Origin: Candidatus Brocadia sp. WS118
Lineage (GTDB): Bacteria; Planctomycetota; Brocadiia; Brocadiales; Brocadiaceae
Length of the DNA: 39,723 nucleotides
Assembly: GCA_007618135.1 (NCBI GenBank)
Contig: PHFX01000166.1
Location: 1 to 39,723, forward strand
Direction of reading: 5' to 3'
Below, in pieces: positions 1 to 39,723 of the stretch. Positions within the stretch are counted from its first letter, which is position 1, and each line of letters opens with the position of its first letter. The notes beneath the pieces were generated by a model that had not been told where the DNA came from, did not search any database, and saw only the letters and a list, made by a program, of their open reading frames with translations. Both the position numbers and the translations under genes were made by a program.

Positions 1-233
1 AGTCTTTTTTTAAATATTCCTATAATACTAAAGATGTATATGCTTCTTACATTTTGCTACACTTATACTCTGACATGCTTCGTTGCGCTCACGGTTCGTA
101 CTTCTTTATTCAGTACGTGATTTCTTATTTGAAAATAATATTGAAATAATTTCATTGACAACTTATACTTCCTGCCGAATCTGTATTTTAATGACATTGC
201 CAATTTACTTATGTTTTTGAAATAACTTTAAAA
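1..233 (+). promoter_or_regulatory. AT-rich leader of the ABC/SIR2/radical SAM operon
   Basis: No gene is visible in these 233 bases. A TTGACA hexamer lies at 155-160 and could be a -35 box, but no good TATAAT follows at 16-18 bases, so the promoter is only tentative. The first gene starts at 234 with no strong Shine-Dalgarno sequence in front. Confidence 0.3.
74..172. repeat. Diverged upstream repeat, copy 1
   Basis: This stretch, just ahead of the ABC-transporter operon, aligns by eye with 10759-10853, just ahead of the broken DUF262 gene. Shared blocks include TTCGTTGCGCTCAC near the left end, GAAAAT, ATTGAAATAATTT and TATACTTC near the right end, in the same order and spacing. I estimate about three quarters identity. 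Both copies lie on the leader side of a plus-strand accessory gene. It may be a shared promoter or leader, or the edge of a dispersed element; the sequence does not decide between these. Confidence 0.6.
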
Positions 234-1184
234 ATGACTATACTTTTAGAAGTTAAAGACCTTGTAATTAAATTTAAATCACAAGGGAATATAGTTTACG
301 CTGTTAATAACCTCTCATTTAAAGTATATGAAAAGGAAATACTGGGAATTATTGGTGAGTCTGGTTGTGGTAAAACAGTTACATGCAGAGCTATTTTACG
401 ATTAAACAATAGTTACGAAGAAAATGGCAGTATAACTTTTAATGGACAAGATATTTTTAGATTAAGTAAAAAAGAGCTTAACCAGATTCGTGGAAGTAAA
501 ATTGCTATGATATTCCAGAATCCGTCTTCAGCCTTAAACCCTGTTATAACGATAGGAAAGCAAATTACAGAAATTATTAAACTGCACCAAAAATTATCCA
601 ATGAAGAAGCTCAAGAAAAAGGAATATTGCTACTGAAAGATTTAGGAATTCCTAACCCTGATTCAAAAATGCATGAATACCCATATCAGCAAAGCATGGG
701 AATTAATCAACGGATAATGATCGCAATGGCATTATCCTGCAATCCGGAATTATTAATTGCTGATGAACCGACTTCCGCGCTCGATGTAACAATACAAAAG
801 CAAATATTGGAAATTTTCAAAGGTCTTAAAAAAAATATAAGCATACTTTTTGTCTCTCATGATCTCGGAGTAATAAAAGAAGTTGCCGACAGGGTTTTAG
901 TTATGTATTGCGGTATGTTGATGGAAGAGGGAAAGGTTGATGACATTTATAACAATCCTTTACACCCTTATACCAGGGCCTTAATGGCATCTGTTCCGCT
1001 ATTAAACAAGGAGAAAATATTGCTTAAAGGTGATCCTCCATCGTCTTTTACTGAACCTGAAGGATGTCCTTTTGCATCAAGGTGCCCTGTTGTTATTGGG
1101 GATATTTGTTTTAATAAAACACCTGAAATTTTCAAAGAAAGTAATGATGTTAGATGTCATCTCTACAATAAACAGAAAAAATAA
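234..1184 (+). CDS. Dpp/Opp-type ABC transporter ATP-binding protein
   Basis: This is a peptide/nickel-type (DppD/OppD family) ABC ATPase that would power import through the two permeases encoded downstream. Walker A is GESGCGKT at residues 41-48, the Q-loop lies in [11 protein letters not shown] near 93-103, Walker B is LLIADEP at 173-179, and the switch histidine is in SHD near 209. The C-terminal cysteine-containing oligopeptide-transporter tail (CPFASRCP) is present. The ABC signature is degenerate: where relatives have SGGMRQR, this protein has SMGINQR at about 154-160, with the first glycine lost. Only one ATPase is encoded here, while Dpp/Opp systems usually have two, so it may act as a homodimer or borrow a partner. 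The stop is one base before the next start. Confidence 0.9.
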
Positions 1185-1185
1185 A

Positions 1186-2784
1186 ATGAAGCAATATTTT
1201 TGTCTACTCATAATTATATCAGCATTTGTTTTACTAAATGGATGTGGCAAAAAACAAAAAGATTCTGGAGCGATTGTTTTACATGATATATTGCAGCTCC
1301 AGCAGGCTCAAATTAATTCTTTTGATCCCGTTGATGCCTACCATGCAGGCCATATTCAAATAGTAAAACAAATTTTTAATACGTTAACTGATGTAGACTT
1401 GAAAGGCAAGATTATACCTTCTTTGGCGGAATCCTGGGAAACAATCGATGGTATAAATTGGGTTCTTAAACTGAGAAAGGATGTTTTGTTTGCTGAAGAT
1501 GTTTGCTTTAAAGATAGCAACGAACGCGCGTTTAAAGCGGAAGACGTCAAATTCACATTCGAGCGATTGCTCAGTAAAGACTCAAAATCACTTGGGATAT
1601 CTTATTTCAATAATTTACTTGGAATTGATGAATTTAGAAATAGGGAATCAAACGGAATTGAAGGAATCGTAATAAAAGATGATTATACGATTCATTTTAA
1701 ATTAAAGGAAAAGGACTATAATTTCCCAAATTTATTATCTTTACCATATACAAGTATCGTTAAGAAACAGGCAATAGTTTTTTATGGTAAGGAATTCAAA
1801 CTACATCCTGTCGGTACAGGGCCTTTTAAACTCGAACGTTTTGAATCAAATGAACAAATAGGTTTTGTAAGAAATGAATCTTATTGGGAAAAACAAAATA
1901 ACATGCAACTGCCATTCGTCGATGAAGTTGTTCTTAATTTAACTACCGATGATAACCTTGCATTCTTGATGTTTAAAAATCATAAATCTGATTTTCTTGA
2001 GTTAAACTTACCTATTCAGCGACAACTTGAAAATACTAAGATGCCTTTTGAATATACAAAAGAAATTTTAAAACAAACGCAATTAAATTTTTATCTGTTT
2101 AATCTTGAAAAAATTACAGATAAAAATGTCAGGCAGGGGATAAATTATGCTACTAATCGTGAAAAATTACAAAGCATAATTAACGAGCAGGGGTTTGTCA
2201 CACAATCTTTATTTCCTTCTATATTTGAGGATCTGGCAAATTCCAATCCTGTATTGACTTATTCGCCAGAGAAAGCCAGAAACTTACTAAATTCAAAGAT
2301 GACAATTAAGCTTATTTGTTTTGAAGATATCCTTTCAAGGGCAATTGCTGATTTTATAGCAAAGGAATTACAAAATTATTCTATCGATGTTAAAATTGAA
2401 GCCGTTACCTTCCCTGTCCTTGTTGAGAGGCTTACAAGGGGAGAATATGATATGATACAAATATATTGGGGTCCGCTTTATGCCGATGTAAGCCATTTTC
2501 TTAATCCTTTTAGAACAGCCTCTTTTCCGCCTAATGGTAATAATTTCAATAAGTATTCCAATCCTGATTTTGACAGACTGGTCGAAGAAGCCCCAAAAGT
2601 GCCTTCTGACAAGCAGGATAAACAATATTTAAAGGCACAAGAGATCATACTTAATGATATGCCTTTTTTCCTGGCTTATTTTAAAAACGGGATACGAGTA
2701 TCGGATGATAAATTTGAGATGCCACTTCATCCATTAGGATATAGATTTTATAAATATGCTAGAAAGAGTCCACAAAGAAAGTAA
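1186..2784 (+). CDS. Peptide-type solute-binding lipoprotein (SBP_bac_5 family)
   Basis: This is the extracytoplasmic binding protein of the importer. I start it at ATG 1186, one base after the ATPase stop, rather than at an in-frame codon further upstream. This start gives a classic lipoprotein signal: MKQYF, a hydrophobic core, then LLNGC with the lipidated Cys at residue 20. The mature part has family-5 hallmarks: an N-terminal block with SFDPVDAYHAG, then LAESWE with WVLKLRKDVLF, FKAEDVKFTFERLL, and HPVGTGPFKLERF. The length, 532 residues, is normal for DppA/OppA relatives. Substrates of this family are oligopeptides, dipeptides, nickel or heme; the sequence does not show which applies here. 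Three bases separate it from the next gene. Confidence 0.9.
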   Translation: MKQYFCLLIIISAFVLLNGCGKKQKDSGAIVLHDILQLQQAQINSFDPVDAYHAGHIQIVKQIFNTLTDVDLKGKIIPSLAESWETIDGINWVLKLRKDVLFAEDVCFKDSNERAFKAEDVKFTFERLLSKDSKSLGISYFNNLLGIDEFRNRESNGIEGIVIKDDYTIHFKLKEKDYNFPNLLSLPYTSIVKKQAIVFYGKEFKLHPVGTGPFKLERFESNEQIGFVRNESYWEKQNNMQLPFVDEVVLNLTTDDNLAFLMFKNHKSDFLELNLPIQRQLENTKMPFEYTKEILKQTQLNFYLFNLEKITDKNVRQGINYATNREKLQSIINEQGFVTQSLFPSIFEDLANSNPVLTYSPEKARNLLNSKMTIKLICFEDILSRAIADFIAKELQNYSIDVKIEAVTFPVLVERLTRGEYDMIQIYWGPLYADVSHFLNPFRTASFPPNGNNFNKYSNPDFDRLVEEAPKVPSDKQDKQYLKAQEIILNDMPFFLAYFKNGIRVSDDKFEMPLHPLGYRFYKYARKSPQRK

Positions 2785-2787
2785 CCG

Positions 2788-3660
2788 ATGACAATTAAAA
2801 GGATAATATATCGGCTTGTTTTTTTAATATTAACAATCTTAATAATTCCTCTAGTGCCGATAGCAATTATTTTTTTGGGTATTAGCAATCCAGAGTATGT
2901 CATTTATGGGACATTAAATCTGGATGTTTCTCATAGGGCGTCTGTGTGGGAAATTTATACTACATTCCTCCGGCATATTATTTTGTTTGATTTTGGAACG
3001 TCTACTGCATCAGGTCAATTAGTCATTATAGAAATAGGAAGTGCTTTGGGAGAATCTGCAAAATCAATCATACCTGCTTTGTGCTTTAGTTACGGGGTAG
3101 GAACCTTTATTGGTGTTTTTATTATTAAATCGCAGCGTGTAGAAAACCTGTGGAAAAAATCTGCATTTGTCTTTTACGTACCTATGATTGTATTTTCTTA
3201 TGTTTTTCTGTATTTATTAGATCTTATGGGAATAGATTTTTTATCTAGTATTAAATATCTTTTTACGAGTCTTATCTTATCTATTTATCCAATCTATGTT
3301 GTTTCAAAATCTTTCAGTAGAACGATATTCGAAACCACCAGGAGCGATTTTTTTTCTTTTCATCAATCATGTGGATTCAATAAGAAACAGATATGGAAAA
3401 AGTTTTGTAAAAAATTTGTCTTTATTGACTATTTATCATTCTTTGAAAACCTTGTCATTTATATGTTCGGATTCATCTTCTTTGTTGAAACTCCCTTTGG
3501 GATACATGGTATAGGCTACAAATTTGTATTTGCCATTCAGCGTTTTGATTATCCCGTAATCATTGGCTTTTGTATATTTAGCATAATTCTGCTCAGTGCC
3601 ATTGGTATCGTAATTGAAACAATAAAACCTACTCTTGATCCTAGAGCTATAAGTGAATAA
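2788..3660 (+). CDS. ABC transporter permease, DppB-like
   Basis: This inner-membrane permease has 290 residues. It starts with the MTIKRIIYRLVFLILT membrane segment typical of DppB/OppB proteins and has about six hydrophobic segments. The large periplasmic loop is shorter than usual. The coupling region (about 180-220) has TRSDFFSFHQSCGFNKKQIW in the place of the EAA loop, but it is diverged. The C-terminal part keeps FFVETPFGIHGIGYKFVFAI and RFDYPVIIG, both recognisable DppB landmarks, and ends with LDPRAI. It probably pairs with the DppC-like permease at 4213-4977 to form the channel. The gene lies 3 bases after the lipoprotein gene. The assignment to the family is firm; the substrate is unknown. 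Confidence 0.85.
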   Translation: MTIKRIIYRLVFLILTILIIPLVPIAIIFLGISNPEYVIYGTLNLDVSHRASVWEIYTTFLRHIILFDFGTSTASGQLVIIEIGSALGESAKSIIPALCFSYGVGTFIGVFIIKSQRVENLWKKSAFVFYVPMIVFSYVFLYLLDLMGIDFLSSIKYLFTSLILSIYPIYVVSKSFSRTIFETTRSDFFSFHQSCGFNKKQIWKKFCKKFVFIDYLSFFENLVIYMFGFIFFVETPFGIHGIGYKFVFAIQRFDYPVIIGFCIFSIILLSAIGIVIETIKPTLDPRAISE

Positions 3661-3676
3661 AAGAGAGGAGTGCAAA

Positions 3677-4240
3677 GTGAACAAAATTGAAAATTTATTG
3701 AAAGAAAAAGGATTAAAAAACGCCCGTGAATATGTACAAAAATTTCCAGAGCAGTATAAGGATGAGATAAAGGAATTTATTCTGAAACAGAAACCAGAGG
3801 GTATTGTTTTTGGACGTTTTTACCTTAATGATGCAGAAATTAAAGATATGCTGTACGTAATTATAGACAATGAGAGATTAGATTTGTTTACGAGAATTCA
3901 AGCTTTATACGAGATTCTTGAAGAAGCCGCAACATCAGAAGTTCAAAAAGAAACTTGGTTAAAATATTTATTTGAAAATATTGATAAATTTAGAGAATTA
4001 TGTATAAAGGCATATGAAATTAATGAAAAGCACAAAAGAGATGCGTACTTTGAAAATTTGATAAGCATAAAAATACCAGATGCTCATCCAAATAAAAAAT
4101 GGGTCTATTTTGTGGAATTGGCGGCACTATTTAGGGATATGAGACAAACGAAAGAAATCATAAATAATTATGTAAAAGATAGCGATAAATTTGTGAATAA
4201 AGCAGCAAATCAATGCCTAAAATATTTAAGCGTAAAATAA
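3677..4240 (+). CDS. Helical protein of unknown function inside the importer operon
   Basis: I do not recognise this 187-residue protein. I choose GTG 3677 as start because a strong Shine-Dalgarno sequence (AGAGGAG, 3664-3670) lies 6 bases in front; an ATG at 3653 lies before that site and overlaps the permease. The sequence is rich in Lys, Glu and Leu, has no signal peptide or membrane segment, and looks fully alpha-helical. The second half (AALFRDMRQTKEIINNYV, then KFVNKAANQCLKYL) resembles HEAT/ARM-type repeat helices, but that is only an impression. Its 3' end overlaps the DppC-like gene by 28 bases, so the two are probably translationally coupled. A cytoplasmic helical protein between two permease genes is unusual; it may bind the transporter or regulate the unit. 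Confidence 0.75.
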   Translation: MNKIENLLKEKGLKNAREYVQKFPEQYKDEIKEFILKQKPEGIVFGRFYLNDAEIKDMLYVIIDNERLDLFTRIQALYEILEEAATSEVQKETWLKYLFENIDKFRELCIKAYEINEKHKRDAYFENLISIKIPDAHPNKKWVYFVELAALFRDMRQTKEIINNYVKDSDKFVNKAANQCLKYLSVK

Positions 4241-4977
4241 TATTTTTTTTAGTATTTATCTTGCTTTTGGGTTATGTATATAAATCCTTTATAACCAGTG
4301 AAAAAGCAACACACTTGTCTCCGCCTTCTTTACAATACTGGTTTGGTACCGATTTAACAGGAAGCGATATTTTCTTAAAGTCAATGAATGCCTTGGGTAT
4401 TGAAATACTAACGATATCGATCGTTCTACCCGCTATTTACTTTTTAGGTCTTTTTTTGGGCATGATACTCTCTTATTTCAGTAATGATAAAATTCGTGAA
4501 TTTTTTCTAAATCTAATCCATTATTGGGTCACCTTACCTGTCTTACTTATTGCTTTATTTCTGTTGATTCTTATAGGCGCTGGCCAAAAAAATGCGATAG
4601 CAGTTATGATATTTATTCTCATCCCCACTCAGGCATTGTATGTTTATAATCAATTAGAAACTATTAAGAAGAATGATTTTGTAATTGCCAAAATGAGTTA
4701 TGGCCTTTCAAAGTCATATATTTATATCTATCACCTATTCCCAAATGTCCAGAAGGGATTTACCAACTATACGTTGGCAAGAATGCCTGAAATTCTCATG
4801 ATGAATCTTGCTTTGAATTTCTTAGGACTTGGGGTGCAGCCACCATTTTCAGGTTTTGGAAGGTTACTTTACGATGGATTATCGTTTATGTTTTCCGCGT
4901 GGTGGATGTGGGTATTTGTTATTATCCTAATTACTGTATTATTTACATTAGTTGATAACTTTGTGACAAAAAAATAA
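4213..4977 (+). CDS. ABC transporter permease, DppC-like
   Basis: This is the second inner-membrane permease of the importer (254 residues). The N-terminal membrane segment is followed by SPPSLQYWFGTDLTGSDIF, which matches the HPFGTDxxGRD landmark of DppC/OppC proteins with Ser in place of the usual Arg. About five more membrane segments follow. The C-terminal half has LARMPEILMMNLALNFLGLG and VQPPFSGFGRLLYDG, the DppC pattern of SFLGLGVQPP before the last membrane segment. The start lies inside the preceding reading frame, so translation is likely coupled to it. Ten bases separate its stop from the SIR2-like gene, which puts the importer and the SIR2/radical SAM genes on one transcript. Confidence 0.85.
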   Translation: MPKIFKRKIIFFLVFILLLGYVYKSFITSEKATHLSPPSLQYWFGTDLTGSDIFLKSMNALGIEILTISIVLPAIYFLGLFLGMILSYFSNDKIREFFLNLIHYWVTLPVLLIALFLLILIGAGQKNAIAVMIFILIPTQALYVYNQLETIKKNDFVIAKMSYGLSKSYIYIYHLFPNVQKGFTNYTLARMPEILMMNLALNFLGLGVQPPFSGFGRLLYDGLSFMFSAWWMWVFVIILITVLFTLVDNFVTKK

Positions 4978-4987
4978 GAGAATAAGC

Positions 4988-6115
4988 ATGAATTATGATA
5001 ACAAAGTCAAATATCATAAAGCACTATTAGAAGGCTTACAGGAATCCTATAAGGGCAAGAGGCTTATACCATTTATTGGTGCTGGATTTTCTAAGAATGT
5101 AGATGGATATCCTGATTGGGATCAATTTAATGAAAAATTATCTACACTCTTAGGAAAAAACAAATACTATTTAAAAGAAAAATTTGAAGGTTTTGATGTG
5201 CCCGCAATAGGTTCTGATTATTATTCAATAAGAAAATTTAGGAATCATTATAAACGGAAAAATATTAGAAGTCATGTGGACGTACTAAGAAATTTTATCC
5301 AGAGCGCTATTAAAAAGATGTTAGATTATGATATTACAGATAAAAAATCTAAAGTCCACAAATATTTAGTTGAGAAATTTTCATATATATTTACAACGAA
5401 TTGGGACAAATTATTGGAAGAAAATTGTGATAAATCGACGCTCGAAGTAATTTCAGATGTAACACATATTAGTGACATTCATAGCCATGTGAAAGACGAG
5501 AAAAAACTAATTATTAAAATGCATGGCACATTAGATGATCCTAAAAATATTGTTGCATCGTTAACAGATTATTTTGATTTAGTAAATAATAAAAATCAAC
5601 CTTTTAATTTGAAATATCAAAATGAGTTATTACATTATGATTTTTTGTTTATTGGATTTAGTTTTAAAGATCCAAATATTAGTAACCTTACATATCCTAT
5701 TCATCTTATCAAGAAGAAGGCATTTGAACCTGGTCATGAACCAAAAATATTTATGCTCGACTTTTCGGAATACGACCAGATATTAGCGGAATTATATAAA
5801 GAACTTATGGGTATTGATGTTTTCTTTCTCGATATAGCCAAAAATGATAAAACAAAGGCTACTCTCAACTTTTTAAAAAGTATAGTTACGGGAAAGGCCT
5901 CTATTCCAACAGAATCTTTGTTTAAGAAGAATTTAATTACCGAGTTGAAAGATAAAAAAGGAAGATTAAGTAAAGAAATCGAATTTCTAAATATTGGTAT
6001 AAATAATAGAAATTTTAAAGACTTACATGACAAATTTAAAAAAGAAAAGGAAGAATTAGAATTTAAACTCAAGAAAATAGAAGAAAAGATAGAATCTTTA
6101 GAAGGAGGGAAATAA
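4988..6115 (+). CDS. SIR2-like domain protein (probable NAD-degrading or NAD-binding)
   Basis: The first 300 residues form a SIR2-like (SIR2_2) domain. The nucleotide-binding loop is IPFIGAGFSKN at about 27-37, the conserved Asn is in FTTNWDKLLEE (N138), the conserved His is in KMHGTLDDP (H179), and FLFIGFSFKDPNI follows near 233-245. The Asn and His used for NAD cleavage by defence-type SIR2 proteins (such as ThsA) are both kept, so an active NADase is plausible, but this is inferred. The last 60 residues, after about 312, are Lys/Glu-rich and strongly coiled-coil, which suggests oligomerisation. No membrane segment is seen. The stop TAA overlaps the ATG of the radical SAM gene by one base, with GGAGGGA as its Shine-Dalgarno, so the two proteins are probably made together. 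Confidence 0.85.
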   Translation: MNYDNKVKYHKALLEGLQESYKGKRLIPFIGAGFSKNVDGYPDWDQFNEKLSTLLGKNKYYLKEKFEGFDVPAIGSDYYSIRKFRNHYKRKNIRSHVDVLRNFIQSAIKKMLDYDITDKKSKVHKYLVEKFSYIFTTNWDKLLEENCDKSTLEVISDVTHISDIHSHVKDEKKLIIKMHGTLDDPKNIVASLTDYFDLVNNKNQPFNLKYQNELLHYDFLFIGFSFKDPNISNLTYPIHLIKKKAFEPGHEPKIFMLDFSEYDQILAELYKELMGIDVFFLDIAKNDKTKATLNFLKSIVTGKASIPTESLFKKNLITELKDKKGRLSKEIEFLNIGINNRNFKDLHDKFKKEKEELEFKLKKIEEKIESLEGGK

Positions 6116-7224
6116 TGGCAGTCCCAGGGTTATCAGGAAGTACAGGTGGGGTTAGTCCAAACAATCAATATATATCAAAAGAGGATTTGAACATAATATC
6201 TATTCAGGAGAAGTATGCATACCCCATTGATATATCGTATTTTGTAAATAACACATGCAATCTTAGATGCAAACATTGCTATGTAGCGTATGGAAATAGT
6301 AATAATGCACTGGATTTTTCGGAGTGGCAAAATGTATTTGCACAATGCATAGATCTTGGTGCACGAACATTTGGCAATGTAGGTAAGGAACCGACATTAA
6401 GTTGGCCTCTTACAAAGAAACTTCTTATGTATTTTAAAGATAAACGAATTTTGATTTCAGATTTAAGGTATGGTCTAGTTACTAATGGAACTCTTTTAAA
6501 CAAATCGAAAGTATCCGACCTCGTGGAGTGTTTACCGAATTACATCGATATTAGTCTCGATGGGAACAAAAAAACGCACGATCTTATTCGTGGTAAAGGT
6601 GCTTTTGATAAATTAATCCATAACTTAAAAATTGTTGCAGAAACGTGTTTGTTATCGAAAATATTTATAATCTATACCATAAATAAAGCAACAATTAATG
6701 CAATTTCTGAGGTATTGGACATAATTACAGATATAGGTATTCAAAACATATTGTTTTCTCCTTATGTTACACTAAATAAGAATGATGAATTATATCTTTC
6801 CGATAATCAATTGTGTTCATTAGTAGGACAAATAATGGAGAACAAAATCATTGATTTTAAGAAATATAGGAATATAACTATCTATCTAAAAAATGATTAT
6901 TCAACAACTTTGGGGACAATGAATAAATTAGTTGAAGCGAAAATAATTGATTTAGAAAAATTGCATGTTGATGAATATGGCGTAATATTCAATAAATATA
7001 ACATAAGTAATAATACAATAATATTTAATTATGTTCCTTTTGATAACTCTTATAAACAGATGATAAGGTTTAGCCATAATGGGTATGTAAGCAATTGCTA
7101 CGATATGTTTTTTGAAAACTATCCTGAAAGAGCAATTGGGAATGTGCGAGAAAAATCCATCAGGGAAATATTGGAAAAGCGAAATGTATTCAAGAAAGAA
7201 TATGCCGGTTGTGACTTTCCCTAA
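6115..7224 (+). CDS. Radical SAM protein with SPASM-like C-terminus, possibly cut by a stop codon
   Basis: This protein has the radical SAM cluster motif CNLRCKHCY (C48, C52, C55), a GKEP variant of the usual GGEP near 90-93, and VTNGTLL near 122-128. After a partial TIM barrel, GYVSNCYDM and RAIGNVREKSIREILE look like the start of a SPASM/twitch domain that binds further iron-sulfur clusters and is common in peptide-modifying enzymes. The frame stops at TAA 7222-7224 just after GCDFP. Reading on in the same frame to 7338 gives a Cys-rich tail with CISNRCQCYGKC. The gene may therefore be interrupted by a nonsense mutation, or the tail may be chance. The 1-base overlap with the SIR2 gene suggests a shared job. 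The substrate is unknown; no precursor peptide gene is evident. Confidence 0.85.
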   Translation: MAVPGLSGSTGGVSPNNQYISKEDLNIISIQEKYAYPIDISYFVNNTCNLRCKHCYVAYGNSNNALDFSEWQNVFAQCIDLGARTFGNVGKEPTLSWPLTKKLLMYFKDKRILISDLRYGLVTNGTLLNKSKVSDLVECLPNYIDISLDGNKKTHDLIRGKGAFDKLIHNLKIVAETCLLSKIFIIYTINKATINAISEVLDIITDIGIQNILFSPYVTLNKNDELYLSDNQLCSLVGQIMENKIIDFKKYRNITIYLKNDYSTTLGTMNKLVEAKIIDLEKLHVDEYGVIFNKYNISNNTIIFNYVPFDNSYKQMIRFSHNGYVSNCYDMFFENYPERAIGNVREKSIREILEKRNVFKKEYAGCDFP

Positions 7225-7348
7225 TACGCTTTTTTAGTTATATTTTGCATAAGCAATCGCTGTCAATGTTATGGGAAATGTCCCTCGTTTCCATACCTCG
7301 TTTCCCAACAGTTTAACATTCTTATAATTTATTTCTAAGAGTAAAAGA

Positions 7349-8923
7349 TTGAAATTTAAAGTTCCCGACAACATTCGCTTATTCCTCTCCAGCAAGTATC
7401 TGGACTGGGCAGAAACTTTACCAAAGTTCAATAGTGGTTTTATACACGAACTACAGATCATTCGGGAGCATCAGCGGCGTGAGTCGAAAAAAGAATACGA
7501 AAGAAGCAGACCGCCCAAAGGGGTTGAATTTCTGTTTTTATATTTTCGTCTAATTGAGATATTTCACATTGAAGAGTTCGATAATTTTCAAAAGGGTCTT
7601 ATTAGGCTTCTGCCAGGTTTACAAGACGATTTTTATAACAGAAATTTCCAAACTGAATTCAGACATTTTACCGAATCCATTTCGGGTGGTGGATACAAAA
7701 AGCTCGGATTAATACGCCGAGAAGGAAAAAGAATAGCATTTTTTCATAAGCCAGTTTGTGAAATTAGAGATCTTCCACCGGAAGTTGACTATATTAGTAT
7801 CTCTATACACAAAGCTTTACCTTCTGCAGTCGAAATAACGCTGGATGTCCATCTTACACACGAAGCTACTAAACATTTATTAGAATTGCAGGAAAAACAC
7901 TATCTTTCAAGAATCCGTTTTAGGAGTCTTTTCCCCTGGAAAATGAAAGGATATACTGAAGACTATATTGGTTCAATAATAAGTCAGCAAATTCTTGAAT
8001 GGATTAATAATCTACGTATTAATATTGAGTTATGTATAAGACCATACATAAAAGGATATTTTATGCAGCAAATTACTGGGAAAAAGCCGTGTCTGCCTGC
8101 CATTGAAGTTTATGGAATGAAGGGATTACCCGAAGGCGAAGAAGCTTTTGATACCTTAAGAAATGAATCACGAGGTTGGTTGAGTTCTTTGGGTTTAGAA
8201 TTTTATCGCGATATTTATGGTGATGGTAAGTCTCTATTTGTTTGGTCTCATACTAATACAACTAAAACTGATAATTGTACAGCACATCGTCTCATTGTTT
8301 TATGGGAATCGTATCTTAAAACACTTGAAACTAAGCATTATGGTGGAGAGATATCTGCTATTATACACAATACAAAATATGCCCTTGATGCTATTCTTCC
8401 TTGTATTGCTGTTATCGAATTCTTAAGAACTGCTCAGAGAAATATTGAGAAGCTTAGAATGGCTGTTTTTGATAGTATAAAGCTTAGACCTTTCTCACGT
8501 TACAAATTGAATAAATACATCAAACTCAATAATGTTGTTAAACAAGAATCTATGATTTTGGAAAGAACATCAATGGAGTTTAATGAACGAATTAAGTATA
8601 TCCATTATAAAATGAAATCTATTGAAGATATGAAAATAATCAAAAAGAATCCTAATGTAAATGAAGTTGAAAACCTTAAAGATGTTTCTATTGAATTTGT
8701 CAAATTTGACATAGATCGTTTAAAGAAATCTCTTTCTCTCGTTACAAATTCATTCTCAGAATTCCTATCAACCAGAAACATGGAAGTCATGTATCGTTTG
8801 CAATTGAATATATTTTGGTTAACGATAGTTGTTACTATTGCTACGATTGTGGGATTGTTGGCAAATTGGGCGAGTATTAAGGTATTCTTAAAAATGTTCT
8901 TGCAGTATTTAAGTATTTTATAG
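7349..8923 (+). CDS. Large protein of unknown function with C-terminal membrane anchor
   Basis: I do not recognise this 524-residue protein. The start shown is TTG 7349, the first codon that gives a sensible N-terminus; no ATG lies nearby and the Shine-Dalgarno is weak (TAAGAG), so the start is uncertain. Residues 1-350 look like a soluble mixed alpha/beta region. From about 385 to 480 the sequence is highly charged and helical, probably coiled coil. Near the end, residues 488-510 (about FWLTIVVTIATIVGLLANW) form one clear membrane segment, followed by a weaker hydrophobic tail. This soluble head, stalk and C-terminal membrane pattern is found in some effectors and in CorA-like channels, but no diagnostic motif is present. 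It is the last gene before the terminator at 9010-9040. Confidence 0.8.
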   Translation: MKFKVPDNIRLFLSSKYLDWAETLPKFNSGFIHELQIIREHQRRESKKEYERSRPPKGVEFLFLYFRLIEIFHIEEFDNFQKGLIRLLPGLQDDFYNRNFQTEFRHFTESISGGGYKKLGLIRREGKRIAFFHKPVCEIRDLPPEVDYISISIHKALPSAVEITLDVHLTHEATKHLLELQEKHYLSRIRFRSLFPWKMKGYTEDYIGSIISQQILEWINNLRINIELCIRPYIKGYFMQQITGKKPCLPAIEVYGMKGLPEGEEAFDTLRNESRGWLSSLGLEFYRDIYGDGKSLFVWSHTNTTKTDNCTAHRLIVLWESYLKTLETKHYGGEISAIIHNTKYALDAILPCIAVIEFLRTAQRNIEKLRMAVFDSIKLRPFSRYKLNKYIKLNNVVKQESMILERTSMEFNERIKYIHYKMKSIEDMKIIKKNPNVNEVENLKDVSIEFVKFDIDRLKKSLSLVTNSFSEFLSTRNMEVMYRLQLNIFWLTIVVTIATIVGLLANWASIKVFLKMFLQYLSIL

Positions 8924-9009
8924 AATATAGTAGCATATATTTCTCTTACAATTTTTACAACGTTATTCATGAAATACTGTTCCTAATAGTATTTGTTGTT
9001 TGTTACAAT

Positions 9010-9040
9010 CCACTAACAATGCTAGTGGTATCGATTTTTT
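9010..9040 (+). terminator. Rho-independent terminator of the 234-8923 operon
   Basis: CCACTA at 9010-9015 and TAGTGG at 9023-9028 form a 6-bp stem with a 7-base loop. After four to seven bases a run of six T follows (9035-9040). It lies 87 bases after the stop of the last operon gene, in the right direction to end that transcript. Confidence 0.7.
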
Positions 9041-9054
9041 CGTGAGGTTTAAAT

Positions 9055-9324
9055 ATGAAAACTAAAACAATCTAAGAAGAAGAAATTTTAAAAGACATAC
9101 AAGATTTGCCTGAACCTATGCAAGAGAAACTCGCCAAAATTATTCATCTTCTCAAAAAAGAGTTTGTTCAACCGGAACTCAAAGAAAAATCTGCTACAGA
9201 AGAATTCCTTTCTGTATGTGGAACATGGGAAGACGACAGAACCATTGATGAATATTTCGCTCCAAAAGGAGAAATAAACAAGGTATTAGCCCAGCATTAC
9301 GCCGTTATCAAGGAAGAAGTTTGA
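9055..9324 (+). pseudogene. Antitoxin-like gene (VapB type) broken by an early stop
   Basis: From ATG 9055 the frame reads MKTKTI, then TAA (9073-9075), then stays open as EEEILKDIQDLPEPMQEKLA through to 9324. The part after the stop has FLSVCGTWEDDRTIDE, like the C-terminal part of small antitoxins that neutralise PIN toxins. Restarting at ATG 9106 would give 72 residues without the DNA-binding N-terminus. One base change (for example CAA or GAA to TAA) would explain the break. No toxin follows directly; instead the remains of another module begin at 9421. I judge it non-functional, though a restart product is possible. Confidence 0.6.
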
Positions 9325-9429
9325 CTTTATTATTAGCTACGACATCAATAGACGCAGAGGGTTGAAATTGCTAAAATAATAAAAATGTATACAGAGAGGC
9401 AACGATAATAATTGAAAATTGGAGGCTTT

Positions 9430-9687
9430 ATGTTGACGGTAAAAATTACTTCCAATGGTCAAGTAACTATTCCCAAAGAAATCAGAGATAAACTTGGTAT
9501 TCGGCCAGGAGAAGACTTCGCCTTTTAAGAAAAAAATGGTACATTCTATATTAAAAAAACTTTAAAGAAATCCCCTTTTGATAAGTAGGTAGGTAGGCTG
9601 AAAAAATATAAAAGGAATAACCCTTACTTGTCAGCACTGCCATTTTCCTTTTACATTTAGGCAGCGAATTCTCAGTGATTTTATTAT
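9430..9687 (+). pseudogene. Decayed copy of the AbrB antitoxin and PIN toxin module
   Basis: This is a degraded, shortened copy of the intact module at 13479-14170. The match begins at the Shine-Dalgarno GGAGGCTTT and gives MLTVKITSNGQVTIPKEIRD in frame, but two codons have become stops: Glu to TAA at about 9527 and Trp to TAG in the DK-stop-VGRL stretch near 9586. From about 9625 the sequence jumps to the equivalent of 14010-14080, inside the toxin gene (zinc-ribbon half and RQRILSDFII region), so around 340 bases are missing. The match ends right at the ATG of the next PIN gene. It is dead as an antitoxin and as a toxin, and shows that the module was once duplicated. Confidence 0.85.
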
Positions 9688-10152
9688 ATGTTTCGCATTT
9701 ACTTAGATAGTTGTGTTTATAATAGGCCGTTTGATGATTATCAAATGGATGAGAAAATGTTTGTTGAGGCAATGGCTTTTTACGTTGTACTCCACTGGGT
9801 GGAAAATAGTAAAATTCAACTTATTGGTTCCGATGCCCTGTTATACGAGTGTGAACAAATTCTTGACACAGAAAGAAAAAGAAGGGTGAGGACTTATTTA
9901 AAAAGAGCGATTCATTTTGTTGAACTATCAGAACACATAATAGAACGAGCGAGAATAATAAATAGTTATGGTTTTAAGAGTATTGATGCGCTTCATATCG
10001 CAATGGCTGAGAGCGGATTAGCTGAATATTTTGTGACATGCGATAATAGCATTATAAAGAGAGGAAGGGCATTGCGGGAGAAATTGAAGGTTAAAGTATA
10101 TGGTATTTTAGAGTTTTTAACGGAGATAATATATGCTAAAAACATTGAATGA
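9688..10152 (+). CDS. PIN-domain protein, probable toxin nuclease
   Basis: This 154-residue protein has the PIN fold pattern: a first Asp in MFRIYLDSCVYNRPFDD (D7), a Glu-containing middle helix (ALLYECEQIL), then SIDALHIAMAE with the third acidic residue, and FVTCDNSIIKRG with the last one. PIN toxins of the VapC type cut RNA using these clustered acidic residues and Mg2+. The start ATG directly abuts the decayed module before it, which suggests that a deletion fused them. Its 3' end overlaps the next small gene by 20 bases. That gene is probably its antitoxin or partner, in the less common toxin-first order. Confidence 0.8.
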   Translation: MFRIYLDSCVYNRPFDDYQMDEKMFVEAMAFYVVLHWVENSKIQLIGSDALLYECEQILDTERKRRVRTYLKRAIHFVELSEHIIERARIINSYGFKSIDALHIAMAESGLAEYFVTCDNSIIKRGRALREKLKVKVYGILEFLTEIIYAKNIE

Positions 10153-10339
10153 AATTAAAAAAGAAGGATGGGATGCCCTTGTTGAGAAACTGGGTATTGC
10201 AGGTGCTACAATGTTTGTCATGGAACACGAAAAAGGATACGGTAATTACACGGAAGAGAGAAGAAAGATATTTGCAGAAAAGACTCTGGATGTGATAACA
10301 AAGGAAATTAAAGACTTAAAATCCAAAGGAACGATTTAA
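10133..10339 (+). CDS. Small helical protein, probable partner of the PIN protein
   Basis: This 68-residue protein starts inside the end of the PIN gene and is probably translationally coupled to it. The sequence (TLNEIKKEGWDALVEKLGIA near the start, then GNYTEERRKIF) is helical and charged, with no signal peptide or metal motif. Its position and size fit an antitoxin or other regulator of the PIN protein. I do not recognise a named DNA-binding domain. The stop lies only 19 bases before the 210-bp direct repeat at 10359. Confidence 0.65.
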   Translation: MLKTLNEIKKEGWDALVEKLGIAGATMFVMEHEKGYGNYTEERRKIFAEKTLDVITKEIKDLKSKGTI

Positions 10340-10358
10340 TCACGATACTGGAATCAAA

Positions 10359-10568
<210 letters not shown>

Positions 10569-10633
10569 AAATCAATGGTTTCATGTGTACACCACTTCGC
10601 TTTTTGCTCCACCGTAGCCAAATTGTAATCAGA

Positions 10634-10729
10634 CTATAAAACCTGAATCCCGTCCCTCAGGCTCTCTGAATAATGATGGATATATTGCTGTATTATTTGA
10701 ATGTCTTTATGTCCTATCAGTTTGATATT
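10634..10729 (-). pseudogene. C-terminal remnant of a tyrosine recombinase (integrase)
   Basis: On the minus strand, 31 codons read up to the stop at 10634-10636, including KLIGHKDIQIIQQYIHHYSE. This is the end of a phage-type tyrosine recombinase: the GH motif histidine is followed nine residues later by the nucleophile tyrosine, then HH and a short tail. An in-frame stop bounds it upstream, so the rest of the gene is gone. It points toward the direct repeat 65 bases away, which is where an integrase end is expected next to an attachment site. Confidence 0.75.
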
Positions 10730-10758
10730 TTATAAATTTAAACCCCTTTATCTTTTGC

Positions 10759-10853
10759 CATGTTTCGTTGCGCTCACACTTCGCTACTACTCAGCAGGAG
10801 ATTACTTTATTAGAAAATATCATTGAAATAATTTTCTATGCTTTTTATACTTC
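10759..10853. repeat. Diverged upstream repeat, copy 2
   Basis: This is the partner of 74-172 and precedes the broken DUF262 gene. The shared TTCGTTGCGCTCAC block lies at its left end and the ATTGAAATAATTT and TATACTTC blocks toward its right end. The TTGACA hexamer seen in copy 1 is not kept. Confidence 0.6.
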
Positions 10854-10910
10854 TGATAAATAATAATCTGAAAATAAATGTAATTATTGAAAAATTTTCA
10901 AAATATAATC

Positions 10911-11143
10911 ATGAATGCACACGAAGTAGGTTTAATAAAATTTTTACAACAACAAGACACGCAATTTATTATTCCCGTTTATCAGAGAAACTATGACTGG
11001 GGGCACTCCCACTGCAAACAACTTTTCAATGATATATTAAATACCGCAAAAAATGAATGGATACTTTCACATTTTATTGGAAGCATCGTTTTTATTTACG
11101 ATAGCATTTATTCGACAACCAGTCCAACCTACTTAACAATTAT
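10911..11143 (+). pseudogene. GmrSD-type restriction protein, N-terminal DUF262 fragment
   Basis: From ATG 10911 the frame reads MNAHEVGLIKFLQQQDTQF, then IIPVYQRNYDWG and HFIGSIVFIYD. This is the start of a DUF262 (GmrS-like) domain, in which IPxYQRxYxW is the hallmark. The next expected motif, IDGQQRLTT, is cut off: after TYLTI the sequence runs into the left end of an ISL3-type element at 11144. The matching C-terminal part resumes at 12523. GmrSD proteins restrict modified DNA and use DUF262 for NTP-dependent function. This copy cannot make the full protein. Confidence 0.85.
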
Positions 11144-12522
11144 GGGTCTTCTCCCTATCGAGTGGGTAAAAATGAGAGAAAAAAGTCTTAGAACCCTTAA
11201 CATAAGAGAGTTTTAAGCTTGTTTCAACGTTTTAAAATATGCTATAAAACTGCATGAGAAAAAAACGATCCCTATATGACGCATATAAATTATGTAATTT
11301 TAAACCACAGCACAAGGTATCAGGCATTTTTGGTGATTGCAATGCCTTAGTAATAAAGCTCACCCGACAGGGAAAAAAACCGTCTGCGGCATCTGCGGCA
11401 GAGTACACCGAACCATCTATGACCGCAAAGATAGGCAAGTTCGTGATCTTTCCTGCGGCAACAGGCGTGTGTACCTCGAACTTGAGATTCGCCGTGTTTT
11501 CTGTCTTAGTTGCAAGAAGGTGAAGCAAGAGAAGCTGGCGTTCCTTGCGGATAATCCTTTCTACACCAAGCGCTTTGCCTTCTATGTTGGCAAGCGATGC
11601 AATACCCAGACGATTAAAGACGTTGCCGAGGAATTGCGCCTGGACTGGAAGACCGTCAAGGAACTCGAGAAGCAGTACCTGCGGGAGAAACTCCGCCGTG
11701 CCGGAAAACCAGGTCCAAAGGTAATCGGTATTGATGAAATTTCTATTCGTAAAGGTCACAGTTACCGCATCGTAGTGAGCGACCTTGAGAGGAAGCGAGC
11801 GATTTGGTTTGGTGGCAAAGACCGTTCAGAAGAGAGCATGAATCTCTTCTATAACGGGCTGGGGCTGCACAAAACCAAGAAGATACGGCTTGCGGTTATG
11901 GACATGTGGAAGGCTTTTGAAAATGCCACCCGTTGTCACGCACCACAGGCTGCCATTCTTTACGATAAATTTCATGTGATAAGGCATCTGAACGATGCCT
12001 TAGACAAAGTGAGAAAGAGCGAATATGCCAGACTGAGTAGCAAAGATCGTAAGTTCATTAAGGGTCAGAAATATACCCTCCTCTCTCATCGTGAGAACCT
12101 TACGATAGATGGGAGAAAGGCATTAAAAACGCTTCTGACTGCTAACAAACGGCTGAACACTGCCTATGTCCTCAAAGAGACATTCGGACAGTTATGGAGC
12201 TATACGTCAGAGGCCTGGGCCAGAAAGTTTTTTGATAACTGGAAGGCCTCGTTAAAATGGCAACGGCTTAAGCCCTATGAGGAGTTTACAGAACTGGTTG
12301 AACGCCACTGGGATGGCATCGCCGCCTTCTGCAAACCAGAAAATAAGGTTTCGCTCGGATTTGTCGAAGGTCTGAACAATAAAATCAGAGTCATTCAACG
12401 CCGAGATTATGGTCTACGAGACGAAGAATATCTCCGGCTCAAAATCTTGACCTGCATGTTGCCTGATATCTAATTTCAAACAAAAATGGCTCATTTTTAC
12501 CCACTCGATAGGGAGAAGACCC
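11144..12522 (+). mobile_element. ISL3-family insertion sequence
   Basis: The element is 1379 bp long with perfect 33-bp terminal inverted repeats at 11144-11176 and 12490-12522, beginning GGGTCTTCTCCCTATCGAGT. The five bases outside each end are also inverted copies (ATTAT and ATAAT). ISL3 elements usually make an 8-bp target duplication; here the flanks ACAATTAT and ATAATAAT agree at six of eight positions, so a clean duplication is not visible. It splits a GmrSD-type gene, and about 300 codons of that gene are missing, so a deletion went with or followed the insertion. Confidence 0.9.
11254..12473 (+). CDS. ISL3-family transposase, in two frames joined at an A7 run
   Basis: The DDE transposase reads in one frame from ATG 11254 (MRKKRSLYDAYKL, then VSGIFGD) and continues in the -1 frame after seven A at 11373-11379. 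Joined at AAA AAA, it gives about 406 residues, a normal ISL3 length. The N-terminal zinc finger spans the join (CGICG after the shift, then DLSCGNRR and FCLSCKK). Catalytic acids are in GIDEISIRKG, VMDMWKAF and FVEGLNNKIR. The run offers an A AAA AAA slippery heptamer in the correct frame, so programmed -1 frameshifting could make the full protein. A simple homopolymer mutation or sequencing error is the other reading. The -1 frame alone, from ATG 11337, encodes 378 residues but lacks the native N-terminus. Confidence 0.85.
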
Positions 12523-13244
12523 ATAATAATGAACCTGTTCAAATTGAAGGGAATGATAATATAACTGTTGAGCATATTTTCCCACAAACACCAGATCCTA
12601 AGTGGAAAATGGAATTAGGAGAAGGACAATTTAATGAGATTTCTACAAAATATTTGCATACAATTGCAAACTTAACGTTATCTGGCAACAACGGACAACT
12701 TGGAAATAAAATGTTTAAAGAAAAAAGAGATTTGCCAGGTAAAGGTTATAAGGATAGTAGATTATTTTTGAATAAATATTTATCTACAATTGATAAATGG
12801 TCAACAGAGGAAATTGATCAAAGATTCAATTTAATAGCCGAGAGATTCAAGCAAATATGGAAATATCCAAATATAAAATTAGAGCTAGACAGGAAAGAAG
12901 GCGAATTAAATATTTTTGACGTTGACGACCCAACAAGAACGGTGATCGATTACATTATTTTTTTTGATGAAAAAGTTGAAATTAGCAGTCATAGAGAGTT
13001 GTATAATAAGATTGTTTCATTCATGTTTGAATCACAACCGGATACTTTTTTTAATACAGACCTAACAAGTAAAATAAAATTAACAAATGATGAAGATGAT
13101 TTGAGAGAGCCAATAAAAATCAGTGATACTTACTACATTGAGGGCCATTTATCAGCAAGAGAAATATTTAAAAGAATAAAATATATTTTAGAAACTTTTA
13201 GAATTTATGATGATCTCTATATTAAATTTAAGGACTTTGAATAA
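12523..13244 (+). pseudogene. GmrSD-type restriction protein, C-terminal DUF1524 fragment
   Basis: This is the far half of the gene begun at 10911. It enters in frame from the IS end and soon shows NITVEHIFPQTPDPKW, the His-containing motif of the DUF1524 (GmrD-like, HNH-type nuclease) domain, followed by HTIANLTLSGNNGQLGNKMF, where the Asn residues of the motif lie. A further 140 residues follow, with DYIIFFDEKVEISSHRELYN, a C-terminal extension seen in some family members. An ATG at 12486 inside the IS end could start a 252-residue fusion, but without the DUF262 part a working restriction enzyme is unlikely. Confidence 0.85.
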
Positions 13245-13478
13245 TTATTATTATGGTGCTAATTTTGTCGTAATATGAAATGGCAGATGAGGGAAAAAAC
13301 AATATTATCATTCTTCAACAATAAAATTTGCCCCCTTGTTTTGAAGCCGTGGAAATCTTATTGGAAATTCATTGAAATTATGTTAAAGATAAGATTTTAA
13401 CTCAACAAAGTCACGAAAGAATTACGAGATTGATGTATTCTGGTTATTAACGAGTAATGGAGTTCGATAGGAGGCTTT

Positions 13479-13706
13479 ATGTTGACGGTAAAAATTACTT
13501 CTAAAGGTCAAGTAACTATTCCCAAAGAAATTAGAGATAAACTTGGTATTCGGCCAGGAGAAGACCTAGCCTTTGAAGAAAAAAATGGTACATTCTATAT
13601 TAAAAAATCTTTAAAGAAATCCCCTTTTGATAAGTGGGTAGGTAGGCTGAAAAGATATAGAGGGCAAAAAACTGATGAAATAATTAAGGATTTGAGAGGA
13701 ACGTGA
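13479..13706 (+). CDS. AbrB/MazE-type antitoxin
   Basis: This 75-residue protein has an N-terminal SpoVT/AbrB DNA-binding domain: MLTVKITSKGQVTIPKEIRD, then KLGIRPGEDLAFEEKNGTFY. Such swapped-hairpin proteins repress their own operon and neutralise the toxin encoded next to them. The C-terminal tail (PFDKWVGRLKRYRGQKTDEI) is the usual toxin-binding part. A perfect AGGAGG lies at 13469-13474, 4 bases before ATG. The stop overlaps the GTG of the PIN toxin by 4 bases, so the pair is translationally coupled. A dead copy of the same module lies at 9430-9687. Confidence 0.9.
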   Translation: MLTVKITSKGQVTIPKEIRDKLGIRPGEDLAFEEKNGTFYIKKSLKKSPFDKWVGRLKRYRGQKTDEIIKDLRGT

Positions 13707-14170
13707 TAACTGCGATAGACACCAATATATTCCTTGATGTACTTATCCCTGATGAAAATTATTGTTTCAAATCAAAAAAGTTACTTGATGAGCATATCGA
13801 AAGAGGGCAACTGATCATAAGCGAGATCGTATATGCCGAACTTGCCTCTCTGTTTTTGTCCGAAAAGGAGCTGAGAACTTTTCTTTCTGATACTGGAACA
13901 GAACTTGTTCATTCTGGTGAAAAGGCATTATGTATCGCAGGTAACCGATGGAACGAGTATGCAAAAGATAAGAAACGCTCTTTACAATGCCCTCGATGTG
14001 GGAAAGAAATAACCGTTACATGTCAGAACTGCCATTCTCCTATTACATTCAGACAGCGAATTCTCAGTGATTTTATTATAGGTGCTCATGCCCTTGTACA
14101 TGCTGATTTGCTTCTTTCAAGAGATCGCGGATTTTATAAGACATATTTTAAAGATTTAAGAATTGGTTGA
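13703..14170 (+). CDS. PIN-domain toxin (VapC type) with inserted zinc ribbon
   Basis: This is the toxin partner of the AbrB antitoxin. It starts at GTG 13703 within the antitoxin stop. The first acidic residue is in AIDTNIFLDVLIPDE, the Glu in SEIVYAELASLF, and the last acidic residues in LSDFIIGAHALVHADLLLSR followed by DRGFYK. Between them, near residues 94-112, CPRCGKEITVTCQNC supplies four Cys in two CxxC pairs, a zinc ribbon known from one PIN subfamily. The protein is 155 residues long and all catalytic positions look intact, so I expect an active ribonuclease. Confidence 0.9.
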   Translation: MITAIDTNIFLDVLIPDENYCFKSKKLLDEHIERGQLIISEIVYAELASLFLSEKELRTFLSDTGTELVHSGEKALCIAGNRWNEYAKDKKRSLQCPRCGKEITVTCQNCHSPITFRQRILSDFIIGAHALVHADLLLSRDRGFYKTYFKDLRIG

Positions 14171-14226
14171 ACTTGCGTGAATTTAAAATCCTTTGGTATA
14201 ATTTAACCATAATACAATAAATTCAC

Positions 14227-14436
<210 letters not shown>

Positions 14437-14476
14437 GAATCAAGGCAAATCCGACATTCCTCATTATTCGCACCCT

Positions 14477-16491
14477 TTAACCCGACTTTCGCAATTCGCA
14501 CCCAAAAACGGTTATTTTTGGGCAGGTATCGCCGTGAGACCGTTGAATTTTAAGGGGTAAATTTTCAAAAGGGCTTGTAGTGCCGACCTAGCCTCTTGAC
14601 GCATGCAGGGGAAACTGCGAAAATGCCTACATGTTTCTCAGGGCAAAATCACGGACGAAAGACGGGAAAACCCACCGGTATTGGAGTGTGGTAGAGAACC
14701 GCCGGGTCAGCGGACAAAGGGTGGTGCAGCGACAAGTTCTCTATTTGGGGGAGCTCAATGATAACCAGCGGGCAGGATGGGTTCGAACGATAGAGGCGCT
14801 GTGGGGTGAAAAGCCCAAGGGAAAACAGCTGGCATTGTTTCCTGATGACCGGAAAGAATTGCCGATGCTGGCCTGTGAGTCCATCCGGGTGCAGCTGGAC
14901 AAAATAGCATTGTGCCGTCCCCGGCAGTGGGGAGCATGCTGGTTAGGGTTGTATGTGTGGAATCTTCTGGAACTGGACATCTTTTGGAGGGAGCGTTTGC
15001 CGTCAAGCCGCAAAGGGACAAGCTGGCGGAATATGCTGAAGGCGCTCGTCTGTTACCGGCTGATCGATCCGGGAAGCGAATTTCGTTTTCACCGGGAGTG
15101 GTATGTACGGAGTGCAATGGGAGATCTGCTGGGGGAAGATTATTCGCTGGCACAGAAGGATAAGCCGTATCGTTGTTTGGATTTGTTGCTTGAGCATCGG
15201 GACGAGCTGTTTGGGTTTTTCAAAGGGCAATGGGGCAAGCTGTTTGGAGCGAAGTACGATGTGCTGCTGTATGATTTGACGAGCACGTATTTTGAAAGCG
15301 ACCCACCGCCGGTGGGATCGGATAGTAAAAAACGTTTTGGATATAGCCGGGACAAACGTTCGGATTGTGTTCAAGTGGTAGTGGCATTGGTGTTGACACC
15401 GGAAGGATTTCCCGTAGCCTACGAAGTATATCCCGGCAATACAAGAGACACCGCAACATTAGAGGAGTTTCTGGATCGGATTGAAAAGCAGTATGGGAAA
15501 TTTCGGCGTACCTGGCTGATGGATCGGGGTATTCCAACGGAGGAGATGTTGGAAAAGATGCGTTCCCGAGGGATTGATTATGTGGTTGGCACTCCCAAGG
15601 GACATTTGAGCCGTGTTGAAAAACCATTGCTCGAACAGCCATGGATGCAGGCGCGTGAGAGCGTCCGGGTGAAAATTCTTCAGCAAGAGTCGGAGTTTTA
15701 TGTTTATGTGGAAAGCCATGACCGGGTAGCCAAGGAACGTTCCATGCGTCGCCGCAGACTCAAGCGTTTGTGGAGAAGCCTGCACGAACTTCGCAATCGA
15801 AAGCACATCACTCGAGATGATCTGCTGATGCATATTGGGGCGCCGGAGAAAGAAGCCGGGCGGGACTTTGGGCTGGTTCGCATCTCTCTGCCAAATCCGC
15901 AAGAACCGGTGAATGAGAACACGTTTCATTTCAGTCTGGATCGTGAACGCCTGCGGCGAACGTTGCTGCGTGAGGGACGCTATCTGCTTCGTTCCAACAT
16001 GCAGGCCGCTTCACCTGAAACCGTCTGGGAATCGTATCTGCTTTTGACCCGTATAGAACAGGCATTTAAGGATTTGAAGGGATCGCTTTGCATCCGTCCC
16101 ATCTGGCACCAGTTGGAAAAGAGAATGGAAGCCCATATTTTTGTTTCCTTTTTGGCTTTTTGTCTTCACACGACGTTGCGAAATCTTGCCCGGGGGCGAG
16201 CCGCAGGGCTGACGTCTGAAGCAATTTTGGAAAAACTATCGACCATGCAAATGATTGATGTTCATTTACCGACCACGGATGGCCGTCACATTGTCATGAG
16301 CCGCTATACCCAGCCAGAAAAGGACGTTTCGCTCCTTTTGGCACAATTGGGGTTATCGCTTCCTGAACAACCACCACCCAAGATTTATGCATCAGGTCAG
16401 ATCGGGCTGTAGTGCCGACCTTTTTGCATGACCCCTTGAATTTACTGGCTTAGCGGTTTGCCTACCCCTCGAATTGCGAAGGTCGGGTTAA
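14477..16491 (+). mobile_element. IS1634-like insertion sequence
   Basis: The 2015-bp element is bounded by inverted repeats at 14477-14498 (TTAACCCGACTTTCGCAATT, then CG) and 16470-16491, which agree at 21 of 22 positions. It holds one transposase gene. A second pair of related stretches, GTAGTGCCGACCT, occurs in direct orientation at about 14577-14589 and 16409-16421. I see no clear target duplication. The element is visibly richer in G and C than the DNA on both sides. Confidence 0.85.
14631..16412 (+). CDS. IS1634-family (IS4 superfamily) DDE transposase
   Basis: The 593-residue protein has the long form typical of IS1634. The N-terminal FLRAKSRTKDGKTHRYWSVV motif and LGELN box are standard for the family. 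The first catalytic Asp is in LLYDLTSTYFE, the second in LMDRGIPTEEML and the Glu in YLLLTRIEQAFKDLKGSL, within a YREK-like region. The frame is intact, so the element could be active. Many open minus-strand frames across this gene are by-products of its high GC content. Confidence 0.95.
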   Translation: MFLRAKSRTKDGKTHRYWSVVENRRVSGQRVVQRQVLYLGELNDNQRAGWVRTIEALWGEKPKGKQLALFPDDRKELPMLACESIRVQLDKIALCRPRQWGACWLGLYVWNLLELDIFWRERLPSSRKGTSWRNMLKALVCYRLIDPGSEFRFHREWYVRSAMGDLLGEDYSLAQKDKPYRCLDLLLEHRDELFGFFKGQWGKLFGAKYDVLLYDLTSTYFESDPPPVGSDSKKRFGYSRDKRSDCVQVVVALVLTPEGFPVAYEVYPGNTRDTATLEEFLDRIEKQYGKFRRTWLMDRGIPTEEMLEKMRSRGIDYVVGTPKGHLSRVEKPLLEQPWMQARESVRVKILQQESEFYVYVESHDRVAKERSMRRRRLKRLWRSLHELRNRKHITRDDLLMHIGAPEKEAGRDFGLVRISLPNPQEPVNENTFHFSLDRERLRRTLLREGRYLLRSNMQAASPETVWESYLLLTRIEQAFKDLKGSLCIRPIWHQLEKRMEAHIFVSFLAFCLHTTLRNLARGRAAGLTSEAILEKLSTMQMIDVHLPTTDGRHIVMSRYTQPEKDVSLLLAQLGLSLPEQPPPKIYASGQIGL

Positions 16492-16526
16492 GTAAAGACG
16501 AATCGGTGAACAAGCCTATCGTGTTT

Positions 16527-16901
16527 TCACACTGCTATCTCAAGATTTATTCTATTATAGTCAACTACCGGCATTGACTCTTTACGTCCATCCTTTTTCC
16601 TCTTTATATCAATCAAACCCAATTCAACTAATATGCCAATGTCAGTTACGATACTTTTTATATCTCTCCTGGCTATTCTTGCAAGTTCCTGGATGCTTTT
16701 AGGATGTTTTTCTCTGATTAAGTGAAGCAATTCGATCCTTTTTGGTGTAATCGCCTTCCTGAATCCCTTAACACTTTCAAAATAAATAGCCTTTTCCTTC
16801 TTTACTTCTTCGCCTCGTTCTATTGCTTCACCAGCTTTTACAAAATCATCTAATACGCCTTTTACGCTCTTTATACCAATTTTAAACTTTTTTACTTTCA
16901 T
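16527..16901 (-). CDS. Winged-helix antitoxin-like regulator (HVO_A0114 / TumA-type partner)
   Basis: This 124-residue protein has a C-terminal winged helix: ITPKRIELLHLIREKHPKSI, then QELARIARRDIKSIVTDIGI and LVELGLIDIKRKKDG. It resembles the HVO_A0114 family of DNA-binding proteins often found next to TumE-type toxins. Its ATG overlaps the stop of the toxin gene by 4 bases, so they are co-translated. It probably represses the operon and restrains the toxin. The right-hand end of the IS1634-like element lies 35 bases beyond its stop. Confidence 0.8.
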   Translation of the reverse strand: MKVKKFKIGIKSVKGVLDDFVKAGEAIERGEEVKKEKAIYFESVKGFRKAITPKRIELLHLIREKHPKSIQELARIARRDIKSIVTDIGILVELGLIDIKRKKDGRKESMPVVDYNRINLEIAV

Positions 16902-17188
16902 AAATTTCCTTTCTTAAATTTTTCTACATCACTATAAAAGTCATTTACCAACGTCCTTAAATCAGTAAAACGGTAAGTCTCTGTTCTGCTTTCATAATAT
17001 CTGTGGTCTCCCTTACCCTCAGCATTATCATACCCAATTACTCGTTTACCCTTCACAACATAGACAAGCGAATATTTATATCCATGTGGTTTATCAATGG
17101 CAGGTTCTGCTTGCCATAATTTCACCTCGATAATGTTTCCCGTATCCTCCACAACCTTACTGTGTTTTATAAGATTACCTTTTGCCAT
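16898..17188 (-). CDS. TumE-family toxin-like protein
   Basis: This 96-residue protein has the features of the TumE toxin family (DUF6516-like): an N-terminal IIEVKLWQ strand with two acidic/basic positions, KYSLVYVVKGKRVIGYDNAE with GKGDHRYY (the YDN, G, H, Y pattern), and a C-terminal FTDLRTLVNDFYSDVEKF helix. The biochemical activity of the family is poorly known; members are toxins held by a DNA-binding partner. It lies between a 45-residue HTH-like gene 9 bases upstream and its likely antitoxin, overlapping by 4 bases. Confidence 0.8.
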   Translation of the reverse strand: MAKGNLIKHSKVVEDTGNIIEVKLWQAEPAIDKPHGYKYSLVYVVKGKRVIGYDNAEGKGDHRYYESRTETYRFTDLRTLVNDFYSDVEKFKKGNL

Positions 17189-17197
17189 TGGTATAAT

Positions 17198-17335
17198 TTA
17201 CCACTGGTGCTTTTTAATGTCAAGCTTAGTAATTCCTTGCCGAATATATGTCCTTAAGGTAAACATTGTGATACCCAGACTCTTTGACAATTCTTTTAGT
17301 GAGTAAAGTTTCAATTCCCCTAATAGAATAGGCAT
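17198..17335 (-). CDS. Small helix-turn-helix protein (MerR/excisionase-like), short
   Basis: This 45-residue frame starts at ATG 17335 behind a good Shine-Dalgarno (AGGAG, 7 bases away). It reads MPILLGELKLYSLKELSKSL, then GITMFTLRTYIRQG, the first helix-turn-helix of a MerR/excisionase-type DNA-binding domain. The usual wing and the rest of the domain are missing, so it is either a truncated gene or a very small regulator. It ends 9 bases before the TumE-like gene and is probably the first gene of that operon. Confidence 0.65.
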   Translation of the reverse strand: MPILLGELKLYSLKELSKSLGITMFTLRTYIRQGITKLDIKKHQW

Positions 17336-17561
17336 TACGTATCTCCTGTGGTCAAGTGATTAATATTTTCAATGATAATACACATACAGAGACTTGGAAT
17401 TGTAAAAAGAAAATGTGGCAGAGGGATACCTGAAAAACCCGCATAAATAAAATGAAAATTCCTTACAATTAAAATAAATGAATTCCCTTGAATGCTTCAA
17501 AATTACGAGTAAAATAAAACGTCATCGAATTGATGAGTCAATAATCAGATACATAGATTGA

Positions 17562-18872
<1,311 letters not shown>

Positions 18873-19021
18873 CTGCCTATCGTATCTGTTCTTTTCACCG
18901 GCGAAACCACCTCCCTTTACATTAGATTCTCCACCCGGAATGACATTTTTGTATTATTCTTTCATTTGCCAGTGACTCACGATTCATTTTTATAAGGAGT
19001 GAACTGGATGTCTCTATATCG

Positions 19022-19564
19022 TTATTCCAACGTATAGCTCTTTCCGAACATCTCTAAACCAAACCACTTCCCTTCAGAACCAATGAGTAATTTACCTTTG
19101 CCGGTAATAAGCAAAAACAAGATAAGCAACGGAAGTAGCACGGGGAGTGCAATAATAAGGACGGATAAGGTTACAAAGACTGCAGGTATTAATGCAATGA
19201 GCACTATTGCCATCAAGGGGAAGACAAGCATACAGACAATGACGAGGATACTTAACGCAAATACCAATACCGGAGGAAAGATGAGAACCGACAATATGCC
19301 CCAGAATCCCTTTCCAAAAAAACCGGAAATCTTCTTATCAAACACGAACACCCCGCCATGTACATATTCCTCCGCCGGCTCACAAAATTTCCCTTCCGGT
19401 GGTTTTTCAGGGATGGGTTCTTCCGGCTTTGGCTGTTCTTTTGCCGGTGTTTCTTCTCCGGTTGCTACCTGCGGAATATCCCCGCTGGTTTCTTCCGGTG
19501 CGCCTTCCTTCTGCGGATGCTCTTCAGATTCCTTTTTCTTCAATTTTCTTTTCCAGATTGCCAT
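19022..19564 (-). CDS. Small membrane protein with Pro/Glu-rich N-terminus
   Basis: I do not recognise this 180-residue protein. Residues 1-60 are highly charged and rich in Pro, Glu and Lys (for example KPEEPIPEKPPEGK) and are likely disordered and cytoplasmic. Residues 88-155 contain two to three long hydrophobic segments rich in Ile, Val, Leu and Pro. A short C-terminal tail follows (GSEGKWFGLEMFGKSY). It is convergent with serS and lies 25 bases downstream of ispF on the same strand, so it may share that transcript. Confidence 0.75.
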   Translation of the reverse strand: MAIWKRKLKKKESEEHPQKEGAPEETSGDIPQVATGEETPAKEQPKPEEPIPEKPPEGKFCEPAEEYVHGGVFVFDKKISGFFGKGFWGILSVLIFPPVLVFALSILVIVCMLVFPLMAIVLIALIPAVFVTLSVLIIALPVLLPLLILFLLITGKGKLLIGSEGKWFGLEMFGKSYTLE

Positions 19565-19589
19565 GGTAAAATCATCTTATCCTTTACTA

Positions 19590-20066
19590 TTACCATTCCT
19601 CAGATAAACTTGCTATGGCCTGGGCTGCAATAGCCTCACCACGTCCAATGGCATCGACACCTTCCATTGTTGTTGCCTTGATATTGACCCTGTTGATATT
19701 CACACAGAGCCATTCTGCAATATTTTTTTTCATCTCTGATTTTTTTTGCCCGAGTTTTGGGCTTTGGGCAAGAATCGTTACATCCACATTGTTAACGGCG
19801 TAACGGTGTTCTTTTAAAAGGTCAACAACTTTTAAAAGAAACACATTGCTGGAAACACCCTTCCATTTCGGATCCGTATCCGGGAAGTGCTCTCCGATAT
19901 CACCGAGGGCTGCTGCCCCGAGCAGTGCGTCACATACGGCATGAAGCACGACATCGGCATCGGAATGACCAAGCAATCCTAACGGGTAATCAAACTCGAC
20001 CCCGCCCAGCACCAGTTTGCGGTTTTCAACGAGTTTATGAATATCGTATCCTATCCCAAACCGCAT
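19590..20066 (-). CDS. ispF: 2-C-methyl-D-erythritol 2,4-cyclodiphosphate synthase
   Basis: IspF cyclises CDP-methylerythritol 2-phosphate, releasing CMP, in the non-mevalonate isoprenoid pathway. The metal ligands are visible: GYDIHKL (D8, H10) and LGHSDADVVLHAVCDALLGA (His near 42). HFPDTDPKWKG and the C-terminal GRGEAIAAQAIASL, just after KATTMEGV, are family signatures. It has 158 residues, the normal size. It follows the dynamin-like gene by 34 bases and may be transcribed with it. Confidence 0.96.
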   Translation of the reverse strand: MRFGIGYDIHKLVENRKLVLGGVEFDYPLGLLGHSDADVVLHAVCDALLGAAALGDIGEHFPDTDPKWKGVSSNVFLLKVVDLLKEHRYAVNNVDVTILAQSPKLGQKKSEMKKNIAEWLCVNINRVNIKATTMEGVDAIGRGEAIAAQAIASLSEEW

Positions 20067-20100
20067 CGTATTCCTCTTTAATGACAGATTTCTGTTCTCA

Positions 20101-21846
20101 TTAGCTTAAACCGCTTTTTCGCATGAGGCTCTTCACGTTTTCCAATAAGGTGTCTACTTCAGACACCTGCCGCACCGTCTCTTCCCGCTCTGTCCAGCGA
20201 AGATCGCGGTATGATGAAATATTGTTGCTAATATCTTCTATTACGCGATCAATCGCCTTATTAATCTCGAATTTCATAAACTCGACAAACCGTTCGCAGA
20301 TGGCATCGGTCCGCTTGATAAATTCATTCCGGAATGACTTCCTCCTTTGAGGAAAAATTGCCAACCCGATAAATGCCAGCGCCACGGCTATCCCTATGGG
20401 TACCGGAGGAGGCATAAGCCATGAGAGCACCATGGTTGCCGCAACTCCAATACCAATGGCACACGCCTCCGTCAGCAAAAAGCTAATAAACCCCGTCTGT
20501 ACCGAACTGTTCAATTTCTCTGCCTCACGCTCAATATCCAGTTCCCTGAATTCTTTTGAACGCGACTTTAAGGCAATTTCAATCTCGTGCTTTCGGTCAT
20601 CGTAGTGCCGTTCGGTATGTCCTTCAAGGATACCCCCTGCCCTTCGATCGGACCCAACTTCTTTCTCGATATGGTCCCGCGCCAGATCCCATAATGAACG
20701 GTTATTTCTCGAAACATAATCCACCATATCGTCGATAATCCGCTCCAGGTCTGTTTGCGGGTTTAAAAGGCCGTACACTTCTCTTTTAAACCGTTCACTG
20801 ATTTTTTCCCGCCCCACCTTAGAAAGGACTACTGACCTCATCGTGACATAGGAGTTCAGGAAGTTGTCCAGTTTCTCTTTTAACCGCGAGAATACGAGTT
20901 TAATTTCATCCCGGTATTTCAAGGTATACTCTTGCATATCCTGTTTTTTATTCTTCAGCCGCGTCTCAAACCGCTCGATGCTTTTAATGTCGGTGTTGCA
21001 CTTGCTGACCTTCTCACTGAGACTCTGATGCAGGTCTTGAAACACGTTATGCAGGTATTTTAACGGACTAACCAGTTTAAAATCGATCTTTGTATCGAGA
21101 TCGAGTTTGTCAAACACAAAAGCTTCAACCTCTTTAATCCTGCTTTTTTCCAGGAGAAGCATATCATTTTCGACCTTCGCCTTATAGGCATCCTTTGCAG
21201 AGACCAGTAAAATCTTTGGTTCAAAACCCAGCAAACGGTAACAATTCTTTTCCAGAAAAGACACAATCTCATTAAGTTCTTCAGGAGACTTCAGGTCTAT
21301 CTTATTCAGAATAAACAACACCTTTCGCCCCCATTTTCCCTTTAAAAATTGCAAAAACTGCCGTTCGCTCTCGGTGAATGGATGGTCTGATGAAGTGATA
21401 AAGAGCACCAGTTCCGCCCGGTGCACAAAACTTTCCGTCAATGCGGCATGTTCTACAATAATGGAATTCGTCCCGGGAGTGTCAACCAGGGTAACGTTTT
21501 TCAGCGATTCCATCGGATAGGTCGCCTGACACAAATGGTCTCCCACCTCCCTGATTTCAACCTTTTCACCATACGTCAATAAGGTAATTCGATTCGTCGT
21601 GGGCGTCGGGCCGTCCTGCAAGACATGCTCACCGCACATTGCATTGATAAAACTGGATTTCCCTGAGTTGTATTCACCAGCCACCAGCAAATAAAAAGGT
21701 TCTTCCAGCTGGGTGCGCATTTCAACCACCTTTTTCTCCATATCAGCAGTGCCAACCCGTTCAAAAAACTTCTTCGAGTCGTCCAGAAGATTTACCACTT
21801 CAGGAAAAATATCTCTATGTTTTGCCTTTGTTGTTATCGTTAACAT
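20101..21846 (-). CDS. Dynamin-like GTPase (bacterial dynamin-like protein)
   Basis: This 581-residue protein has a dynamin-type GTPase domain: P-loop GEYNSGKS at 57-64, the switch Thr in PTPTTNRI, DTPGTNS (G3) and NKIDL (G4). A long helical, charged middle region (about 250-440) fits the stalk. Near 460-510 two hydrophobic segments (ACAIGIGVAATMVLSWLM and IGIAVALAFIGLAI) probably insert into the membrane as the paddle. Bacterial relatives remodel or protect membranes. The final 70 residues are helical again. It begins after a stretch carrying a dispersed repeat and precedes ispF on the same strand. Confidence 0.9.
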   Translation of the reverse strand: MLTITTKAKHRDIFPEVVNLLDDSKKFFERVGTADMEKKVVEMRTQLEEPFYLLVAGEYNSGKSSFINAMCGEHVLQDGPTPTTNRITLLTYGEKVEIREVGDHLCQATYPMESLKNVTLVDTPGTNSIIVEHAALTESFVHRAELVLFITSSDHPFTESERQFLQFLKGKWGRKVLFILNKIDLKSPEELNEIVSFLEKNCYRLLGFEPKILLVSAKDAYKAKVENDMLLLEKSRIKEVEAFVFDKLDLDTKIDFKLVSPLKYLHNVFQDLHQSLSEKVSKCNTDIKSIERFETRLKNKKQDMQEYTLKYRDEIKLVFSRLKEKLDNFLNSYVTMRSVVLSKVGREKISERFKREVYGLLNPQTDLERIIDDMVDYVSRNNRSLWDLARDHIEKEVGSDRRAGGILEGHTERHYDDRKHEIEIALKSRSKEFRELDIEREAEKLNSSVQTGFISFLLTEACAIGIGVAATMVLSWLMPPPVPIGIAVALAFIGLAIFPQRRKSFRNEFIKRTDAICERFVEFMKFEINKAIDRVIEDISNNISSYRDLRWTEREETVRQVSEVDTLLENVKSLMRKSGLS

Positions 21847-21866
21847 ATGTACTTAGCAAGTTTTTT

Positions 21867-21983
21867 ACACAACTCCCCAAAACCCCCGCGGTAGGTCAAT
21901 CGTCCCGGTTGACATAATAAATGAAAAGCGGGGACGCTTGTCCTGCCGATAAGGGGGGGATTTGGTTGCGGCTGTGCCGCACC
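21867..21983. repeat. Palindromic dispersed repeat, copy A
   Basis: The core at 21890-21950 matches 30323-30384: GGTAGGTCAA, then an inverted pair around CGTC (CCGGTTGACA on the right), and GACGCTTGTCCTGCCGAT. The start and end of the core can pair with each other (GGTAGG with CCTGCC, partly), so the unit can fold into a long hairpin. The flank to 21867 also matches the second copy. A right-hand segment at 21956-21980 matches part of the porin gene at 35286-35310. It lies in the gap between ridA and the dynamin-like gene. Confidence 0.7.
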
Positions 21984-22037
21984 AAGAATAACAGAGACGA
22001 TGTTAACAGGTTTTGAAATGCAAGTCAAACTTTTCTT

Positions 22038-22421
22038 TTAACCGCTATAGGCAATCGCCTCGATCTCCACACCCGCATCCCTGGGCAATTTTGCCGCCTG
22101 AACCGCAGCCCTGGCTGGCGGTTTGTGCGGGAAATACTCCTGGTAAACATCATTCACTGCCGCATAATCATTCAGGTCTTTCATAAAGACGGTCGTCTTT
22201 ACTACCTTATCCAGGGATGATCCCGCAGCTTCAAGAATCTGTTTTACATTTTCTAACACCTGCCGTGTCTGAACCCTGATATCCCCTTGCACGATTTCTC
22301 CGGTTGCAGGGAATAGGGGGATCTGCCCCGACAAAAACACCAGAGTTCCTACCCTGATTGCCTGGGAATATGGCCCAATTGCCGCAGGGGCCTTACTTGT
22401 TGCAATGACTGCCTTTTCCAT
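22038..22421 (-). CDS. ridA: RidA family reactive intermediate deaminase
   Basis: RidA hydrolyses reactive enamine/imine intermediates made by PLP enzymes and protects the cell from them. The 127-residue protein has the full family pattern: [20 protein letters not shown] at about 14-33, [20 protein letters not shown], and [20 protein letters not shown] with the substrate-binding Arg. A start at ATG 22421 follows a GGAG-like site (revcomp of CTCCCTC). It is a single gene on the minus strand, separated by a repeat from the dynamin-like gene. Confidence 0.95.
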
Positions 22422-22706
22422 TTTAATCTCCCTCTGTAAAGATTTCTTAAGAGAAGCGACTCAAAAAGAAGTTATTATTGTAGTCTTTATGGCAACCCGC
22501 GGTCAAGAATTTATCAAAGACACTACCCTTTTCCCCTCTCCGTGCCGGGCACCTATCTCCTGCTTGCATTTTTTGCCTTTAAGCGGTATCATGCATTTTA
22601 TCTCTATCCATTTGGGTTACTTCCTTTTATATTTATCTAATTCAGTTTTTTGAGCCCAGGAAAGATTTATCACAAAAACGCTCAGTACAAATTTATGGAG
22701 AAAAAT

Positions 22707-23210
22707 ATGGATATCTTCCCTTTCAAACGGCAACAAGAAGGATCGACGGTTGGAAAAGAAATACCTTTTTTGGCAGGTTTACTATGGGCTGTTATTTCAT
22801 TTCACGTTTATGCCGGAGACGTAATTGTCACGGTAGACAGGTTTGCGGATATCAGGAATAAAGCCCCCGTACGTTTTTCAATCTGCAGTAGTGATGAATG
22901 CCATAGGAAAAAAGATAAAGGATATGTGGAAATAAAGGCACACCTGATCGAACAAAATGAGCACGTCAGGACATACAAGATTAACCGTGTGGCGCCAGGA
23001 GAGTACTCGCTTTCTGCCTATCACGATCTTAATAACAGCGGCATATTAGAACGCAGCGGTATCCTGGGAATACCCAGGGAACCGATCGGCTTTTCGAGGC
23101 TTGACATACATAAAATCCAGCGGCACCCTAAATGGGATGAGGTTAAATTTACCGTGAGCAATCAAGAAACATTAGTCAATGTCCATCTGATCCATAGATT
23201 CGGGTTATAA
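22707..23210 (+). CDS. DUF2141 family exported protein
   Basis: DUF2141 proteins are exported proteins of unknown function with a beta-sandwich-like fold. The characteristic stretch is GEYSLSAYHDLNNSGILERS at the middle, followed by GILGIPREPIGFS. I start it at ATG 22707, since GGAG at 22697-22700 is correctly placed for it; earlier ATG codons in frame (22650, 22695) lack a site. The hydrophobic stretch FLAGLLWAVISFHVYAG near residues 21-37 is a likely signal peptide. The predicted product is 167 residues long. No neighbours share an obvious role. Confidence 0.8.
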   Translation: MDIFPFKRQQEGSTVGKEIPFLAGLLWAVISFHVYAGDVIVTVDRFADIRNKAPVRFSICSSDECHRKKDKGYVEIKAHLIEQNEHVRTYKINRVAPGEYSLSAYHDLNNSGILERSGILGIPREPIGFSRLDIHKIQRHPKWDEVKFTVSNQETLVNVHLIHRFGL

Positions 23211-23253
23211 AGGGTATGTATAGCAAAATCAGAACCAATATTACCGGAGTTGT

Positions 23254-23517
23254 TCAGGTGTAGGCTTCCGCCCTTTTATTTATACCCTCGCGCGAAAATA
23301 TAATCTCACGGGCTTTTGCCTCAATGACTCTCACGGTGTTCTTATAGAAGTTCAAAGAAGGATGGCCGACCAGTTTATACAACCAGCCGCCATTATTGGG
23401 ACGGTGACTGATAAACCAAAAGGCAAAGTCCTGCCCGGAACATCCATCGGCAATAAAAGGATACTTGACATGCTTTCCGGTGAGCAGCTTCCCAGAATCT
23501 GTTAAAATATTTTTGTT
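23254..23517 (-). pseudogene. Coding remnant without start, identity unknown
   Basis: The minus strand is open for 87 codons between stops (stop codon at 23254-23256, bounding TAG at 23518-23520). The translation looks like real protein: GKLLTGKHVKYPFIADGCSG, then QDFAFWFISHRPNNGGWLYK and LVGHPSLNFYKNTVRVIEAK. It has no ATG, GTG or TTG start, so I read it as the C-terminal end of a lost gene. I do not recognise the family. Apart from it, the 410-base gap 23211-23623 shows nothing but the presumed promoter of gpmA. Confidence 0.45.
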
Positions 23518-23623
23518 CTATTCCGGGGTTTTTGTATAATAGGTTGTTTGGATTTTTGAATTCTGTATTTTGTACATTACCTTTACCGATAAGCTAAATA
23601 ACCACAGTGCGAGGATCTAACCC

Positions 23624-24373
23624 ATGTATAAACTTGTATTGGTGAGACACGGCGAAAGCATTTGGAACAGGGACAATTTATTTACCGGATGGACCGACGT
23701 TGACCTTTCAGAAAAAGGCGTAGGAGAAGCAAGACAGGCCGGGCAAACCCTCAAGAAGGAGGGATATACCTTTGACACTGCCTTTACCTCCGTGCTGAAA
23801 CGGGCAATACGGACGCTGTGGATCATTCTGGACGAAATGGACCTTATGTGGATACCGGTAACAAGGGACTGGCGCCTTAATGAACGGCACTACGGTGCTC
23901 TGCAGGGCCTGAATAAAGCAGAAACAACAGAAAAGTACGGAGAACAGCAAGTCAAGCTGTGGAGGCGCAGCTATGATATTCGGCCTCCTGCCCTGGAACT
24001 GAACGATCCAAGGAGTCCTGACCGTGATCCGCGTTACCAGGAACTGACGAAGGAACAGATCCCCTTCACGGAATGCCTGAAAGACACGGTAGAACGGTTT
24101 CTTCCCTGCTGGCATGAAGTGATTGCGCCTACGATCCGTTCCGGAAAGAAGGTGATTGTCGCCGCCCATGGCAACAGCCTCCGGGCATTGGTAAAATATC
24201 TGGACCATATTTCTGACAAAGAGATTGTTGAACTCAATATCCCTACCGGCATTCCGCTGGTTTACGAACTTGAGGATAATCTCACCCCGCGGCGCAATTA
24301 CTACCTCGGAGACCCTGAAATGGTAAAACAGGCTACTCAGGCCGTTGCCAATCAACTGAAAAAGAAGGGTTAA
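23624..24373 (+). CDS. gpmA: 2,3-bisphosphoglycerate-dependent phosphoglycerate mutase
   Basis: GpmA interconverts 3- and 2-phosphoglycerate in glycolysis and gluconeogenesis. The phosphorylated His is in [10 protein letters not shown] (H9), followed by [35 protein letters not shown] carries the conserved Glu, and the second His is in [14 protein letters not shown]. The length, 249 residues, is standard for the cofactor-dependent enzyme. The stop is one base before the ATG of the next gene, so the two may be co-transcribed although their roles look unrelated. Confidence 0.96.
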
Positions 24374-24374
24374 A

Positions 24375-25175
24375 ATGGCAAGCACAATGAGAATATCTGT
24401 CATAGCAGGTATCATATTGGTCATCATGATTGTTTCCATCGGCAAGGTATTTCCTAAACAAAATCAACCAACCGGGTTCCGGGGATTATCCGGAGTCATC
24501 AATAACCATGGTCTGGGCAATCAGGGTAACGGCAGTAGTCTTCAAGGAAATTTGATAATTGATTTTTCTGATTATTCAGGAGGTTCTGTCAACGGATGGT
24601 TAGAATCGAAGGGATTTTGTTTTAAGGACGGCATTCAAGACAAGAGATTAATTGAATTATCCGCGAATAAACAGGCCCTAACGGTTAAAACGAAGCAACC
24701 GGCCAGAGTTTTTATATTCAATGATTTTGTCGGTCTCAAAGAATTTTCGAAGGTAAGGATTGAATGGGGAATTATTCAGTATCCGCAAAATGCTTCCTAT
24801 GAGAAAAAAATAAACAATGAAGCATTGATGGTTTATATCTTTTTTGGTGATGTTCGATTGTCCAGTGGATCTTTTTTTGTGCCGGATAGCCCATATTTTA
24901 TAGGCCTGTTTCTCGGCAAAGAGGACGAAGTTAACAAACCTTACCGAGGAAGATACTTTAACGAAGGAGGACGATTTGTTTGCTTAGGAAATCCCGATCC
25001 TGGAGAAACGGTACTTTCAGAGTTTGATTTGAATCATGCATTTCAAACCTATTTCAAAGATGATGTCCCCGCAATATCCGGGATAAGTCTTGAAGTTGAT
25101 ACGTCTTCATCGGAAAACGGAGGAACATCAGAGGCTTTTATTAAGCGCATCGAGTTCTTCAGCAAACAGTTCTGA
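24375..25175 (+). CDS. Exported protein of unknown function, faint DUF3047 resemblance
   Basis: This 266-residue protein has an N-terminal membrane segment (ISVIAGIILVIMIVSIGKVF) that could be a signal or anchor, then a low-complexity stretch rich in Gly and Asn (about 31-58). The remainder looks like beta-sandwich: DFSDYSGGSVNGWLESKGF, FSKVRIEWGIIQYP, then near the end ISGISLEVDTSS and AFIKRIEFF. The order (GW near the start, a strand with W, a D-rich strand near the end) faintly resembles DUF3047 but I cannot confirm it. It follows gpmA by one base and is followed by parA-like genes. Confidence 0.65.
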   Translation: MASTMRISVIAGIILVIMIVSIGKVFPKQNQPTGFRGLSGVINNHGLGNQGNGSSLQGNLIIDFSDYSGGSVNGWLESKGFCFKDGIQDKRLIELSANKQALTVKTKQPARVFIFNDFVGLKEFSKVRIEWGIIQYPQNASYEKKINNEALMVYIFFGDVRLSSGSFFVPDSPYFIGLFLGKEDEVNKPYRGRYFNEGGRFVCLGNPDPGETVLSEFDLNHAFQTYFKDDVPAISGISLEVDTSSSENGGTSEAFIKRIEFFSKQF

Positions 25176-25227
25176 TGAGAACCGCACGATTCCGTTGTAT
25201 AGTCCCCCGATAAAGGAGAACGCAGGT

Positions 25228-26250
25228 ATGACGAAGGTTATTTCATTTATTAACTATAAAGGCGGTGTTGGTAAAACAACCACCACGTATCATATCGGAT
25301 GTGCCCTAACCCTGTTTCACAACAAAAAGGTATTACTCATTGATGTCGACCCTCAAGCCAATCTGACTTTTTTATGCGTTGTGTACAATCGATGGGAATT
25401 ATTCAAAAAGGATAGCGGAACCATTGCAAAACTCTTCGAATCGTATTTAAAAGATCGTTATGATACTTACCACATTGAAGATATTATATGGAAATCTCCT
25501 GTCGAATTATTTACAAGGGGGACGGCCACAAAAGATGTCGTGCAGAATCTTGACCTGATTCCATCTGACATTGACCTGTTGTGCGTTGACATTGAATTGG
25601 CATCAAAAACATGGAGAAAGATAGAGTCGGGTTTTTATCAGGAACAACTCCAAATCCTCAGACGAACACTGAAGGGGATAAAAGAGTTATTTAGCATCGA
25701 TACTTCCGATGATATCCGCGACGCCCTTTTTTACCTGGAGCAGCGCCATATCCTGAAAAATGCCATTCACAGGATAAAAGACACGTATGATTATATCCTC
25801 ATTGATTGCCCTCCCAATCTCTATCTGGTGACTCAAAATGCACTCGCTGCAAGCGATGCCTATGTCATAACAACCATACCCGACCACATGTCGACCATAG
25901 GAATAAATATCCTCATCAGGAAGGTCAGGGAACTGCATAATACGATGAATCACAAATGTCGTTTGACAAACGCGGAAACAGATGACTTAACACTGAAAGG
26001 AATAGTATTTACCATGGTGCGTACCACCGGCCAGAACATTGTCAGTACTCATAAGGACAAAATGAACGAACTCCGAAAGGGCTATCGTAACGCATGCTTT
26101 GAAAGCTCTATTTCATGGGGTACTGGCTATACCGAGGCTTCTGCGCTGGCAGTTCCCGTATTTTTGATAAACGATGAAAATGCAATGCGTGTCGCTGGAC
26201 AATATAAAGAGGTAACGAAGGAATTTTTACACAAAGTCAGTGGTGATTAA
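25228..26250 (+). CDS. ParA/MinD-family ATPase
   Basis: This 340-residue P-loop ATPase of the ParA family has the deviant Walker A NYKGGVGKTTTTYHIG (both lysines kept), Walker A' DVDPQANLTF and Walker B YDYILIDCPPNL. ATG 25228 is the start, with GGAG at 25215-25218 nine bases ahead; open codons before it overlap the previous gene. ParA proteins segregate plasmids, chromosomes or protein cargo by moving on the nucleoid or membrane. A long insertion between about 60 and 190 is unusual. The following gene, which starts at once, is probably its functional partner in place of a classical ParB. Confidence 0.9.
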   Translation: MTKVISFINYKGGVGKTTTTYHIGCALTLFHNKKVLLIDVDPQANLTFLCVVYNRWELFKKDSGTIAKLFESYLKDRYDTYHIEDIIWKSPVELFTRGTATKDVVQNLDLIPSDIDLLCVDIELASKTWRKIESGFYQEQLQILRRTLKGIKELFSIDTSDDIRDALFYLEQRHILKNAIHRIKDTYDYILIDCPPNLYLVTQNALAASDAYVITTIPDHMSTIGINILIRKVRELHNTMNHKCRLTNAETDDLTLKGIVFTMVRTTGQNIVSTHKDKMNELRKGYRNACFESSISWGTGYTEASALAVPVFLINDENAMRVAGQYKEVTKEFLHKVSGD

Positions 26251-26251
26251 C

Positions 26252-26779
26252 ATGGTAAAAAGGACAAAAAAAATCGACCTGATAGACACGTTAACAAAGA
26301 CAAAAGCATGCCTGTCATTACTTCCGGGCGAGGCGGAAAGACACAAGGTGGCGCTCATGATCCCGGAGATAATCAAAGAACTCGATGTGTTACGGGAAAA
26401 CATTAGCCGTTTCCCTGACGCATCTGAGATTCGTCACGTAGATGGTGCTATTCATACCCTGATATCATTCTTTGAAACGCTGAAAGACAGACCCCTCCTT
26501 GCTGAAATACTCCTTCCGAAAAAGGCCAAATCAGGGAAAACCAAAAGTGTTCCCGTTGACATCAATACCTTACAAATTCAGCTAGAAGGGCTGCCTACCG
26601 AAAAAATCCTTGAAGAACTCACAAAACACAAAAAGGATGTCCTTGTGGCATTATCAGCAAAGCTGAATATAACGGCAAATAAAAAACTGACAAAAGACGC
26701 CCTGTCGGACAGGATTTTCAAGCTGGGTTTTGCGAATAAAAGAGGCTACGACCTGTTAATTGGCAAACAGGCTGAATAA
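26252..26779 (+). CDS. Unknown protein paired with the ParA-like ATPase
   Basis: I do not recognise this 175-residue protein. ATG 26252 (MVKRTKKIDLIDTLTK) is one base after the parA stop; a GTG at 26240 in frame overlaps parA. The N-terminal half looks helical (KELDVLRENISRF). After a basic linker (KKAKSGKTKSVPVD), the C-terminal half (EELTKHKKDVLVALSAKLNI, then LTKDALSDRIFKLGF) resembles a small helical domain of the SAP or Rho-N type that could bind nucleic acid; this is only a resemblance. Its fixed position after parA suggests the partner role that ParB has elsewhere. Confidence 0.7.
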   Translation: MVKRTKKIDLIDTLTKTKACLSLLPGEAERHKVALMIPEIIKELDVLRENISRFPDASEIRHVDGAIHTLISFFETLKDRPLLAEILLPKKAKSGKTKSVPVDINTLQIQLEGLPTEKILEELTKHKKDVLVALSAKLNITANKKLTKDALSDRIFKLGFANKRGYDLLIGKQAE

Positions 26780-26856
26780 TTAAAATGTATCTGATTTTAA
26801 TAAAAGTCCGAGAATTTCCTGACAAGGCCAGTTACGAAAACTGTCTGAAGTAACCG

Positions 26857-27867
26857 TCACAGCCGTACTTCCTCCACAACGATAACGTTACAACGCCTGG
26901 CAATCTCCATAGCAAGTTGTCTAAAGTGATCCCTTGCATCCATTACAGCTTTTGCATGAGAGCCAATAGCGCCATCAGCAGGTGTAAGATGAAACATGGG
27001 TTTATGAGCCTCCTGTGCCATAGGCATCAAGCTCCTGTAATGCTTTACCAAACCCAAACAATGAGGGTCCTTTCCCTGTTTATCGAGTTTCATTTCTTGC
27101 CCAACGACTTCTGATGAATACACATCTGGTATCCGCATTGCCCATCGTTCATAAGCCTTTACTGGACGATCTAGTCTCATGGCGTGTTGCATGAATATGT
27201 ACCCTTTGGGTTCTATTTTTCCTTCCGGAAGCTCCAGCTTCTTTATCTGGCATCTGGTACGTCGGTCTTCCCATTCTTTCCGCCATGTATGTATGGTTGG
27301 TCCCAGGTTTTTAAGCCCTTGTAGTGAAAATAGATCCGGTGCAAGCGGAACAATAAGATAATCGGAAGCCACAAGTGCTGCACGGTTAATAGCGCCAAGG
27401 TTTGGGCCAAGATCAACGAGGATAATATCGGCATGAATCTTATTAGCGCCGCGCTGTAACATACGCCAGAAGGCTGAAATCACCCGGTATGCCCGCTCCT
27501 TTCCATCAAGGCACAACGGCCACTGTGAAGAAAGCTCATCCTCAAACCGGGCAAGGGAAAGATCGCCAACCAAAAGGTGAAGATTATCGGTAATTTCTTC
27601 AATATAAGACCTTTCCAGGATATCTCCAATGCCTCTCAGGAGGGGTTCGATAGAACCGTAAACGGTCTTATCGTGAGTATCCTCAGGCCATAACTCTTCG
27701 AGTCGATCGTCATTAAGGAAGGCCGAGGTAAGGTTTGCCTGTGGATCAAGGTCTGATGATAATACCTTTAATCCAATTTCTGAATACATCCACGAAAGAT
27801 GATACACAAGAAATGTATTCCCCACACCACCTTTATTATTAAAAAAGGCAATAACAGGAACACTCAC
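26857..27867 (-). CDS. ParA-like protein lacking the P-loop lysine
   Basis: This 336-residue protein has the ParA fold landmarks: FFNNKGGVGNTFLVYHLSWM at 8-27, LSSDLDPQANLTSAFL and ADIILVDLGPNLGAINRAAL. In the P-loop the conserved second lysine (KGGVGKT) is Asn at position 17; the signature lysine K12 is kept. ATP hydrolysis is therefore doubtful, though nucleotide binding may remain. The ATG overlaps the stop of the upstream AlbA_2/HATPase gene by 4 bases, making a two-gene operon. It converges with the parA pair at 25228-26779, with 77 bases between them and no clear terminator. Confidence 0.85.
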   Translation of the reverse strand: MSVPVIAFFNNKGGVGNTFLVYHLSWMYSEIGLKVLSSDLDPQANLTSAFLNDDRLEELWPEDTHDKTVYGSIEPLLRGIGDILERSYIEEITDNLHLLVGDLSLARFEDELSSQWPLCLDGKERAYRVISAFWRMLQRGANKIHADIILVDLGPNLGAINRAALVASDYLIVPLAPDLFSLQGLKNLGPTIHTWRKEWEDRRTRCQIKKLELPEGKIEPKGYIFMQHAMRLDRPVKAYERWAMRIPDVYSSEVVGQEMKLDKQGKDPHCLGLVKHYRSLMPMAQEAHKPMFHLTPADGAIGSHAKAVMDARDHFRQLAMEIARRCNVIVVEEVRL

Positions 27868-28815
27868 GGTATTCTCCTTATCGTAGCCAGTATATACGTC
27901 GGTTCTACGGTAAATTCAGGCATCGGATTGCCATTTTTCTTGAGCTCTTCGCGCGCAATCTGAATTCCTACCCCAAAACGCTGAACATATCCTAATACTT
28001 TCATAGCCTCAGCAAGATGGAGATTGCGATAATCAGTTACTCCCGGTTGTCCAAAATTTTCATGGGATACCTGCCCAAAAGGGCCACCCGGACTGTAAAT
28101 CTCTATACGATCTGAAAACCAGTAGATGCGGACTGGCGCGTTGGTGCCTTCATAGGTTCGATGAAGCACCGCATTGCGGGTGAGTTGTTGAAGCGCGGGC
28201 ATTGGATATTCAGGATGTTTGACTTCTAACGTTCCCGTGGTAATAGAGGATGATACAGAATTATGTGCCTCGAGAATTTCAGGGGCAACTGCAAGTGGCA
28301 GGTATTCTCGCTGAAAGAGGTCAAGGTCAAGATCGTGTATTGTTGCAGAAGATAATGTCCTGATATCGAAGGGTATATCTCTTGCCCGTCTCCGCTCTGC
28401 AAGCCGTAATTCTTCCTCTGGAGTGGCAATTGCACGCCGGGGGGCCTACCCGTATCCACGTCCTTCCTCTAAGACGAACAGGGGGAGCAATAGAAGGTTG
28501 AACGATAACAACTGCAAGCTCGCACCCACAAAGTACCTTCTTTTCAACCGTCATAGAAGGGATTGGTTGAATATTTCCATCGTCCCGCATATCTGCAAGT
28601 TTACGCAGCAGTTCATCCGTTACCTGAAGTCCTTTACAAGTACCGTCATCATTAACCCCTATAAAAATAACCCCTGGTTTTCCATGCCCGGGTAAATCGT
28701 TTGCAAAGGCACATATTGCCTGACGGATACTATTAGGGTCTGAAGGTGACGGCTTCCTCTCCACACGATCCAATTCCATATCTTTAAATAATGCTTCGAG
28801 TTCTGAATCGCTCAT
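27864..28815 (-). pseudogene. AlbA_2 (Schlafen-like) and HATPase_c_4 protein, frameshifted
   Basis: The N-terminal part from ATG 28815 (ELEALFKDMELDRVERKPSP, then FANDLPGHGKPGVIFIGVND) is an AlbA_2 putative DNA-binding domain of the Schlafen type. The frame breaks at a run of six C at 28438-28443; removing one C keeps the protein open (GP, then RRAIATPEEELRLAERR) through to 27864. The remainder ends with ALQQLTRNAVLHRTYEGTNA and SDRIEIYSPGGPFG, the HATPase_c_4 domain. As written it makes 162 residues and stops. It could be a real pseudogene or a homopolymer sequencing error. It forms an operon with the Lys-less ParA-like gene. Confidence 0.8.
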
Positions 28816-29215
28816 AAACTACATCAATTCCTTACAAATAGCCTCAACGGTTTTTAACTACCCTTGCTGGTTCCTGTAAGTTTAAAGGGACTTGCCGATC
28901 GGAAAAAACACAGAAGGTAATACAAGGTACTTACATCTTTTAAGCCAGAAATATCGGAATGACAATAAGAAAAACCTAAAAATTATCGTTCGTTAGGCTT
29001 TTTACCAATAATCAATGTCCATACTTTACATTTACGAAGTAACCCTGTCAAGAAGTAATGACATGGTAAGACGCTCTCATTTCTTGTCGTTATTCTAGTA
29101 ATCAATAATTTTTTTTGTTGTAAAAAGCCCTTAAGAGTTGCTATGTTAGCGTTTATTATGACAGTCAAATCATATATTTTATTTCATATACGAAACAGGC
29201 TATAAGGAGGAAGAG
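28816..29215. other. Intergenic region between divergent genes
   Basis: These 400 bases must hold the promoters of both the AlbA_2 gene (minus) and the small gene at 29216 (plus). A 61-codon minus-strand frame at 28983-29168 is open but unlike any protein I know. Just past its end CCTAA and TTAGG at 28976-29000 could pair, with A and T runs outside, giving a weak hairpin that could end a minus-strand transcript. I do not call either as a gene. Confidence 0.4.
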
Positions 29216-29536
29216 GTGAATAAAAAGATTACGTTTGAAAAAAACAACTTTAAAGGTGTTTTGTTACCTAAGGAATTTACCGCAGACATCCTGGTAGAAG
29301 GAAACAATATAGCCGGGGAGCCATTTGTCGCCCTGAACACGAATATCGGATTGCCCTACGTGAAAGATTATTACGTCCGGTGGGGAAAGCCCGTGGGAAA
29401 AGATGAGCCTTCCGGCGTTATTTTGCTTACCGTACGGTTCGAGGATGAAATTTTAGAAAACCATAAACTGAAGGGCTCGCTCTCGGTAAATCTTTACGTA
29501 CAGGGAGCCACAAATTACATCATAAATTGGCATTAG
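29216..29536 (+). CDS. Small protein of unknown function
   Basis: This 106-residue protein starts at GTG 29216 behind a strong AAGGAGG (29202-29208), so it is probably well translated. The sequence has alternating hydrophobic positions typical of a small beta domain: GVLLPKEFTADILVEGNNIA, then VKDYYVRWGKPVGKD and GSLSVNLYVQGATNYI. No signal peptide, metal motif or membrane segment is seen. I do not recognise the family. It stands alone between a divergent operon and a palindrome at 29565. Confidence 0.75.
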   Translation: MNKKITFEKNNFKGVLLPKEFTADILVEGNNIAGEPFVALNTNIGLPYVKDYYVRWGKPVGKDEPSGVILLTVRFEDEILENHKLKGSLSVNLYVQGATNYIINWH

Positions 29537-29564
29537 CAATTCATGGTTTACATTTTCAATTAAG

Positions 29565-29581
29565 GGTAGGCAGTGCCTACC
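29565..29581. repeat. Perfect short palindrome
   Basis: GGTAGGC, a loop of AGT, then GCCTACC form a 7-bp stem just 28 bases after the gene at 29216-29536. There is no T run, so it is not a classical terminator. GGTAGG also opens the dispersed repeat at 30323, so a link with that family is possible. The rest of the gap 29582-29822 shows nothing I can name. Confidence 0.6.
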
Positions 29582-29822
29582 AAAATTGTGCTGTGGGATT
29601 GATTATGGCGGGCAATATCTGCTCTACCAGACTGGAAAGTCTACGGGGTATTTTTACAATTCACCTCCCAAATTCCGCTTAAATCAAAATAAATATTTCT
29701 GCAACAATTTATGGGCATTACAGGGACACGTGGCATAGGACTTTCTCATGTCAGACGCAACTATCCGGCTAGACGAACCATGTGAGTGATTTAATGCTGG
29801 TTTGATTAGACACCCGGCGCCT

Positions 29823-30245
29823 TTATTGTTTCCGGGTTTCCTGGGTATAGTGTGTCTGAAGGTAGACAATGATCCGCTTCGTCTCGTCTTCCGATATGAG
29901 AGCACCGTAGGTATTGATCATCTTATAAACCTCTGCTTCCCACGTGTCAGCTGAAAGCGGGGGCTGCATGGTAATATACGAAACACTGTGACACAAATTG
30001 CAGTAACCCTGTATCACATCGAGACCTTCACCCGGAGCCAACTCAGGGGTGTACAGGGGATATGTCCCCACGCTATAGACCGCGTCTAACGATTGCTTGA
30101 TAGCTTCAGGCTGCGGAGTACCAAGCAGCGCCCCCCTGCTGTATTGCCCACTGCGAACCAGGCCATGAAGATTGGTTTTGGCTAAAAGGGGTTTATTCAA
30201 GGTGATTACGAGAAGCCCTATGAAAACATATAGTATCTTTTTCAT
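29823..30245 (-). CDS. Monoheme cytochrome c, SorB-like
   Basis: This 140-residue exported protein begins at ATG 30245 with an AAGG site and has a signal peptide (MKKILYVFIGLLVITLNKPL, then LAK). It has one heme-binding motif CNLCHS near residue 90 and a Met at MQPPLSADTWEAEVYKM that may supply the sixth ligand. In sulfite dehydrogenase (SorAB), such a small cytochrome takes electrons from the molybdenum subunit. The SorA-like gene lies just upstream on the same strand, which makes this role likely. Confidence 0.85.
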   Translation of the reverse strand: MKKILYVFIGLLVITLNKPLLAKTNLHGLVRSGQYSRGALLGTPQPEAIKQSLDAVYSVGTYPLYTPELAPGEGLDVIQGYCNLCHSVSYITMQPPLSADTWEAEVYKMINTYGALISEDETKRIIVYLQTHYTQETRKQ

Positions 30246-30301
30246 CTGAGACCTTTCTATGGTATTACTGTGTAATACCTTCTTTTCCTGGTAAGCATGT
30301 A

Positions 30302-30384
30302 AACACACCCCAAAATCCTCTAGGTAGGTCAACCGTCCCCGGTTGACATCATAATGGAAAAACGATGACGCTTGTCCTACCGAT
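30302..30384. repeat. Palindromic dispersed repeat, copy B
   Basis: The core 30323-30384 starts GGTAGGTCAACCGTCCCCGG and ends GACGCTTGTCCTACCGAT. GTCAACCG and CGGTTGAC form an inner 8-bp stem with four loop bases; the ends GGTAGG and CCTACC can also pair. It matches 21890-21950 closely. It sits in the 195-base gap between the sulfite oxidase and cytochrome genes. Confidence 0.75.
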
Positions 30385-30440
30385 GGAGGGAACTTCTGCT
30401 CTCCCCTCTAAAAGAGGCACAACACTTTCACCAATTCGAA

Positions 30441-31736
30441 CTACTGTGCTGCACCTACCATTACTTCCTGCCGTTCAATCTTATTCCACAAGTAACCCTT
30501 TGGGTTCCAAAACTCCCCGTCTGACTGGATATTGCCTTTTTCGTCGGTGGCCTGCACTGCAAGTGCATACGGACCGGTACGTTTTGGAATCCAGGTAGTC
30601 TCCCAGGTGCGGAAAGAGTATTTTCCGTAATCATCCCCAAGCCTGGCCTTTCTCCAGGTTTTACCATCGTCCTCAGAGAACTCCACGTTGACCACACGCC
30701 CGTAACCACTGAAGGCAATGCCACGCACCGTGACCGGCATCTCTACCGGAATTTTACCTGATCCATCGGGAGTAATGATAAATGAACGGACGGGCATCGT
30801 CCCAACAGGGACCATTTTGACCAGACCGTCCTTGAAGTCCTTTAGCGTAGTATTGCCATGTGGCGTATCGGGCACGCAATACGTCTTTGTCATCCAGAAA
30901 TTCGTGTCGGATTCGGTTAACACCCGTATCCAGGTCAGGGCCTTGATCCAGTAAGTCGAGAATTTACCCGGAACCACCAGCCGTACCGGGAAACCGTTCA
31001 GCATGGGAAGCGGCTCTCCATTCATCTCATAGGCAACAATAGATTCGTTGATAACCGGATCATCCAGATTCAAGGATTTTAAGTACCTGTGTGAGACACT
31101 CTCCTTGAGTCCTCGTCCCTTTTCCAGCCCTTCAAACTGTACACAGATCGACCCCGCCTTAATCCCCGTAGCATCAAGCACATCCTTGAGGCGCACTCCG
31201 GTAAAGAGTGCGTTGCCCATAGCCCCGTTACCCCATTGAGCGCCGGGCACCCGTGGCTGAAAACGACTGCGACTATTGCCGGAGCACTGATTGACAGCAG
31301 CGATAGAGACCGGCTTGAATTGTTTCATCAGGTCGGCCACAGACAGGGCCAGCGATTTTCCAACATTGCCTTCCACAAAAAGTCGCCACTCGGAAAGGTT
31401 CACGGCATTCGGAATACCCTCCAGATGCCATCGCACGTAAAATGCTGCATTTGGGGTAAACGGCGTCAGGAAGTAATGGCGTGGAGTTTCCAGCTGAACC
31501 GGACGGTCGGTAAGCTGGATCAACGGAAGTTTTTGAGGATAGACAACAAAGGGACCTACCGCCCCCCAGTATGGGTTGGCACCCGGTCCGGTAAAGCCCG
31601 GCATCTGCTGAGTAGCCTGACCAGAGACCTGGGCAAGAGCCGATGGTAATTTGTTCAAACCCAGCCAGGCGGCCCCTGCCCCAAGCATCTTCAGCAAAAC
31701 CCTGCGTGAAACTGCTTCTAATTTTTCTTCTGCCAT
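30441..31736 (-). CDS. Sulfite oxidase family molybdopterin enzyme, SorA-like, Tat-exported
   Basis: This 431-residue protein begins with a twin-arginine signal ([18 protein letters not shown] at residues 10-27), so it is folded with its cofactor before export. The Moco-binding part has [20 protein letters not shown] and [14 protein letters not shown] with the molybdenum ligand Cys near residue 151. The C-terminal dimerisation domain follows ([20 protein letters not shown]). Family members oxidise sulfite to sulfate and pass electrons to a cytochrome c; the small cytochrome gene downstream fits this. Other substrates cannot be excluded. The DUF445 gene lies 15 bases upstream on the same strand. 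Confidence 0.9.
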
Positions 31737-31751
31737 CCCCTCCCCTTTACA

Positions 31752-32552
31752 TTAAAAAAACACGGCGCTGATAAAACCAATAAAAGCGCCAAAAACACCG
31801 CCCCATACAACCAGCCAGCCTAAGTGTGAGCGCATCATATCCTCAACAATTTTCTTCACCCGTTGTGGGGTAAGTTCGTTCACGGTAGCATCTACCATGG
31901 CGGCAATTTTAGACCTGAATGCTTCAAAATTGGTTTCCTTCTGCAGAACAGAGGCTACATCAATATTCCGCAATATTTCGGATGCCTGCCTCTCAAATTC
32001 CTTTTTAAATGGTTCACGCATGGGTTCAATGGCCTTTTCTCCGCCAAACAAGGTAAACATACCGCCGAAAGAGGAGTTTTTAATCACTGCCACGAAACCA
32101 TGAAATACTTTATCAAAATCAATCTTGTCCAATACCAGTTCGGGTTGTATGGTGTGAGGCAGCGTATTTTGGGTGACCTTAACAAAATTTTCTCTGGTAA
32201 AAAAATTCTCCATAATCAGAGAACGCATACTCTCTTTAAATTGATCAAACCTCAGGGTGACAATGCCGGAACCATAAAGCCCCGGTATCCTTTCAAAGAG
32301 CATATAAACGGCCAGCCAGTTGGTTAATGCACCCGACACGGCAAAAAGACTGGCCAGCATAAGGGCATTTCGGCCGGCAAAATCCGGGCTTAAAAAGGAA
32401 ATCGCAAATACGGCAGCGGAAATCAAATTGGTCAGGAAACTCTTATTTATAAGCATCTTCCCCCTATGTAAATCTACCCATCTGGTTCCTTCACTAAGCA
32501 AGCCCGGTGGAAGTCTATACGAAATTGTTTCCGATTTTTCTTTTGCTGTCAT
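31752..32552 (-). CDS. DUF445 family membrane protein
   Basis: This 266-residue protein has the DUF445 landmark GALTNWLAVYMLFERIPGLY, then GSGIV, near residues 75-100, preceded by two membrane segments (INKSFLTNLISAAVFAISFL and ALMLASLFAVSGAL). A long helical region follows, and a last membrane segment (WLVVWGGVFGAFIGFISAVF) closes the protein. Relatives such as YheB-type proteins have unknown function. It is the first gene of a minus-strand set with the SorA-like gene 15 bases behind; whether it has a part in sulfite oxidation is unclear. Confidence 0.85.
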   Translation of the reverse strand: MTAKEKSETISYRLPPGLLSEGTRWVDLHRGKMLINKSFLTNLISAAVFAISFLSPDFAGRNALMLASLFAVSGALTNWLAVYMLFERIPGLYGSGIVTLRFDQFKESMRSLIMENFFTRENFVKVTQNTLPHTIQPELVLDKIDFDKVFHGFVAVIKNSSFGGMFTLFGGEKAIEPMREPFKKEFERQASEILRNIDVASVLQKETNFEAFRSKIAAMVDATVNELTPQRVKKIVEDMMRSHLGWLVVWGGVFGAFIGFISAVFF

Positions 32553-32974
32553 TTCAATAACCCCTGTCTTATAAAGTTTGCCTGCTACCGTGACTATTTT
32601 TCCGGACGGTACGTTTCAGACAGTTTCTAACGCAAGCCAATTACCATTTGTAGCCGTGAAATCCCGGCACAAGCACGGATTCTTGCAACGTACCAGTTTT
32701 TTCATGAAGGTAAATTATATCTCACCTTCTACCCGACGGGCAAGGTCATTTTGTCATCAGACCGGCTGAGTGGCAGGTCTGAATCTCCCTGCCATCAGAA
32801 AAAAAGCTGAGAGCGTCAAAAAAGGTTGCAATCTTCTCAATTTTTGTTTTTAATATCTATTCACGGGCAAAAGGCAATTTTCTTTCATCTAACATTTGCT
32901 CCCCGTAGAAATGAATAGTCCTTAACTATTTTGATATATCAAAAATATCATTATAAAAAAGAAAGGTATGGCAT
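32553..32974. other. Intergenic region, promoters of divergent genes
   Basis: These 422 bases separate the minus-strand DUF445 gene from the plus-strand bactofilin gene and must contain both promoters. Short open frames (such as 32578-32769) look like noise. The 130 bases before the bactofilin gene are AT-rich, as promoter DNA often is. I see no repeat, RNA or operator in it. Confidence 0.4.
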
Positions 32975-33463
32975 ATGGGTTTATTCCGGAAAGGCGCGGA
33001 AGAGACAAAAATAAATGATGAAACGAAAGGTACGTTTGAAATAAAAAGTGAACTCAGAAAGGAGAGTAAAATGGCTGAAGAAAAGGCATCGACACTGACG
33101 CAGGACGTTGAAATAAAAGGCACAATCAAGTTTAGCAATGCCATGAAAATCGATGGAAAGTTTGAAGGGGAAATGTTAACGGAAGAGGGAGAATTATTTG
33201 TTGGTAAAACGGGGAGCGTTAAAGCAAACGTTAAGGTGAAAAATGCCGTTATTGAAGGTCGTATGGATGGAAATGTTACCGCAACAGAAAAAGTTGAGCT
33301 GAAGGAGAAGGCGCATCTTGTTGGCGATCTGAAGGCACGAACCCTGGTTATTGAGGAGGGGGTTGTTTTTGTCGGAAATTGCAATGTAAACCCTGATGGA
33401 TTCAAGACAGAAAATACCAATTTCAAGGAATGGAAAAAGGAAACAAAAAAGGGGCCGGAATAA
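32975..33463 (+). CDS. Bactofilin
   Basis: Bactofilins are small beta-helical proteins that polymerise without nucleotides into cytoskeletal filaments at the inner membrane. Residues about 38-140 carry the domain: STLTQDVEIKGTIKFSNAMK, then IDGKFEGEM, VKVKNAVIEGRMDGNVTATE and VGDLKARTLVIEEGVVFVGN. The N-terminal 37 residues and C-terminal 20 (KEWKKETKKGPE) are charged and probably unstructured, as usual. It has 162 residues. The start ATG 32975 follows a GAAAGG site. A second, zinc-ribbon bactofilin gene follows after 44 bases, probably in the same transcript. Confidence 0.92.
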   Translation: MGLFRKGAEETKINDETKGTFEIKSELRKESKMAEEKASTLTQDVEIKGTIKFSNAMKIDGKFEGEMLTEEGELFVGKTGSVKANVKVKNAVIEGRMDGNVTATEKVELKEKAHLVGDLKARTLVIEEGVVFVGNCNVNPDGFKTENTNFKEWKKETKKGPE

Positions 33464-33507
33464 TTTTGCCGTGAGGAATAAGCAATTTATCATGACAGAA
33501 TCGATTT

Positions 33508-34062
33508 ATGAATTCTAAAGCGGGCGAATTGCCGGAAACGAGAGATATTGTATGTCCTTATTGTCATCGGAATTTTCCGGTTTCGATTCGTTGCATCTCA
33601 ATACCATGCCGTTATTGTAATCGTCATATCAATATTCAGGAAGTGCTTTTTCCACCTGAAAAACGGGAAAAACCTTCTCGTGGAGACAGAAGGATTCTTT
33701 GTTATAAGTGTGGAAAAGAAATCTACACCCACGCAAAGGCTCAGGCAATACGATGTAATTACTGTTATCATCAGAATGATATGAATGATTACAAGATAAA
33801 AGCCCTGTTGGGGAAAATTATTGAGACCCACGGCACCTTATACCTGAAAAAGAAAGGGGTCATAGAAATCTCAAACATACGGGTGGGGAACGCTATTATA
33901 CAGGGGAAAATTCATGGAGACCTTTATGCAAGTGGTACGGTTGAAATCCTGAAGCCTGGCGAAATTTACGGTAAAATCACCTGCCGTAAATTAATCATAA
34001 AAAAAGGCGGCACATTCAGCGGAAGGGTGCAGATATTACCAGGAAACCGGGAATTTTCGTAA
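33508..34062 (+). CDS. Double zinc ribbon fused to a bactofilin domain
   Basis: This 184-residue protein has two four-Cys zinc ribbons: CPYCHRNFPVSIRCISIPCR with YC (about 17-37), and CYKCGKE with RCNYCYHQ (about 65-85). From about 98 onward it is bactofilin-like: GTLYLKKKGVIEISNIRVGN, AIIQGKIHGDLYASGTVEIL, then CRKLIIKKGGTFSGRVQI. The zinc ribbons probably add protein or nucleic-acid contacts to a filament. It lies 44 bases after the plain bactofilin gene and may co-polymerise with it. Confidence 0.88.
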   Translation: MNSKAGELPETRDIVCPYCHRNFPVSIRCISIPCRYCNRHINIQEVLFPPEKREKPSRGDRRILCYKCGKEIYTHAKAQAIRCNYCYHQNDMNDYKIKALLGKIIETHGTLYLKKKGVIEISNIRVGNAIIQGKIHGDLYASGTVEILKPGEIYGKITCRKLIIKKGGTFSGRVQILPGNREFS

Positions 34063-34437
34063 AAAGCACTGCTGCACTTGCCTTGCATGGCACAATTCAT
34101 CGGGAAATCACGTTCTATGGCAAATCCTATCACCGGTAACCTGCGCCGCAATCAAACAAAGGAGACTGCATTATGGCTTCCATAGTTTGAGTCTCTTTTC
34201 GCACCACCTGTAAATGATGCCGCCCCCATGCCATCATGAGCAACCAACTATGCAAGAAAAACTGCACACGACACAGAGAAACTTTTTATGCACCGAAAGG
34301 GGTTTTTCTGCAAACGAGTTTTTTCATTCCACTTCTTTCAGGAAATTATCCCTATTGCAAGGATGGAAGGAACGTCAAGTGGCATACACATGGCGATGAA
34401 GTGTGCAAGGGGTAGCTGATACGTAGCTGCTGAAACT
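34063..34437. other. Intergenic region
   Basis: I see no convincing gene in these 375 bases. GAGACT near 34161 and AGTCTC near 34190, with TATGG and CCATA inside, can form an interrupted hairpin followed by TTTT, which might be a weak terminator of the bactofilin pair. Confidence 0.4.
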
Positions 34438-35079
34438 ATGAAAAAATTTACCATTATTCATGTTATCCTTTTGCTCAGCCTCTCCGCAGCAATACAAAGC
34501 AGCGCTCACGGATACGGATATGCCAAAGAGGAAGATCCCCTCATTAAGATATTTAAGGCTGTTATCTTTTATGGAAGACAGACCAACTGGGAAAAGGTCT
34601 CCCGTGAAATCGCCACAATCAGCGATCGCATTGCGGATGTTCACGCAATATTCAAAATAGACCTCAGGCCAGAGATTGATCATGCCATTCAGAAACAGGA
34701 TTTCCAGTCCCTGACAAAGCACATGGCAAACCTCATCTTTTTTGCCATTCGGGAAAAATTTTATTATAATCTCCAGGAAAACCTGACAATTTTTACCCGT
34801 TCTAAAGTCAGATTGGGATTGGCAGAAGAATATTATCTCACCCTCCTTGCAGGAAACGTGAGAAATTACGATGTCCGGCACAAGACCAGATTACATGAAG
34901 ATATTTACCACCGGTTCGTCAAAGCCAGAGGAACCCTTGGCAGTATAGGTTTTTTTGGCGCCGGTGCAATGCAACCTGACGTAAAGGAATTTGAGATATT
35001 AACAAAAGAAATTGAAAAATTGCTCTTCAGGGCATTTCCCTATTTTATAACCGGCAAGGATACACACAATAATCAATGA
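34438..35079 (+). CDS. Exported helical protein of unknown function
   Basis: This 213-residue protein has a clear signal peptide (MKKFTIIHVILLLSLSAAIQ, then SSAHG, with likely cleavage near residue 23-25). The mature part is helical: DPLIKIFKAVIFYGRQTNWE, VSREIATISDRIADVH and TKHMANLIFFAIREKFYYNL. There are no Cys motifs or metal sites. I do not recognise the family. It lies 15 bases before the porin gene, so the two are probably one operon and this protein may work in the periplasm with the porin. Confidence 0.8.
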   Translation: MKKFTIIHVILLLSLSAAIQSSAHGYGYAKEEDPLIKIFKAVIFYGRQTNWEKVSREIATISDRIADVHAIFKIDLRPEIDHAIQKQDFQSLTKHMANLIFFAIREKFYYNLQENLTIFTRSKVRLGLAEEYYLTLLAGNVRNYDVRHKTRLHEDIYHRFVKARGTLGSIGFFGAGAMQPDVKEFEILTKEIEKLLFRAFPYFITGKDTHNNQ

Positions 35080-35094
35080 CACACCTCTTCCATA

Positions 35095-36432
35095 ATGAAG
35101 CACACCATAAGAAGGGTGCAGGGAGATGATTTGGCTACGGCTTGCTTCTTTTCAGTCTTTCGAAGGGCGGGAATAGAAGGATTCATTCTCTTCGTAATCA
35201 CCCTTTGGTGTGTTATAGTATTACCGTGTAAATTCTCCCTTTTTTCGGAAGTTTTTTTACACCCCCCTTCACCTCCCTTGATAGAGGGGAATTGGTTGCG
35301 GCTTTGCTGCGCTATGTGTTATGCAGACGACCGGGCTGATACGATTGCAGTTCCTGTAGCAGGGTCAGAGAGTGCTCCGGAAGGAAAAGAAGCTATTTCC
35401 CTGGAGGCTTTCCCGGAAGATTACTCCTTTGATATTGCGTCTATTCGTACCGGGACTGAAGAAGACGGGAAAAAATTTCAATTTCATGGTTTTTTTGAGG
35501 TCACAACACCTATTCATGGCAGTGACGATGAATCGCAGCAGTCATCCTCTCAATTCCTGAAAGATAATGAACTTACTCTGTGGTTGAGAAAACAAATATC
35601 CCGGAAGTTATCCTTTGGCTCAGAAATCGAGATAAAAGACGGATTTGGAACGTACGAGCTCGAAAGATTTGAGTTCGATTACGAGATCATCGGGAAACTG
35701 CTGATATTCCGGCTTGGAAAGTTTAAATACCCACTAGGCATAGAAAGATTTGTGGAATCCGCTCCATTAAACAAATTGGTGGACCGTCCTTTCCCCTCAA
35801 TCAGGATTATACCGGGTACATACTCCGATATTGGGGGGATGCTTCATGGCGCAGTCCCTTTTTATCATAACACAAAACTGAAGTATGAACTAGCCCTGTC
35901 AAACGGCCTGGCGGGGCCGGATCACGAGGATGTACAGCAACTCTGGGATAATAACAGGAATAAGACCATTGGCGGAAGACTGGGATACGAGATGCTTCCG
36001 GGACTGGAAATTGGTGGTTCCTGCTCTCGGGGAAAGTATGATAAAGACAACCGATTGAGCATCGATTTCCTGGGCGCCGACATTCAGTTCAAAAAGGGAA
36101 ATCTGGAAGTGTGTGGCGAGTATATTACCAGCCATGTAGAACAGAGTTCCGTTGACGGGGGAGATTATAACCGGGATGGTTATTACTTTCAGGTCTCTTA
36201 CCAATATCCATTTCATTTGAACTATATAAAATATCTGGAAGGGGTTTTCCGGTTTGATTCCGTGGATCCCAACCGGGACATCACCGATGGACATGAGGCT
36301 GACCGGATTGCCGTTGGCATAAATTATTCCCCTTCGGAACATTTCTTATTCAAGTTTGAGTACGAGATAGAAAACGAACCGAAGGAAGAGATACACGGGA
36401 AGTCCTTTGTTCAGGCAATTTTCAGATGGTAA
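35095..36432 (+). CDS. Phosphate-type porin (OprO/OprP family) with odd signal region
   Basis: This outer-membrane beta-barrel protein has OprO/P-family features: KFQFHGFFEVTTPIHG at about 126-141, LTLWLRKQISRKLSFGSEIE, LIFRLGKFKYPLGIERFVES and NKLVDRPFPSIRIIPGTYSD, and it ends with an aromatic, barrel-type IFRW. The N-terminus is unusually long: a hydrophobic segment (residues 29-48) is followed by LHPPSPPLIEGNWLRLC, which is the translation of a dispersed repeat, before AMCYADDRAD and the mature part. The repeat therefore inserted in frame and lengthened the signal region. Whether export still works is unclear; a later in-frame start is not obvious. Confidence 0.85.
   Translation: MKHTIRRVQGDDLATACFFSVFRRAGIEGFILFVITLWCVIVLPCKFSLFSEVFLHPPSPPLIEGNWLRLCCAMCYADDRADTIAVPVAGSESAPEGKEAISLEAFPEDYSFDIASIRTGTEEDGKKFQFHGFFEVTTPIHGSDDESQQSSSQFLKDNELTLWLRKQISRKLSFGSEIEIKDGFGTYELERFEFDYEIIGKLLIFRLGKFKYPLGIERFVESAPLNKLVDRPFPSIRIIPGTYSDIGGMLHGAVPFYHNTKLKYELALSNGLAGPDHEDVQQLWDNNRNKTIGGRLGYEMLPGLEIGGSCSRGKYDKDNRLSIDFLGADIQFKKGNLEVCGEYITSHVEQSSVDGGDYNRDGYYFQVSYQYPFHLNYIKYLEGVFRFDSVDPNRDITDGHEADRIAVGINYSPSEHFLFKFEYEIENEPKEEIHGKSFVQAIFRW
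35255..35315. repeat. Dispersed repeat fragment inside the porin gene
   Basis: Bases 35286-35310 (GGGGAATTGGTTGCGGCTTT, then GCTGC) match 21956-21980 at 22 of 25 positions. The preceding CCCTTGATAGAGGGG stretch can fold into a short hairpin. It encodes the HPPSPPLIEGNWLRLCC part of the porin signal region in frame. Confidence 0.6.
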
Positions 36433-36549
36433 AAAGACCCATGCCAACAATACGAGGGATTGCCGTTTGAATCAGATGAGCAATTTACCATTCGATTCGA
36501 TTTTCCCTTCGATATTTACTAAAATGTAGCACGGTATACTTATATAATC

Positions 36550-38094
36550 ATGAAAAGCTTCCATAAAATTTTTCACCCTGAAAAATTCAATTTACTTCTT
36601 TACTATACCTTAACCAGTTTTGTCGCTATCGCCGCAATGAGCCTCATGGTAGGATGGATTTTCCCACGTATGGAAAGCAAAGAACTGATCAGCCGGAGCG
36701 AGAAATACGCACAACGGTTCATCTCACACCTGAATTATGAAATCTATAAGGATTTTTTGCTTCCTACCCTGAAACGTGATAAACAAATAGATTTGGAAAA
36801 TAATAAAACTCAATTGAGAAAACTGGATCACGTGATCCGGGAAAATTTGTATGGTCTGCATATAAAAAAACTCTACCTCTACGATTTCGAAGGACATATC
36901 ATTTACAGCACCATTCCCGAACACATTGGTTTTACCTTGGACCGAGGGATGAATAAAAATCTGGACTCTGCCATCAACGGTAAACCGGCATCGGTATTAC
37001 GATTAGCGGGGACTACCGACTCGAAAGGGATCGATGTCGTGGAAACCTTGCTCGAGAGCTACTATCCATTCTATGACATGGAAAAGGATGGCGGGGAAAA
37101 AACCCAAATTGGCGTCCTGGAGATATACCAGGACATGTCTGATTTGAAGAGACAGATCACAAAGGCCCGGGAAAAAGCAATTGTCATGACCGGCTCGGCA
37201 ATGGGAATTTTATTTTTAGCGCTTTTCCTTATCGTCTTCAAGGCAGCGCGGATCATCGATACAAAGACACACCAGCTCATAGATTCGAAAAATAGCCTCG
37301 AGCAGAAGGTTGAGGAGCGCACATCTGAAATTCGTGAGGCTTATAAAGAATTACAGCTTACCCAGCGCAAACTCATCCAGAACGAAAAACTGGCAAGCAT
37401 CGGAACCCTGACTGCCGGACTGGCTCATGAGATTAATAATCCCCTGGCTTCTATTGCCAGTTGTGCAGAAGGTCTCATTGAGCGGCTTAAGACTGCCCTG
37501 GGTCATAAAGAACAAAGAAACCCCGCAGAGAAAGCGGATTTAGAGGTATTTCCTGAATATCTGAAAATCATTTGTGATGAAACCTACCGATGTAAAACTA
37601 TTATATCAAATCTGCTCAACTTCGCCAGACACTCGGCGCCTAAATTTGAAAGAATTGATATCAACCAGATTATCCATGGCACGCTCTCGGTTGGACAATA
37701 CCAGCAAAAAGACCGGAAGATACAACTTCACCTTTCCCGTGAAGCCTGCGAAGTAATCGGAGACCCACAGCAGCTTAAGCAGGTCTTTCTCAATTTACTC
37801 ATTAATTCATTCCATGCAACCGAGGAAAGCGGTGGTGACATTCTTATCTCTACCATCAAAAAACAAACGGTGGTACAAATTATCTTTAAAGACTCTGGTA
37901 TCGGGATTAAACGAGAGCATCTGGATAAAATATTTGATCCGTTCTTTACCACAAAATCAACAGGAAAAGGCACGGGACTTGGACTTGCCATATGCTACGG
38001 TATCATCGATGTCCATAATGGGAGGATAGAGGCGTTCAGTGAAGGCCCCGGTACCGGTGCAACTTTTACCGTTTCACTGCCAAAGGCAACATGA
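36550..38094 (+). CDS. Membrane sensor histidine kinase, NtrB-like
   Basis: This 514-residue kinase has a membrane segment at about 15-38, an extracytoplasmic sensor region (about 40-210), and a second segment (about 214-235, GSAMGILFLALFLIVFKAAR). A coiled coil (NSLEQKVEERTSEIREAYKE) leads to the HisKA domain with the phosphorylated H293 in LAHEINNPLASI. The HATPase domain has N box LNLLINSFHATEE, G1 FKDSGIGI, F box FDPFFTTK and G2 GKGTGLGLAI. It lies 49 bases before a sigma-54 activator, its probable partner. The signal is unknown. Confidence 0.95.
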   Translation: MKSFHKIFHPEKFNLLLYYTLTSFVAIAAMSLMVGWIFPRMESKELISRSEKYAQRFISHLNYEIYKDFLLPTLKRDKQIDLENNKTQLRKLDHVIRENLYGLHIKKLYLYDFEGHIIYSTIPEHIGFTLDRGMNKNLDSAINGKPASVLRLAGTTDSKGIDVVETLLESYYPFYDMEKDGGEKTQIGVLEIYQDMSDLKRQITKAREKAIVMTGSAMGILFLALFLIVFKAARIIDTKTHQLIDSKNSLEQKVEERTSEIREAYKELQLTQRKLIQNEKLASIGTLTAGLAHEINNPLASIASCAEGLIERLKTALGHKEQRNPAEKADLEVFPEYLKIICDETYRCKTIISNLLNFARHSAPKFERIDINQIIHGTLSVGQYQQKDRKIQLHLSREACEVIGDPQQLKQVFLNLLINSFHATEESGGDILISTIKKQTVVQIIFKDSGIGIKREHLDKIFDPFFTTKSTGKGTGLGLAICYGIIDVHNGRIEAFSEGPGTGATFTVSLPKAT

Positions 38095-38143
38095 GAATTT
38101 ATTTTCTAACGATATTGACACCTTTCTCGGGAAACATAAGCGT

Positions 38144-39496
38144 ATGAGTAAAAAACCAAACCTCATCTTCACCGATGATGAAGATACCTTCAGAAATATT
38201 ATGGCAAAGGAACTCAGCCGCATGGGTTATAATGTAGTCAGCTGTGCCAGCGGCGCTGAGACGTTAAAAAATATCCAGGAACGGGATTTTGATATCGTCA
38301 TCCTCGATATCAATATGCCCGTGATGAATGGAATCGAAATTTTAAAAAAAGTGAAGACCCTCGATCCTACTACGGAGGTAATTGTCCTTACCGGTCAGGG
38401 AACGATTGAAAATGCCGTTCAGGCCATCAAGCTTGGCGCTTATGATTATGTAACGAAACCTTGCCGGTTAACTGAACTGCATATCCTGCTGCAAAAGGCG
38501 TTAGAAAAAAGGCAGTTAAACAAGGAGAACGTGCATCTGAAAAGATTGATGAAGGATGCTCAAAAAACTCCTACGTTGATTGGAAACAGCGCGGCAATAA
38601 CTGCTGTGCATAAAATGATTGAAAAGGTTGCAGCTTCCGATGCCATCGTCTTAGTCCAGGGGGAAAGCGGCACCGGGAAGGAACTCGTTGCCCAGGCAAT
38701 TCATCAACGCAGCGCAAGGGCAAACAATCCCTGTGTTGTGGTTAATTGCGCTACCTTGCAGGAAACCATATTGGAAAGCGAGCTTTTTGGGCATATGAAA
38801 GGCGCATTCACAGGCGCCGCTGAATCACGGGTAGGTTTGTTTGAAGTGGCAGATGGGGGCACCATATTTTTAGATGAAATTGGTGAACTGACGATTAACA
38901 CACAGGCAAAACTGCTTCGTGTCGTTCAATCGGGAGAAATCCGGCGTGTTGGTGATAACCGGATAATCACGGTAGACACCCGGATCATTGCGGCCACGAA
39001 TAAGAATTTAGCAACGGAAGTAAAAAACTGCAGATTCCGGGAAGACTTGTATTTCCGCTTAAACGTAATCACCCTGTCGCTTCCTGCCCTGCGCGACAGG
39101 AGGGAGGACATCCCTGCTTTGATTGATTATTTTGTCAACACCTTTTGCCAAAACAAACAGAAAAAGGCATTACTTCCAGAGACCATGGTGATGATGATGC
39201 AATATTCATGGCCGGGAAATGTCCGTGAGTTAAGGAACACGATAGAACGATTGATCGTATTAACAGAAAGCGAAAACATCCCGATTGAAGATTTACCCGA
39301 AAACATCCGAAATATTTCCTCAAAGCTCAACGTGGTTGAAGGAACAGACGGAACACTGAGTGAAATAGAAAAAAAGCACATTCTGAAGGTGTTACAGGAA
39401 AGGAAATGGAATAAAACACTCGCAGCGGAAGCCCTCGGTATATCTCTGAAAACATTATATAATAAATTAAAGATTTACCATATTGATCTTCAATGA
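38144..39496 (+). CDS. NtrC-family sigma-54 dependent response regulator
   Basis: This 450-residue protein begins at ATG 38144 (MSKKPNLIFTDDEDTFRNIM). The receiver domain has acidic residues DDE near 11-13, the phosphorylated D55 in IVILDINMPVMNG, T in VLTGQG and K in YVTKPC. The AAA+ domain has Walker A GESGTGKE, the sigma-54 contact loop GAFTGA, and Walker B GGTIFLDEIGE. The C-terminus has a Fis-type helix-turn-helix (NKTLAAEALGISLKTLYNKL). It would activate sigma-54 promoters when phosphorylated by the kinase encoded just upstream. Longer upstream codons overlap the kinase and are not needed. Confidence 0.96.
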   Translation: MSKKPNLIFTDDEDTFRNIMAKELSRMGYNVVSCASGAETLKNIQERDFDIVILDINMPVMNGIEILKKVKTLDPTTEVIVLTGQGTIENAVQAIKLGAYDYVTKPCRLTELHILLQKALEKRQLNKENVHLKRLMKDAQKTPTLIGNSAAITAVHKMIEKVAASDAIVLVQGESGTGKELVAQAIHQRSARANNPCVVVNCATLQETILESELFGHMKGAFTGAAESRVGLFEVADGGTIFLDEIGELTINTQAKLLRVVQSGEIRRVGDNRIITVDTRIIAATNKNLATEVKNCRFREDLYFRLNVITLSLPALRDRREDIPALIDYFVNTFCQNKQKKALLPETMVMMMQYSWPGNVRELRNTIERLIVLTESENIPIEDLPENIRNISSKLNVVEGTDGTLSEIEKKHILKVLQERKWNKTLAAEALGISLKTLYNKLKIYHIDLQ

Positions 39497-39606
39497 ATAT
39501 TTTTTAGTAATTCTACAGATTTGTCATTATACTTAAGACATATTTTTCCAAATGTATACTATACATGCAGACGTAAATAATTGTGCGTGATTGTAATTTT
39601 ATGCCG

Positions 39607-39626
39607 GAGTAATGGTATAATTACTC
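39607..39626. repeat. Short palindrome upstream of the last gene
   Basis: GAGTAAT at 39607-39613 and ATTACTC at 39620-39626 form a 7-bp inverted repeat around GGTATA. It could be an operator overlapping a TATAAT-like -10 box (39616-39621), or a hairpin. It lies about 70-90 bases before the partial gene at the window end. Confidence 0.4.
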
Positions 39627-39696
39627 GGGAATAACAAATAATATACCTCATATTATATGCGCAATTATTTATAACCGCATGTATAAAAAGGTAATT

Positions 39697-39723
39697 GTGA
39701 ACCCTGATATTTCCATTGTTATC
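39697..39723 (+). CDS. Start of a probable family 2 glycosyltransferase, cut by the window end
   Basis: The final codons read MNPDISIVI from GTG 39697, with AAAAAGG just ahead as a possible Shine-Dalgarno. An ATG at 39679 (MYKKVIVNPDISIVI) is the other possible start. PDISIVI is the usual first strand of family 2 glycosyltransferases, before a PxYN motif that lies outside the window. Only nine to fifteen codons are visible. Confidence 0.4.

Follow-up and report, generated by a model that had tools for sequence, protein, structure and literature searches.

A Truncated Zinc-ribbon Bactofilin Encoded beside a Plain Bactofilin in Planctomycetota, with a Double Ribbon in Brocadiales

RESULTS

Two Adjacent Bactofilin Genes in Candidatus Brocadia sp. 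WS118

The window, which is the whole 39,723-nucleotide stretch of Candidatus Brocadia sp. WS118 DNA that was analyzed, contains two neighboring bactofilin genes, the features of which are collected in Table 1. An earlier note on this DNA had described two four-cysteine ribbons that precede a bactofilin domain and a normal bactofilin gene next to them. Both observations were confirmed. The ribbon protein carries two CxxC-x14-CxxC motifs followed by a match to PF04519 at residues 102–174 (55.3 bits against a cut-off of 27.9), and the product of the gene ahead of it matched the same family with 95.6 bits. The match in the ribbon protein covers model positions 27–97 of 98, the first 26 being absent, and that in the plain neighbor covers positions 2–97. 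Inspection of the 44-bp gap between the two genes revealed no terminator-like site on the + strand. A search of the organism's own genome (96% complete) returned these two bactofilins only.

Table 1. Features of the bactofilin gene pair in the window
Feature	Positions	Strand	Basis or remark
Double-zinc-ribbon bactofilin gene (184 aa, ATG start)	33508..34062	+	Coordinates and frame exact
Plain bactofilin gene (162 aa), conserved upstream partner	32975..33463	+	PF04519 and AlphaFold2 model
N terminus of plain bactofilin, MGLFRKG, like the membrane-targeting consensus MFSKKKK	32975..32995	+	By eye only
Phe-132 of plain bactofilin, equivalent of TtBac Phe-105 and BacA Phe-130	33368..33370	+	Alignment to 6ria and 2n3d
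Intergenic gap, 44 bp	33464..33507	+	Between plain and ribbon genes
Ribbon 1, C16-x2-C19-x14-C34-x2-C37, plus extra invariant C29	33553..33618	+	Alignment and model
Ribbon 2, C65-x2-C68-x14-C83-x2-C86; placed as the single ribbon is in other planctomycetes	33700..33765	+	
N-terminally shortened bactofilin β-helix, about residues 102–178, PF04519 positions 27–97	33811..34041	+	
Phe-170 of ribbon protein, equivalent of the polymerization-interface Phe	34015..34017	+	Alignment column

The membrane-targeting consensus of bactofilins is given as MFSKKKK (PMC12448750). Compared with it by eye, the start of the ribbon protein (MNSKAGELP) has no hydrophobic residue at position 2; the consensus is also absent from several Scalindua plain partners, as their starts were called here.

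No Pfam zinc-ribbon model matched the window protein at its own cut-off, the best scores being 17.6 bits for zf_UBZ (cut-off 25.6) and 17.3 bits for Zn_ribbon_19 (cut-off 30.8). The ribbons share their CxxC...CxxC pattern with the DmmA-like_C, Rpb12/Rpo12, and eS27 families. In alignment A3, PF04519 matched all 17 members at E 0.1 or better and DmmA-like_C matched 10 of 17 at the same threshold (best 1e-4), although DmmA-like_C stayed below its cut-off wherever a score was available (for the one-ribbon protein L064, 20.7 bits with a cut-off of 27.4) and matches to the other ribbon families were insignificant.

Two other regions of the window were observed downstream of the pair. Positions 34438–35079 encode a 213-amino acid protein with a signal-like N terminus that adjoins a Porin_O_P-type gene; neither Pfam nor NCBIfam gave a match at E 1, and a relative occupies the corresponding place in one other locus (L005, genome G002). 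Two genes 2.5–4 kb downstream of the pair were assigned by eye, one as histidine-kinase-like (36550–38094) and one as NtrC-like (starting near 38030).

Conservation of the Ribbon Cysteines

All eight ribbon cysteines, together with Cys-29 and Cys-159, were invariant in the 13 aligned Brocadiales sequences, the window included. The ribbon gene is under purifying selection, with dN of 0.03–0.31 and dS of 0.77–2.27 over the whole ORF in six comparisons, dS values above 1 being rough. In the two closest comparisons, dN was lower in the ribbon region than in the helix (0.020 versus 0.034 and 0.020 versus 0.045), and the reverse was seen in two more distant ones (0.165 for the ribbon versus 0.087 for the helix, and 0.173 versus 0.108). 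Chance clusters of cysteines were considered and are ruled out by the conservation and the dN/dS comparisons. The CxxC-x14-CxxC spacing was present in 66 of 66 readable ribbon loci; as the loci were found with ribbon-containing profiles, the presence and spacing of the cysteines are partly by construction, which does not apply to the neighboring gene.

That Cys-29 of ribbon 1 and Cys-159 of the helix are as invariant as the ribbon cysteines is what might be expected of a sensor, in which zinc or the redox state of the cysteines would switch an accessory subunit and thereby control filament assembly; a C29-like cysteine is also found in L017, a one-ribbon paralogue described below. The consensus of the single ribbons, however, contains no corresponding extra cysteine, and nothing else points to redox control. 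We regard a sensory role as very unlikely.

Predicted Structures of the Two Proteins

AlphaFold2 predicted both of the folds on which the earlier proposal depended, a ribbon fold and a β-helix, with ribbon 2 and the junction as the low-confidence parts of the model (pLDDT 45–63). The prediction, made from 16 sequences, was of moderate quality (mean pLDDT 71, pTM 0.47), and two of the five models were much worse (52 and 49). Ribbon 1 spans residues 11–42 (pLDDT 77–84; strands 11–15, 22–26, 31–33, and 40–42), ribbon 2 spans residues 60–91 (pLDDT 57–63; strands 60–64, 71–75, 80–82, and 89–91), and the β-helix comprises residues 104–176, with pLDDT of 57 at its start and 75–91 from residue 111. 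The best model of the plain partner had a mean pLDDT of 70, the other four being at 55 or below, and superposed on Thermus thermophilus TtBac (6rib, chain 12–112) with Z 18.2 and rmsd 1.4 over 100 residues.

When the model of the ribbon protein was compared with VIA-align, the two solved bactofilins ranked at the top: T. thermophilus 6rib with Z 12.6 and rmsd 2.0 over 88 residues and Caulobacter BacA (2n3d) with Z 11.1 and rmsd 2.4 over 89 residues, followed by an entry at Z 8.2. Foldseek gave no match to this model at E <0.001 (BacA 0.027, 6rib 1.4). The window protein is a bactofilin by fold and by sequence, albeit a truncated zinc-ribbon form rather than a standard one. It has the β-helix and the interface Phe position in common with BacA (2N3D) and TtBac (6RIA/6RIB) but differs from them in having ribbons instead of the N-terminal windings and tail and in adjoining a complete bactofilin.

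With E of 0.006–0.03, TMEM55B and its tandem RING-like domains headed the Foldseek list. The cytosolic domain of this protein (8OQH, 9QM9) resembles the ribbons in placing two small zinc modules in tandem, but with an rmsd of about 14 at these E values and no bactofilin part, the likeness is one of arrangement and not of family.

These comparisons bear on the suggestion of the earlier note that the ribbons could recruit nucleic acids or other proteins; with a nucleic acid as ligand, they would link the bactofilin filament with RNA or with the nucleoid. A Myxococcus bactofilin system that organizes the ParABS chromosome segregation machinery (PMC5703909) offers some precedent for such a role. 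The net charge is +8 over residues 1–100 of the window protein and −1 to +4 in the single ribbons. The β-helix, however, has the same charge (+8), and 13 of the 50 single ribbons carry no net positive charge. Matches to the Rpb12/Rpo12, eS27, and eL43 ribbons were insignificant (E 0.02 and above). One of the TMEM55B structures contains a peptide from a partner protein, which runs counter to a nucleic acid ligand, although this resemblance is weak too. The nucleic acid part of the suggestion, which draws on a mild positive charge and on insignificant resemblances of the Rpb12/eS27 type, thus found little support, and we consider it improbable.

Distribution in Brocadiales

The whole double-ribbon protein was matched in 23 of 62 Brocadiales genomes, 16 of them read by sequence and 7 known by profile coverage only. 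In all 23, a search with PF04519 located a plain bactofilin beside the ribbon gene on the same contig and strand. PF04519 had any match at all in 27 of the 62 genomes and none in 35. Four of the 27 genomes with a match had no full ribbon gene: one contained a strong plain bactofilin alone (G396, 82% complete), one a ribbon-gene remnant (G035), and two weak PF04519 matches (30 bits in G001 and 26 bits in G407). The linker between the two ribbons was 27 residues long in 16 of 16 proteins. Genome G037 contains a second, one-ribbon bactofilin paralogue (L017/L140), in the locus of which there is no plain bactofilin.

Several further Brocadiales loci were noted individually. The match in G001 (L184, from position 914 onward) belongs to a 568-amino acid protein which, by eye, has a pilin-like N terminus and Ser/Gly-rich repeats, and that in G009 is similar. 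The ribbon-gene remnant in G035 (L016, about 1250–1414) is interrupted by an in-frame stop and lies near a groEL-like gene; the intact pair in G026 (L014) likewise lies near a groEL-like gene. The plain partner in G004 (L010, L037) is frameshifted next to an intact ribbon gene, through either a sequencing error or pseudogene formation. A second bactofilin paralogue in G408 (C99:58779–59138) is known from profile matches only.

Distribution in Planctomycetota and Beyond

The survey of this domain architecture that the earlier note had proposed was run within Planctomycetota on 392 evenly drawn genomes, using two profiles and scoring the 8 or 9 best candidates in each genome; matches spanning ribbon and helix were read among the matches listed, and the prevalence is a lower bound. 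The pair recurs in the phylum, with one ribbon outside Brocadiales and two inside. Among the matches listed, there were at least 67 loci, comprising 16 double-ribbon loci (all in Brocadiales), 50 one-ribbon loci (49 outside Brocadiales, and L017), and one locus outside Brocadiales in which the ribbon is masked by N (L127). Those outside Brocadiales amount to at least 50 loci (one ribbon masked) in at least 49 genomes and at least 14 families. The double ribbon is a feature of Brocadiales (anammox) and occurs in two families of the order; together with the one-ribbon forms, at least 16 families of the phylum are represented. In 66 of the 67 loci read, including 50 of 50 outside Brocadiales, the gene directly upstream, with the same orientation, encodes a plain bactofilin; the exception is L017. 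The conservation of the architecture and of the pairing indicates that both are of consequence.

A scan of genome contigs returned 17 loci, 16 of which were in records of anammox or other Planctomycetota and one in an "uncultured bacterium". Plasmids gave one weak match, in Paenibacillus and to the helix only, and none with the one-ribbon query L064; phages gave no match with L066, and viral contigs gave none with the window protein. Verrucomicrobia may also have bactofilins with N-terminal Cys ribbons, in which case the architecture would extend beyond one phylum.

Double-ribbon matches in G060, G122, and G281 were rejected, as by eye they are membrane-protein-like and have no recognizable bactofilin part. 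The proteins encoded at L181, L182, and L183 carry two ribbons at the N terminus and a hydrophobic segment at the C terminus, with no recognizable bactofilin part.

Clustering of ORFs of at least 80 amino acids from 56 loci identified no third gene conserved beside the pair, although many of the genomes are GC-rich with long spurious ORFs and a small conserved neighbor could escape this procedure. A cluster of neighbors from 33 loci was discarded, its members being read as antisense frames of bactofilin genes. Some neighbors were limited to particular lineages (names by eye): an NtrC-type regulator adjoins the pair in L142, L143, L144, and L152, and groES, groEL, and dnaJ were each near the pair in six anammox loci. 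The four loci with the regulator come from four genomes of one planctomycete family. Elsewhere, bactofilin genes are often found beside M23 peptidases (PMC10945521).

Origin of the Pair and of the Second Ribbon

In a tree of 70 bactofilin columns from which the ribbon was left out, one change separated 65 ribbon rows from 64 plain rows. The branch between the two forms was weakly supported (SH-aLRT 71, with long-branch warnings), and none of 500 shuffles was as clustered. Pairwise distances of the partners were correlated (r 0.68 for 62 pairs, and r 0.69 for 49 pairs outside Brocadiales, with none of 1000 shuffles as high in either case), although such a correlation would also arise from shared species history. 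The simplest reading of these sequence comparisons is that one ancient duplication may have given rise to both forms, which would then have been inherited as a pair.

Because a single-ribbon model scored both Brocadiales ribbons (medians 32 and 28 bits) above the scores that the ribbons' own models gave each other (8 and 4 bits), the data fit a putative tandem duplication of the ribbon within Brocadiales, followed by divergence. The ribbon of L017 resembles ribbon 1 (50 bits) and not ribbon 2 (9.5 bits).

Ribbons in Place of the N-terminal Windings

The distance from the last ribbon cysteine to the conserved glycine of the helix core was 23–25 residues in 63 of 66 loci, as read from profile alignments. 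The first PF04519 position matched was 18–28 in the 23 Brocadiales ribbon copies versus 1–3 in the adjacent plain copies. Because the PF04519 match of the window protein starts at position 27 and the ribbon-to-core spacing is nearly constant, the ribbons are considered to replace the N-terminal tail and the first windings, there being no room in 23–25 residues for the missing windings or for a long flexible tether. The placement of ribbons ahead of a bactofilin that the earlier note had described therefore stood as an architecture but not as a mere addition to a complete domain. That the ribbon forms a rigid cap is a reading that rests mainly on the spacing, since ribbon 2 and the junction are weakly modeled.

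The same spacing is consistent with ribbons that are purely structural, each protein being an otherwise ordinary (co)polymerizing bactofilin in which a zinc-stabilized N-cap closes the core of the β-helix and binds no ligand. VIA-align laid residues 78 onward of the model, a low-confidence part, on TtBac residues 12 onward, and the single ribbons vary except at the cysteines, a serine, and a few hydrophobic positions, as would suit such a cap. A second ribbon in Brocadiales, set apart by the 27-residue linker (16/16), cannot cap the helix, however, and its cysteines are equally invariant; the lower dN of the ribbon in the two closest comparisons also argues against a purely structural role, although this order is reversed in the two distant ones. 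On balance, such a role appears unlikely.

The C-terminal Polymerization Interface

In bactofilin filaments, N-to-N contacts alternate with C-to-C contacts (PMC12364344). Phe-130 of BacA belongs to the C-terminal polymerization interface, and the substitution F130R abolishes polymers (PMC12448750). The equivalent residue of the ribbon protein, Phe-170, was invariant in the 16 sequences of its alignment. The interface column contained Phe in all 16 plain partners from Brocadiales and in 15 of the 16 ribbon forms of the order, the remaining one being truncated. In the ribbon forms outside Brocadiales, this position was hydrophobic (Leu 20, Ile 14, Val 9, Phe 6, Cys 1; n = 50), with an aromatic residue absent in 44 of 50, and the plain partners had Phe 32, Trp 7, Leu 5, Ile 3, Cys 2, and Val 1 (n = 50). 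In Candidatus Brocadia carolinensis (L006, L035), the ribbon bactofilin stops at residue 170, at the interface position and before the end of the helix.

The ribbon forms outside Brocadiales have also evolved faster, with a median tree distance of 3.68 versus 1.81 for the plain forms. This, together with the loss of the aromatic residue, could mean that the contact was lost there. Taken further, the ribbon protein would be non-polymerizing and stand apart from bactofilin filaments, its short β-helix serving as a scaffold. Such independence is difficult to reconcile with a plain bactofilin beside the ribbon gene in 66 of 67 loci and with the joint presence of the two in Brocadiales, and it seems highly improbable.

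DISCUSSION

We propose that the gene pair specifies a bactofilin cytoskeleton of two parts, a plain filament protein and an accessory ribbon subunit for docking or end-capping, a proposal to which we give an even chance. The plain protein, with its MGLFRKG tail, full-length β-helix, and interface phenylalanine, would make the filament, probably at the membrane, and the accessory subunit would be the ribbon protein, in which a zinc ribbon, presumably metal-binding, is fused closely to a shortened helix that keeps its C-terminal face. Because filaments alternate N-to-N and C-to-C contacts, the ribbon subunit would be expected to use its C-terminal face to join a plain subunit, and its ribbons would then sit at the site of the next N-to-N contact. 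So placed, it would end or mark the filament and provide a site at which a client could dock; as client, a protein is weakly favored over DNA or another nucleic acid. Recruitment of clients to the filament by the ribbon form, as envisaged in the earlier note, is plausible mainly in the event that this form and the plain bactofilin co-assemble.

The nearest precedent seen for an accessory bactofilin subunit may be BacC of Rhodomicrobium vannielii, by analogy. BacC is a hybrid bactofilin with a cadherin-like domain that does not have the conserved phenylalanine; it requires BacA for a filamentous localization, is dispersed when BacA is missing, and was suggested to co-polymerize (PMC10259793). 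It is like the ribbon protein in being an additional paralogue with an extra domain, in a genome that also encodes BacA, and it shares the loss of the phenylalanine with most one-ribbon forms. The extra domain itself is different, no ribbon being reported for BacC in that paper, which also states that no gene seemed to be co-transcribed with the R. vannielii bactofilin genes (PMC10259793). The cooperating bactofilins BacNOP of Myxococcus xanthus are likewise several bactofilins in one cell, and the available account of them makes no mention of a ribbon.

Among the open-licence papers searched, no description of a zinc-ribbon bactofilin family was found, and the cytoskeleton of Planctomycetota was hardly touched upon.

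To our knowledge, how bactofilin filaments end, gain polarity, or choose their clients is largely open. As a speculation that we hold only tentatively, a ribbon-capped subunit might plug one end of filaments that are otherwise non-polar, which would then have polarity or a defined end along with a docking site dependent on zinc. In anammox bacteria, the second ribbon might connect the filament with a client peculiar to the lineage, for example the division machinery or the anammoxosome. For the family as a whole, a bactofilin match in Planctomycetota can be a distinct, truncated zinc-ribbon form, and a putative accessory subunit encoded beside the filament protein in at least 16 families of one phylum provides a concrete, testable component.
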